Assembly: GCF_027579695.1 (NCBI RefSeq)
Contig: NC_083570.1
Span: 8,170,793 to 8,234,792, forward strand
Direction: 5' to 3'
DNA: 64,000 bases
Origin: Neoarius graeffei
Lineage: Eukaryota; Chordata; Actinopteri; Siluriformes; Ariidae
The notes beneath the pieces were generated by a model that did not search any database, was not told the origin of the DNA, and saw nothing but the letters and a program-made list of their open reading frames with translations. The stretch's first letter is position 1, and each line of letters begins with the position of its first letter. Of this stretch, positions 1 to 64,000 are shown piece by piece. The translations under genes and the position numbers were made by a program.

Positions 1-273
1 TGATTGATTAATAGGAGTCATACTTGGTATGGCAAAGACGTTTGCTTGTGGTCCCAACCTTTTATAGTGGTGCACCTAGATTTTTGCTGGTGCGCCCAAT
101 TTTTAGGGGTTGGGAGCACAGTGCTCCTAGGTCAAAAAGTTAGTCTGGAGCCCTGTCCAGATAGAGCCAATGCAAGCCAGGAAAATGATGGACAAAACCA
201 AGTTCAGTCATTTGCTCAAAGGACGTTTTCCCGAGCAGATGTGCCCTAAGGCCAAGGATGGGTCAAAAGGGAA

Positions 274-402
274 ATGATGATGATGACAGAAGAAGAAGTG
301 GCCAGCGATAGGGAAGAAGAGAGAGGTATTGTACCGTATCGATTCGAACCAGAATTGTCCGATGAGAGCGGGGTCAGTGATGGTGACAATGATGAACCTT
401 AA
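274..402 (+). pseudogene. Short acidic ORF with PYRFEPE motif, probably transposon-derived
   Basis: A 42-codon ORF opens with four methionines, is rich in Glu and Asp, and contains PYRFEPE at residues 21-27 before an acidic tail and TAA. This motif resembles the N-terminal segment of P2X7-tail-like proteins that are common in fish, often inside DNA transposons. No downstream cysteine-rich domain follows in frame. It is most likely the first exon or a remnant of a transposon gene; a chance ORF is possible. Confidence 0.22.
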
Positions 403-1276
403 GTTTCAGTTTGATCCACTGCACTTGCCTCTCCCTGTACCCTCGTGAACCAGCATGGGCACGGCCCACTAGGACCGTGCCTCAGGACGTTATTCGCCTC
501 GGTGTGAACTCACTTCTGTGCCTTAAGGAGTTTGGATGACTGGAAGTTAAAGATGCATTCCTCAAGTTAGTAGTATTACAGTATGTTGGAAACAAAATGC
601 TTTGCAGTTCATTGTAGCAAAGTCTTAACTAATTAGTGATTACCTTTATTTTTCGGGAAAAGGAACAGGGCCACTCCCTCCACGGCATTTGTGTTGCTGC
701 AACCTTTCTGGGCGCTTTCCCTTTTTTCTCTCCCCCTTCTTCTCCATAACAGTCGTAGATTGCAGTTTAACGACTTGTCTCTCTTTCTATGTCGCAAGTT
801 TCCATCAAAATGAACGTAATCTAGCAGAGAGCCAGACAGAAGCTACACTGCGTGGACGTCAGTGAAAAACCCACCGGTAAAACCACTCACACTCATGACA
901 TCGCGCGAAAGCCGGCTAATAATGGCGACACTGGTACCGGGATTCTCTTGGCGGGAAATTTAAACTCGACAAATTCCCCGACATTTACGACGTGGGTTTC
1001 AATGATAAGTTTTCATTGTTGGGACTTGTACTATTATTATCCAAGGGGGAAAGGGGTACACTTCTCTCGGCCTTTAAGCCACAGTTTTGGCCATCATGAT
1101 CCATCAGCCATGATTAGCCAATCAGAATCATGCATTTTTCACTTTTCTGTTTTAAAAGTACAAGTCAGCTTGCTGCAAGGGGTTTGATTTAATGTTATTA
1201 ATCTGGTTAACAGTCGCTTAGGTGCCTGAAATAATTAGCAGAAAATGTCTGATTGCCATGACCGACAACTTCTGTC
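403..1276. other. Intergenic, no gene recognised
   Basis: AT- and GC-mixed unique-looking sequence. Only short ORFs without recognisable domains occur on either strand. Confidence 0.6.
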
Positions 1277-2081
1277 CAGGCTTGTAGTACTCAAGTCCAA
1301 CTCGTAACTGGACTCGGACTCCGTGCACTGACTGCATTCGGACTCGTAAATTGGAGACGAGGAATCAGATTTTTTCTTTATTTTTTTGTAACATGCCATA
1401 ATAATTTGGCATAAGGTATTTATAGCTACATTAATTTTTATACTAATTTCGTGTAAGAGTGTCACACCTGTGCGCCTTGGCACATGCACCAGATAGACTC
1501 TCGGGCACGCTCCGGACAGCACGTGCGCCAACTGGACTCTCACACGCGCACCGTAAACGACTCACATCTGCACAGGATTAAGGTGCAATCAGCGCGGCGA
1601 TATAAAAACTGTGAAAACACACTTTGTGAAGTATTGAGTTCCGTTCCTGAAACAATACCAAGCCTTATTTCCTTGTTTGGGTTCCCGATCCCTGATTTCC
1701 TGTTTCTCGTCTTTGATCCTGCCGAGTCTACGATAGCCTGTTTGTGCTTCGCTCGACCTATCGCCCGTTTCACCGTTTTACGATTTTGCCTACCGTTCTG
1801 GATTGTTTACCGTCTTTACCTGTATTAATAAACACACCTTCTGCACTTACATCCGTCTCCCAACCATCTCTGACAGAATACTTCACACTCCCTGATAAAG
1901 AGAAGCACATTCACCTGTTCATACGCCATGTTCAGGAACAGACTAATATTAATGGTGCTGAAACAGCTGCCGTCACATGGTGCGGTTGGAGTCTTGGACT
2001 CTACTCGGATCAATAGTGGACTCGACTCAATTTTTTTTTTAAAGACTTGGAGACTCGAGACTGGACTCGACTACAACACTG
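1277..2081. mobile_element. GACTC-rich nonautonomous hAT-like element (relic)
   Basis: The left edge reads CAGGCTTGTAGTACTCAAGT. The reverse complement of the right edge reads CAGTGTTGTAGTCGAGTC. Both are followed by many scattered GACTC/GAGTC pentamers, the layout of fish hAT-type MITEs with GACTC-rich subterminal regions. No convincing 8-bp target duplication was found, and the interior holds no transposase. The boundaries are therefore tentative. Confidence 0.4.
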
Positions 2082-2555
2082 GTCCTGACTCACAGCCGCA
2101 CAAAGTGCCTGAGTGCGTCACACTTATCAGAAATTAAACACAAGGGTCATGCAGTGGTTTTATTTAGCATATTTCCTCACATACCGGTACAACAGACGTT
2201 CATCCACCGCATCATTTTTTGGCCGAACTGTTGCTTTAAGCTGCCTGTGATTCTCAAAGCCATGCTCGCAGACCATAAACACTCACACTGGATATGCGAC
2301 TCGGGTGTGTATTTGGGTGGGTGGGTGTTAAGTGTGTGAGGGTTTAGTCCATACATGGGGAAATAATCTCTCCAACCCAGATCACTTCAAGTGGTGCATC
2401 TCTCTCTCCCTCTCCCACTCACACAGAGAGAGAAAACACTGTTCATCGAAAGATCAACAGTCACCTCATCGTGTCTAAGACTCAGGTTCTGACCGCGTGC
2501 CAGTGATAAGTGCTGGGATTTGACCCTAAAGCCTTCTGCTTTGTTTTTTCTTTAG

Positions 2556-2803
2556 AAGATTCATCCTCCAGCTCCAGCACTTGCATCAGCATGACTCCTG
2601 AGGAACATGAAGAAATTAAACTCTGTTGCAAGTCCTATCACAGTGGAAAGTCTGACTTGGTGATTGCAAACCGCCAAGTTTCCATGGAGGCCATCCAGCT
2701 GGAGCTCGACACGTTTCAGGGAAAAAATTGTCCCAAAGACTCCGATGTGGAAACTGTAACGAAAAAGAATGCAGAAAAGCAAAGCCGCAAAGAACAACAC
2801 TAA
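2556..2803 (+). CDS. Orphan 3'-terminal exon-like ORF, function unknown
   Basis: The segment follows a good 3' splice site (polypyrimidine tract ending in AG at 2555). It stays open for about 81 codons to TAA at 2801. The peptide starts with a serine run, then EEHEEIK, a CC pair and a charged Lys/Arg/Glu-rich tail. The composition is unlike the surrounding junk ORFs and the frame is entered in phase 1. I recognise no family, no upstream exon is evident, and no clear AATAAA follows closely. It may be the last exon of a small gene next to TMEM200A, or chance. Confidence 0.22.
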
Positions 2804-2941
2804 GAGACATAAGCACTAAATATGATCAGAGTACTATAGGGTCAGATATACGTCCTGTAGGTCAGGAGGCGGAGCTGAAAACAATTCGGCAATGAAATGC
2901 ATTCACAGTGCATCTGAAATTAACGCTCAATTTTACATATA

Positions 2942-4536
2942 CAGTGGTGCTTGAAAGTTTGTGAACCCTTTAGAATTTTCTATATTTCTGCATAAATATG
3001 GCCTAAAACATCATCAGATTTTCACACAAGTCCTAAAAGTAGATAAAGAGAACCCAGTTAAACAAATGGCAAAAACATTATACTTGGTCATTTATTTATT
3101 GAGGAAAATGATCCAATATTACATATTTGTGAGTGGCAAAAGTATGTGAACCTTTGCTTTCAGTATCTGGTGTGACCCCCTTGTGCAGCAATAACTGCAA
3201 CTAAACGTTTGCGGTAACTGTTGATCAGTCCTGCACACTGGCTTGGAGGAATTTTAGCCCGTTCCTCCATACAGAACAGCTTCAACTCTGGGATGTTGGT
3301 GGGTTTCCTCACATGAACTGCTCGCTTCAGGTCCTTCCACAACATTTCGATTGGGTTGGCCATTCCAAAACATTAACTTTATTCTTCTTTAACCATTCTT
3401 TGGTAGAACGACTTGTGTGCTTAGGGTCGTTGTCTTGCTGCATGACCCATCTTCTCTTGAGATTCAGTTCATGGACAGATGTCCTGACATTTTCCTTTAG
3501 AATTCGCTGGTATAATTCAGAATTCATTGTTCTATCAATGATGGTAAGCCGTCCTGGCCCAGATGCAGCAAAAAAAAAAGGCCCAAACCATGATACTACT
3601 ACCACCACCATGTTTCACAGAGGGGATAAGGTTCTTATTCTGGAATGCAGTGTTTTCCTTTCTCCAAACATAACACTTCTCATTTAAACCAAAAAGTTCT
3701 ATTTTGGTCTCATCTGTCCACAAAACATTTTTCCAATAGCCTTCTGCTGCTCGTCTGCAGTTTGCTAAAGATCACATGGACAAGCCAAAGTTCTTTTTGA
3801 AGAGCAGTGGCTTTCTCCTTGCAACCCTGCCATGCACACCATTGTTGTTCAGTGTTCTCCTGATGGTGACTCATGAACATTCACATTAGCCAATGTGTGA
3901 GAGGCCTTCAGTTGCTTAGACGTTACCCTGGGGTCCTTTGTGACCTCACCAACTATTACGCGCCTTGCTCTTGGAGTGATCTTTGTTGGTCGATCACTCC
4001 TGGGGAGGGTAACAGTGGTCTTGAATTTCCTCCATTTGTACACAATCTGTCTGACTGTGGATTGGTGGAGTCCAAACTCTTTAGAGATGGTTTTGTAACC
4101 TTTTCCAGCCTGATGAACATCAACAACGCTTTTTCTGAGGTCCTCAGAAATCTCCTTTGTTCGTGCCATGATACACTTCCACAAATACGTGTTGTGAAGA
4201 TCAGACTTTGATAAATCCCTGTTCTTTAAATAAAACAGGGTGCCCACTCACACCTGATTGTCATCCCATTGATTGAAAACGCCTGGCTCTAATTTCACCT
4301 TCAAATTAACTGCTAATCCTTGAGGTTCACATACTTTTGCCACTCACAGATATGTAATATTGGATCATTTTCCTCAATAAATAAATAACCAAGTATAATA
4401 TTTTTGTCTCATTTGTTTAACGGGGTTCTCTTTATCTACTTTTAGGACTTGTGTCAAAATCTGATGATGTTTTAGGTCATATTTATGCAGAAATATAGAA
4501 AATTCTAAAGGGTTCACAAACTTTCAAGCACTACTG
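2942..4536 (-). mobile_element. Tc1/mariner element, copy A (1595 bp, defective)
   Basis: The element starts CAGTGGTGCTTGAAAG and ends with the inverted counterpart CTTTCAAGCACTACTG. It is flanked by TA at 2940-2941 and 4537-4538, the Tc1 target duplication. Long terminal inverted repeats enclose a degenerate transposase gene on the minus strand. It is the same family as copy B at 38389, which gives a reference for its damage. Confidence 0.95.
3160..4169 (-). pseudogene. Tc1 transposase pseudogene (copy A)
   Basis: Reads right to left from an ATG at 4169 (MARTKEISEDL) to a stop at 3160. The N-terminal helix-turn-helix DNA-binding region, the TDETKIELF block (first catalytic Asp) and the QQDNDPKHT block (second Asp) are all recognisable, but in different frames. 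Compared with copy B it has an A-run expansion near 3570, a 19-bp deletion removing most of the PDLNP block beside the catalytic Glu near 3355, and a 41-bp internal inversion at 3746-3786. It cannot encode a functional enzyme. Confidence 0.9.
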
Positions 4537-4854
4537 TACAGTATTTAAGATGTGCATTATGTTTGTTTGGATAAGATCCAGTACAGTCCTAGAAAGCTGG
4601 AAAGCATGAACAAAGTTTTCCAACATCTTCAAAACGGAGGAGTTTATGTTTTTTGCTACAAGCTAGTGGTGTGTGTTTTTGTTTTATCCAATAAGGCAGT
4701 CCTGGGTATGACTTTAAATGGTAGTGAAACCGGTGGTGAGTCTCAGGTCTTCTTATACCACTTGATGTTCAGGATATCTCGTTGATGAAGGTCGCCAGTC
4801 AGTGCAGTCTTTTAAAGCAAGTGCATCGTACTCCTGAGAAATAAAGTTGGATAT
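4537..4854. other. Intergenic with repeat-like segment
   Basis: Holds the phrase CTGGGTATGACTTTAAA followed by CCGGTGGTGAGTCTCAGG at 4699-4747, which recurs at 53541-53582. It is therefore part of a dispersed repeat, possibly an extension of the LINE relic beside it. No gene is seen. Confidence 0.45.
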
Positions 4855-5310
4855 TCAAAGATGGTGGCACAGATGACCTCAAGAACCGCATCAGCAAAGC
4901 AAGACACGCAGAACAAGATTAGAATCAACACCAACATGAAGGAAGTCCTCCTGTATGGAGCTGAGACATGGAGGGTGACCAACACCACCACCACTACCAC
5001 CACCAAGCTCCAGATCTTCATTAACAGCATATCTTGAACATCAAGTGGTGTAAGAAGATCTCCAACGAGGGAGAAATCTCATCAGAACCTAATCAGTCAA
5101 GATGTGAAGATGCGAAAGTAGGGTTGGATTGGACACAGTTTATGTAATTCAGCTGACAACATCACAAGGTTAAGTAAGCACTGGACTGGAGCCAAGGGGC
5201 CAAAGCAGACCTGGAGATAATCAGTCAAGAGCAAGGCAAAAGAAGCTGGATGGAACCTGGCCCAGCAGAAGGGAGTTTCCCAGAACCGAGTCTGTCAATG
5301 TCATGTGGTT
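4855..5310 (+). pseudogene. LINE reverse-transcriptase C-terminal relic
   Basis: Short frames encode a GGTDDLKNRISKARHA-like stretch, then VLLYGAETW at about 4945-4971, then KLQIFINS. These are hallmarks of the region downstream of the reverse-transcriptase core in many animal non-LTR elements. An ACC-rich expansion (4981-5007) encodes a threonine run, and stops follow. The catalytic domain is absent, so this is a 5'-truncated, decayed copy. The clade is not resolved. Confidence 0.55.
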
Positions 5311-8300
5311 TTGGCCCTGTGCGCCATTTCGGACTCAAGTCACATTCAAATCAAGGCCCTTTTTATTCGTGGTCTCTCCCACTTTCAGCGACCAAAAGTA
5401 ACTGGAGAAACTAGCAATCATCAATTCAAATTTTCATTCATAATTCTTGCAAGTTGAGAATGCTTTCAAGAATCTGCAAAAGGTTTTCCACGCTTGGTGG
5501 TTCGAATCCGTAGCTTTTCACCGATTAGCTTTACGCTTTTTGTCTGTAGCTATGACCGAATACAATATCATTAAGTAAATTCATTCGCAGGTGGAGTCTG
5601 AGAGAAAAAGGCTCTTGCATGTTTGCTAACTGTGTTAACACAATCTGCTGCCACCTTCAGGTGAAAGAAAAAATTGCAACATGTTGGCTGGCGAGCCACC
5701 GATCGTACAATTTTTAATAAATAAATAAACATAACTTTTCACAGAGGTAGCGATCTCTCTCTGCTCACTGGAAAACAGATCAAGTTGGACACTGAATCAT
5801 CCAACTGGCTGCATTTCTCCGCTAATGTGATCATTAATGTTATAAACGTGATGACCGCAGTACGCTGTGTTGTGAAGACGAAGGAAACGAATAATCGTTC
5901 CAGCTTTACTTCCGACAGTTACAAAGCACTCACGCTGCAGACTCCTTGCAGAAACGTCAACCGTATCGATGAATAAAAAGAATAAAACTTCACCAAATCA
6001 ACGAGTACATGCTTTTTAATCTGTTTTTAAAGTGCTGAAAACTGGAGGCTTCTTCCAGAGCTTTAGTTTCGTAACTGTTGAAAAAATTAACGAAATCGTA
6101 GCGCACTCGCATATTTACGAGGACCGCAAAGGGGCGGAAAGGGGGGGGTGGAAACAAACTGTATTCTCTAAGGAGAAACTGGAAAGGAAGGCACCCACAC
6201 ACACACACACACACAACAGATTGTAATTTCAACCTCAATCTTTCATTCAAATTCAAAATGAAAGGGTTGTGTATCATAAGTCTTGTAATTTTATAAATAT
6301 TTTCCTCCGTACCCTGAGACTAAATGTGTGTGTGTGTGTTTATGCTCGAGTCTGAATGTTTGCATGCATTTTTGTGCTCTTTGAAGGCCGCTATGCGATG
6401 CCCAAACACAGGAAAGTGAGTTCCAGACATCTGTAATCTCTTAGATAAGGAGGTTTCACCCTCGTGTTGATATAAAGGCGATTCACAGCTGCTTTACATT
6501 TGCACGATGGAAATCCCCTCCTCCTCCTCCTCCTTCCTGTTTCAGCTACTCAGAAACACTCCTCATTAAAACCAAACTAAACTCTGTCGGAGCAAATGTA
6601 GATTCCATAGCATGCAAAAAATGTTCCTGATGAGACGTTCCTCAAGCAACTCATCTGTCAGTGTGCTCTTTACCTCAGCGTACCTTTCTGTACGAGTCTC
6701 GCTGGAGTTACTGAATAAGTCGTAATAATTCCTGAATAATAAGCATCGCTGTGCGATAAAGACCTCAATAATTAGCTGACTTTTTTAATGAATTAACTCA
6801 CAAACACGGCGTCCAAATCTCAACTGTTCCAAATGGCTTTCTCATTTTGGCAAAATGTGAAGTCACAATTTAAAATAAAAAAAAAATCGTGGAAAATTTT
6901 GGTGGAGTTTTGGTTTTGCACTGTTCCGAGTTTTTCCTTTCAAAAGAGTCCAAAAATGTTCGAGTCCAAACAAGAGACAAGACCATTTACTTCTGAACAA
7001 GCTCGCTTAATCAACAACTTTTAGGCATGTAACAATTCATCTAATTCTCAGTACTTTTTCAAATATCAAACAATGCAACACTTTATTTCCCTATCATTTC
7101 TATTCATCAACTACTTTTGTTTTCTTAATAACCAACAATAATTATTTACCTACATTTATAAAGTTTGGAGTAAAACATAACAGCCTAAATAACAAGCCAT
7201 CCTTTTCTTAATAAACTTTTATGAGCATTTCTACTTCCTCCATTTGTTTCTCGTTTCTTTATCTTTCAGCCGTCTGTAAAAAGAGAGCTCTGATTTCCTC
7301 TTAAGCCTATTTGTACACAATCGCACATCACCTCTTACATTTTAAGTGTTTGTGTGTTTTTGCAGCATGAGAGCTGTGTTACTTCCATCGATAGTGAAGT
7401 CAGGCACGTGTATTCCTGCTATTGTACATTATTGCGCCCTCTGCTGTCTAAATGATGCAATTACAGGTAGAAAAATCTAAGAAATTAGCACGATGATGAT
7501 GCTGATTTCAATTTATATAGCGCCTTTCTCACACCGAAGGTTGCTTTACAATTAAGGGGGGGGGGAGTCCACCAAGAGCGGGTCAGGATGTAAATCCAAT
7601 GGTGTAGCTACCCACAGTCCCACCAAGTGCATGAAGATAAATCCCACACTGCCTGCACAGCCACCACAACACCACGCCATGGATCCACAAAGCGAGCACA
7701 GAAGCATTGCCACACAGAGTGCCGGTATGTCCCAAACCACCTGCAGAGCCACCACGATGTCACCAGGCAGCATCACTTGGAGCACCGCGCCAAGCACAAA
7801 AGCCCCGCCGCACAGAGTGCTAGACAACCCTGATGTTAAAAAGAGCAACAAGCTCACCGCAGTCCATAGCAAGGAGCACAGGTGTCACCCACAGCGGCTC
7901 AAGGCTTGAAGGAAATGGATGGCAAAACTGGGTCCGGAGCTACGCCACAACCGGTGGACAAAACATTCAAACAAAAAACAAACATCAAACTATACAAAAA
8001 CACACACAAAAAAGAACGGTGAGAAGCAGCAGCCAAAATGTGCATGGCATGCTCTCAACTGGACATGGAAAAAAGTTACTTCTGTCTGCAGTGAAGATGA
8101 TCATGGTTTGGTTTTTTTCTTATTCCATTTGAATTGTCAAATTTTATCGTTACATGGCTAAGGATTTTGTTTTGAAGAAGTTACGTCAAGGTTAAAAAAA
8201 AAAAAGGCAGCTGGACTCAGTCAGGACCAACTGGAATATCTGGTAAGAGCAAAAGCCGAGACTGAGACAAGTCCAAGTAGAAATATGGACGGGTCCAAGA

Positions 8301-8424
8301 CAATAGAAAAACCCGTCTTGAGATCGGACCCGAGTATAAAGTTCCAGCTTCACGTCTGACTGTTACAAAGCGCTGACACTGGAGACTCCTTCCATAAACA
8401 TATCGGCTGCGCTGAGCCGTTACA
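5311..8424. other. Intergenic, no gene; small microsatellites
   Basis: No coding region is recognised. There is a short CA run (about 6196-6214), a GT run (about 6324-6340), a CTC run (about 6519-6533), a G-tract (7557-7566), and a segment from about 7490 that looks like generic fish repeat sequence. All ORFs here lack domain signatures. Confidence 0.6.
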
Positions 8425-8482
8425 ATATAATGGTGAGAGGAGCAGCTTTGGGACCAAAAGGTTGCCAGTTCGACTCTCAGGA

Positions 8483-9288
8483 GGGCAATTCCATGTAAAT
8501 GTCAACCTCACCATGCAAAAATAAAGCAACATGTAATACATCAAAACCACTCCCAGAGATATCACCTAGGCCTGTATTTTACAGATGTGAATAAGTTGAA
8601 CCAATTTGTAACCAACCGAATATGTCACTGTCAGTCTTTCTTTCTTATAATGTAAAACCCAAGCTAAAATCAACTTTGATCATGTACAATTCTATATTAT
8701 TGCCACAAGCCACAGAAATGTATGCTAAAATCCACAAAACAGCAAAACAATAGCCATCCTAAATATTATTTAAGAACTTTGATAGTTTTAGCTGATATTT
8801 AGAGAGTTTTTCAAAGGGTTATGGTGGTTAAATTGCTGATTTTCCAAACATATGCCATGTCTATTTCAGATGCGTCACATCCATAACGGAATTATGTCAC
8901 ATCCATAATGCTGATTTTTTCTTCCTAGATTCTGCTTGAAATAGAAAATATTTTAAACAAAGGCTTTTTTTATTTTCAGCTAAGACTCCTTTATTAAATG
9001 CATGCCTGCATTTGGATATTATGTTTGCAATTTCACAGAGTTTGATGAATATGTGTAGTCACCCTGGAAATGGGGTATTTTTTCCGTCACATCCATAACG
9101 CATGTCTTTTTTGGCATTTTCTAGAGTTCTAAATGTACTATGGGAATTCTTTTTTTCCCATGACTTCTCCAATATGAGAGGTCTTAAAAATATACAACAA
9201 AATTTAAAATACTGGAAAGGAATAAAAATTAACTAGGTCAGTTGTTGCCATTTTGAGTCCAAATGTCACATCCATAACGCTGGAATTG
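8483..9288. mobile_element. Unclassified DNA transposon with repeated subterminal 15-mer
   Basis: The 7-bp sequence CTCAGGA flanks the insert (8476-8482 and 9289-9295) inside the SINE. The termini share CAATTCCA in inverted orientation. The word GTCACATCCATAACG (or one mismatch) occurs four times in direct orientation at 8874, 8896, 9086 and 9265, like transposase-binding subterminal repeats. No transposase ORF is present, so it is nonautonomous. The superfamily is not determined. Confidence 0.6.
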
Positions 9289-9348
9289 CTCAGGACCAGC
9301 AGGAATGGCTGAAGTGCCCTTGAGCAAGGCGCCTAATCCCTAAAGCTA

Positions 9349-9749
9349 GTATCTCACTGGGCTGCGACAAATTGCAAACGTCATTCACGAGAGAGTTTCA
9401 AAAGTGTCTTGAAACATTCTTCTCAATTTTCTCGCATGAGTTGCAAAGTGTCGCTCCTTCATCGCTGAAATTGTGAACGTGTTCAAAAAATTTGTGCGAC
9501 AAAATTTCTCTCAAAATTGTCGCGAACCCTTCTCAAGTCAGTTTCCGTGAGGCTTCCTCTACTTCCCTGCCTGCCGAGGGAAAGCTGGGCTGCGACAGCC
9601 TGCGACTAGTTGGAGACACAACAATTGTGGTAAAATATGAGAATATCAATTCAGTGCGATTCCAAGTGAAAATTGTCGCTAATTCGCATATTTTATCGCA
9701 ATTGTTGCGTCTCCAACTAGTCGCAGGCTGTCGCAGCCAAGTGGGATAC
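9349..9749. mobile_element. 401-bp MITE with long inverted repeats
   Basis: It begins GTATCTCACTGGGCTGCGAC and ends with the near inverse GTCGCAGCCAAGTGGGATAC, between TA at 9347-9348 and 9750-9751. A second, inner 30-bp inverted pair sits at 9589-9618 and 9709-9738 and carries ACTAGTTGGAGAC on one arm. It is inserted in the SINE above. The TA duplication suggests a Tc/mariner-type mobiliser, but this is inference. Confidence 0.65.
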
Positions 9750-9897
9750 TACCCTTACAGGCTGCTTTGGGTGTGTTGCCTGGATAAGAGCGTCTGCTAA
9801 ATGCCTGTAATGTACTGTAATGATCAACACCTTCTGACCAATCAGAATCCAGGATTCAGCAGTGCCATGGGATATAAACTTCTTATAAAAGAAAGAA

Positions 9898-10090
9898 GGG
9901 CGGCACGGTGGTGTAGTGGTTAGCGTTGTTGCCTCACAGCAAGAAGGTCCGGGTTCGAGCCCCGTGGCCGGCGAGGGCCTTTCTGTGCGGAGTTTGCATG
10001 TTCTCCCCGTGTCCGCGTGGGTTTCCTCCGGGTGCTCCGGTTTCCCCCACAGTCCAAAGACATGCAGGTTAGGTTAACTGGTGACTCTAA
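9898..10090 (+). mobile_element. V-SINE-like element A, 5' part (interrupted)
   Basis: A tRNA-like head with A-box-like GTGGTGTAGTGGTTAG and B-box GGTTCGAGCCC is followed by the conserved central block (TTTGCATGTTCTCCCCGTGT to AAGACATGCAGG). The sequence breaks off at CTCTAA, where a Harbinger-like element begins. The 3' remainder resumes at ATTGACCG at 13657. The family resembles DANA/mermaid-type fish SINEs (established family knowledge). Confidence 0.9.
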
Positions 10091-12230
10091 TGCTGTGTTC
10101 ACACTTATACCGGTACGAAAGTGGTATAACTGTATCGATACAAAGTATACCGGTACAGTTTACCGCATCTGTCCACACTAGCGAGAAATGTTTGCGGTTT
10201 TCTTTCACAGTAGTTGAAACGTGCGTGCACGAAATGTTTCCATGGTTACCGAGTAACTTCCTTCCGAGAATATGGCGGATGAAACAACATGTGTGTGCTT
10301 TTTGTTGTCAATGTACAGTCTGTATTTCTGGTGGTCATTTATTCAGTTGAATTGTATAAAACGCGCGAGGCAGTTGAGAAAGAAACAAACGAATCTCCGT
10401 TCTTCACTATTTTATTCAGCGAAGACATCGATTGAGGTGTGTGACTTTGCGCATGCGCATTATATTTGTATCGATACAGAGCCGCTTCATCTGTGAACAC
10501 TACAGCGAAGCGCTCCTGTACCGCAGTGGCGGCTGCTAGTTTTTAAAACAGGGGAAGCCCATTTTATGCATTCATCGTAAAACCTGTAGGCCGGATATCA
10601 AAGCATAGAAAGGTGTGCCCCATTAGCATAGTGAACTAGACAACCCTCCCTAGTGGCAGAAAGTATTTTTGCTTGTACATTTCATGTTATAGTCTGGCTT
10701 GCCAGGCTAGTGCCTCATATCCTTAATCAAAAATATCAAACATCCAAAAATCACTGGCTATTCAACGAAGAGCCTTGAACATCATACCCTGATATGCAAC
10801 ACAGAGTCTTTAACACAACACCCAGCTGTGCAACACATCCTTGAACATCTTCTGCAACACAGTCTGGAAATTCATAACCAGGTAGGCTATGCAACACACA
10901 GAACCTTGAATATTATACCCAGGTATAACCTATAACACAGAGCCCACCATTCTCTTAACATTACTGAACAATATACACACTTCACATTCATGAACATTAT
11001 ATGATGCACACTATTTATACACAAATTCTGCCCTCCGCTCCTTTTCCAGAAAATGGTCTGTGACCCTGTCATACTAGCTGGTTGTGCTTTCCAGAGACTT
11101 CACCAATTTCTGTTAGCAGCTAGCACTGCAGATCCCAATAAGGCTCAAGCGAGCCTACAACCAGATTGAACTACAAATGAAATAAACGAGTGAATTCGCG
11201 AATGATCAAACTGATAGAATGGATGAAAGTTAACGGAGCACAACGAGTAATATTTACATTTATTTACAGAGTAATGTACAGAGACATCAATGAGAAGAAA
11301 CGTTTATATGAAAAGAAAGTCGGACAGCACTTTGGCACACGACTACACTTTCTCGACATCCGCTAGGGACTGACTGATCATGCTTCCGTGTTCCTCGCCG
11401 ACGCCGAAGTACAGAGCCCACCCTCCTCATGTCTTTCAAACACTACCTCCAATAATCCTTCATCAGCCCGGCTTCTTGTCCCTCCCACTGTCTCGTTTAG
11501 TCCCAGAGAAGCCCGGCTTCCCTGGAAGTGACGATTTTGTCGATTTTAACCAATAACAACTAGCCGAAATTGGCTGTTCAGAGCCCTCTCATAGACTGCA
11601 ACGGATACCCGGCTGCCAGTCCATAGAGCCCATTGAAATAAGAAAGGTTACAGCCAGTGTTGCCAGATTGGGAGGTTTTAAGTGCATTTTGGCAGGTTTT
11701 GAACATATTTGGCTGGAAAATGTCAGCAGTATCTGGCAACGCTGGTTACAGCCTGGCAGCAAAGGTGATTCTCGTAGCGAACTGCAAGTTCGTCAGACAT
11801 CACTCAAATAAGTTACAGGATAGTTATGAACGTAAATACAATCTTGGGCATATATTATGTTATGCAAGTTATTGTTTTAATGAGAATTCAATGTCGTAGA
11901 CGCCACAGGCGTAACTTTAATAAGGACAGGTGGGGACATGTCCCCACCAACTTTGACAGGGCAGGGGACAGTCCCCGCCAACATTTCACGCCTTTTCTGA
12001 ACGTTTAGAGACACGCGCAACTGTTTTCCCCTGTTTTATCCCATGAATGACAAGCCCCGCTGTTGCCGCCGCTTAGCTGCTGTTTTGAGAGCTGTAACCT
12101 GATTGGCGGCAGCTCTCTGCTATGTGTAGCAATCAACGACTCATTGGTAGCAACGTCTAGAACTATTGGTATTCTAGTTCTACACAACGCGTGTGGTGTT
12201 GAATGGTGATGGCAGGTTAGCGGTGGTGTC

Positions 12231-12284
12231 ATGTCGGGAAAAATGCCAGTTGATATCCTGAGATTTTTCCGAAAACAATCAAAT
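12231..12284 (+). pseudogene. Possible first coding exon of a hAT transposase
   Basis: An ATG opens 18 codons (MSGKMPVDILRFFRKQSN) that end exactly at a consensus splice donor, GTAAGT at 12285. The short IxxFF segment followed by basic residues resembles the N-terminus of many hAT/ZMYM-type transposases. No downstream exon remains. It is too short for certainty. Confidence 0.3.
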
Positions 12285-12916
12285 GTAAGTAATGATGTCA
12301 TATTGCCTCGTTATAACGTAATATTATAGCATTTCACTGACTTTAGTTCTCCTTTCTTATTGCTAGGTGTAATCCTGGTTTAGTCCAGGTATAATCTAGT
12401 TTATTATTATATTAATTCTAGTTTAGTTTGCTCTTGTTTGTGGTTTAGCCTTGGTTTAGTCCTGATGTGATCCGTGTTTGCCCTGGCTGAAACATTGAAG
12501 TTCTGGTTTAGACCTGGCTCGTGTATAGTCCTGGTTTAGTTTTGAGTAGTCCTGTTTATGTGCTATCCCTTACCCCTTAGTTTGTATCTGTTTTGACTGA
12601 GCATTGTTGGTGGCCCTATTGTTTTTTTGTGACACTAGAATCAACAATAAAAAGATGGCAATGAATGTTTTAAGATGATACTGTTTATTGTGTATTTTTT
12701 CATATAGCGGTTGTACTGCAGGACACAAGTCCTTCCACAGAATCTAGTAATAATGTGTAATGTGTATATAGTTCATATGTAAAGTATGTTCAATCAACCA
12801 GTGTGCAAGAGAGTATTTGGTAGGTGTATTTTACCACCTTTTACCCATCAGAGTGCATCAGATTGCTTTATTTATGTGTGAAGATTCACAAAATTTTCTG
12901 GGGCAGGATCCCCCCC

Positions 12917-13181
12917 CCGCGTGGGTTTCCTCCGGGTGCTCCGGTTTCCCCCACAGTCCAAAGACATGCAGGTTAGGTTAACTGGTGACTCTAAATTGAG
13001 CGTAGGTGTGAATGTGAGTGTGAATGGTTGTCTGTGTCTATGTGTCAGCCCTGTGATGACCTGGCGACTTGTCCTGGGTGTACCCCGCCTTTCGCCCATA
13101 GTCAGCTGGGATAGGCTCCAGCTTGCCTGCGACCCTGTAGAAGGATAAAGCGGCTAGAGATAATGAGATGAGATGAGATGA
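12917..13181 (+). mobile_element. V-SINE-like element B, 5'-truncated
   Basis: It begins inside the central block at about CCGCGTGGGTTTCC and runs through the tail to ATGAGATGAGATGAG. GGATCCCCCCC is duplicated on both sides (12906-12916 and 13182-13192). It sits in hAT-like element 2 in the same orientation as interrupted host SINE A. That places two direct SINE tails about 0.66 kb apart. Confidence 0.9.
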
Positions 13182-15815
13182 GGATCCCCCCCAGTTCTAC
13201 ATTTGTTTGGTCCATCATGTTTTCAGCCTTTCACTGCATACCCATTGACAGCCTGCCCTGAAATGGTTTTCATAAAAGTAGTGAGGCCATAGTACGCATC
13301 TCAAAATGCATCAAAATTAAGCCTTAAAATGGGATCTTTCTAAATTTTCTCCAGGGGGACCATGCCCCCTGACCCTCCTTGAAGGGAAGTATCGTGCCTG
13401 GAAATGTCCCCACCAACTTTGAACACAAAGTTACGCCCTTGGTAGACGCCGCAGTTTGGGGAGAGAATTTTAGGGGAAGCTCGGCTTGTCTTGTCTCTGA
13501 GAAATCACCGCTGCGTACGAAACCCATACGTTTGTGGGTTTCGTACCGATACAGTTATACTGCTACAGTACCGGTATAGTTGCTAGTGTGGACAGGTGTT
13601 GCGGTACGAAAGTAGTATCGTATCGGTACAAAATCCCTAGTGTGGACAGGGTATAAATTGACCGTAGGTGTGAATGTGAGTGTGAATGGTTGTCTATGTG
13701 TCAGCCCTGTGATGACCTGGCGACTTGTCCAGGGTGTACCCCGCCTTTCGCCCGTAGTCAGCTGGGATAGGCTCCAGCTTGCCTGCGACCCTGTAGAAGG
13801 ATAAAGCGGCTAGAGATAATGAGATGAGATGAGATGAGGATCCCCCCCAGTTCTACATTTGTTTGGTCCATCATGTTTTCAGCCTTTCACTGCATACCCA
13901 TTGACAGCCTGCCCTGAAATGGTTTTCATAAAAGTAGTGAGGCCATAGTACGCATCTCAAAATGCATCAAAATTAAGCCTTAAAATGGGATCTTTCTAAA
14001 TTTTCTCCAGGGGGACCATGCCCCCTGACCCTCCTTGAAGGGAAGTATCGTGCCTGGAAATGTCCCCACCAACTTTGAACACAAAGTTACGCCCTTGGTA
14101 GACGCCGCAGTTTGGGGAGAGAATTTTAGGGGAAGCTCGGCTTGTCTTGTCTCTGAGAAATCACCGCTGCGTACGAAACCCATACGTTTGTGGGTTTCGT
14201 ACCGATACAGTTATACTGCTACAGTACCGGTATAGTTGCTAGTGTGGACAGGTGTTGCGGTACGAAAGTAGTATCGTATCGGTACAAAATCCCTAGTGTG
14301 GACAGGGTATAAATTGACCGTAGGTGTGAATGTGAGTGTGAATGGTTGTCTATGTGTCAGCCCTGTGATGACCTGGCGACTTGTCCAGGGTGTACCCCGC
14401 CTTTCGCCCGTAGTCAGCTGGGATAGGCTCCAGCTTGCCTGCGACCCTGTAGAAGGATAAAGCGGCTAGAGATAATGAGATGAGATGAGATGAGGATCCC
14501 CCCCAGTTCTACATTTGTTTGGTCCATCATGTTTCCAGCCTTTCACTGCATACCCATTGACAGCCTGCCCTGAAATGGTTTTCATAAAAGTAGTGAGGCC
14601 ATAGTACGCATCTCAAAATGCATCAAAATTAAGCCTTAAAACGGGATCTTTCTAAATTTTCTCCAGGGGGACCATGCCCCCTGACCCTCCTTGAAGGGAA
14701 GTATCGTGCCTGGAAATGTCCCCACCAACTTTGAACACAAAGTTACGCCCTTGGTAGACGCCGCAATTTGGGGAGAGAATTTTAGGGGAAGCTCGGCTTG
14801 TCTTGTCTCTGAGAAATCACCGCTGCGTACGAAACCCATACGTTTGTGGGTTTCGTACCGATACAGTTATACTGCTACAGTACCGGTATAGTTGCTAGTG
14901 TGGACAGGTGTTGCGGTACGAAAGTAGTATCGTATCGGTACAAAATCCCTAGTGTGGACAGGGTATAAATTGACCGTAGGTGTGAATGTGAGTGTGAATG
15001 GTTGTCTATGTGTCAGCCCTGTGATGACCTGGCGACTTGTCCAGGGTGTACCCCGCCTTTCGCCCATAGTCAGCTGGGATAGGCTCCAGCTTGCCTGCGA
15101 CCCTGTAGAAGGATAAAGCGGCTAGAGATAATGAGATGAGATGAGATGAGATGAGATGAGGATCCCCCCCAGTTCTACATTTGTTTCGTCCATCATGTTT
15201 CCAGCCTTTCACTGCATACCCATTGACAGCCTGCCCTGAAATGGTTTTCATAAAAGTAGTGAGGCCATAGTACGCATCTCAAAATGCATCAAAATTAAGC
15301 CTTAAAACGGGATCTTTCTAAATTTTCTCCAGGGGGACCATGCCCCCTGACCCCCCTTGAAGGGAAGTATCGTGCCTGGAAATGTCCCCACCAACTTTGA
15401 ACACAAAGTTACGCCCTTGGTAGACGCCGCAGTTTGGGGAGAGAATTTTAGGGGAAGCTCGGCTTGTCTTGTCTCTGAGAAATCACCGCTGCGTACGAAA
15501 CCCATACGTTTGTGGGTTTCGTACCGATACAGTTATACTGCTACAGTACCGGTATAGTTGCTAGTGTGGACAGGTGTTGCGGTACGAAAGTAGTATCGTA
15601 TTGGTACAAAATCCCTAGTGTGGACAGGGTATAAATTGAGCGTAGGTGTGAATGTGAGTGTGAATGGTTGTCTAAGTGTCAGCCCTGTGATGACCTGGCG
15701 ACTTGTCCAGGGTGTACCCCGCCTTTCGCCCGTAGTCAGCTGGGATAGGCTCCAGCTTGCCTGCGACCCTGTAGAACAGGATAAAGCGGCTAGAGATAAT
15801 GAGATGAGATGAGAT
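12995..15815. repeat. Four-unit tandem array, about 656 bp per unit
   Basis: Each unit is a SINE tail (from ATTGACCG/ATTGAGCG to the ATGAG repeats) plus the right part of the nested hAT-like and Harbinger-like elements, ending GGACAGGGTA-TAA. The TAA junctions fall at 12992, 13654, 14310, 14966 and 15632. The spacings are 662, 656, 656 and 666 bp. The differences are a 6-bp TCTGTG indel and 10 bp of ATGAG repeat. Units are nearly identical, so amplification is recent. ORFs of 66-67 codons recur once per unit and are not genes. Confidence 0.95.
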
Positions 15816-15829
15816 AAAACCACAACCCA

Positions 15830-16450
15830 CTATGGTTTGGTTTGGAACGAGCCAATCTGGCAACCCGGCGCCCACTACTACTCCTCCTCCTCCTCCTCGA
15901 TTAGAAACGGCTCGCGCATCATCTAACGTGGCAGTCTCCAGGACAACGTTTAAGTGGAACTCTTCTCGCGCTGCTGACGTAGAAGAATCGGGATGGTCTC
16001 GTGCGTCTAACCGAGCCGGAAGCGGGTTTATCTGTTGTTGCGCGCGCGCGCGGTTCATTTCCCGATGGACGGATGAACTTGTGGAGAACCTTAACGCGTC
16101 TCGGAGGAGGAGGAGGAGGAGGGCAGGAGGACAGAAAGGACACGGGATGCGTGTTGATGAGGAGGATGCACGCTTTCGGAGGAAATCCGTGAAGCGCGTG
16201 CCATGCGACAGTCTTACGTTTTTGCGCCGCGCGCGCTTTGGAGATGCGATTTTGGAAAGAGAGAAGACGCGCGCGCGCGCCGGAACACACGCCTTGTTCT
16301 CCGGAAAGCCTTTTCTTCACGCGCGCGCGCTCATGTCAATTAGGATGAAGAAGAAGGATGAAACGCGCGCGTGCGTCATGATGATGATGATGATGATGAT
16401 GGTGGCTAAATAAACCATTTCTTAACCAGTCGAACCCCAGCCCAGAGAAG
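15830..16450 (+). promoter_or_regulatory. CpG-rich block with splice donor: candidate TMEM200A promoter/exon 1
   Basis: This stretch is far richer in CpG than its surroundings, with several CGCGCGCG runs (for example 16040-16050, 16270-16279, 16320-16330). It is followed by AAG|GTGAGC at 16448-16456, a strong 5' splice site. A second donor, AAAG|GTGAGC, occurs at 17013. TMEM200A, about 11.8 kb downstream, begins with a splice acceptor before its ATG and so needs an upstream noncoding exon. That link is inference from position, strand and composition. Confidence 0.4.
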
Positions 16451-17228
16451 GTGAGCTCCTTCCATCATCACTGTGTGAACTTTAAAGTCCACTCTTCATA
16501 AACTCGGGTCACACAAAAGGTTCTTCAGGCCGGAGATCTGTGAGAGCAGAAAGCGAGAACCTCCCACCCTGAAGAACCTGTGAGGAACCTGTCTTTAGTG
16601 AGAGTGGACAGCAGGAACCGCAACCTCCTGATCTTCAAACCCGAGCCCGTTTTCACCCGGTACACTCTTCATCCTGTCTTTTCCTTCAGAATGATCAACT
16701 CGAGCTGCATTCTGGTTTAAAACATGGGGGGGGGAGTCGAATTGAATTGAATTGAATTCAGTGTTTATCATTAAAGAAATTAAAAGACAAAATAAAATCC
16801 TAAAAAAAAATTTTGCCAAAAATTCAACGAAAAAAAAAAGAATAAAATTAAAACAGTAATATTCGAGTTGCATTATGGGGTGAAAAACCTAAACTCGATT
16901 TTTTTTTTTTTTTAAATTCAGAATTGATGAATATAAACCCGACACCAGTTTTCCCAGTTTATCCCTCAGTCTCCAAAGAGTTTATAAACTTCTGTTTTAG
17001 AAAGAAAGAAAGGTGAGCTTTCGGTGATCTTCTCCCAGAACCAGGAACGCTCAGCTGCTCTTGTTTTGTGTTTCATGAAACATTGACACCTGGAAGGTCA
17101 GCTGTGGAAAATCCGTCCTAAAGATCTTCTGTGTCTCAGGGTTCAGGAGCAACGCTGAGGAGATTCCAGAGTTTGGAGGAGATCAGCATGTGAGCTGCTG
17201 GAAAAATATAAATCAGATACAGCCTGAG
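16451..17228. other. Noncoding, likely intronic or 5'-flanking
   Basis: AT-rich homopolymer-laden sequence with a GAATT run at 16740-16757. No gene is recognised apart from the alternative splice donor at 17013. Confidence 0.5.
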
Positions 17229-17470
17229 CTCAGCTCTCTCTCACTTGTCTCTCTCTACCCTCTCTCTCTCACTTGTGTGTGTGTGTGTGTGTGTGCGCGC
17301 GTCTCTCTCTCATGTGTGTGTCTCTCTCTCTCTCTCATGTGTCTCCTCTCTCACTTGTCTCTCTCCCTCTCTCTCACACACTCACTTAGCGCTCTCTCTC
17401 ACTTATGGCTCTCTTCCTCTCTCTCACACACACTCGCTTAGCACTCTCTCTCACTTGTGTATCTCTCTCC

Positions 17471-17507
<37 letters not shown>

Positions 17508-18435
17508 GGCGCTCTCTGTCACTTGTGTGTCTCTCTCTCTCCCTCACACACACTCACTTAGCGCTGTCTCTCACTTGTGTGTCTCTCTCTCTCTCTCACA
17601 CACAGTGCTGTCTCTCACTTGTGTGTCTCTCTCACACACAGCGCTCTCTCTCACTTGTGTCTCTCTCCCTCTCTCTCTCACACACAGCGCTCTCTCTCAC
17701 TTGTGTGTCTCTCTCCCTCTCTCTCTCACACACAGCGCTCTCTCTCACTTGTGTGTCTCTCTCTCTCTCTCTCACACTCAGCGCTCTCTCTCACTTGTGT
17801 GTCTCTCTCCCTCTCTCTCTCTCACACACTCAGCGCTCTCTCTCACTTGTGTGTGTGTCTCTCTCTCTCTCACACTCAGCGCTCTCTCTCACTTGTGTGT
17901 CTCTCTCCCTCTCTCTCTCTCACACACTCGGCGCTCTCTCTCACTTGTGTGTCTCTCTCCCTCTCTCTCTCACACACACTCAGCGCTCTCTCTTACTTGT
18001 GTGTCTCTCTCCCTCTCTCTCACACACTCAGCACTCTCTCTCACTTGTGTGTCTCTCTCACACACACTCAGTGCTCTCTCTCACTTGTGTGTCTCTCTCC
18101 CTCTCTCTCTCTCTCACACACTCAGCGCTCTCTCTCACTTGTGTGTCTCTCTCACACACACTCAGCGCTCTCTCTCTCACTTGTGTGTCTCTCTCCCTCT
18201 CTCTCACACACACTCATTTAGCGCTCTCACTTGTGTGTCTCTCTCTCTCCCTCTCTCACACACACACACTGCGCTCTCTTTCTATCTCTCTCACTTGTCT
18301 CTCTCTCACTTGTGTGTCTTTCTCTTCCCTCTCTCAGCTCTCTCTCTCTCCTCTCTTTCTCAGCTCTCTCTCGGTTCTCTTTCTATTAGCTCTCACTCAC
18401 TCTCACACACGCTCACTTAGCGCTCTCTCTCTCAC

Positions 18436-18468
<33 letters not shown>

Positions 18469-18626
18469 TCTCTCTCTCTCTCACACACACACACACTCAG
18501 CGCTCTCTTTCTATCTCTCTCACTTGTGTGTCTTTCTCTCCTCTCTCTCAGCTGTCTCTTCTCTCTCTCACTTGTCTCTCTCAGCTCTCTCTTCCCTCTC
18601 TCTCTCTCTCTCTCTCTTTCTTAGAT
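17229..18626 (+). repeat. CT/GT/CA minisatellite, 1.4 kb
   Basis: An imperfect unit of roughly 50 bp, centred on GCGCTCTCTCTCACTTGTGT followed by CTCTCTCCCTCTCTCTCACACACTCA, is repeated about 25-30 times with length changes in the CT, CA and GT runs. Because CTCTCT, GTGTGT and CACACA contain no stop codons, all three plus-strand frames are open for hundreds of codons of Ser, Leu, Thr, Val, His and Cys. These are not genes. Confidence 0.95.
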
Positions 18627-20133
18627 TCTCAGACCCTCCCAATCATTCAGAACTGTTACTTTTTTTTTTTTTTTGGAGGTTTAAATTAAACTCGTTGCCA
18701 CTAAAGAACAGCAGCTTGTTTATTGAACATCCTCACTTTAGTCCTAATGGGTGTGTCAGCGTTTAGTCAGTCAGTGAACCGTCTGTTCCTTGGCTTGTTG
18801 TGTGATTTGTTAATTCGGTGCAGTTGACAGCTGTTGAGGTCGTTTCATCATTGGTGACTCTGCAGGCCTTGTGTTTTCGGCGCTCTCGGATCTCCCAGCT
18901 GGAGCTAATCCGGAATAATCTGCAGCTCCGAGACTGAGACCCCAGTCAGAGCAGATCATCGTCCAGCTGAAGCATGGAAAGTGTGAAGAGCTTCATCGAG
19001 CCGTCCCGTCACCGATCGCTTTAGAACTAGTTCTGTTTATATCTGTTAATCCTCGTGTTGGAGAACTCTCTATGTATAAAACTGGTCTTCAGGTCCCATG
19101 TCTCGATCTTGTGTTGAAAGTTTGTTCAGACTCGACTGAGCATGAGGAGCTCTGTGCATGTTCCTGGGTAAAACTGAGCGGATCTGTGGATGCAGTATTT
19201 TGGGTCAAACTAATGCAAAACACTGTTAAAATGTAAAATGGTTCATTTCTACTTTGCTGTAAGATATTTATCCATATATTTACTGCTGTTTTACAGGGAA
19301 AAAAAAACATGTTGAAATAGCCGCTCTGTGCTTTCCGTCTTCATTTCTGCCTTGTTGTTGTTGGCTTTAAATGTACATTTCTGAAGTCTGTTTGCCAGAG
19401 TAGACGCCTAGTTGTAAGATATTACCAACTTAATGCTTTTTATTTTGTTCCCTTTGTAACGTGTCTCATGCAACCATTTCTTTGTGAGTTATTGTTTATA
19501 GGATTTTTGAATTCATGCTCTTAATTTGAACTCGTGGTTTGTTTTTTTTTTCTTATGTTGGTTAGTTATAAAACGACGGCCCTGAGGTTCCAAACGTACG
19601 CCGAACGCTAAAAACGACACGCGATCCGTATTTACACCACCACGCTTCTCATCGCATAGCTTGCTAACTAGCTGTATTGAATCCTGGGACTTTAAATCCA
19701 GCTCCTGTTTCAGCGTCCACTCCGAATTTCTCGTTAATATGACGTCGAATGGGAATCGAGTTTTGAGAAAAGGAGCTCTCGTTCATTTTATTTTCATTTA
19801 TGCAAAACCTGAGTGTTTTGAGAATTTTCTCCTGGGGGACCCCACCGTAACGGCGCTAGCAGGAGCAAAAACAACAATAAGAACAAGAACAGGAATAAAA
19901 TGGCCACCTGGGAGATCAATATATTTTTTAAACAAATAACCTGGTGAGTGTATGTGGAATATGATTTTTAAAAAGCAATGGTTTAAAAAAAAAAACACGA
20001 CCTTCGTAAAAGTCGCTGAGAAAAACCGACAAATTCTCTTCCTTGGCCACCTGAGATCCTGGGGTTGGAGCTTGGTGAACATGGGTGGGAATTATTTAAA
20101 TGTTCAATTCACCAGAGTGTTTGAGATATAATT
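18627..20133. other. Noncoding, no repeat family recognised
   Basis: Mostly unique-looking sequence without domain-bearing ORFs. It is probably intronic or 5'-flanking to TMEM200A. Confidence 0.5.
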
Positions 20134-20446
20134 GATGGCATTTAGCAGACGCTCTTATCCAGAGTAGCCTAAGGAGCAATTGGGGTTAGGTGCTGTTAGG
20201 GTTCACCCAGTCAGAAACGGTCAACTTACTTCTCGGGACCCCCGCCCTCGTACCACCTGCAGAATTCTGGGACGGAACACCGCAAAAAAACAGAGAACCA
20301 GAGATCGGTTTCACTGCTGTTTATTCACAGTTCTCTCGCCAAAGATGAAATATTACAAACACCTTTTATAACAAATTATAATCTCTCTAAACGGCTATTG
20401 TGTCTGTCGAATGTGTGTGTGTGTGTTTGTATGTGACCTCAGAGAG

Positions 20447-20485
<39 letters not shown>

Positions 20486-21487
20486 TATGGGAGGGTGTGA
20501 GTAAGTGACATCATTTTGATATCTGTGTCTATTTGTGTGTGTGTGTGTGTGTGTTTGACTTGCGTGCAAGTGAGCAGCTTGATCTTGGGGAAGGTCAAAT
20601 AATCTCCATCAGTGTGTGTGTAAATCATAACATAATGACATATTTCTGATAATATGACATGATAGCAAGGTACAAACAGATTTTAAAGGTCATTGCTTAC
20701 GTACACCCCTTCAGGTCAGGGCACTATGTACAGTACTTAAGATGGTGATGGAATTTTTAAACACAGATAATATGTCTAGTCTACGAAGTCTATTCAAAGA
20801 AGGTCAAATACATCAGAAATTAATGCCAAGTTAAAGAATCTAAAAGCTAAACGATGAAAAAGCTAAAATATTAAAATCATAATTCTTAACACATGAATGT
20901 GTGTCTTGTGCTAAGTCAGCAAATTACATCTTGATTCAGCAATATGTAGTAAACAAAAATAAGAACAAACTTAACAACTGGCAAAACAAAGAAATGCTAC
21001 TTCACCAGAGAAAGGTCAAACAGGATTCAACATTAAAGAAACTGGTTAACTCTAACAATCTTAAATCACAATCCTAGCTATAAGCTAGCTTAAATCATGG
21101 CATTAAATCTAACTTTTAATTCCCAATACACGTTGGCTATGCAGCTGTGGTTGTGTGTGATATCACCGCAGACCCTTTCGCCATCTAGACACATCTCTGA
21201 TCAACAATACACATTTCATATCAAAACAAGCAAAATGTTCCCAAACAATGTCCAGCCGAGACAGAAGGTCATTTTAACCGAACAGAAATTAATCTGTAAT
21301 TTTGTCACCATTTTAATAAATTACTGCCTTCTTGTAATTATTGTAATTATTTATCCTTACATAATAATAAACCCTAACGGGTGCCTTGCTCAAGGGTCTT
21401 CAGCCATTCCTGTTGGTCCAGGGAATGAAACCGGTGACCTTTTGGTCCCAAAGTTGCTTCTCTAACCATGAGGCCATGGCTTCCTCG
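20134..21487 (-). mobile_element. tRNA/L2-type SINE, minus strand, split by a solo LTR
   Basis: The tail (20134-20193, TTTAGCAGACGCTCTTATCC) and the body and head (21380-21487, with CTTGCTCAAGGGTCTTCAGC and GACCTTTTGGTCCCAAAGTT) are the reverse complement of the SINE at 8425-9822. GGTGC is present once on each side of the 1186-bp insert, as expected for a 5-bp target duplication. Confidence 0.7.
20194..21379 (-). mobile_element. Solo LTR of an LTR retrotransposon (1186 bp)
   Basis: The ends are TGTTAGGGTT and AACCCTAACG, an inverted pair with one mismatch. The flanks carry the 5-bp duplication GGTGC (20189-20193 and 21380-21384). Read on the minus strand, TATAAAAGG (20362-20370) is followed about 40 bp later by AATAAA (20320-20325), the promoter and poly(A) order of an LTR, and the end is CA. 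The start is CG instead of TG, one transition away. GT microsatellites lie inside at 20413-20480 and 20533-20554. No internal gag/pol is present, so it is a solo LTR. The 5-bp duplication fits Gypsy-type elements. Confidence 0.75.
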
Positions 21488-21510
21488 TCTTGGGGGGGGG
21501 GGGAGACTAA

Positions 21511-22035
21511 TGGTGATGATACACGGGGCAACTTTTTGGGCAATGTTGCCGAGCAAAGTTGCTGGCAACGAGCAACTAGGTGAGACACAGGGCAACTTTT
21601 CAGGGCAACAACAGTTAGCAACGGCAGTTTACAGTTAGCTAAAAAAAAAATTGATGTCTTAATTTTTGCTGTGACCATTTAATCAAGCTGTCTGTTGTTT
21701 TTTAGAGCTTTGGTGAGGTAAATTCCTCCATATAGAATATTAAAATAACAACTTACCGGCGTAAAAACAGATGAGGAGTCTCTCCATCTCTTCACTTCAC
21801 TGACACTGAGCGGCCGCCATATTTGTTTGAAATTTCTGATCCGAACCTCACCGGAGGTCACATGACTCAATACTCGCGTTCTGATTGGCTTATCTCAAAA
21901 AGTTGCCAGAGATTATCAAAACCATTCAGAAAGAAGCAATGTTGCCCAATCTCAATAGAAAAGAGTCAAAACGCAATTGCCCAGCAACATTGCTCGGCAA
22001 CATTGCCCAAAAAGTTGCCCCGTGTATCATCACCA
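21511..22035. mobile_element. Harbinger-type MITE with about 50-bp inverted repeats
   Basis: Termini TGGTGATGATACACGGGGCA and TGCCCCGTGTATCATCACCA are exact inverses. The inverted match continues inward through AACTTTTTGGGCAATGTTGC. TAA is duplicated at 21508-21510 and 22036-22038. The 525-bp interior has no transposase. A 3-bp TAA duplication with long terminal repeats fits nonautonomous PIF/Harbinger elements. Confidence 0.8.
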
Positions 22036-22263
22036 TAACCTGACCACACTCATTTCCAAGCCAGTGTCTGAATAATAAATAAATAACCATGAAGAACTAT
22101 TTTGTTCTAAGAACGAACCAAGAGGTAAATGTTAGACTCCTGACAGGTTCTAGATGTTAAGAAGAAAATAATGTGCGTTAATTCTGGATGCCCCGAGCTT
22201 CTAAAAAGCTTCTGGAGCATTCTGATAAGAAGAAAACACTGCCATAGGATTCCTCCAGGGAGA

Positions 22264-22268
22264 TGGGA

Positions 22269-22302
<34 letters not shown>

Positions 22303-22377
22303 TCTCCACCATGCTGCTGCTGTGTGATGAGTTTTTCATGGAGTCATCATCAAAAGCGCAGAAACACACACACACTC

Positions 22378-22421
<44 letters not shown>
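22264..22421. repeat. CT and GT microsatellites
   Basis: A CT run lies at 22272-22300 and a long GT run at 22379-22422, separated by ordinary sequence. Confidence 0.9.
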
Positions 22422-22424
<3 letters not shown>

Positions 22425-24744
22425 GAGAGATAAAGAACAGAAGACAGGAGCAAGCCAGCTTGTGATCTGTGGTGTGTGGGTGGAAGTTGTGGTGAGTTCT
22501 GAGATCCTTTTGTTTGTGTTGAATCCACCGACACGCTATCTGTCTGCTAAGAGACGCCTAGAAATAAGAGGAAACCCTGACGTGTGTCAACCAGTTTATA
22601 CTTGCTCTTTATTGCTAATTACACTTTGTTGCTCATTCGCGTTCATTCAGCGCTGTTAAATATACAGCTGTGGTGGTCCAGGGTAACATGAGGAGTGTGT
22701 ATCCATGCTGTTCGCTGTTTGAGCAGTAGGAAGAACATTTCCACACATGCATGAGTGCACACACACATGGAGCTTGGGGTTATTAAAGAAACGCAACTTG
22801 TTAAGTCAGCATGAAGTCATCTACAAATTGAAATTGTACTAAGTGCTTAGAAGGCCTGATGTTTTTGCGTTGCCATAAATTCTCTTTAAAAAGCATAATT
22901 CCTGAAGTCTGGGTGGTTTTTTTTTTTTTTTTTTTTTGGGGGGGGGGTGCTAAATCAGTCACAGCTGGTCCTGCATCAGATTAACTTATGGAGTCAAAAC
23001 AGGAAAACATTTTCCCATGCCAACTTCTGACTCGAAAGTAAGCCTGTATTATGGTGTCTGGCATGACGCGGTGGCATTGTTGTCTTGGTGAATAATCCCA
23101 CAATCCAAAAAACAGTTCGTAGTGTACAAAATTACATCGTTGTTTTTTGTCCCCCCCCCCCCCAAGCTTGTGCTACACTTACAATCACGTCACGCACCCA
23201 CGCTCGTTTGAAGAAAAAAAAAAACTCTCCAGGCTGGCTCTTGTTGCCTAGGCAACGCATAAGCATTCCGTCGAAGTCGTTCCCGGAACCCCCGCTAATT
23301 TTACTTTCTCTAACAAATTAGAGAATCGATACAGACAGCAGAACACACTCACGCTCCACTAAAAACCGTTCTCGATCCAGGAGACGAGTGATGGTGGGGG
23401 TGTGAAAGAGAAAGCGATCGAGCGAGGCGAGGATGAAGAGATGATGCAGAATAAAAAAAAAAAGTTCAATCAAGAGCATGATGACTGTTAGGAAGTATGG
23501 ACTTGCAGACAGGAACGAAGCTCTTTTTTCCAGCGTCGTGTGAGTGAGGAACTTTCAGATAAATCAATGGACTGCTCATTTTTGCTCAAGAGGAAGGAAA
23601 AGCGTAGGGTAGAACACAAAAAGTTCGGTCTGAATTCCAGGAAGGACGCGCGTGGCTGCAATCGAACATTTCGTTCGTGCTAGAACGTGACGAGTCGCTT
23701 GTCTCAAGTTTCTCATTCTGATGCCCAACACTAACAGCTATATACAACTTCAAGCTAAACAAATTAAATAATTAAACATGCTGTTATGTGCTTGGCTTGG
23801 TTCTCAGATTAGATTAGCAAAGCAAGCTAACTGTACTAGCGACATACATTCACCAGAGGCACCAACCATCTCTGCTACTTCCTTCCAAGCTTCTTCGTCA
23901 TGTCACTATATTTCTGTCATTTATTAAAAGGTTCGAAATGATGACAAGAAACTATGCTTATAAGGTTTTTCTTTCATTTTTTTTTTTGCAGAAAGTAACT
24001 GCAGGTACGAAGGAAAGTTATTTGTCAGGAACCGAAGAAATGTCTGACCATATTGTTGAAACCGTGGCTCGGTGTCATGCGCGTACCTGGAAAATGATCA
24101 ATCGCCGACAAAGCAACTGCACGGGGCTCGGATTTCAGAGCCGTAGGGATCGGTGTTACTGCAGCGCTTTGAGCGACGGTGTCGTCGTGTGGGGTGGAGA
24201 TGGAAAAGCCATGCTGTTTGTGTGTTTTATGAGTGTCGTCGTTGCCAATTCAGACAACAAGGCTGGGCTTTCAGCACTCTGGATGATTACATGAACGCTC
24301 GTTCATTACGCGATGGGCTGTGCACTGTCAGTCCTGTCTGAGATGCTTCCTATTGCTACAAGGGAAATAATCACTTTGTTGAAATTGGCATTCAGGGCAG
24401 ATTTCACGTCTTTTGACATGCGACTAGTCGGGGTACGTGGAAAATCATGGAGATTTGTTGGACTGGACAGTAGGTAAAGCTCTCATGACTCAAAAAGTGT
24501 TGGTCTTTGACCTACTCAGGATAAAGGGGTGGGCGATATGACAAAAATATCATATGATACTTGATACCTAAACGGTTCCATCTAATCGGAGCATCTAACT
24601 GTTGTAAATTGTCACAATTTATCACATTGTCATTATTATATCATCATATCTCCAGCTGTAATTGAGGAACGGTTAATAGACCCAGCTATGGTGCAAAGGT
24701 GCTTATTAGCATGTCCCTTATATTGTTGTTGCATCAGATCTATA
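22422..24744. other. Noncoding; homopolymers and one X-box motif
   Basis: No gene is recognised. It contains a T-tract plus G-tract near 22918-22948 and a C-tract at 23151-23163. A segment near 24533 (GGGTGGGCGATATGACAAAA) looks like a common fish MITE fragment. ORFs here lack domain signals. Confidence 0.5.
23243..23256. promoter_or_regulatory. Palindromic RFX X-box motif
   Basis: GTTGCCTAGGCAAC is a perfect inverted X-box (two GTTGCC half-sites, 2-bp spacer), the consensus for RFX transcription factors. It lies about 5 kb upstream of the TMEM200A coding exon. Occupancy or function cannot be judged from sequence. Confidence 0.3.
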
Positions 24745-25035
24745 GCCTAGGTCACAACCGGACGTACGATTTTTTGGCCTTGCAATTTTTGGCGTTTCCC
24801 AAATCGCTGCGTTTTTTTTGTTCATGGAGAAAGACGCACGTTGGCCGTAAGTTTGTCTTGTAACCTGAAAAAACCGTAAGCGCCCGTAGAGTTTGTTTGA
24901 CATGACAAAGAACCTCTGCGGTCGGTCTGCAGCCAGTCTACGGCTCGAAAATCAGCACGTCACACACGCGCCCTCCATGCGTTTTTTGCACGTAGACTGG
25001 CCGTAGGAGCACGTAAGGCTGGTTGTGACCGAGGC
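24745..25035. mobile_element. 291-bp MITE with GGTCACAACC termini
   Basis: Left end GCCTAGGTCACAACCGG and right end CTGGTTGTGACCGAGGC are inverted with few mismatches. The flanks are ATA and TTA, consistent with a decayed TWA duplication of Harbinger type. ACGTAAG/ACGTACG words recur inside. No coding capacity. Confidence 0.55.
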
Positions 25036-25161
25036 TTATGTATTTATGATGCGATTTGAAATATGATGGGGACTTTTAATAACACTTGTAATTTTCACAC
25101 TTTAGTCTTCCAGTCTTGGAAACATGAATTCAATAAAACTATGGTCCCCAGGGAAAACGAT

Positions 25162-26080
25162 ATGGAATCAATTTTGTGCCAAAATGTTCATACAATACTT
25201 TTGAAATATCAAACAAAAACGACAAATCAAAATACGAAAAAAGAAAAAAAGTCAAATTTTTTAGACTGGCAAACAAATTATTCGTGTAATCGTGCAAAAC
25301 ATCAGTCTATTACTCTTCAGAAAACTTTTATTTTTGTTCCGCGTCTTTCTCAGTTTTGCTTAACGTAATTTATTTTGGTTGCGATTCCAGCTTTCTCATT
25401 TGCGCTCCCTGACTTTTTGCTTGCAGTTTTGGCACAAACTTCACGTGTGGGCGGGCTGTCCAGGAATGCATTCCCATTGGCTAACTTGTGTTTGACTGAC
25501 AGCTCCGCTCAGCCATTCCCTACTCGGATTCTGGCGGACTGTTTGACGAGTGACCGATCCATTGACGGTAAACAAGGATCGAGTGGACTTCAGTGGCGAC
25601 TATGATACTGAATTAATTCAACAAAGTGTAAATTCAATATCATAGTCGCCACTGAAGTCCACTCCATCCTTGTTTACCGTCAATGGATCGGTCACTCGGC
25701 AAACAGTCCGCCAGGATCCGAGTAGGGAATGGCTGAGCGTAGCTGTCAGTCAAACACAAGTTAGCCAATGGGAATGCATTCCTGGACAGCCCACCCACAC
25801 GTAAAGTTTGTGCCAAAACTGCAAGCAAAAAGTCAGGGAGCGCAAACTAGAAAGCTGGAATCGCAACCAAAATAAATTACGTCAAACAAAACTGACAAAG
25901 ACACGGAACAAAAATAAAAGTTTTCTGAAGAGTAATAGACTGATGTTTTGCACGATTACATGAATAATTTGTTTGCCAGTCTAAAAAAATTGGATTTTTT
26001 TTTTTTGTATTTTGATTTGTCATTTTTGTTTGATATTTCAAAAGTATTGTATGAACATTTTGGCACAAAATTGATTCCAT
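25162..26080. repeat. 919-bp foldback element, arms of about 450 bp
   Basis: The left arm (25162 to about 25610) and right arm (about 25630-26080) are near-identical inverted copies around a centre at about 25621 with a loop of only about 15-20 nt. The ends are ATGGAATC and GATTCCAT. The flanks AAAACGAT (left) and AAAACGAG (right) look like an 8-bp duplication with one change. Mirror ORFs on both strands are a by-product. The 8-bp duplication suggests a hAT-mobilised foldback. Confidence 0.93.
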
Positions 26081-26347
26081 AAAACGAGAGGTGGGGAATC
26101 TGTGTTGCAGTTAAGCTACATGGGTTTCCCCAAAGCGTTTTAGCGTGTCGGGCCCGATCCGCTTGCTCTGCCTGCCGAAACGCTTAGTCGCTTTAGTTAG
26201 AATCCGATACGCTTAGATTTCCTACCCACAAGTAACTAGATACATAGGAGAGCAAATAACAGGTCCATTTACATACTGATTGATATTTGTGTTAAACAAG
26301 CGCTCTTTTTTTCCCCCCAATGTTTGTGTTGATTCTGTCAAAGTAAT

Positions 26348-26656
26348 ATGTCTGCGTGGTATGATGGAAACAAACTAATCTGTTGGCTGTGTCAAGATCA
26401 CATGTTCAAGCCGTCCAATAAAAACATCGAAAGAAAACGTCAGACATCCCAGAAGCTTCCGATTCATTATAAGCGATCTCATTGGCTGCCGATCTCATCC
26501 CGCACCAGACAGACAAAGCCGACTGATTTTAATAAGCGAGGAGAAGACTCGCTGGACAAATTAATCCACATCAGCATGGATGACAGCGAGATGGACTACG
26601 AGGGGGTCGCCCAACATTGGGCCAAGCAAAAGCCAAGGAGAATTAATCTGCTTTAA
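26348..26656 (+). other. 102-codon ORF, unrecognised
   Basis: It starts MSAWYDGNKLICWLCQ and ends in an acidic stretch DDSEMDYEGV, then AKQKPRRINLL. The stop falls within the TTAA target site of the MITE that follows. I recognise no family. It may be a chance ORF or a relic of a transposon gene. Confidence 0.15.
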
Positions 26657-27001
26657 AGGAGTAGAAAACTTAATCCATTAGTTTGGGTTTGCAGAAAGAT
26701 TATGTACTTATAAACACTCTCACCAAGTGAAGTTGTCCAAATGTGTCAAATATAGCATAATTTCAAATAATAATCATACGCAGTTTTGGCAGTGTGATGT
26801 CACTGGGATCCGTTTAACAAAAGGCGGCTCCGGATTATTCTTTTGTTAAAGGATCACAGCGACATCGCACTGCGAAATACGCTTATTATTATTCGCAATT
26901 ATGCTACATTTGACACTTAACAAATTCCTTTCATGAAATGTGTTTAAAAGTACATAACCTTTCTGCAGACTTAAACTGTAGAAAGTAAGTTTTCTTTTCC
27001 T
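26657..27001. mobile_element. Kolobok-type MITE (TTAA duplication), palindromic
   Basis: It is flanked by TTAA at 26653-26656 and 27002-27005. The ends AGGAGTAGAAAACTTA and TAAGTTTTCTTTTCCT are inverted. Nearly the whole 345 bp pairs with itself, for example TTTGCAGAAAGATTATGTAC against GTACATAACCTTTCTGCAGA. TTAA is used by Kolobok and piggyBac. The AGGA-type end favours Kolobok, which is inference. Confidence 0.65.
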
Positions 27002-27005
27002 TTAA

Positions 27006-28235
27006 ATATGTTTTAATCTTAATCTAGTCCATTTAATAAAGTGCCAAAATTTACACTTTATTATACGCAGTCGCCTTACTTTTCTTTTCAGTGTATCTTA
27101 GTTATACACATATTACGGTAATTGCATCAGAAACATTCTAAATCATTACATTTATAGTAATACAGCAACTTATTTTAAGGTGGCAGGTCTTAGGTTCAGA
27201 TCCCTTTGTGATCAACAGGAGGTCATGATGATCGATTCTCTTCATTGGATTGCATAAGATGGAGCAAACCACTGTTCATATTTTCATGCACATTTTTGTT
27301 ACAACACTACTTGATCATAGATAATTAAGGGATCCCTGTAGATTTTCAATCTATCCTATACCTCAGTAATCTATAATAAAACAGTTTAACTTGCATGTTG
27401 AACTTTAAGGTGAAATTTCAAATGTGTTTACATTAATACTATTTAGGTCAGAAATCATTGAAACACTGGTAAAATCTATCCTATAATCATGGATCTAAAA
27501 CCTCTCAGAGACCCTGAAAATGCACCTGAGAGCATCGATTTTCAAAAAATTTTCCGGGGGAGCATGCCCCCGGACCCCCCTAGTTTCACTTCACGCCTTT
27601 GGCACTCAATTGTCTGTGTATTATCATGCCAGAATTTAGGGCTTTAATTTTTTTCTGGGGAAAACACTGAGCTATAAAAAATATTTCGATTTAATTCCAC
27701 AGTATTCCTCTCACCATCTGTACACGATGAGCAGCGTGTTGGGATATTTTCTCGACCGGGAAGTCACTTGAATGCAACAATAGGATACAGATATATTTGG
27801 TCTATTTGCGGTTCATTGGTCTCCGTGTGCTCGGCTGTTTCGTTCACGTCACCCAGGCTTTTTGTTGTTTCCTGTTCATGACCGGTTGCTATATTTGTAG
27901 AGTCTCTAAGTATTTATAGAAGAGAATCAAAGCAATGAAATAATGACCTGCATTATAAATGTGTGCATTTCTGCTGTTTCCTGCTGCTTCAATACAGCGT
28001 CTAATTAAGCTGTCTTTTTTGGTGTCAATCACAACAAAAACGTGCACAATTTTTCATGAATGTAGTTTTTTGTCTTTGGTTTAATCAGTGACTTTGATTC
28101 AGAGCACAGCTGGCGTAATTCTTGCCAAGACGGAGGTGGTCGAGTCTATCCGCTAAACCCCTTTCCTGAAGGTTACTGTCTAAACAAAGCCAAAAAGGTG
28201 CCTGTGAGCAAGGATACAGCATCTCGGTTATCTCA
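27006..28235. other. Noncoding, probable TMEM200A intron; hAT-like scrap
   Basis: AT-rich sequence up to the splice acceptor. At about 27533-27605 the phrase TTTTCCGGGGGAGCATGCCC resembles the right part of hAT-like element 2 (compare 13345-13370), so a decayed hAT piece is likely. Confidence 0.5.
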
Positions 28236-28264
28236 ATGCATGCTCTTTGTTTTTGTTTTTCCAG
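28236..28264 (+). promoter_or_regulatory. TMEM200A: TMEM200A 3' splice site before the coding exon
   Basis: A T-rich tract (CTCTTTGTTTTTGTTTTTCC) ends in CAG at 28262-28264, 20 bp before the family-conserved start codon at 28285. The upstream in-frame extension to 28198 reads across this acceptor and is intron, which settles the start choice. Confidence 0.8.
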
Positions 28265-28284
28265 GCCTGCGTGTTGCCATAGCG

Positions 28285-29772
28285 ATGATTGCAACTGGGG
28301 GCGTGATCACGGGCCTGGCAGCCCTGAAGAGGCAGGACTCCGCCCGCTCCCAGCATCACCTGCCCATCCAGTCCCCTGTCCCTCCTCCTGAGAAGAAACG
28401 TCTGAAAAGGAAACCTCGCACGGATATCGTTGTGGTACGTGGAAAAATCCGCCTGTATTCCGCCTCTGGTTTCTTTCTAGTCCTTGGAGTTCTGATTTTG
28501 ATGGTTGGTATCGCTATGGCTGTACTGGGGTACTGGCCTCACGAGGACCACCAGAGGACACCCGAGAGCAACCACTCGGGGAACGATACCCGGGCAGCGG
28601 CGGCGCAGGAGCGGGCGGGAAAGATGGCGAAGTTCTTTGAGCAGCACTTGCACTCAGAGAAAATGAAGATGCTCGGTCCATTTACGATGGGCATTGGGAT
28701 CTTCATCTTCATCTGCGCAAACGCTATCTTACATGAGAACAGGGACCGAGAAACAAAGATCATTCACATGAGGGACATGTACTCAACGGTCATAGACATC
28801 CACAGCCTGAGATTACAAGAGCAGAAGTGTATGAATGGGGCCTACGTGGGTCCCTACGCTGACCACGAGATCCACTGTTTCGGTCAAGACGGTCAGTACA
28901 CCTCGCGGCTAGCCGCTAACACGCTGCTGACGTTCTCTGGATTGGGCGGTGATGTACGACTGTCCCGCCGCACAAGCTCAGCCGAAGATGAGGAAGGTCT
29001 AATGAGCGAAGGAGGCTCGAGCTCATTGTCGCCTGGATATAGAGAACGTTCCGGATCGATATTCGGGTTCCGGCCTGAAGGACTGCGTCACTGGGAAGAC
29101 AAACGTAACGTTCTGAAGAAGTGCCAGACGCGCTCCATCGTATCATCGTCCATCAGCGCCTTCACGCTTCCCGTGATCAAACTCAACAACTGCGTGATTG
29201 ATGAGCCTGACATTGACGACATAACCGAGGACTCTGAGCAGCTACGAGACAGATCAATACCTTCATCCATGGAGTCCTTAACCGTACCTATGCCAGATAT
29301 CTCAAAAGCCTTCAAGCCTCCCAGTACAGCGTTGCTCCGAAGTAACTCTGCTACAGGATCTGCATCTGCTTCACCATCCTCCCTGTCCCCTGGAGCCACC
29401 AGTGGCCGATTCCTGTCTCCCGGAGCAGCCCGGAAAGACTTTGGCTCAAACAATTCTATCCACATGCTCTCGGCTCATTCCAAGTCTCTGGACCTGGAAC
29501 GAGGTCCGACCACACTGAGTGTACAACCGGAACAGCGCAAGCACCCCAGCTGGCCCAGGCTCGATCGCAGCAACAGCAAAGGCTACACCAAACTGGAGAA
29601 TAAAGAAGACCCGATGGACAGGCTGCTGGTGCCCCCAGTGGCCATTAAGCGGGATTACACCAAAAAAGAGAAATTGCTCATGATCTCGAGGTCGCACAAC
29701 AATCTGAGTTTCGAGCATGATGAGTTTATGAGCAGCACTCTGAAAAGAGGGACATCCGAGACCAGATTTTAA
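28285..29772 (+). CDS. TMEM200A: Transmembrane protein 200A (495 aa), complete in one exon
   Basis: The protein is a predicted two-pass membrane protein of unknown molecular function. It starts [20 protein letters not shown], the hallmark of the TMEM200A N-terminus, then a basic stretch (KKRLKRKPR, residues 37-45). TM1 lies at about 60-84. The connecting loop (85-127) has N-glycosylation sequons NHS (96) and NDT (100). TM2 lies at about 128-149 ([19 protein letters not shown]), followed by [20 protein letters not shown]. The long C-terminal tail is Ser-rich with conserved islands: [48 protein letters not shown] and the extreme C-terminus [18 protein letters not shown]. Length and order match vertebrate TMEM200A. 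I chose ATG 28285 because it begins the conserved N-terminus just after a splice acceptor. The frame is intact with no stops. Membrane topology is inferred. Confidence 0.97.
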
Positions 29773-30250
29773 GGGACGTTCCGTGTTCCGTACACACCCT
29801 CATCCCTCTGCAATAGACGTTTTGTTGTTTTGCCATTGTTGAAGTGGTTGTGAATTTCAGAAACACAAGTCCCATGGACTGCAAGCTCAGGTGGATATTC
29901 TGATAGACAGAGCAAAAAAACAAAGCGTGAGGATTTTTAACCCCAGAAACAAAAACTCACTGTAAATAGACTGTGATGTAATAGCGGTGTCATTTGTTAC
30001 ATTTGCGAAATACGTTTTAGTACATTTCTGTATTTGATAACCGTTGATACAGGACCTATTGTTATTTGTGTGTAGTGTGTGTGCATTGTTGTAACAGAGA
30101 TGGACAATTATTTTGCTATAAGGTTTTAAATAAGTTATTGTTCAAAAAAAGAAAAACATACACGGCTATTTTTGAACCTGAGTCTTCAGTGTATTATTTA
30201 TCTGTTTCTCAGAATAAAAGTTTTCACACAAGACAGAGTTTTATATATCC
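29773..30250 (+). other. TMEM200A: TMEM200A 3' untranslated region
   Basis: Noncoding sequence after the TAA stop, ending shortly after AATAAA at 30213-30218. It contains no repeats, in contrast to the SINE that starts at about 30310. A longer alternative 3' end is possible. Confidence 0.65.
30213..30218 (+). terminator. TMEM200A: Poly(A) signal of TMEM200A
   Basis: AATAAA, the first canonical hexamer downstream of the stop codon, about 440 bp into the 3' UTR. Confidence 0.7.
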
Positions 30251-30309
30251 TGTATAGTCGATGCCAACACGAAAGCACTTCAAATCTCACCAACGTCATT
30301 TAATCTGTG

Positions 30310-30543
30310 TGGCACGGTGGTGTAGCGGTTAGCGCTGTCGCCTCACGGCAAGAAGGTTCCGGGTTCGAGCCTACTGGCTGATGAGGGCAAAAAAAAGTTT
30401 GCATGTTCTCCTCGTGTCTGTGCGGGGGTGCTCCGGTTTCCCCCACATACAGTCCAAAGACATGCAGGTTAGGATAATTGGTGGCTCTAAATTGACCGTA
30501 GGTGTGAACAGCTGGTTGTTTCTTATCTCTGTGTGTCAGCCCT
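30310..30543 (+). mobile_element. V-SINE-like element, diverged and 3'-truncated
   Basis: The tRNA-like head (GGCACGGTGGTGTAGCGG, then GGGTTCGAGCC) and the central block to AAGACATGCAGGTTAGG are clear, with indels such as an A-run replacing part of the centre. It stops near GTCAGCCCTGG and lacks the ATGAG tail. Confidence 0.85.
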
Positions 30544-31221
30544 GGTCAATTTGCAGTTGCTGTTCTTGCACAATATCTAAATCATTAATAATATTCAGAA
30601 TCGTAACAGGACTGAACATTTTGTTCTTGTTTTGCTTACATTTCTGGGGAACATTAACATTTATTGGCTAATTAGTCAAAACACCAGTCAATCAGAGTAG
30701 TTTATTAGTTTTGTTGTTAAGTAAATCATTCCCTTAGAAGCGAATAAAGGCAAATTCAATCCTCCCTCCTCGCTTTCTCAGTCTCTCGGGTCCTGTGACA
30801 CAGCTGAGAAAACTTTCCGCCTCTTGGCAAGAAAGTGAACAGCTTTCCCGTGTTTATCAGCTTCAGCTGCTCTGGGAGGAACAACACGATGGCTGCCAGA
30901 CTCCGATCCCAACGAGAGACTTTCACCGTTCTGCAGATGAACGGCCAATCAGCCCACGCTCGAAAACTCGTCATGGCATCTACGGGAATAAAGGAACGCA
31001 GAAACAATGCAGCAACAGAACAGAAAAAAAAAACGAGCCCGGAGATCCAAAAGTTACGCCATAATCCTTATCGGAAAGAATTTGACACGGGCTGTAGGAG
31101 TAACAAAGGATTATATAGAGAGGATATGACACAGTGGCACGAAGATATGAAGTTCATCTTTGAGTGGCGAACGTATATATTACAAGTGAAATATTTTCAA
31201 CACGAGAAGATAAACTTCATA
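30544..31221. other. Noncoding, repeat-like
   Basis: No gene is recognised. The end (AAGATAAACTTCATA at about 31207) recurs at about 32490, so this is part of the larger repeat that hosts the MITE at 31222. Confidence 0.5.
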
Positions 31222-31752
31222 CACTACCGTTCAAAAGTTTGGGGTCACCCAGACAATTTTGTGTAGTTTTCCATGAAAAGTCACACTTTTATTTCCCACC
31301 ATAAGTTGTAAAATGAATAGAAAATATAGTCGAGACATTTTTCTGGCCATTTTGAGCATTTAATCGACCCCACAAATGTGATGCTCCAGAAACTCAATCT
31401 GCTCAAAGGAAGGTCAGTTTTATAGCTTCTCTAAAGAGCTCAACTGTTTTCAGCTGTGCTAACATGATTGTACAAGGGTTTTCTAATCATCCATTAGCCT
31501 TCTGAGGCAATGAGCAAACACATTGTACCATTAGAGCACTGGAGTGAGAGTTGCTGGAAATGGGCCTCTATACACCTATGGAGATATTGCACCAAAAACC
31601 AGACATTTGCAGCTAGAATAGTCATTTACCACATTAGCAATGTATAGAGTGGATTTCTGATTAGTTTAAAGCGATCTTCATTGAAAAGAACAGTGCTTTT
31701 CTTTCAAAAATAAGGACATTTCAAAGTTACCCCAAACTTTTCAACGGTAGTG
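31222..31752. mobile_element. Tc1/mariner-type MITE, 531 bp
   Basis: It begins CACTACCGTTCAAAAGTTTG and ends with the inverse CAAACTTTTCAACGGTAGTG, flanked by TA (31220-31221 and 31753-31754). The interior has no transposase. It interrupts GATAAACTTCATATCTTC, which is intact at about 32490, so the empty site is known. Confidence 0.9.
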
Positions 31753-31754
31753 TA

Positions 31755-32740
31755 TCTTCGCACCACCATGTAATGTTCTTTTATCTTGTATGGACACGGC
31801 CACACAAAAAATACGCGAGTTATTCAAAAGAATTTTAATGTTGAGCCAGTTCGCCATTTTGAAAACGTGTGTCTAGTCAGTGGGAAAACACTGGGAGTGA
31901 CATCATCGGAGTGAAATATTGGGAATTATTATCCATACGGGAGACTTTTTCGATGGAATAAAAACATGTGTTCTGTTCCCGTCTAGCAGGTTTCGTTCAT
32001 TTGACTTGATGGCATGGAATATTGTTAGCATATCACTTATTCTATGTGTATTACGTCACTCTATCCAATGGGGAATGAGCGTTGAATATGGTTTACGATA
32101 CTGCACAGTTGTCAAGACAATATGACGTCACACATCGGAGACGTAAAACTTCCGCGCGAGCGAGCAAGCGACTGTGACAATTTGTAAACAACCTTTGTTT
32201 GTTGCCAAGTTTGCTTCGTTAAACCTGGAAGATTTTTGAAAGAGAAAAGCGCATTGAACACCTGAAAGGAATGCGTATGTAGTATAATGATAATATTGTC
32301 TGGCTTTTTTTCGTGGTCTATCAGATATATATTCCATTCAGCTACTCGTCTTCGACTCGTTCAGTATCATGCTTGCTGAATGGAATATATCTGATAGACC
32401 ACGAAAAAAAGCCAGACAATATTATTTAAATATGTCCCTCAGATCCGCGATGTATTTTGTATGAAAAATGCAAGTTTTTCAATACAAGAAGATAAACTTC
32501 ATATCTTCAAATCAACACGAGTTTCTTTTTATTATATCGACACATTCACAAACAAAAAGTCCCCAAATTTATCAAAACGACTCATCGATTTCCTCATGAG
32601 TGACACATAGACATATGTTTACGTCACGGTTTTGGTTCTCCGTGTCCTGGACGGAGCTTGTATGAAAAATACCAGTTAGTGAGTGGCGTATTTCCCAGTA
32701 AAACACTCGCGTCTATGTAATATATATAGAGGCGCTGCGT
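31755..32740 (+). repeat. Dispersed repeat, copy 1 (contains a foldback)
   Basis: Segments such as GACGTAAAACTTCCGCG with TGACAATTTGTAAACAA (32140-32195) and TATCCAATGGGGAATGAGCG (32062) match, in reverse, 43495-43560 and 43860-43890. The stem-loop at 32288-32428 matches 42052-42171. It is an old element of unknown class. No coding region. Confidence 0.6.
32288..32428. repeat. Foldback stem-loop, copy 1
   Basis: Arms of about 52 bp (AATATTGTCTGGCTTTTTTT, TGGTCTATCAGATATA, TTCCATTCAG) are inverted around a loop CTACTCGTCTTCGACTCG plus TTCAGTATCATGCTTG. The same stem-loop occurs at 42052-42171 with the loop in the opposite orientation. Confidence 0.9.
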
Positions 32741-34735
32741 GAAAACGGAGCGCCTGATGAACGTAAAATGTGTTTAACTATTAAATTATTTTTTTAAAGC
32801 AAATTAAAAATAAGCGCTGGATAAAAACTCCTCTATCTTATGTTTTGTTGTCTGGTGGTCAAGCGTTTGAGATACGTTGCCTTGCATTTATAATCGGGTT
32901 CCCTGGAGTTGCAAAAGCCATCAAAACTCAGGTTTATGCTTTTTAAATAATTCGAGCTGCTCTATAAATGAGTCTCGTCCCAAGACGGTGCTTCTGAAGA
33001 GAATTCTTGAATGCTGGCTCGAATCACTATCGCTGTTACAGAGCTGCCCTGACCTCGGATCGTAATTATCAAGTTAACGAATCTGCCAAGTGTGATCTTC
33101 CAAATAGGGATGATCTCATTCTGAGGAAACAAGCAGTGTGAGATTTCTCCTGGCATGAGATCTTGTCCATGGTGTTGTTCCTGAGGTGTTCTGGACCACC
33201 GTCCTGCGTTGAAAGCTCTGAAGAAACTCGCAGCGATGCTTCATTACGTATAAACTGATGACTTCTATCAGATTCTCAGAAATGCGAGGGCCGTGTTTTA
33301 TTAATGCTTCAGCAAACCTTGAAAGGTCGAACCTTAGAACAGGGTTTCAGGTCCATAGAACGTTCTCACGAGTCGCGTTATAACATGGAAGGAATAAACC
33401 ACTGGGTGTTGTGCTGTTGTAGGAAAACAATCTCTGATTTTGTGATTACTGCATGGCCACATGTACTATTCTTCTTAGCCTCCTCACTGGTGTTCTGTGA
33501 TGTGATCTGGATGCTCGTGGCTTTATTTCGCCATCGCTTGTCCATCATCGGCGCACCAGATGCTCACCATGGCAACAGCAGGACTCCTGATACTCACCTA
33601 CCTGACATTAAAGACAGAGCTCTGTAGGATGTCAGCTCCAAAGGACATCATTAGAGAACAAACCCTGAAGCGTGTTTGCAAGCACACCGCTTTCCTGATA
33701 TTTCTCCCCGATTCCTGTTTCTATATACGGAACGGCTTTAATCGCGTCTCTTCCTGTCCGCGACGAAAATAATCTGATCGCACCGTTCACACAAGCTAGG
33801 GGATAACAAGGGTCCGGTGTGGTGTGACTATGCTAATTATGATCATTTTTGTTATTTTGTTTTGCAAAAGCATGCTAATGGCGTTGAGTGATTTCTCTGC
33901 TGTTTAACACAGGATAAACTTAGCAAGTACTCAAAGTATGCTTAGCTAGCATCCATGCTAACTGCACAAGAATATTAAGGATATTCTAATGACTTGCTTG
34001 CAATCAAAACCTAAACTGAATGGATATAAATTGCTAGTCTATACAGTAACTTGTGTATCCTGGTTGTACTTCCAGAGTGACCGGTCATCGTCTTCTCAGG
34101 ACCTTCAAATATAATTCAGGATGTTGGACACGTGACCTGTGACGGAGGCGAGTGTGTTCAGGTTGTGTTGAAAGCACTCTGTAAATCATAACAGACAACT
34201 TGTGGACAAGGAAGTTCCAGGCTTGAGAATGTAAAGGGAGTCACACTAAGGCACAAAAAAAAATTTTCAGAAGTATTCTCATGATGATATTTGAAGATAA
34301 AGTGGAGAGAGATGATCTGAGACTGCGTCAAGTGTCACATTTTGGCTCTGCCTTTGGCTGAAGCCTGTAGAGGCCCCTGTCTGTCTGGGGATGTTTAACT
34401 GAGTTCGAGCGTGTTTAAGAATGTAATTGGCGTGCCAGCCTCAGGCCTCGCAGTGTGGCACCACTAAGTACTGACTATGTAAGTGCCACTTTACATAATC
34501 TTATCTCGCGATGTGATCCTCCAGAGCCGAGCAGTCTAGGGCGCTGTCTGGGAAAGGAACAGATTTTGCAATGTAGGTTCGGATCCTGGCATCGATGTAA
34601 AAGGCTGAGCACAGGTCTCTAGTTATTTTTAACTGATGTACAGATTTGTAAATGTAATACCAGTGGGACGCAACTAGCGCTGAGCGCTAATCCGCATCAT
34701 GCTATAATGTTTAAAGTCAAGTCAAGGTCCCTTCC
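32741..34735. other. Intergenic, nothing recognised
   Basis: Unique-looking sequence. ORFs (for example 33304-33627) show no domain or splice context. The segment around 34510-34590 has a weak tRNA-SINE look (GGTTCGGATCCTGG) but no clear head. Confidence 0.55.
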
Positions 34736-34785
34736 ACACCAGGATCTGGTCTTCCCAGGCAGTCTCCTATCCCAATACTACCTAC
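34736..34785 (-). pseudogene. 5S rRNA-like fragment (SINE relic)
   Basis: Read on the minus strand, GGTAGTATTGGGATAGGAGA followed by CTGCCTGGGAAGACCAGATC resembles the 3' half of vertebrate 5S rRNA. The 5' half is absent, so this is a fragment, perhaps from a 5S-derived SINE. Confidence 0.3.
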
Positions 34786-34856
34786 TTCTTTGACGCGCAT
34801 AGGTGTGGCACCAATCTCCATTTCTATAGCCTTCGGCCTCTTGCCTAGTATACAGC

Positions 34857-36233
34857 CAGGCCCGCCGACAGGGGGGGACAAACGGGTATGTTGTCCCGGG
34901 CCCAGGAATGGGGAGGGCCCAGAACTGGGCTCTCATGAAGTTGCGATTTCAAAATGTGTTGATTTGGGGGAGAAATGTGCTATATTTGCATTCAATAAAT
35001 GATTTCTAGATCTTTTGCCTTTATTGTCTTTGAAAAAGGCGTCAAGAACCCCCTACCACCCCTAATGCAAAAATGGTTTGGTCTGACTCTTTGATTGAGG
35101 GGAAAAAAACGACATCGTTCGATCATAGCGCTTCGACAATCAGCGTGCGTGCCATTTGCCAACATGCACAAGTCAGGAGCACAGAAAAGAAAAGAAAAGA
35201 GAAAAAGAGAGGAAGAAACCAGGAGACTCAGGGGCTCACTGCATAAATATTTTAAAAAAGATTCGGATGATGCAGCAGGTAGTAGCAAAGGCAGTGGGGC
35301 AGCTGAGCCAGGTAAGACACAGCCAACTTTTTCCAGCCCCGTAAAGTAACCCCAACCAAGGCACGCGCGGTACGCAATTCATGTTACAAACGAGGGGAGA
35401 GCAAGTCACACTGAACACCATATCAAACGCACAGGGCATTGAATCATTTCATAACCACAACGGCTTAATAACATTGTGTTTCATATATCTGATTGAAGCT
35501 AAGGATATTCACATTAGCCCGCAATCATATCCCGCCGTTTCTCGAGCGGTGTGTTCTTCTCTGCTTTTCACACTGGACAGTACGCACGCACAGTATACTA
35601 TGTTCACCCCCAGCCCTGCCCGAAATCCCCCGTCCATCGCTGCTCCTTCAAGAGCACCCCAATCGCGTGATTATAGTAGACTATCCACGAGTTTAGGAAG
35701 GCATTGCGGGGGCTGTCGCATGCAGGCTTGGGGCGTAACAGAATACATTTAATGGCGTTCGGTTAAAGGATACAAAATAACAGTAACCGCTTATTCCGTT
35801 ACAGTACAGGGGGGAAAGATTCAGTGAAATTGGGGATTACTTCACAGGATCACAATGTGTGTGAGGTTGCTGGTTTTGGGCTTTTTTTTCAAGCCTGCAT
35901 TTTACATTGGCTTTTCGTTTGCTTCTGCTCTGCTAAACCCACACATGCACAAACCCGATAGCAGCTGACAGCGGCTCTGACTTTGCAAAGCAGCACACTT
36001 TGCAGACTAAGGAAATGTTAAAATGTTAAAGCTGTAAAAATGTTGAAATGCTAAAATGAAATGGTTGTTGACCGGTTGAATGGTTTTTGAATACCTGTCA
36101 TTTAAGGGTTGGAGTGAGTAGAGACTGGGATAAGAGAGGTGGGTGTGTGTGGGTTGGCCTGGGGGGGTTGGCCCGGGGGGGGCCCATTCAGAGCATTTTG
36201 TCCCGGGCCCAGCCAAAGCTGTCAGCGGCCCTG
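34857..36233 (+). mobile_element. hAT element (1377 bp, internally deleted)
   Basis: Left end CAGGCCCGCCGACAGGGGGG and right end (inverted) CAGGGCCGCTGACAGCTTTG, with GTCCCGGGCCCAG just inside both. The 8-bp duplication TATACAGC is at 34849-34856. Its right-hand partner is split by the ISL2EU-like element: TAT at 34234+2000 (36234-36236) and ACAGC at 37382-37386. A first transposase exon survives at 35164-35310, while the catalytic region is gone. Confidence 0.88.
35164..35310 (+). pseudogene. hAT transposase N-terminal exon (remnant)
   Basis: Encodes MHKSGAQKRKEKRKREEETR, then LRGSLHKYFKK and an acidic/Ser-rich stretch, ending at splice donor GAGCCAG|GTAAGA. A basic N-terminus followed by a short Kx(Y/F)F motif is typical of ZMYM/TTF-type hAT proteins in fish. 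Reading through the donor gives a stop at 35347-35349. No zinc-finger or dimerisation domain remains in the element. Confidence 0.6.
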
Positions 36234-36355
36234 TATTGAGGTTTTTCACCCACGTGACCAAGTCATGTGAGGCTGCCATTTTGGACGTCACGGCTCGAAT
36301 CAGTTTGAATGCGAGGAAGGTGACAAACGAAAAACATAAAAGAAAAAGGAGCGAG

Positions 36356-36703
36356 ATGCAGAAAACACCTTCACTATCCAGCGACGTGGGGCATTTACAG
36401 GGCGAGCAGAGGGAGAGGTATTTGCAAAAATTGAGGTTAGCAGGCTTAGAGAGCGACGTTTACCTGCTTCCACCAGGATTGTTCACTGACGTACGGAAGT
36501 ACACGAAGCCTTCGTCTTTACCTGACTTCGGCCCACATGATCTGTATACCTATGTCGTTAAAAACCCATCGCCATACACAGGTATTGATCTGAAAGCGTA
36601 TAAGAGTTTGGATGCCTACAAATATTTTGTGTCAGGCTGGGTAACATGCCTACATCAGCGGGTCGTCCCTGGAGCCGGTGGTCGCCATCTTATTACAGCT
36701 AAG
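36356..36703 (+). pseudogene. SWIM/YqaJ-type transposon protein, N-terminal exon
   Basis: 116 codons open from ATG 36356 to a possible donor AAG|GTTTGG in phase 0. The peptide holds YLQKLRLAGLESDVYLLPPG, then PDFGPHDLYTYVVKNPSPYT, then LKAYKSLDAYKYFVSGWV. This resembles the N-terminal region of the SWIM-finger/YqaJ-nuclease proteins encoded by ISL2EU-type elements in fish. The SWIM finger and nuclease domains are missing here. The frame extends upstream to 36143 only by crossing the hAT end, which is not meaningful. Confidence 0.6.
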
Positions 36704-37023
36704 GTTTGGTCACATTTTCATTTACTTTCGGTCCTCAGGATAAACAAAATGTAATTAAATGTCATTGAAATAACTTCTTAGTCTGTTGAGACATGGCCCG
36801 TTATAAATTTGCTGTTACCAGGCAATGACCAAGAACTGTATTATTAGGGTTGGTGTCTGTGTTGTAGCAGTGTACTAGCAGCTAGCTGTTAGCACTAGCT
36901 AATGTCAACAACATAGCTAGTATGTTACTGTAGCAATGTTTACGTTCAGTCATTTGGATGACTGTTAAAACCTTTCAGTCTCAAGTTTTTCCTTTACTGT
37001 ATTTACTAGTTTACTGTAATTAT

Positions 37024-37247
37024 GGCCCAGCAGCTATTTACACCGGATCCAGTGTAAATAGCTGCTGGAGCGCGCTCTGGCTTGCTCCCCCTCAAATTAA
37101 GCAGCGCGCTCCGGCTTGCTCCCGGAGTGCTCCGGGAGCAAACCGGAGCGCACTGCTTAATTTGAGGGGGAGCAAGCCGGAGCGCGCTGCTTAACTTGAG
37201 GGGGAGCAAGCCGGAGCACGCTCCGGCAGCTATTTACACTGGATCCG
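37024..37247. repeat. GC-rich compound palindrome inside the ISL2EU-like element
   Basis: AGCAGCTATTTACACCGGAT and its inverse occur as a tight hairpin at 37028-37064, and the motif recurs at the right edge (CAGCTATTTACACTGGATCC, 37227). Between them GGAGCAAGCCGGAGCGC-type words and CTCAAATTAAGCAGCGCGCT alternate in both orientations. It looks like a small foldback element that rearranged on itself. Confidence 0.8.
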
Positions 37248-37394
37248 GTGTCTGTAACACGTTGTTTTTTTTCAAGCTGGTTCTCCCTTTCGGTCTGCAG
37301 TGTTAGTATGTAGCTTGACCTTCAAAATGGCGGACACCAGGGCGTCACGTGACCCTGTGACGTCAGGTGAAAAACCTCAATACAGCTAAGGTTA

Positions 37395-37571
37395 CAGTAG
37401 GGGGCGGGTCCTCTGGTTACCGCGAGAGTTTGATTCCCTACTCGCATCTGTATTGCAGTGTGCCTTACCCGATGGCAGTAAGTACTATGTTTGGTATGAC
37501 CCAACTGGGGGTAGAACTTGCGATATTCCGGTCGAGAGGCAGACACGCTAACCACTAGACCAGCTCGCAAT
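37395..37571 (-). mobile_element. tRNA-derived SINE (second family), minus strand
   Basis: On the minus strand it begins GAGCTGGTCTAGTGGTTAGC (A box), GTGTCTGCCTCTCGACCGG, then B-box-like AGTTCTACCCCCAGTTGGG and a nontRNA body ending near CGCGGTAACCAGAGGACC. It lacks the V-SINE core. The target duplication is not resolved. Confidence 0.65.
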
Positions 37572-37572
37572 G

Positions 37573-38388
37573 AGTGCGTGAATATTTTAATAATTTATAG
37601 TGTGCTATGAATACAAGGGTGTACATATGAATACGTTAATTGACTTGAACACATAATGCATCCTAAACAAATCTAGATAAATGCAGATCAGGGGAGTATG
37701 TACAGTATTCAGGGGTTTTGTGTGGTTTTTTTGCCTGAAATTTGTTCACAGGAAATCTGGTTGAGAGTCGAGGTGTGCATCAGGACCGAAACCCTACAAG
37801 ACCAAATGAAGAAAGCAGAAGAGTTTCACTTTCATACGTTCGCACTGCGTACTCATAGCACCGGATTTGCCCAGTTCTATTTTTAGAATCTTTCTGGAAT
37901 GTAACAAAGTCGAAACCTGAAGTCAATCTTATAAATAATATTATTAAGCAGTTCTAGATATTAATTACTTTCCAGCGCTTTTCTTTCCACTCAGGAATAA
38001 GTGCCTGAGTTTCCCAAAAGCATCGCAGCACAAAGATCATCGTTAAATGGTAGAGCGAGCAGCACAATAACGCGCTCTCTCCTAGTTAAGATGCTCTTCG
38101 TGTTAAGAAGCTTTTGGGAAACCTACCCAGTATTGTTGTTCTGAAACTCGAGAGACGTAGCGGAGTTCAAGGAACTGTACAATTTCAGAAGCTGTTTTTC
38201 AAATTGCTCTTTTTTTTCCTTGTAAAAGAAATCATGAATGGGGAAAAAAAATCCTTATTCCCAGCAACACTATATTTTTCTTATCACTTCTTTTCAGGCA
38301 CATTCGCATTTTTAAAAAATCCTCCCTAGTTTAGACCACACCCACTTCTGGTTTAAAGTTAGACTGCCTTTCATATTTTTCACATGTA
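37573..38388. other. Intergenic, nothing recognised
   Basis: AT-rich. GAAACCTACCC near 38118 and TTTCCCAAAAGC near 38011 frame a short inverted pair typical of fish MITE scraps. Confidence 0.4.
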
Positions 38389-39997
38389 CAGTGGTGCTTG
38401 AAAGTTTGTGAACCCTTTAGAATTTTCTATATTTCTGCATAAATATGACCTAAAACATCATCAGATTTTCACACAAGTCCTAAAAGTAGATAAAGAGAAC
38501 CCAGTTAAATAAATGAGGCAAAAATATTATACTTGGTCATTTATTCATTGAGGAAAATGATCCAATATTACATATCTGTGAGTGGCAAAAGTATGTGAAC
38601 CTTTGCTTTCAGTATCTGGTGTGACCCCCTTGTGCAGCAATAACTGCAACTAAACGTTTCCGGTAATTGTTGATCAGTCCTGCACACCGGCTTGGAGGAA
38701 TTTTAGCCCGTTCCTCCGTACAGAACAGCTTCAACTCTGGGATGTCGGTGGGTTTCCTCACATGAACTGCTCGCTTCAGGTCCTTCCACAACATTTCGAT
38801 TGGATTAAGGTCAGGACTTTGACTTGGCCATTCCAAAACATTAACTTTATTCTTCTTTAACCATTTTTGGTAGAACGACTTGTGTGCTTAGGGTCGTTGT
38901 CTTGCTGCATGACCCACCTTCTCTTGAGATTCAGTTCATGGACAGATGTCCAGACATTTTCCTTTAGAATTTGCTGGTATAATTTAGAATTCATTGTTCC
39001 ATCAATAATGGCAAGCCGTCCTGGCCCAGATGCAGCAAAACAGGCCCAAACCATGATATTACCACCACCGTATTTCACAGATGGGATAAGGTTCTTATGC
39101 TGGAATGCAGTGTTTTCCTTTCTCCAAACATAACACTTCTCATTTAAACCAAAAAGTTCTATTTTGGTCTCATCCGTCCACAAAACATTTTTCCAATAGC
39201 CTTCTGGCTTGTCCACGTGATCTTTAGCAAACTGCAGATGAGCAGCAATGTTCTTTTTGGAGAGCAGTGGCTTTCTCCTTGCAACCCTGCCATGCACAGC
39301 ATTGTTGTTCAGTGTTCTCCTGATGGTGGACTCATGAACATTAACATTAGCCAATGTGAGAGAGGCCTTCAGTTGCTTAGAAGTTACCCTGGGGTCCTTT
39401 GTGACCTCGGTGACTATTACACGCCTTGCTCTTGGAGTGATCTTTGTTGGTTGACCACTCCTGGGGAGGGTAACAATGGTCTTGAATTTCCTCCATTTGT
39501 ACACAACCTGTCTGTCTGTGGATTGGTGGAGTCCAAACTCTTTAGAGATGGTTTTGTAACCTTTTCCAGCCTGATGAGCATCAACAATGCTTTTTCTGAG
39601 GTCCTCAGAAATCTCCTTTGTTCCTGCCATGATACACTTCTACAAACATGTTTTGTGAAGATCAGACTTTGATAGATCCCTGTTCTTTAAATAAAACAGG
39701 GTGCCCACTCACACCTGATTGTCATCCCATTGATTGAAAACACCTGACTCTAATTTCACCTTCAAATTAACTGCTAATCCTAGAGGTTCACATACTTTTG
39801 CCACTCACAGATATGTAATATTGGATAATTTTCCTCAATAAATAAATGACCAAGTATGATATTCTTGTCTCATTTGTTTAACTGGGTTCTCTTTATCTAC
39901 TTTTAGGACTTGTGTGAAAATCTGATGATGTTTTAGGTCATATTTATGCAGAAATATAGAAAATTCTAAAGGGTTCACAAACTTTCAAGCACCACTG
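38389..39997 (-). mobile_element. Tc1/mariner element, copy B (1609 bp, nearly intact)
   Basis: Starts CAGTGGTGCTTGAAAGTTTG and ends CAAACTTTCAAGCACCACTG, exact inverses, with TA on both sides (38387-38388, 39998-39999). The inverted repeats are long, about 200 bp each. The only clear coding lesion is one lost base in the transposase. Related Tc1 lineages are widespread in fishes and lampreys and have been linked to horizontal transfer (family knowledge). Confidence 0.96.
38609..39630 (-). pseudogene. Tc1 transposase with a single 1-bp frameshift (copy B)
   Basis: The reading runs from ATG 39630 (MAGTKEISEDL) through two helix-turn-helix motifs (about residues 1-110), Asp153 in [10 protein letters not shown] and Asp244 in QQDNDPKHT. 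It then shifts frame at the T-run 38863-38868, where copy A has one more base. The other frame continues from 38836 with [13 protein letters not shown], including the catalytic Glu, and ends GGHTRY at 38609. The DD34E signature is complete apart from the shift. As written the gene cannot make a full enzyme. Confidence 0.95.
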
Positions 39998-39999
39998 TA

Positions 40000-41363
40000 G
40001 GTCATAAAAAAAAAACTTCAGACACCCAGTTATTTTTGTTTCGTGACTGAAAGCTACTGAATTTGAATCAGAGACTTCCAATTTTATTAGATTTTTTTAA
40101 ACAGAACAATTAATGAATTTATCTCCACGTGGTCCTAAATTCTCTGCTATTTTTTCCTGTTTCACCATGACCCGATACAAGATACTACGTCATGCATCAC
40201 ATCACGTGGTGGGCTTTCCCCGTTCACGCAAGGCATTGTGGGATACAAATTTGAAACAGGAGAGAAAAATGGAGGACGTGAGTGTGCGAATGAAACGTGA
40301 AAGAGCGACTACAGTAACAGAAAGAAAGTGAGAAGAAAAGACGTTATGTTATATACGAAGGAAAGGAAACACAGGACCAAACTAATAAATATCGGCGCTC
40401 AGCGAGCACCTCGGTGTGATCAGCTGTTCATTTAGCAACTGAACAACGGAACTGTCAGTGCACGCTCAAAGGTAAACCTGCGCATGTGCACACACACGGA
40501 CTTCCTCTGTCTGCTTGACTGCGCAAAGCGAGCGATTTCATGCACATGATTTGCTTTAATCCCCTCAAATTAAATAACTTCCCAGCCACAGAATGGCCTG
40601 ATATTTTGTGAGATCTCTATTACAGAAATAAACATATATCACAATGACCACATTTCAGAGGGATCTAAATTTCACAGATTTTATGAAATCGAAAGGCCGT
40701 CTAGCTTTAATCTCGGTGAATACGAGATTTTGAGCCGTAAACAGATGCAGATAATGGTGTAGCGTTACACCCCTACCCTAATGTACCATACGTGGCGTAC
40801 AGTATAGCAGCCATGTCTGACGCGTGGACGAGGTCCATTACTGCGAGACACGGAAATGACTCTATAAATAAGGCTTTCGCTTTGCCGCAGCGACAAAAAC
40901 AATTAATCGGCTCATTTGACGCTTTTCTATTTCCGCAGCGTCTCATTGTGACGAAGTGGAAATCCGTATCTGCTCATTTCTTTGCATGAAACTCGAACCC
41001 CAGCCCCAGAGGGCTTTCCTCACACTTCGAGAACCAATTCCGCTCATAAAGGGGGTTGATAATTAGCCAGAGAGTTTAGTTAGCCATTGCAGCACACGGC
41101 TCTCTGGAGACGTGGACTTTGATGGCCTTGTTTTAATGACTCCAGTCTATGCGAGAGCATCAATGGTGTCTAAACGCAGTTTTAATTCTGACCTTGGCCA
41201 ATCAAGGTCTTTTAGCTCCACTGATTAGCTTTGACTTCTGCCAAATTAAAGGCTTACACACTTTTAGCCTTATGTCAGTGCGTTTTGATTGAATGAAGAA
41301 TTTGTTTAAAAAACGACTTTCCTTTAAAAATCCTTCACTCTCAGGTTTTTCTAAAACTCAGTA
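40000..41363. other. Intergenic, possible old transposon pieces
   Basis: Contains CATCACATCACGTGGTGGGC and GGCATTGTGGGATAC near 40195-40245, typical of promoter-like parts of fish DNA transposons, and a short ORF MEDVSVRMKRERATTVTERK at 40269. No terminal repeats were resolved. Confidence 0.4.
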
Positions 41364-41981
41364 CAGGTAGTCGTCGACTTACGACTGCGTTTGGTTACGA
41401 CTGACCGGTCGTAAACTGATCTGGTCGTAAGTCGGCCTATGTTAAATGAACGCAAGTATATTGTGATGTGTAATGATATTGTAATCATCTTAAAGTCTTA
41501 TTATATCAACATTTTATTTCATTACCTTGGCTCATTATTTGGTTTAAGTCAAACACTGCATACTACACTGCGTACAGTACAATTTGTTTAATATGTGCAA
41601 AACCAAAAAATACGAAATACAGGTGTGAAAAATAGAAGACATTTTAGTTTGAAACATACCAAAATACAAATGTAAAACATAGCAAAATATAAAATTTAGT
41701 GACCGCTGGCATCACTGGTGCTTGGCTGTGGGTCGTCTATGTCATCATCAGCTGTTGCAGCGCTCGGGCTGGCGGGAAGATTTGCTCGTTTCATAAACCA
41801 GGAGCTGGGGCGGAAACTGTATGACGGAGTGCGCGAGAGAGACTGCGCATGTGCCTGGAGCTGGGGCGGAAACTGTCGTACACTCAGCTAGCTCAGTTGG
41901 GAAACACTTGCCAGTCATAACCAGATGGTCGTAAAGTCGATCGGTCGTAAGTCGCATAGGTCGTAAGTCGACGACGACCTG
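41364..41981. mobile_element. Tc/mariner-type MITE, 618 bp
   Basis: Left end CAGGTAGTCGTCGACTTACG and right end CGTAAGTCGACGACGACCTG are inverted, flanked by TA (41362-41363 and 41982-41983). GGTCGTAA/TTACGACC words recur inside both ends. No transposase. CAGGT-type ends with TA suggest pogo or mariner relatives. Confidence 0.82.
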
Positions 41982-42051
41982 TATTCAGCATTTAATGCTG
42001 TATAAATACCACCGCAGATTGTATGTTAGTATTTAAATAATATTGGCTGGT

Positions 42052-42171
42052 GTTGAGTGGTCTACCAGATATATTCCATTCAGCAAGCATGATACTGAAT
42101 GAGTCGAAGACGAGTAGCTGAATGGAATACATCTGATAGACCACAAAAAAGCCAGTCAATATTATTATAAT
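42052..42171. repeat. Foldback stem-loop, copy 2
   Basis: Arms TGGTCTACCAGATATATTCC and GGAATACATCTGATAGACCA enclose CAAGCATGATACTGAATGAG plus TCGAAGACGAGTAG. Its loop is the reverse complement of the loop in the copy at 32288. It belongs to the same dispersed repeat. Confidence 0.9.
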
Positions 42172-42417
42172 GTACATACACAGTCTTCATATCAGCATTC
42201 TCAAAGGCCAACAACAGCTTACCCGCGACTCGGTGCTATCAGCGCAGCAGTTCACTGAACTTCTAGCCGGTGTAATGTTAGCGAAGGCCAATGCTAGCAC
42301 AGTCAAGCCGAATTTTTTTTTTTTCTGTGTAATTTATTGAGTTACTTTTAAAAATCGACAGCTACACACACCGGAGTGACCTGGCAGCCAAAATTCTCTC
42401 AAAATCTTCCACTCTTA
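42172..42417 (-). repeat. Dispersed repeat copy 2, left portion
   Basis: Ends AAAATCTTCCACTCTTA, which matches in reverse the flank of the first copy near 32230 (AAAATCTTCC on its minus strand). The Harbinger-like insertion follows. Confidence 0.45.
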
Positions 42418-42815
42418 TACCCTGTCCACACTAGGGATTTTGTACCGATACGATACTACTTTCGTACCGCAACACCTGTCCACACTAGTAACTATACCGG
42501 TACTGTAGCGGTATAACTGTATTGGTACGAAACCCACAAATGTATGGGTTTCGTACCGGTACAGTATCGGTACTGTAGTGCTTCGCTGTAGTGTGGACAG
42601 ATGAAGCGGCTCTGTATCGATACAAATATAATGCGCATGCGCAAAGTCACACACCTCAATCGATGTCTTCGCTGAATAAAATAGTGAAGAACGGAGATTC
42701 GTTTGTTTCTTTCTCAACTGCCTCGCGCGTTTTATACGATTTGACTGAATAAATGACCACCAGAAATACAGACTGTACATTGACAACAAAAAGCACACAC
42801 ACGTTGTTTCATCCG

Positions 42816-43289
42816 TACGGAAGCCGAGAGAGGCCCTTCATATAATCCTTTTTTTTTATTCACCTTGTTATCCCGAGATAACGACATAATTAATTCAGGA
42901 TCTCGAGAAAACAACACAACTATTCCGTGATCTCGAGAAAACAAAACAATTATTTCATGATCTCGAGTAAACAGCTGAGAAATGGTTCATTCAGGTGCGC
43001 CAAGAGACTTGTGATATGCTGACTTTGGGGCTATTTCTCATTCTGTATAGACGCAACTTTGGTCATTAGAATGTCTGGAATAATCGATCACCTAATAAGG
43101 CAATATTTTGATCAGGGGTTGACACAGGGAGAGATTGCATTAAGTCTTTTAATAAGGGATCATTTCAAAATTAGTCCGCGGCACCTCCGCAGAAGACTGG
43201 CCCGGCTTCGTCTCTACTGACGGAGATACAGTGATCCAGCTGAGATCATGAAATAATTTTGTTTTCTCGAGATCTCAAAATAGCGGATG
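42816..43289 (+). mobile_element. Unclassified element with TCTCGAGAAAACAA repeats
   Basis: It is absent from copy 1, where CATCCG joins CCATAT directly. The left side holds three spaced repeats of about 30 bp (TCTCGAGAAAACAAAACAAT then TATTTCATGA) at 42900-42980. The right side holds one inverted copy (TCATGAAATAATTTTGTTTT then CTCGAGA) at 43246-43274. Between them lies a small ORF at 43071-43220. The target duplication is unclear. Confidence 0.6.
43071..43220 (+). pseudogene. 49-residue helix-turn-helix ORF of a DNA transposon
   Basis: ATG to TGA, encoding LIRQYFDQGLTQGEIALSLL followed by HFKISPRHLRRRLARLRL. The pattern YF-x-x-G-x-x-x-x-EI-x-x-x-L, then IS-x-R-x-L-x-R-x-L, matches the N-terminal helix-turn-helix of integrase-core proteins seen in fish genomes. 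The catalytic domain is absent. The match is from memory of the motif only. Confidence 0.4.
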
Positions 43290-43476
43290 CCATATATTCT
43301 CGGAAGGAAGTTACTCGGTAACCACGTAAACATTTCACGCACGCGCATTTCAACTACCATGAAAGAAACCTGCAAACATTTCTCGCTAGTGTGGACAGAT
43401 GCACTAAACTGTACCAGTATACTTTGTATCGATACAGTTATACCACTTTCGTACCGGTATAAGTGTGAACACAGCA

Positions 43477-43990
43477 TATATGAAGCAAACCTGGTGGCCA
43501 TGTTTGTTTACAAACTGTCACAGTCACTCGCTAGCATGGAAGTTTTACATCTCCGACGTGTCTCTTTTCCAGCTTTTCAATGTCCATTGGTGTGTTTTTC
43601 TCTTGTAAATATGCATGAAGAAATATCTAATAAAGTTTTGGGTGCCTTTTGAGTGTTCGGCGCGACTTTAGTTTCAGTTTTCAGTTTATTTATTTAGGGA
43701 TAATCCTAGCAGTAGCGCTGGATTAGCCTTGTCTTCGCTCTTTCCCGGCAGACAAAGAAATAATTCAGCGGAAAAGTTTTGTCATTGAATAGTCACATGA
43801 GCCCTGACACGTGATGTCATTTTGTCTCGACAATGTGCAATATTATCACGATACTGCACACTCATTCTCCATTGGGGAAAGTGGCGTAATACACAGAGGA
43901 TAAGCGATATGATAATATTGCATGCGATCAATAAACCCGCTAGAGGGGAATAGAACACATTGTTATTTCATGGAAAAAGTGTCCTGTATG
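43477..43990 (-). repeat. Dispersed repeat copy 2, right portion
   Basis: Reverse match of 31930-32225: GAAGCAAACCTGG, TTTACAAACTGTCACAGTC, GGAAGTTTTACATCTCCGAC and CATTCTCCATTGGGGAAAG. About 230 bp around 43570-43790 has no counterpart in copy 1. Confidence 0.6.
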
Positions 43991-45067
43991 TATAATAATT
44001 AATTAATAATTAACGTATTAATTGTTTATACTACATACAGTGATGTCAAATTCTGGACTCTGATTTGCTGATTCTTGTTGATTTCCTGTAAAATTAGTGC
44101 AGCTGCGAAGTGCAAGTTTATATTAATACGTTATCGTTTCTATAGTAATGGCTGGCTCACAGGGACTTGTACAGCAGACGCTCCACTGATAATCAGCCGA
44201 TTGAACGTAGTAATGTTTAAAAATGTGATGATTTGTATTGTATTGTTATGTTCTGTTCTGCTTTACCTCTGTCGTGAGTTTAAGGACCCCCGATGCGCTC
44301 CTAAGGGACAAATTATGAGGGTGGCTGTTTTCAACGATACTGTCCTGGGAACAGGTTACATCTCCAGATTACTGACCAGAAGCTTATGAGTTAAAATCCC
44401 AGCCCTGGCATGTGACCTCTGTTGGGTTCTCTGCACAGCATTCAGCGTATCCCAAGGTATAGAGAGAGAGCTAGGCAACAGTCTTAGTAATAACAGGTCT
44501 TAAGATTACTTTTGTAACCGAGCAGAGAGGACAGTTCTTGGGCACGAGTGTATGTTTGGACTGGACCCGACGTCCACCATGTTCCTGGAGCAGATGTTAT
44601 CAGGATTGCACTTTGGTAAACTGCTGTAAAAGCTTGTTTCAGGTTTAAAAGTGATTGATCACTTTTAGGACATGTCGCGCTCATCAGAAGAAGCTGCTGG
44701 GTGTCAGAACAGGATTGATTCCCACCAGCAGTCGAGCTAAAAATATCTGCGAGAGAGTCGCAGTTGAAGAGAAATTTCATAAACAACATGATGTAAGATT
44801 TGATCTGTTTGGTGAACTTTAAAAGTGAGACACTATGGTGGATATTTATTATGGAAAAAAATCACAATGTTCAATTCGATTTCTCACATTCAGACAAATT
44901 TTTTTGTATTGGAGCTTTTTTAAAAAAAAAAAGACTTGTACTATGCAAATGATTCCTTGTCTGAATAAATTTGCTTAAATGCGTCATAAAACGACCAAAA
45001 AAAAAATCAAAATTTTAATAACAAAATGACTTACACAAATAGTTGTTGGAAAATCATTATTCAAATA
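43991..45067. other. Intergenic, nothing recognised
   Basis: AT-rich sequence with homopolymers and no domain-bearing ORF. Confidence 0.5.
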
Positions 45068-46671
45068 CAGTGGGGCAAAAAAGTATTTAGTCAGTCATCA
45101 ATTGTGCAAGTTCTCCCACTTAAAAAGATGAGAGAGGCCTGTAATTTTCATCATAGGTACACTTCAACTATGAGAGACAGAATGAGAAAAAAAATCCAGA
45201 AAATCACATTGTCTGATTTTTAAAGAATTTATTTGCAAATTATGGTGGAAAATAAGTATTTGGTCAATAACAAAAGTTCATCTCAATACTTTGTTATATA
45301 CCCTTTGTTGGCAATGACAGAGGTCAAACGTTTTCTGTAAGTCTTCACAAGGTTTTCACACACTGTTGCTGGTATTTTGGCCCATTCCTCCATGCAGATC
45401 TCCTCTAGAGCAGTGATGTTTTGGGGCTGTCGCTGGGCAACACGGACTTTCAACTCCCTCCAAAGATTTTCTATGGGGTTGAGATCTGGAGACTGGCTAG
45501 GCCACTCCAGGACCTTGAAATGCTTCTTACGAAGCCACTCCTTCATTGCCCGGGCGGTGTGTTTGGGATCATTGTCATGCTGAAAGACCCAGCCACGTTT
45601 CGTCTTCAATGCCCTTGCTGATGGAAGGAGGTTTTCACTCAAAATCTCACGATATATGGCCCCATTCATTCTTTCCTTTACACGGATCAGTCGTCCTGGT
45701 CCCTTTGCAGAAAAACAGCCCCAAAGCATGATGTTTCCACCCCCATGCTTCACAGTAGGTATGGTGTTCTTTGGATGCAACTCAGCATTCTTTCTCCTCC
45801 AAACACAACAAGTTGAGTTTTTACCAAAAAGTTCTATTTTGGTTTCATCTGACCATATGACATTCTCCCAATCCTCTTCTGGATCATCCAAATGCTCTCT
45901 AGCAAACTTCAGACGGGCCTGGACATGTACTGGCTTAAGCAGGGGGACACGTCTGGCACTGCAGGATTTGAGTCCCTGGCGGCGTAGTGTGTTACTGATG
46001 GTAGCCTTTGTTACTTTGGTCCCAGCTCTCTGCAGGTCATTCACTAGGTCCCCCCGTGTGGTTCTGGGATTTTTGCTCACCGTTCTTGTGATCATTTTGA
46101 CCCCACGGGGTGAGATCTTGCGTGGAGCCCCAGATCGAGGGAGATTATCAGTGGTCTTGTATGTCTTCCATTTTCTAATAATTGCTCCCACAGTTGATTT
46201 CTTCACACCAAGCTGCTTACCTATTGCAGATTCAGTCTTCCCAGCCTGGTGCAGATCTGCAATTTTGTTTCTGGTGTCCTTTGACAGCTCTTTGGTCTTG
46301 GCCATAGTGGAGTTTGGAGTGTGACTGTTTGAGGTTGTGGACAGGTGTCTTTTATACTGATAACGAGTTCAAACAGGTGCCATTAATACAGGTAACGAGT
46401 GGAGGACAGAGGAGCCTCTTAAAGAAGAAGTTACAGGTCTGTGAGAGCCAGAAATCTTGCTTGTTTGTAGGTGACCAAATACTTATTTTACCGAGGAATT
46501 TACCAATTAATTCATTAAAAATCCTACAATGTGATTTCCTGGATTCTTTCCCCCCATTCTGTCTCTCATAGTTGAAGTGTACCTATGATAAAAATTACAG
46601 GCCTCTCTCATCTTTTTAAGTGGGAGAACTTGCACAATTGGTGGCTGACTAAATACTTTTTTGCCCCACTG
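45068..46671 (-). mobile_element. Tc1/mariner element, copy C (1604 bp, intact coding)
   Basis: Starts CAGTGGGGCAAAAAAGTATT and ends AATACTTTTTTGCCCCACTG, perfect inverses, with TA at 45066-45067 and 46672-46673. The terminal repeats run about 200 bp and carry matching inner motifs (GTGCAAGTTCTCCCACTTAA at both ends). Termini of this type are known from fish Tc1 elements such as Passport (family knowledge, not verified here). It differs from copies A and B in both termini and protein. Confidence 0.97.
45283..46305 (-). CDS. Tc1-type transposase, full-length 340 aa
   Basis: Cut-and-paste DNA transposase that binds the element's inverted repeats and inserts at TA. It reads from ATG 46305 ([20 protein letters not shown]) to TAT-stop at 45283 with no stop or frameshift. 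Two helix-turn-helix motifs (about residues 5-50 and 65-115) are separated by a basic [10 protein letters not shown]-type linker. The catalytic DD34E residues are Asp153 ([10 protein letters not shown]), Asp244 ([10 protein letters not shown]) and Glu279 ([11 protein letters not shown]), with exactly 34 residues between the last two. A Gly-rich box ([13 protein letters not shown]) is at 187-198. The length equals that of well-known active fish-type Tc1 transposases. Its ATG lies inside the right inverted-repeat side of the element. Activity cannot be judged from sequence, and single substitutions may still inactivate it. Confidence 0.95.
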
Positions 46672-46673
46672 TA

Positions 46674-47570
46674 TATAATTATGCAATTTTTCCAAATAAA
46701 ATCAAATGAAAGTCCAACAATAATCAAAATATGCTTGTAATTACGTTGAATTTTATACTGGAAATGGCATCTTTTTTTTTTCCACCACAATGAATGAAAA
46801 AGTTTTTTTTAAACTAAATACCAGAAATGATCATTTCTATTTCAATTTCATTTCCGATTATCTACAAACCTTTTTAAAGATTTTTGGTTCTGTAGATATA
46901 AGAAATGAGTTTGAAGAGATAAATGGACATAGACATATACAGTATATCAGAAACCAAACTTTTCAGGGATTTATGTACGATACAATATGATACAAAGTGG
47001 GCAGGGCTTAAAGGTGCCTTCGGAGTTGGTATGTTTCAAATAATGTGGTGTCACGAGTTTTGATATTTTTCTTGCAATACTTTTAAGACAAGACCTGCTC
47101 TAGATGGAATTTTCCAAAAATCCAAAAACGTGACCAAAGTGATTTGGTACTTCTCTCATTTATCATCCGTTCAGGTGAGCGATGGGTAGAAACAAAGTAT
47201 AAACAATGAATATAATGGGACTGGACCAAAAACAGGACTAAAACATTCGCAGGTTTGTTTAAGTGTTAGGCCAAAAAACAGAGTGTGAGAGCTGCTCAAG
47301 CAGCCTCTCGCTCTTAAAGTGGTCTGGAGCAAAGCTGCCAGACACAAAGCCTCCTGGGAAATTACTGCTGTTTGGACGAGAGGTTTAATAGGAATTCTTC
47401 AAAACATTCAGCTTGCTCTCAGTTAGCATCGATTTAACATGACTGTGCAACAAACTCTCATTAAATCTGATTCGAGATGTGTCTGAGTATGAGCTTATCA
47501 TTTTGATGGAACAGATTCGGGCTAATTTGATAGAAACATGGATAAAGTCTGTTTTTGCTCCATATAAACA
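46674..47570. other. Intergenic, nothing recognised
   Basis: AT-rich, with no domain-bearing ORF and no clear repeat termini. Confidence 0.5.
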
Positions 47571-47677
47571 TACAGTTGATATAAAAAGTTTACACACCCC
47601 ATTAAAATGATAGGTTTTTCTGATGTTAAAAAAAATGAAACCACGATAAATAATTTCAAAAATTTTCCTGCCCTTAA

Positions 47678-48359
47678 AGTGCATATCCTGGACCAAGAAC
47701 AGGATAAAGCGGCTACAGATAATGAGATGAGTACCGTATGTCCCTTTACACACTCATCCAGAAGGGTAATTTTGCACAAGGCCATCTGTCTACAGCAGAA
47801 AAAAATAAAATAACAAAACGCGTCTGGAAAAATCCCAAGGGAGTCTGGAGCCAGATTCGTGACGTCACCTGCGGAGGCGCCAGCAGGCTGCGCGAGCTTT
47901 GCACGGTTTCAGTGCACAGCCTGTGTAGACCAAGCGCTCCCATTTCTCTCTCATTGTCCGGTCTTTTGGGAAACGCTGAGTACTAATCCCATCAAGATTG
48001 GTGTTGCTACACCCTCCTACGATACATCTGTTAACCATTTTAATAATTACGCGATAACGTTGAAGAAATTTGCAGAAAACCACCAGGTCGTTTTCGCATA
48101 AACGAACCAGTGCTGACGTAGGATTTAGAGGGAGGCGTCCTGCAAATCAATGTTTGCCGGGAAATTCAAACGCCAAGTTTTTTCAGACGCGGACCAATTC
48201 GCCTCAAATGGCTTGATTTCAACTGAATTTTTCTGATATTACGCAAGGTATAAAAAAAATTGCAGAGAATGCAGAATGTGACAGATATTTGACCAAAGTT
48301 TAATATAAAATAGGAGAATTACATTGATCTTGCTCCTGAATTTACCCGTGATATGCACT
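47678..48359 (-). mobile_element. Kolobok-like element (TTAA duplication, THAP exon)
   Basis: Ends AGTGCATATC and GATATGCACT are perfect inverses, with TTAA at 47674-47677 and 48360-48363. The host's opposite repeat at about 50075-50095 reads CACATTAAAGGTGGG, giving the empty site with a single TTAA. A THAP-type exon on the minus strand (47865-48038) and the TTAA target together fit Kolobok. A 34-bp SINE tail fragment lies at 47698-47731. Confidence 0.75.
47865..48038 (-). pseudogene. THAP-domain exon fragment
   Basis: 57 codons starting MVNRCIVGGCSNTNLDGIST, then RFPKDRTMREKWERLV. The two N-terminal zinc-binding cysteines (residues 5 and 10), the RFPKD box and the invariant-type Trp are those of a THAP (C2CH) DNA-binding domain. 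The distal C-x2-H pair is not found in this frame. A donor-like CAG|GTGACG lies near its end, so it is an exon or a truncated domain. Confidence 0.6.
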
Positions 48360-48511
48360 TTAATGTGACCTATAACCTGTACAACTCAATTGAAAAACAA
48401 ACAAATCTGTTAGGGGGGAAAACATAAAAAATAAAAAACATACAATAAGCTGGTTGCATAAGTGTGCACACCCTTAAACTAATATTTTTGCTGAAGCACC
48501 TTTTGATTTAA

Positions 48512-49430
48512 TTACAACATTTTTGGGTCGGAGTCTATCAGCTTGCCACATCTAGACTTGGCAATATTTGCCCACTCTTCCTTGCAAAAGCGCTCCAAAT
48601 CTGTCAGATTGCGAGGGCGTGTCTTGTGCACAGCCCTCTTCAGGTCACCCCACAGATTTTCAATTGGATTTAGGTCTGGGCTCTGGCTGGGCCGTTCCAA
48701 AACTTTTTTGGGGTCATTGTCATGCTGAAAGATGAAATTGCTCTTCATCTTCCTCTTTCTAGCAGACACCTGAAGGTTTGGGGCCAAAATTGACTGGTAT
48801 TTAGAACTGTTCATAATTCCCTCCACCTTGACTAAAGCCCCTGTTCCAGCTGAAGGAAAACAACTCCAAAACATGATGCTGCCACCACCATGCTTCACCG
48901 TGGGTATGGGGTTATTTTGGTGAAGCGCAGTGTTTTTGCGCTAAACATACCTTTTGGAATTGTGGCCAAAAAGTTCAACCTTGGTTTCATCAAACCATAA
49001 CGCATTTTCCCACATGCTTTTGGGAGAGTTTTTTTTTTTTGCAAAATTTAGCCGGGCCTGGATGTTTTTCTTTGACCCTACCTCATAGTCCAGACATATG
49101 GAGAATACGGGAGATTGTTGTCACATGTAGTACACAACCAGTACTTGCCAGAAGTTCCTGCAGCTCCTTCAGTGTTGCTGTAGGCCTCTCGGCAGCCTCC
49201 CTGACCAGTTTTCATCTCGTCTTTTCATCAATTTTGGAGGGACGTCCAGTTCTCGGTAATGTCTCTGTTGTCCCATATTTTCTCCACTTCTTGATGACTG
49301 TCTTCACTGTGCTCCATGGTATATCTAATGCCGTGGAAATGTTTTTGTCCCCTTCTCCTGACTGATACCTTTCAACAATGAGATCCCTTTGATGCTTTGT
49401 AAGCTCTCTGTGAACCCTGGCTTTTGCTAG
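48512..49430 (-). pseudogene. Tc1 transposase pseudogene (copy D)
   Basis: Reads leftward. The clearest frame (48898-48512) contains [22 protein letters not shown], then [14 protein letters not shown] and GDLKRAVHKTRPRN. Between the second Asp block and the Glu block about 15 residues are missing in frame, so only 19 residues separate Asp and Glu instead of 34. Upstream parts (49430-48900) are broken by stops, including a T-run at 49029-49039. Confidence 0.85.
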
Positions 49431-49514
49431 AGAATGCAGCTGAGTAAATGTTTGAACTTTATTTGGGGTTAATCAGTCATTTTAATTGATGGCAGGTGTG
49501 AATCCAAAAAGACT

Positions 49515-49895
49515 CATCTCATCTCATCTTATTATCTCTAGCCGCTTTATCCTGTTCTACAGGGTCGCAGGCAAGCTGGAGCCTATCCCAGCTGACTACG
49601 GGCGAAAGGCAGGGTACACCCTGGACAAGTCGCCAGGTCATCACAGGGCTGACACATAGACACAGACAACCATTCACACTCACATTCACACCTACGCTCA
49701 ATTTAGAGTCACCAGTTAACCTAACCTGCATGTCTTTGGACTGTGAGAGAAACTGGAGCACCCGGAGGAAACCCACGCGGACACGGGGAGAACATGCAAA
49801 CTCCACACAGAAAGGCCCTCGCCGGCCACGGGGCTCAAACCCGAACCTTCTTGCTGTGAGGCGACAGCGCTAACCACTACACCACCGTGCCGCCC
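49515..49895 (-). mobile_element. V-SINE-like element, full length, minus strand
   Basis: Reads on the minus strand from GGGCGGCACGGTGGTGTAGT to the ATGAG tail. ATCCAAAAAGACT is duplicated at 49502-49514 and 49898-49910. It is inserted in the right inverted repeat of Tc1 copy D. Confidence 0.95.
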
Positions 49896-50358
49896 ACATC
49901 CAAAAAGACTGAATGCTGTAATTAAATCAAAAGGTGCTTCAACAAAGTATTAGTTTAAGGGTGTGCACACTTATGCAACCAGCTTATTGTATGTTTTTTT
50001 TAAAAAAACGTTTGGGGGGAAAAGTTTTTCCCCCAAACAAATGTTTGTTTTTCAATTGAATTGTACAGGTTATAGGTCACATTAAAGGTGGGAAAAGTTT
50101 TGAAATTATTTATCATGGTCTCATTTTTTTTTTTAACATCAGAAAAACCGATCATTTTAACGGGGTGTGTAAACTTTTTTTTATCCACTATATATGGTTT
50201 ATAGAGCAACAAAGTGCTGCTGTTGTTGTTTTTCCATTCCTTTAAAGGTCATAAAATGCTTTTTTTTCGTGGAAAAAAATTGAAATATGAAAAACAAACA
50301 ATTTCAATGTGTGAAAATGTTTTGCTAAAATAAAATATTTTTGGATTGAAAATACATG
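49896..50358. other. End of Tc1 copy D and short flank
   Basis: The right inverted repeat of copy D continues to 50191, followed by AT-rich DNA with A/T homopolymers. Confidence 0.6.
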
Positions 50359-50736
50359 GGGCGGCACGGTGGTGTAGTGGTTAGCGCTGTCGCCTCACAG
50401 CAAGAAGGTCCTGGGTTCGAGCCCCGGGGCCGGCGAGGGCCTTTCTGTGCGGAGTTTGCATGTTCTCCCCGTGTCCGCGTGGGTTTCCTCCGGGTGCTCC
50501 GGTTTCCCCCACAGTCCAAAGACATGCAGGTTAGGTTAACTGGTGACTCTAAATTGACCGTAGGTGTGAATGTGAGTGTGAATGGTTGTCTGTGTCTATG
50601 TGTCAGCCCTGTGATGACCTGGCGACTTGTCCAGGGTGTACCCCGCCTTTCGCCCGTAGTCAGCTGGGATAGGCTCCAGCTTGCCTGCGACCCTGTAGAA
50701 GGATAAAGCGGCTTGAGATAATGAGATGAGATGAGA
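50359..50736 (+). mobile_element. V-SINE-like element, full length, plus strand
   Basis: A complete copy: A-box GGTGTAGTGGTTAGCG, B-box GGTTCGAGCCCC at about 50414, the central core, CAGCCCTGTGATGACCTGGC, and tail ATGAGATGAGATG. The target duplication TGAAAATACATG lies at 50347-50358 and 50737-50748. It serves as the reference for the other copies. Confidence 0.97.
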
Positions 50737-50748
50737 TGAAAATACATG

Positions 50749-51481
50749 TTTGAAGTTTTTACTTCGTGCAATAAGGTTTCCAAGACTCCTCCTTTTCGAT
50801 CTACGAATCGATCGTTATTATTCGTGAAACAGTCTGTCCACTGTGTTACAGCTGCATCATCAATTATAACTCCAGTTTCTGCTGTTTTTAGTGACGTTAT
50901 TTCAATACGTTTTAAATTTCTGGGGCAGGACACTAATCCGTGCATTTGTTTTGGAAATATTTACCAACAAATAAATTCCACTCGATGTCTGTCCATTTTA
51001 ATGAGTTATGTGACTTACGCTGACGACTCAACAGAGCTCTATCGACCAATCAGAAAGCGCAAATGTTTACACACCCGGGTGTCTACTGAACTGTCATAAA
51101 GCTGTTATGAAAAAAAAAGTCACATGACAAGCTGACAAGCATGTTTGAATTTTCTCTGTTGAAATATTATGCAAGTTTTGTAAGTTATGTGGATTCACTG
51201 AATTTTATGTCCAAGTCTCAGATGAGTGTTTACATTTTATAAAATTCAATCATAACTTTGAAATATATCTCAGAATGCTGTTGGTAAACATCTGATGCAG
51301 GACGGTGCAATGGTGACTGTGTTCTCTTCAGATCTTCAGAATTCACACGGACGCTCGCCTAAATCAGTACACGACAAAACAAGGTGTGTAACGTTAAACA
51401 TGCAATAAAGTCTGTCGATATCGATCAAATTTTGACCCCTCTATCCTCTTTATACAGCTCCAAAAGCAAATTATGAGCATA
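50749..51481. other. Intergenic, nothing recognised
   Basis: AT-rich. The 117-codon ORF beginning at 50746 has no recognisable domain. Confidence 0.5.
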
Positions 51482-52705
51482 GAGTTGAGGTCAAAAGTTT
51501 ACAGAGACTCATCATGGACATGAACGTCATGGCAATATCGAGTTTTTGGTGATTTCTTTGAGCTGATCTTCTTGTACAACATACACCTTTAATAGAAAGA
51601 AAAAAGACTTTTTGGTGCACAGGTTTGAATTTGTGTTGGGTTTTCTGAAATCAAACGGGATCAAAATTAGAAATACAGGGTCAAAAATTATATATCCACC
51701 CACAGAAATGATTGATTCAGTGATGCTGAAATTTCCAAAATGTCTTTTAACTTTCCAAGGCCTCTGAACTTCCTGTGAGTGATGATGATTGACTCCAGCT
51801 GGCAGCTTCTCTGTGTCTGTCTGACAAGTATAAATTATTGGGAGGTGTAGCCACTTTACCAAAGTCTGGAAGAAGACCCAAACTGTCCCCCTCATCTGAG
51901 AGGAAATTGGTTCAGATGGTCAGGAACAACCCAGGAACCACCAAGGCACAGACCCGCCATGAACTGGAAGCTGCCGGAACACTGAGTTTTACATCAACAT
52001 GGACCGAGAGGCTACCGTCCAAGAAAGAAGCTCCTGCTCCAAAATCCACATCTTCAAGCTTGAGTAAAGTTTGCAGCTGATCACAAGGACAAGGAAAAAG
52101 CCTTCTGGAGGAAAGTTTTATGGTCCGATGAGACAAAGATTGTGTTGTTTGGCCACAATGACCAGAGGTATGTTTAGAGGAGTAACGGTGAGGCAGTCGA
52201 CCCCAAGAACACTGTACCAACTGTTAAGGGACTCTTAAACAACATGGATGGAATAATGAAGAACGAGGACTACCTCAGAACTCTTCAGCGTAATCTCCAA
52301 CCATCAGCTAGATGGTTGAAACTTGGACACAATTGGGTGTTCCAACAGGACAGTGACCCCAAACACACATCAGAGCTGGTTGTGGAGGATAAAGCAGCCT
52401 AACATTAAGCCTATTGGCCTTCCCAAAGTCCTGACCTATTGAACATGTGTGGACGGTGGTTTCAAGTTGGGTCTGTTCCAATACATTTAACTGAACTCTC
52501 CAAATGTCCAACTAGAGTCCTGCCAGAAGCTTGTTGATGGCTACCAACTAATCTGGTGAAAGGGCATTTAATTAATTATTTGGTGTGCTGTATGTATATT
52601 TTTCTATTAAAGATGTATAATGGACAATCATTCTTCCACAGAAGAAATCACTGAACACTCCATACTGCCATGACGTTCATGTATGTGATGAGATTATGGA
52701 AACTT
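51482..52705 (+). mobile_element. Tc1-like element, copy E, decayed
   Basis: The left repeat GAGTTGAGGTCAAAAGTTTA, with CATGAACGTCATGGCAAT inside, is mirrored at the right by ACTGCCATGACGTTCATGTA and TTATGGAAACTT. The outermost right bases are lost. Another CAGTCGAGGTCAG start just beyond (52725) hints at a further relic. Confidence 0.8.
51838..52570 (+). pseudogene. Tc1 transposase pseudogene (copy E)
   Basis: Pieces include PKSGRRPKLSPSSERKLVQM (linker and second helix-turn-helix), FMVR-DKDCVVWP (first Asp block, with a stop) and GVPTGQ-PQTHIRAGCGG (shifted DND/PKHT region). Multiple stops and frameshifts. Confidence 0.8.
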
Positions 52706-53307
52706 CATATACTCATACATACAGTCGAGGTCAGATGGAGTTTTCTGTGAGGAGGCACATATTTTACGTTTATGGAAGGAATCTCCAGTGTCAGCACTTT
52801 GGTTTAACTTTGTTTCCAGGTTCTACAGAGAAGCATTCATGGTTTCCTTGGAGGCAGAACAGAACACCACCAAGAGACTCCGTGATTGTGTTAACCGACA
52901 AATCACTGGCATCTTATTTCATATTAGAGTGAAATAATGATATCCTACTGATGTGTTCTCCATTTCGTATTCATCAAGTGAAACTGAGAGAGAGAGAGAG
53001 CGAGAGAGAGAGTGAGTATCACTAAGACTTATGCTCATAATTACTGCTGTTTAGTCAACAGGAAGGATCTCATCATGCTCTGCCAGGCACAAAAAGCCCA
53101 CGTGTTTATTGAGAAGTGACAGTGAAAGCTTTCCTTGTTTCCTTATTGAGATGTGTGACTGACACACACACACACCATCAGCAAAGTAAATTAATATGTT
53201 ATGTTCATCAAGACTTGTAGAAATGGCTTCTGTGGGTGTTCATTTATAACTGGTGATTACTGAAAGACAAATACAGATGCATATAAACCTGTTCATCATC
53301 TCCTCGT
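52706..53307. other. Noncoding; GA and CA microsatellites
   Basis: GA run at 52988-53012 and CA run at 53163-53176. No gene recognised. Confidence 0.6.
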
Positions 53308-53540
53308 TCAGGATGCAGTGATTATCATTGTTGCCTCACAGAAAGAAGGTTCTGGGTTTGAACCTTTCAATTGACTGGGGTTTTTCTGTGGAGTTTGCAT
53401 GTTCTCTTTGTGCCTCTGTGGGTTTCTTCCAGGTGCTCCAGTTTCCTCCAACAATCCAAAGGCATGTGGATTCAACTGGTAACTGGCTACTCTGTATCCC
53501 CCAGAGGTGTGAACACGAGTGTGATGGTCGTTCATTAGTC
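53308..53540 (+). mobile_element. Old V-SINE-like copy
   Basis: Recognisable but diverged head (GTTGCCTCACAGAAAGAAGG), B-box GGGTTTGAACC, core (GTTTGCATGTTCTC and AATCCAAAGGCATGTGGATT) and GGTGTGAACACGAGTGTGATGG. Confidence 0.75.
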
Positions 53541-55017
53541 CTGGGTATGACTTTAAACTGCAACCGGTGGTGAGTCTCAGGTCCAGGAGGACTTGAGTAT
53601 TGGGGAAAGTGGAGATACCTCTTAATCACCATTGCTCCCAGGTCCACTCTGACCCGGGAGTGGTAGCACCTGCCCGGGTTCTAGCTGTGGGTTAAATAGT
53701 ACGTCACTGATGAGGCGCTGGCAGCAGGGTGCTTTTCGGTGCAATATGGCAATGGCACACCACCAGATGGCATGCAGAAGAGCCACTCAAATGGCCAATG
53801 GATGGTATCACTTGGCAAGTCAGTTGTCACTGCAGGGCAGCTTCTATTCCTGTCAGGTCTGTGGCACTTTTGTGCACCACTTGGCATCAGGTCTGGAGTT
53901 CCAGAGAGACAGCATGACATCATTTGTCTTACCTTACTGTGCAAGGCGCTTTGTTAGGAGAGGAGAATAGTGTGCGAGAGCTCATGAGGCCAGACATTCC
54001 GGACTCTGTCGCTCTGGTGTGGGCCTTGCAGCCCATCTGCGTTTCTGCATGTCCTGATGAAGCGGTCGTCATCATTAGCGATGGACATCCGACAACAATG
54101 ATGGCTGTTCGCCTCCATGTAGCCCTGTGATAGATTGGCAATCTGCCCAGGGTGAACCCTGCCCCTCACCTGAAGTCAGCTGGGATCAACTCCAGCTTCC
54201 TCCACAACCCTGAAGATAATGGATGGACAGATGGGTTCAAAGTCATGACATTAACCTAAATATGCAGTAGCAAGGTCATTTAAAAATAAAACACCAAAGC
54301 GTACACCTTAATCTGGGTTTACTCTGCGTGATACAGGATCTCAATAAACCTTTGTCCAGACTGTGTGACAGAGTGTGTTCTACATGACCGGCTATATGAT
54401 GAAGATCCTCTTATGATAGACCTGTGATTTAACGGAAAGCTGCTTCGGCATGATCCAGAAGCCAACTTGCAGAGGAACGTTCTTCAAAGTGAGCTTCAGG
54501 TAAATGTTAAAAGAAACATGCTCATGGACAATTTTTTTTCCATCACTGACGCCATTAATGTGTTTGTAGCTGTTCTGTGAGTCTGCCTTCCCCCTCCATC
54601 CATCATCCATTGGCAATCTGCCCAGGGTGAACCCCGCCCCTCACCTGAAGTCAGCTGGGATTGGCTCCAGCTTCCCCCACAACCCTGAAGATAATAGATG
54701 GATGGGTTCAAAGTCGTGACGTTAACCTAAATATACAGTAGCAAGGCCATTAAAAATAAAACACCAAAGCCTACGCCTTAATCTGGTTTTACTCTGCATG
54801 ATACGGGAGGTATGGAGGAAACTGGAGCCAATCCCAGCTGACTTCAGGTGAGGGACGGGGTTCACCCTGGGCGGATTTGTAGATATGCGTCGTGGCAATG
54901 TGCGATTTGTTTTCAGGCTGAAAATTGGACAGCGTAAAGTAAAGCTGGCTTCAGGTAAAGGCTCCAAGCCACAATCTGTATTCTAATATGAAAAATATAA
55001 CTATTTCATTTAGAAGT
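53541..55017. repeat. Mosaic of SINE-tail-like and other dispersed repeats
   Basis: The opening phrase matches 4699-4747. A SINE-tail variant (CTGCCCAGGGTGAACC then TGAAGTCAGCTGGGAT) occurs forward at about 54130-54230 and 54610-54705, and inverted at about 54813-54870. The ORF at 53710-53970 has two Cys pairs (CQVCG and PYCARRF) but no family I know. No gene is supported. Confidence 0.5.
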
Positions 55018-55150
55018 TCAGCCCTGTGATGATCTGGCGACTTGTCCAGGGTGTACCCCACCTCTCGCCCATAGTCAGCAGGGATAGGTTCCAGTTTGCC
55101 CGTGACCCTGCACAGGATAAGTGGTTATGGATAATGGATGGATGGATTTA
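55018..55150 (+). mobile_element. V-SINE-like tail fragment
   Basis: Begins CAGCCCTGTGATGATCTGGC and ends GGATAATGGATGGATGGA, with the head missing. Confidence 0.75.
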
Positions 55151-55429
55151 GAAGATGTCCATAGGAAAGAACTGTCTAGGAAGGAAATTTCAGCTAATAT
55201 CACATCCTTTCTAATCTTGTAGGTGTAAACGGTAACAGATTACAAAAATTAGCAAGCTAGCAAACACCACGAAAATACAAATGGAGGCAATGATCTAACC
55301 CAGACGTGTCCTGCTCCAACTAAACTCCACCCTCAATCCAGAACCAAAGATCATATCATTGTACCCATACCTGCCACACCTGCTTCTGTGGTTGTAGGTT
55401 CTAGGTGTTCAGTGATGTTGGTGATGCAT
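55151..55429. other. Noncoding spacer
   Basis: No feature recognised. Confidence 0.5.
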
Positions 55430-56310
55430 CTGGAAACACTGTTTACAGTCTGGACTGTGGTTCTAGTATAGTCATGCTTCCAGGGAGAGGCTCTTTACAG
55501 TCATAGTCTGAAATATGGTTCTAGAATGGCAGCACCACCAGGATTAGTCTGAAAAAGGGGTTCTAGAAAGTGGTTCTAGAATGATGAAGCAGATACTCTG
55601 CAAAGAATATTTAATCTGGAGTGTGGTTATAGAATGTGGATGTCAAATTGCGATGCTTCCAGGGAAACTATATTTACAGTCATCATCTGAAAAGTGGTTC
55701 TAGAACATGGTTGTAAATTTTAGTTACTACAATGGTGATACCTAAAGTGAAACACTATGTACAGCTGTAATGTGGTTCTAGATGCTTCCAGGGAAAAGAA
55801 TATTTACAGTCATGGTCCTAAACGCAGTTCTAGAATGGAGAGAAGTCCAGAAAAATGAAGCAAAAGAAAAATTAACAAAAAGAAAATGGTATGGACTCTA
55901 ACACCTGTTTATCAACAATAAGTAACGCAGTCCTAACACTCTTTCTGAAACATCTTCAAATAAACACATACTTCTACAGTTTGACTCCGGTCCAGTTTTG
56001 CGATTAGGTCTGAATCTAATCCCCTGCCAGGTTCTGCTGTCTAAGTGAATCTAATCCCCATTCACCGTTAATGTGTTATTAGAAATACAGTTAAGCAGAC
56101 ACACATGGCGCCCCTGTGAACACCCTTGTGACACCATTTCCCTCATTAATGAAGCATCCTGCTGAACTTGTCATTACTTCTGCCTCGAACCCTGCTGTGC
56201 TAGGCTCATTAGCCTCTGAATCTCAGAAGCCCAGGCAGCTCCTGCCAATCTGAAAGAGCTGTGTGTTGGCACACGTCACAGAACCGAGCATGCAATTAGA
56301 ATTAGCCAAA

Positions 56311-56432
56311 GCATGACTTGTCCAGGGTGTACCCTGCCTCTTGCCCATAGTCAGCTGGGATAGGTTCCAGCTTGCCTGCAACCCTGTAGAACAGGATAAG
56401 CGGCTACAGATAACGGATGGATGGATGATATA
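56311..56432 (+). mobile_element. V-SINE-like tail fragment
   Basis: GACTTGTCCAGGGTGTACCC through GAACAGGATAAGCGGCTACA to GGATGGATGGATG. Confidence 0.75.
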
Positions 56433-56546
56433 TTGCATGTTCTAATGCAACGTGGGTTAGCGTTGCACAGAAAGATTTTAACATCTGAAAACAGTTCCTG
56501 AATGCCCACATCTCCAGAGCATGAGATGCAGAGTCCAGAGCAGAGT

Positions 56547-56740
56547 TGAAACGTAGCGATTTTCTATGCTATGGAAAGTCCGCACTATAATGACAGGCAT
56601 ACTAACACCTTCTGCGCGCTTCGACAGCGCATTGATACGGAGCTCAGATATCAATGCGCTGTCGAAGCACGCAGAAGGTGTTAGCACGCCTGTCATTATA
56701 GTGCGGACTTTCCATAGCATAGAAAATCGCTACGTTTCAA
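56547..56740. repeat. 194-bp palindrome, arms of about 85-90 bp
   Basis: TGAAACGTAGCGATTTTCTA and its inverse TAGAAAATCGCTACGTTTCA bound a near-perfect hairpin with a short centre (GATACGGAGCTCAGATATC). It is probably the core of the transposon whose right end is at 56997. Confidence 0.92.
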
Positions 56741-57245
56741 TTTGTGTAACTGAACTTGTTTCATGTCACTGGTCATATAAACCTATGTAAACAGGAAAAA
56801 CGCGGAAGAGTTTGGTCGCATCTAACTACAGCCCCAAAAAATACCATTGGCCATGCTGAGCCTAGCTACATTGCTAACAGGAGTGACAGCACGTCTGACT
56901 GACTGGGAGGTCGCGCAAAGCTCGGAGAGGTACGGAGCAGCTCGTCTCAATTCAGATAAGAGCATATTTCATTATGGAAGTACGGTGGACTGTTCCTTTA
57001 AAACTGGTTCTAGTACATCAATGTCTCCAGAGGAACAGTAACTACAGCTGTAGGCCTAAATCTGGTTCTAGAATATCAATGCCCAGTAACTGTTATGAAC
57101 TGTTATGCTTCCCGAATCTTGATGCCTCTTGTGGAATGATGTCTATCTTTAGCAATTGCTCTAAAAACAGTTCTAGTTCTGTGTGCACTTCCAGCTGTAT
57201 TTCTACACATGGTTCTCGAATATCAACAACTCCAGGAGAACGTTT

Positions 57246-58040
57246 TCTACCAGTATCCTGTACATGGACAGACATAACCACATGCATCTGGTCTCCACTG
57301 GTCACCATGGGTGTTTCTGCACCTCACCTTTATTTAATGCTCTAGCCAGTCATCGCCAGAGGGCAGAGAACCACAAGCAGCAGGTAGCAGAAAGACCTTT
57401 TAAGTAGAAATTGTGCATTATTTTGCAGATCAACAAGCTCTGGATGTTTTTAACACTTTGAATGCACATTATACCCCATCAGCACCTAGAATTAAGCTGT
57501 GAGTCATTCTTGCTATGATGTGCTTCAGAGTGTAAATGGGTTTTCATTATGCATGTGATTCTTTGTACAGGTTCGAGTGAAAGGAGATGGTACAAATGGT
57601 AAGTCACTCTCCTCTCAGGCTGATGGGGTGCTGGAGACAATGGTATGGGAAGAAAAGTGAAAAATTTGTCATGCCCTATATTTTCCCTGGTGAAGGAAGA
57701 GAGCGGCGTAAGTGCTGCAATCCATGCTTGTTCTTTTGATCACCATCATTATTCCTCTGAAATGGGTCTGAGAATGGCAAAGAGCTCAGCGGTGGGCCAA
57801 TATTTATTCTTCAAGCTGAAAAGCTCCAAATGGTAATTTGAGACATGCACAGTTCTTGACAGATGCCAGGTACTGGCTCACGATGTGCACAGTACACAGG
57901 AAAAGAACGTTTGCAAAATAAATACAATTAAAACATTTTTGTTAATTATTTAAGTTTATAAAATGGAGTTGTGTTTTTTACAGGAATTAATTTTGTGTAC
58001 ACTGGTTAATGTGTACAAAAGAAAAAGCTGAAAATATCAC
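57246..58040. other. Noncoding, nothing recognised
   Basis: No repeat termini or domain-bearing ORFs. Confidence 0.5.
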
Positions 58041-58052
58041 CGAGTTGGTATT

Positions 58053-58433
58053 CATCTCATCTCATCTCATTATCTCTAGCCGCTTTATCCTGTTCTACAG
58101 GGTCGCAGGCAAGCTGGAGCCTATCCCAGCTGACTACGGGTGAAAGGCGGGGTACACCCTGGACAAGTCGCCAGGTCATCACAGGGCTGACACACAGACA
58201 CAGACAACCATTCACACTCACATTCACACCTACGGTCAATTTAGAGTCACCAGTTAACCTAACCTGCATGTCTTTGGACTGTGGGGGAAACCAGAGCACC
58301 CGGAGGAAACCCACGCGGACACGGGGAGAACATGCAAACTCCGCACAGAAAGGCCCTCGCCGGCCCCGGGGCTCGAACCCAGACCTTCTTGCTGTGAGGC
58401 GACAGCGCTAACCACTACACCACCGTGCCGCCC
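58053..58433 (-). mobile_element. V-SINE-like element, full length, minus strand
   Basis: Complete copy with the ATGAG tail at the left. CGAGTTGGTATT is duplicated at 58041-58052 and 58434-58445. Close in sequence to the copy at 50359. Confidence 0.96.
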
Positions 58434-58445
58434 CGAGTTGGTATT

Positions 58446-59757
58446 ATTACATCATAAAATGTAAGAGCCTATCAGCTTCTACTATGCAAATGAAGTCGAT
58501 GAAAATGACAGGGAAGGTGTATGAAACCGTCTAACTGTCGCAACTTTACCAAAGGACGTTGTCACAAAGCAGCTTCACAGAAATTTGCATATAGATTTAA
58601 ATGTATCCCTAAATTAGAAAGCTGAAGTTACCAGAATGAGATTTCTCGGTCACGAACACCAAAGCTAAAGGTATTTAGCTAGGTAGCTTGCGAAATAGTG
58701 GCTGGTTATCAATCGTGTGTCAATATTTTCACGAAATCAAACTAAAAGACTAAGCGCGTTCATTGCATGCTTACGTTAAGCCATGCCCACAAAATTCCAC
58801 AAAAACTAAAGCTCACAGAGAAACTCTTCCTCCTTTAACAGGATGCCGTTACTTTTTTCTTAACTGTCTTAATCAGTGTAATTTTTATATTTGTCTATTA
58901 GTCATTTCGTAGACAGGAATGACAAAGTGTTCATTAAATCGGCGCGTGAAGGAAATAAACGAAATTATTTAAAGCCGAGCAGTCGAGGCTCACTTTAAAG
59001 AGTAAATTTGCACTAACTCACGAGTGAAACGTAGGATACTAACATTTTTCCAAATGAGCTTCATTTCATATCCAGGTCATAAATGATATATATTTGTAAT
59101 TTGCTTATGGAACATACGAGCAGGAAAGATGTTACAGTATATTGTACGATATCAAAACGATGCACCTTTTAATTATTTTCGGAACAGATTTCAAATAAAA
59201 ACAACACGGTTTCTAATTGGCCTGAATTTTGTCAAAGACATATTATGATGCGCTCTGCCCGAGTTTTGCTATTCAGACATGTAAAGTTTAATGTTGTGTG
59301 AAAATGATTCAACACTCCAGCATGTGTAGCATGAGAGTCTTACCCTCAAAAGGTTTGCATTACCCTGCTGAGAGGATTATGCAAAATTTATTAAGACGAT
59401 CCTGAGCATTTCCACAGTCTCTTTGAATCAGTTATTGCACAAAGAACTGAACTGACATTTACATAAAAAAGTCGTTTCAGAAATTGTTTCAGCTCAGCGC
59501 GGCCAATGGATAATGTATTCCACACTCGTATGGAAAGAGAGCTCTACATTCTGTTATAAATACTTATTAAAGTTGCAGAAATCAACCACTGTGACTGTCA
59601 GAATAGAAATGTTTCATGATCTCTGGTTAAAACAGGAGCGCATCCAGGTCCCAAACCTAATGTACTAATGAGGAAGAGAGAGACGTCACATTAACAAGAA
59701 TGAATAAAGCTGAATATCTATAACATATTTATAACGTAAACTGAATATTTATAACGT
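58446..59757. other. Intergenic, nothing recognised
   Basis: AT-rich unique-looking sequence without supported features. Confidence 0.5.
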
Positions 59758-59770
59758 GATCTGTAGGAGG

Positions 59771-60146
59771 GGCGGCACGGTGGTGTAGTGGTTAGCGCTG
59801 TTGCCTCACAGCAAGAAGGTCCGGGTTCGAGCCCTGTGACCGGCGAGGGCCTTTCTGTGCGGAGTTTGCATGTTCTCCCCATGTCCGCGTGGGTTTCCTC
59901 CGGGTGCTCCGGTTTCCCCCACAGTCCAAAGACATGCAGGTTAGGTTAACTGGTGACTCTAAATTGAGCGTAGGTGTGAATGTGAGTGTGAATGGTTGTC
60001 TGTGTCTATGTGTCAGCCCTGTGATGACCTGGCGACTTGTCCAGGGTGTACCCCGCCTTTCGCCCGTAGTCAGCTGGGATAGGCTCCAGCTTGCCTGCGA
60101 CCCTGTAGAACAGGATAAAGCGGCTACAGATAATGAGATGAGATGA
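59771..60146 (+). mobile_element. V-SINE-like element, full length, plus strand
   Basis: Complete copy with GATCTGTAGGAGG duplicated at 59758-59770 and 60147-60159. It sits immediately upstream of the LINE ORF1 start, so its target was either the LINE 5' region or its junction. Confidence 0.96.
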
Positions 60147-60163
60147 GATCTGTAGGAGGGGCT

Positions 60164-61559
60164 ATGGCGGAGCATGCGGAATTGAAGCGTCTGTGTGATG
60201 TGGGTGCGTTTGCCCGCATTAAACCTATGATTTATCACACCACGAATGGAAAAACAATAGTTGAAGATGAACTGCTGAACTTTCTTTTGATTAAGTCGAG
60301 AACTCTTGACCAAGACAATATTATTAAGATTGTCAAATCCAGTTTCAGTTTGCAACGGATTGAAGACTCCAAAGCCGTAATGGCTGAGTTGTTTCCTGAT
60401 AGCAAACGCTGGGCCTCTCAAAAATGAGAGAAGAAAGATGAAATCTACATCAAAATGTGTTTGGCTGTATTTAAGGAGAAAGGGGCGCTACCAAGATTTG
60501 TGTCCCATTACATTGACGAACTGCCTCCCATCTCATTCAAACATGTTGATGTTTCTGCGCTACTCGGAAGAATTTTGCAGATTAATACTGACATTGAACT
60601 TTTGAAGACTTCCCTTACTTCACAGGTGACTGCATGTGAAAAACTGCTGGAGGTATCTGACTCCCTTAACCAGCATTTGGTGGCTGTGGAAAACCCCTAC
60701 GCGATTGATGTAGGGCGTGGTAAAGACGTCTCCTTGAAGGAAAGCCACCTGATTATGCATACTCCTCTGTAGCCTGCTGAAGTGGGCCAAGCGGGCAATA
60801 AGTCTGATTTGGGCCCAAGCTTGGCTGTGGCGGAGATGGTGGTTAAGTCAGGGGGAATCTCCCCTTACTGCCTGTAAAGACCTACGACGGGACAAGGAGT
60901 GCACGAATGAGGGTGAATCCCTGGGCTTGTCCCCTGCTCCCTGGAGTGAAACAGCTCTGGGGAAGATTGAACATACTAGCTGGAGTACTGTGGTGAGGGA
61001 TGGCTGCAAACGAAAGGCAGTCCCAGAGAACTCTGACCACCGGCATGCTGTTAAATCTCGTGTTGTGAAACCAAGTTAGGTATACACGGAAAAAAACTGC
61101 CATTACTGGGACTGCGGTGACAATGTGGAATTGTCTACTGTAAAAATGAAGATGATCAGTGTGTTTGCTATGAGATTCAATTCGAACCTTGATGCAGATA
61201 CTCTCCATCTCTTTCTACAAGGACAGATGAAACGTGAGGTGAAGTGTAGGAAAATAGAGATTTCACGCAGCAGATATAGCTCCTTTTGCATTACAGCTGA
61301 ATGGGATGACTGGAAGGAAATGTATAATCCCCTGTTTTGGCCTGCTGGGTCAGTTGTCAGACATTACTTCGAGCCTCGCCATACTAGAGGAGCAACTGGT
61401 GGGGCGAATCACCCAGAGAGACTCGGAGGGGGATTGCCCTGCCTAGGAGAGAGTGAGGGTCTGTCGGTCCCTGGTGCGAGAGCGTCCGCAGTCTCCACGG
61501 GCATGTTAGCGGAGACCGAGGAGACCAGCAGCCCAAACGGGAATAACACAGACTCATAA
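60164..61559 (+). pseudogene. LINE ORF1 (broken)
   Basis: Begins MAEHAELKRLCDVGAFARIK. It meets an in-frame TGA at 60425, continues in the same frame (EIYIKMCLAVFKEKG) with a helical segment LLGRILQINTDIELLKTSLT, and stops at 60772. After a frameshifted stretch it resumes at about 61125 with MISVFAMRFNSNLDADTLHL, then a C-terminal RNA-binding-like fold and WPAGSVVRHYFEPRH, then a Gly/Ser tail ending at 61559. Its product would package the element RNA. At least one nonsense change and one shift disable it. Confidence 0.8.
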
Positions 61560-64000
61560 TGAGGGTGGTGTCCTACAACTCTCGTGGTCTCTGAGTAGGA
61601 CACATGGACGCAGACAAGGCAAGGCGACTGGTTGTGGATACACTTCTGGATGATTGTGATATCTTGTGCATTCAGGAGAGCTGGCTGGCCAAGCAGGACT
61701 TGGATAAATTAAATAACCTGCACCCAGACTTCTATGGTGTGGGTGAATCTACCACGGACCTCAGTACAAGAATTGTCAGAGGTAGGATAGCTGGGGGAGT
61801 GGCTATTTTATGGAATATGAAATATGACTCTATGGTTAAAGTTGTGCGTCTTAATGTGGACTGGGCCATTGGTCTTGAAGTTAATTGCAATGGAAAGATT
61901 TTTATTATTCTTAATATATATACTCCATACGAATCATATGATCATGTTGATGAATATGTTAGTAAGCTTGCTTTTGTAGAATCCTTTATTGAAGATGACA
62001 ACTCATCTTGCATCTATGTTTTGGGTGATTTTAATGCAGACTTGACAGATAATAAGTCGTTGTTTGCTAAACATATGTTAAGGTTCTCAAATGACGCTAA
62101 CCTGGTAATTTCAAGTAAAGTGCTCTTGCCTGACTCAAGTCATACTTACGTTAGTGAAGCATGGAATACTACTTTGTGGTTAGATCACATAGTATCCACT
62201 GTTGATGCTCATGCCTCATTAGAAAGCATTGAGGTTTGTTATGGGTTAGCTACCTCTGACCATATTCCTATTGTCATGGTATTAAATGTGGACAATGTAA
62301 CCAAGCTGGTTAAAAATGAGGTGGTCAGTGAGGCTAAGATATGGTAGATTGGGGTAAACTGTCTGATGGTGCTGTCTTCAAATATTGCTTCAATTCAGAA
62401 GATCTTTTGAAAAAGGTATATTTGCCCACGAATGCCATTTGTTGTACTAATGTTAACTGTGAGGACTCTTCCCATGGAGAAAGTTTGTGTAATATGTACA
62501 ATGACCTAGTGAGAGCTCTACTTGGGGCTAGCAAGTCACTGCTCACTCATTCTAGGAAGGCCAAAAATATCAAGGCAGGGTGGAATAAGTTTGTTGCTAG
62601 TCATCATGCTGAAGCTAATGAAGCCCATAGGGCCTGGGTAATAGCTGGTCGGCCCAGGCAGAGGCCGGAGCGGGAATATAAAAAGAAAATGAATGCTAGG
62701 TATAAATATGCACTGCGGTATATAAGCAAACAAGAGCAGGTATTGAGTGCTCACTCCATGGCTGACAATTTGCTAAAAAATGACATCACTAACTTCTGGA
62801 AAGAGGTAAAAACCCTTAATAGGGCTAAAACTGCTCTTCCATGTAATATAGAGGGGGTAACGGATGCAGAGGACATAGGTGACCTCTGGAGGCAGCATTA
62901 TGCAGCCTTGTTTAACTGTATCAGGAGTGAGCCTTATCGTGTTGGTAAAATAGAAGAGGAAAATGTTTATTTCCACACCAATGATGTTCTTATTGCCATA
63001 GGGCAACTTGCAGACAAAAAAGCTAGTGGCCTGGACAATATAACAGCAGAGCATTTAAAGTTAGCTGGCCCAAGGCTGGCAGTGCTGCTATCTGTATGTT
63101 TTACTGGGCTGGTGACTCATGGTACATTTGCCAGACTCCATGCTGTCAGTAATTCTAGTCCCAGTTATTAAAGATAAGGCTGGTAAAGTTGGTAGTATTG
63201 ATAATTATAGACCTATAGCACTTGCTAGCACTCTTTCTAAAGTGCTAGAAAGATTGATCTTGGACACGTTAAGTGGTTATATAACCACCACTGACAGTCA
63301 GTTTGGGTTTAAGCTCAAGCATAGTACTGACCAATGTATTTATGCTTTGAAAGAGATAATTGAGACATATAGAAGACAGGGTTCCACTATGCTGATACGT
63401 TTTATAGATGCATCTAAAGCCTTCGACTGTGTTAACCACTTTAAGCTGTTTAGCAAACTCAAGAATAGGGTTGTGCCCAGTAGCTTAGTACGCATAGTGG
63501 TTTATTGGTATGCTAACCAAAGTATGCGGGTTAAATGGGGGAGCATCTTTTCCACCCCTTTTAAAGTAGGTAATGGGGTATGGCAGGGGGGAATTCTATC
63601 CCCAGCCCTATTCAATGTTTATATGGATGACCTGTCTAGGCAGTTGGGGGGGGGGTGCCGGACAGGGTGTATGGTAGGCGATACCTTGATTAATCATTTT
63701 CTATATGCAGGTGACCTTACCATTCTATCCCCCAGTAGCAGTGGGTTTCAATGGCTGCTTAACATCTGTTCTAATTATGGGGTGGAGTTTGACATTAAGT
63801 ATAATGCTAAGAAGAGTGTGGTAATGGTTTGTAGGACCAAGGATGACATAGAAATTAAGTTCCCTACTTTTTATCTATCGGGGAAGAGCTGGGGTGCCCA
63901 ATTCTACTAAGTACTTGGGGCACGTTATTACTGATACAGTACGTTGGAGGACAATGCTGACATGAGTAGACAGAGGAGATTGCTCTATGTACAAGCTAAC
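61559..64000 (+). pseudogene. LINE ORF2: endonuclease plus reverse transcriptase (broken, partial)
   Basis: It starts ATG 61559 (MRVVSYNSRGL) with TGA at codon 12 (61592). The endonuclease follows: CDILCIQESW (catalytic Glu), VLGDFNAD, a WLDH block and ATSDHIPI. Near 62340 the frame shifts. A linker region (62341-63115) contains DKKASGLDNITAEHLKLAGP. A second shift near 63118 leads to the reverse transcriptase: NYRPIALASTLSKVLERLIL, FIDASKAFDCVNH, GVWQGGILSPALFNVYMDDL, and the catalytic box reads YAGD (about 63705-63716) where YADD is expected. A stop at 63908 and another shift follow. The end is cut by the window. Confidence 0.9.

Follow-up and report, generated by a model that had tools for sequence, protein, structure and literature searches.

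A five-element transposon nest in Neoarius graeffei with a four-unit tandem array that probably arose between two SINE tails

Positions 9898-15815 of the window (the whole 64,000-nucleotide stretch of Neoarius graeffei DNA analysed here) hold a nest of five transposable elements, SINE A, a Harbinger-like element, hAT-like 1 (hAT-1), hAT-like 2 (hAT-2) and SINE B, from the outermost to the innermost. In the assembly, the right-hand part of this nest stands as an array of four direct units closed by a fifth SINE tail. Judged from the sequence, homologous recombination between the SINE tails, followed by unequal exchange between units, very probably made the array. The parts of the nest are the following.

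9898-10090, + strand: 5' part of SINE A, a putatively tRNA-like SINE, up to and including the TAA target; 98.4% identical to a consensus of 29 SINE hits (3 substitutions), with all 193 bases matched by four other copies in the window
10091-10523, + strand: left arm of the Harbinger-like element; a second copy lies in the window at 42421-43476, and 26 copies were fetched, 15 of them with identical 3-bp flanks
10524-11895, + strand: left part of hAT-like 1 (CAGTGGCGGCTGCT...); 39 other full-length matches of 98-99% to 10527-11890 among the best 40 of 3,739 candidates, ends and 8-bp duplications being read in 10 copies
11896-11903, + strand: left copy of the 8-bp duplication GTAGACGC; an empty, single-copy site in 10 of 10 hAT-1 copies
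11904-12904, + strand: left part of hAT-like 2 (short form); the 539-bp core shows 0 differences from the majority of 38 copies
12905-12916, + strand: left copy of the SINE B target duplication, (A)GGATCCCCCCC
12917-13180, + strand: SINE B, 5'-truncated (start at about SINE position 118), 98.1% identical to the SINE consensus
13442-13449, + strand: right copy of the GTAGACGC duplication, the first of four
13450-13513, + strand: right end of hAT-like 1 within unit 1 (U1)
13514-13653, + strand: right arm of the Harbinger-like element within U1

The SINE family is very abundant, a 29-base core having 171,710 exact copies in the genome. Its dispersed full-length and 5'-truncated copies, its ATGAG tails and the (A)GGATCCCCCCC duplication on both sides of SINE B are those of a SINE with an (ATGAG)n tail, putatively of the tRNA type. 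ARAGORN called no tRNA in 9800-10100, and the box-A- and box-B-like motifs of the head were read by eye. The three DNA transposons bear putative family labels based on their termini and target duplications. The Harbinger-like element ends in TGCTGTGTTCACAC and GTGTGGACAGGGTA; a 3-bp TWA target duplication together with terminal inverted repeats, the defining features of PIF/Harbinger elements, places it as a putative nonautonomous member of that type. The identical flanks among its 26 copies were TAA in 12 cases and TTA, TAC and TTG in one each, while 8 pairs differed and 3 copies had no readable left end. Duplications of 8 bp flanked both hAT-like families: in 10 other hAT-1 copies 6 were exact, 3 had one mismatch and 1 was unreadable inside a TA repeat, and at 39 fetched hAT-2 loci 34 were exact, one agreed in 7 of 8 letters and four were unreadable or absent.

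The original prediction had proposed this five-deep nest and its order from the letters of the window, and both were borne out by other genomic copies of each element. TAA is present at both flanks of the Harbinger-like element, and GTAGACGC, predicted as the hAT-2 target duplication, lies at both flanks of hAT-2. The element boundaries are confirmed by this site being empty in all ten hAT-1 copies read, and by the GGATCCCCCCC site, named as the target of SINE B, being without an insert in 38 of the 39 fetched hAT-2 loci. The last two steps were likely hAT-2 and then SINE B, an order left somewhat uncertain by another hAT-2 copy with a SINE at the same site. An intact 8-bp duplication is not visible at the hAT-1 copy of the window; a 7-bp deletion would explain this. 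For SINE A, the best candidate duplication, read by eye, is a weak 6-bp one (ATAAAA).

The array is made up of the units listed below, together with the interval in which the inner tail of U2 changes its likeness.

12992-13653, + strand: unit 1 (U1), 662 bp; SINE B tail, hAT-2 end, hAT-1 end and Harbinger end
13654-14309, + strand: unit 2 (U2), 656 bp, with a putatively chimeric SINE tail at its start
13690-13797, + strand: interval of the switch from A-like to B-like sequence in U2 (13754-13797 when the G/A site at 13754 is counted)
14310-14965, + strand: unit 3 (U3), 656 bp, with a putatively chimeric SINE tail at its start
14966-15631, + strand: unit 4 (U4), 666 bp; putatively chimeric tail with two extra ATGAG, and a hAT-2 block without the differences shared by other units
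15632-15815, + strand: final tail (U5), the severed 3' tail of SINE A, 184 bp

The units and the final tail start exactly at the junctions that had been predicted for a four-fold block (12992, 13654, 14310, 14966 and 15632). These junctions stand as equivalent reference points, at the TAA inside the SINE, but not as the points of exchange, which sit further into the tail. Self-comparison of the region gave 98.5% identity over 2,168 bp with a period of 662, which rules out chance similarity of the units, and a genome search for the full unit matched only the four places of the array among the best 40 of 3,125 candidates. Whole-unit retroposition was rejected as well, the unit being built of DNA-transposon ends and keeping the same flanks. 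An exact pattern across the fusion of SINE tail and hAT-2 occurs in the genome only in the array units and at one other locus, where a self-comparison scan found no tandem copy of it. The array predicted as satellite-like is a tandem array indeed, but the term flatters four units at a single site, satellite DNA forming extended, many-unit arrays at several sites. We also scanned 281 kb in 67 sequences, including the window, for tandem repeats; these sequences are mostly loci of hAT-2 or Harbinger copies and not a random sample, and the array's unit was absent from the other tandems in them. The scan recorded a 123-bp tandem at two loci (L018 and L019), two adjacent SINEs (L020), a SINE-tail dimer (L075), a double Harbinger (L062), and weaker or more distant repeat pairs in L009, L043, L046, L078 and the window.

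Evidence on the origin of the array lies in the inner tails. In U2-U4, the left flank is that of SINE A (Harbinger end and TAA) and the right flank that of SINE B (the duplicated target in hAT-2). Two small gaps mark the parents: the 6-bp TGTCTG is present in U1 (B) and absent from both U2-U4 and U5 (A), whereas AC is absent from U1 and U2-U4 and present in U5. Exact genome matches number 4,207 for the form lacking the 6 bp (U2-U4 included) and 156,049 for the undeleted one. The form lacking the 6 bp occurs in 1 of the 28 copies of the local sample that cover the site; the form lacking AC occurs in 9 of 28. The U2 tail has no substitution relative to the local 29-hit consensus, differing from it by these two gaps only. 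The homologous junction therefore carries markers of both parents, as array birth by SINE-tail recombination calls for. If the two tails underwent unequal exchange, mixed contexts with one marker from each parent would be expected, and the proposal that SINE tails seeded the array in this way gains support from them. The inner tails of U2-U4 thus look like A-to-B chimeras.

Flanking context carries most of the weight in this reading. At six variable tail sites, an A-to-B chimera needs 2 changes in U2 and U3, against 3 for a pure A and 4 for a pure B tail, and in U4 it needs 2, against 4 and 3, respectively; the tail sites alone therefore favour the chimera over the next best model by one change only. 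Two sites cost one extra change each. At column 9, U1 and U5 have G whereas U2-U4 have C, which takes one more change under either reading. Both letters are frequent: the local sample had C in 18 copies and G in 9, while about 32 C and 68 G were counted by eye among the first 100 genome places listed, and the consensus letter of the local sample may thus differ from the genome's. The G/A site, which likewise takes one change, is A in U1 and U4 but G in U2, U3 and U5 (local counts, 19 G, 10 A and 1 C). The tail homology is also short, at about 184-190 bp and 94%.

The hAT-2 block of the units records how the array may have grown. Compared with a 39-copy consensus, U4 differs at 1 private site, U3 at 1, and U1 and U2 at the same 3, forming a nested ladder in which U4 is nearest to the consensus, U3 is intermediate and U1 equals U2, indicating growth by one-unit steps. 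Against this, the rung at position 150, one of three, also varies in the remaining copies of the family (34 C, 5 T). The alternating pattern of block substitutions expected from two-unit growth steps was not seen. An age ladder based on divergence from the family consensus was abandoned, as the values do not follow the order of nesting: there are 3 substitutions in the 193-base 5' part of SINE A and 2 in its tail, 0 of 539 in the hAT-2 core, and in the Harbinger-like element 18 of 433 in the left arm and 2 of 139 in the right arm within U1. The Harbinger spread is near that of the family (mean 3.2%) and is therefore not an age.

We propose the following course of events. The Harbinger-like element split SINE A at a TAA, leaving its 184-bp 3' tail downstream; hAT-1 entered the Harbinger-like element, and hAT-2 entered hAT-1. 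SINE B, a 5'-truncated member of the same family, then probably entered hAT-2 in the same orientation, so that the tails of B and A stood as direct repeats with a spacing of about 660 bp. These tails then very probably underwent non-allelic homologous recombination, by unequal crossing-over or sister exchange, which would have duplicated the block between them and formed a chimeric A-to-B tail. With the 650-bp unit as homology, at least two further one-unit steps would have given four units. What the sequence itself shows is the nest, the limits of the units, the mixed inner-tail markers and the substitution ladder; the recombination is seen through its product only, from which we infer its enzymatic route, its timing and the number of steps.

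Other routes to the same structure were weighed. Replication-based template switching (of the break-induced or fork-stalling type) between the SINE tails could account for the first duplication, or for several units arising together, with no crossover, and would give an identical homologous chimeric junction; passages of PMC9675761 on human TE-mediated rearrangements describe multi-copy events flanked by homologous elements, with replication-based routes grouped with non-homologous repair. We regard it as quite unlikely here, the junctions being without inserted or shuffled sequence and the nested ladder speaking for separate one-unit steps over time rather than a burst. Recombination within a chromatid between direct repeats yields circles, and a block excised in this way through the SINE tails could have re-integrated, alone or as a multimer, leaving the same junctions if it re-entered by the same homology. 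This is extremely improbable, however, given that the exact fusion pattern occurs elsewhere only at one locus that looks independent and that the ladder fits local stepwise growth.

The assembly could also show too many units or a wrong number of them, for instance through the joining of two haplotypes of unequal length, and U1 and U2 are indeed identical at every block column. An error of this kind is very improbable: there are private differences in U1 (the 6-bp motif and T at column 84), U3 (A at column 475) and U4 (a 10-bp gain in the tail, C at 230 and T at 645), the window has no N, and even with such an error the two edges of the array would be real, as would at least one inner fusion. 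A last alternative leaves the array mechanism unchanged and reverses the final two nest steps, hAT-2 having already carried SINE B when it entered hAT-1. The one other hAT-2 copy with a SINE (C1, L009) has it at the exact same GGATCCCCCCC site and in the same orientation, and this SINE shares with SINE B the lack of AC and an A at column 107. However, it is full length whereas SINE B starts at position 118, its hAT-2 is the long form and that of the window the short form, and both variants that the two SINEs share occur often in the family (9 of 28 and 10 of 30). Two independent insertions at one GGATCCCCCCC site fit better, and the reversed order is unlikely. Recombination between the SINE tails followed by one-unit growth remains our preferred reading.

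The Harbinger-like element has a hot site in the SINE. The SINE sequence TAAATTGA directly follows a Harbinger-like right end at 23 other places, and five of five such places read are the same SINE. With exact patterns, and TAA-flanked Harbinger right ends as the only denominator, 24 of 517 ends outside the array are SINE-flanked where 1.0-1.3 would be expected, an approximately 20-fold excess. It is conceivable, albeit rather doubtful, that attraction to a single fixed TAA of such an abundant SINE makes the genome a standing generator of composite tandem arrays, with this locus as one product of a recurrent process and no isolated accident. If so, each Harbinger insertion would park a severed SINE tail beside transposon arms, where new SINE copies could land nearby. 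The hot site provides countable loci for asking how often such arrays start.

The mechanism of array birth is already known, and this locus is an unusually readable example of it. In the double-insertion model, two close copies of one element reportedly give the homology for unequal exchange, which leads to a tandem array. As in that model, two neighbouring copies of the same element are the source of homology here; unlike the tandem copies of one element that it reportedly envisages, the unit lies between the copies and mixes four elements. The model, by McGurk and Barbash (2018), is cited for the birth of satellites in PMC12628747 and PMC9659126.

The locus also resembles the Alu/Alu type of tandem duplication by TE-mediated non-allelic homologous recombination, as passages of PMC9675761 present it, in having direct elements of the same family about 0.7 kb apart and a chimeric element, some of the sites described there likewise being at higher copy number. 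It differs in that one partner is the severed tail of a transposon-split element, the unit consists wholly of four transposon ends and the SINE family is another. In squamate reptiles, for which the relevant part of PMC10702118 names unequal homologous recombination for the first duplication, SINE sequence likewise starts tandem arrays; those units derive from portions of SINEs, whereas the SINE tail makes up about 190 bp of the 650-bp unit here. Finally, a 2025 review treats the origin of satellite monomers containing several transposons as an open question, for which it puts forward a scenario of nesting plus tandemization (PMC12628747). Our unit resembles its composite monomers from transposon graveyards, which carry stretches of several transposon types; unlike in that scenario, the elements are hardly degraded, there are only four units and every step is legible. 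With two homologous SINE tails, a tail apparently derived from two parents and a ladder of units, the locus shows the nesting-plus-tandemization sequence at nearly every step, making it a good teaching and test case for the birth of composite tandem repeats.

The four-fold repeat within the transposon nest at 9898-15815 was confirmed, and its interpretation as the product of exchange between SINE tails is supported overall. The original prediction placed junctions at 12992, 13654, 14310, 14966 and 15632, and we recovered the same starts together with a fifth tail. Each unit consists of a SINE tail followed by the ends of hAT-2, hAT-1 and the Harbinger-like element.

Tandem units and final SINE tail (direct orientation, positions in the window)
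12992, start of unit U1, 662 bp
13654, start of unit U2, 656 bp
14310, start of unit U3, 656 bp
14966, start of unit U4, 666 bp
15632-15815, U5, the fifth SINE tail

The whole genome (2.34 Gb, 38 contigs; the window is G000:C2:8170793-8234792) was searched with U1, which gave 44 matches with the best 40 of 3,125 candidates scored. Among these matches, the full-length unit was present only at the four array positions. The search also picked up the beginning of U5, one place on contig C1 that aligns with both the SINE tail and the hAT-2 end, and otherwise sites matching the hAT-2 end only. The fusion of SINE tail and hAT-2 had five exact pattern matches genome-wide, namely the four units and the C1 place. 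The array had also been termed satellite-like, a description that we do not retain, because four units at a single place do not make a satellite. At 17200-18620 lies a large tandem array, degenerate and CT/CA-rich, whose periods include 52 and 98 bp.

Each nest boundary was compared with other copies of that element in the same genome, and the tallies were recounted by script. The Harbinger-like element has a second copy inside the window (42421-43476, minus strand); in 26 further copies fetched, the 3-bp flanks were identical in 15 (12 TAA, 1 TTA, 1 TAC and 1 TTG), differed in 8 and had an unreadable left end in 3. For hAT-1, 39 other full-length matches to 10527-11890 (98-99%) were found with the best 40 of 3,739 candidates scored; in the 10 copies whose ends were read, the 8-bp duplication was exact in 6, carried one mismatch in 3 and was unreadable in 1. 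The window copy of hAT-1 displays no visible 8-bp duplication (CTGTACCG before, CGTACGAA after), a pattern that would be accounted for if the right-hand copy had lost 7 bp. Across 39 hAT-2 loci, the 8-bp duplication was exact in 34, matched at 7 of 8 letters in 1 and was not readable in 4. SINE B is 5'-truncated and flanked on either side by (A)GGATCCCCCCC; the target duplication of SINE A itself is weak, being ATAAAA at best by eye. The predicted order (SINE A, Harbinger-like, hAT-1, hAT-2, SINE B) was borne out by other copies, as the hAT-2 site was empty in all 10 hAT-1 copies read and the GGATCCCCCCC site was without insert in 38 of the 39 hAT-2 loci. Because the boundaries hold against other genomic copies, support for this order is good, and slightly weaker for its last step.

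That last step was weighed against a second hAT-2 copy (L009, G000:C1:120748000-120757900), which carries a SINE at the same GGATCCCCCCC site, in the same orientation and with two variants in common with SINE B, as would be expected if hAT-2 had brought an ancestral SINE with it and both loci shared one insertion. We consider this unlikely: the L009 SINE is full length in a long-form hAT-2, whereas SINE B is truncated in a short-form hAT-2. Since SINE length and hAT-2 form both differ between the loci, they are better explained by two independent SINE insertions into one hAT-2 site than by a single ancestral SINE that travelled with hAT-2. The L009 copy is itself split by an additional insertion of ~1.7 kb.

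The inner tails (U2-U4) are bounded at the left by the Harbinger-TAA, which is what the severed tail of SINE A must have, and at the right by the hAT-2 target, which is what SINE B must have. Six base pairs present in U1, the SINE B tail, are missing from U5, the severed 3' tail of SINE A, and from U2-U4; this deleted form had 4,207 exact matches genome-wide (U2-U4 included) versus 156,049 for the full form, and occurred in 1 of the 28 local copies that cover it. An AC present in U5 is missing from U1-U4, and the 28 local copies covering that site comprised 13 of the exact AC form, 9 of the exact AC-less form and 6 of other forms. These two gaps were the sole differences between the U2 tail and the local 29-hit consensus. 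In U2 coordinates the switch from A to B falls within 13690-13797, a range that narrows to 13754-13797 when the G/A site is taken at face value. By a simple count over six variable sites, an A-to-B chimera requires two changes in U2 and U3, versus three for pure A and four for pure B; the corresponding numbers for U4 are two, four and three. Two sites fit this scheme less neatly. Column 9 of the tail, where U1 and U5 have G and U2-U4 have C, costs one change either way; it was C in 18 and G in 9 copies of the local sample, and a count by eye over the first 100 of the 171,710 places, a set confined to one end of C1, gave C in ~32 and G in ~68. At a CpG-type site, U4 carries A in its tail and U2 and U3 carry G. 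The inner tails are probably chimeric; the margin from the sites alone is small, and the argument rests on the flanking context. SINE tails as the seed of the array, as originally proposed, are in keeping with this union of the left context of A, the right context of B and markers of both. Elsewhere in the genome, a small SINE-tail tandem (L075:196-617) comprises two truncated tails head to tail, 98% alike with a period of 212 bp, and the flanking TTTCATTGAATGTGTAT is repeated between them.

The hAT-2 blocks of the units were compared with the 39-copy hAT-2 consensus. U4 showed one private difference (position 29), U3 one difference (position 196), and U1 and U2 the same three (positions 43, 150 and 196). 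All 38 other copies covering position 196 have C there, as do 39 of 39 at position 43, whereas position 150 is variable (34 C, 5 T) and forms a weaker rung. This nesting indicates that the block adjoining SINE B was duplicated stepwise, by a single unit each time. U1 and U2 showed zero differences across the block columns, so the last step is either recent or homogenised.

Exact copies of the SINE core in which the site is uninterrupted number 171,710 in the genome. Genome-wide, 521 Harbinger right ends were followed by TAA and 28 by TAAATTGA, the SINE context holding the TAA target, with 4 of each in the array. Outside the array, 24 of 517 ends were therefore in this context, versus 1.3 or 1.0 expected, a 19- to 23-fold excess whose expected value comes from a small sample and exact matches: one basis was the 2,464 TAA sites in 68 kb from the window and its neighbourhood, of which 6 were TAAATTGA, 4 of these in the SINE, and the other was the number of SINE-core copies in the genome. 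These 24 ends represent 23 places, and all five fetched (L054, L055, L058, L062 and L063) were this SINE with the same TAA. The excess may reflect either a preference for the SINE or a general preference for sites such as CTAA. One SINE at L062:1032-2287 apparently holds a pair of Harbinger-like copies that share their orientation and are 94% alike, with a period of 623 bp.

Several other features lie in the window. Just left of SINE A, a long hairpin (9585-9741; 60-nt arms, 92% complementarity, 37-nt loop) looks like a foldback element. Directly after the array, 15816-16500 is CpG-rich (GC 54%, CpG observed/expected 1.28) and is possibly a promoter beside a length-variable array; it lies ~12 kb before a 568-codon open frame at 28066-29772 with a Pfam DUF2371 match, which we take to be TMEM200-like. 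Together with the repeat content, this frame points to a bony fish as the probable source of the sequence. An open 361-aa frame at 45286-46368 (minus strand) encodes a Tc1/Sleeping Beauty-type transposase, and LINE fragments at 61595-63910 carry an endonuclease domain in one frame and a reverse transcriptase domain in another.

In the double-insertion model of McGurk and Barbash from 2018, two nearby copies of one transposon reportedly seed an array. Nearby SINEs in human genomes are documented to recombine homologously and form a chimeric SINE, and some of these cases are multi-copy (PMC9675761). Reptiles have arrays derived from SINEs (PMC10702118), and nested elements have been put forward as the source of monomers composed of several transposons, an origin called an open question (PMC12628747). 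The locus studied here unites features of all four, in that its unit is composite and its origin can be read stepwise; the type of event is already known, and its legibility is unusual.
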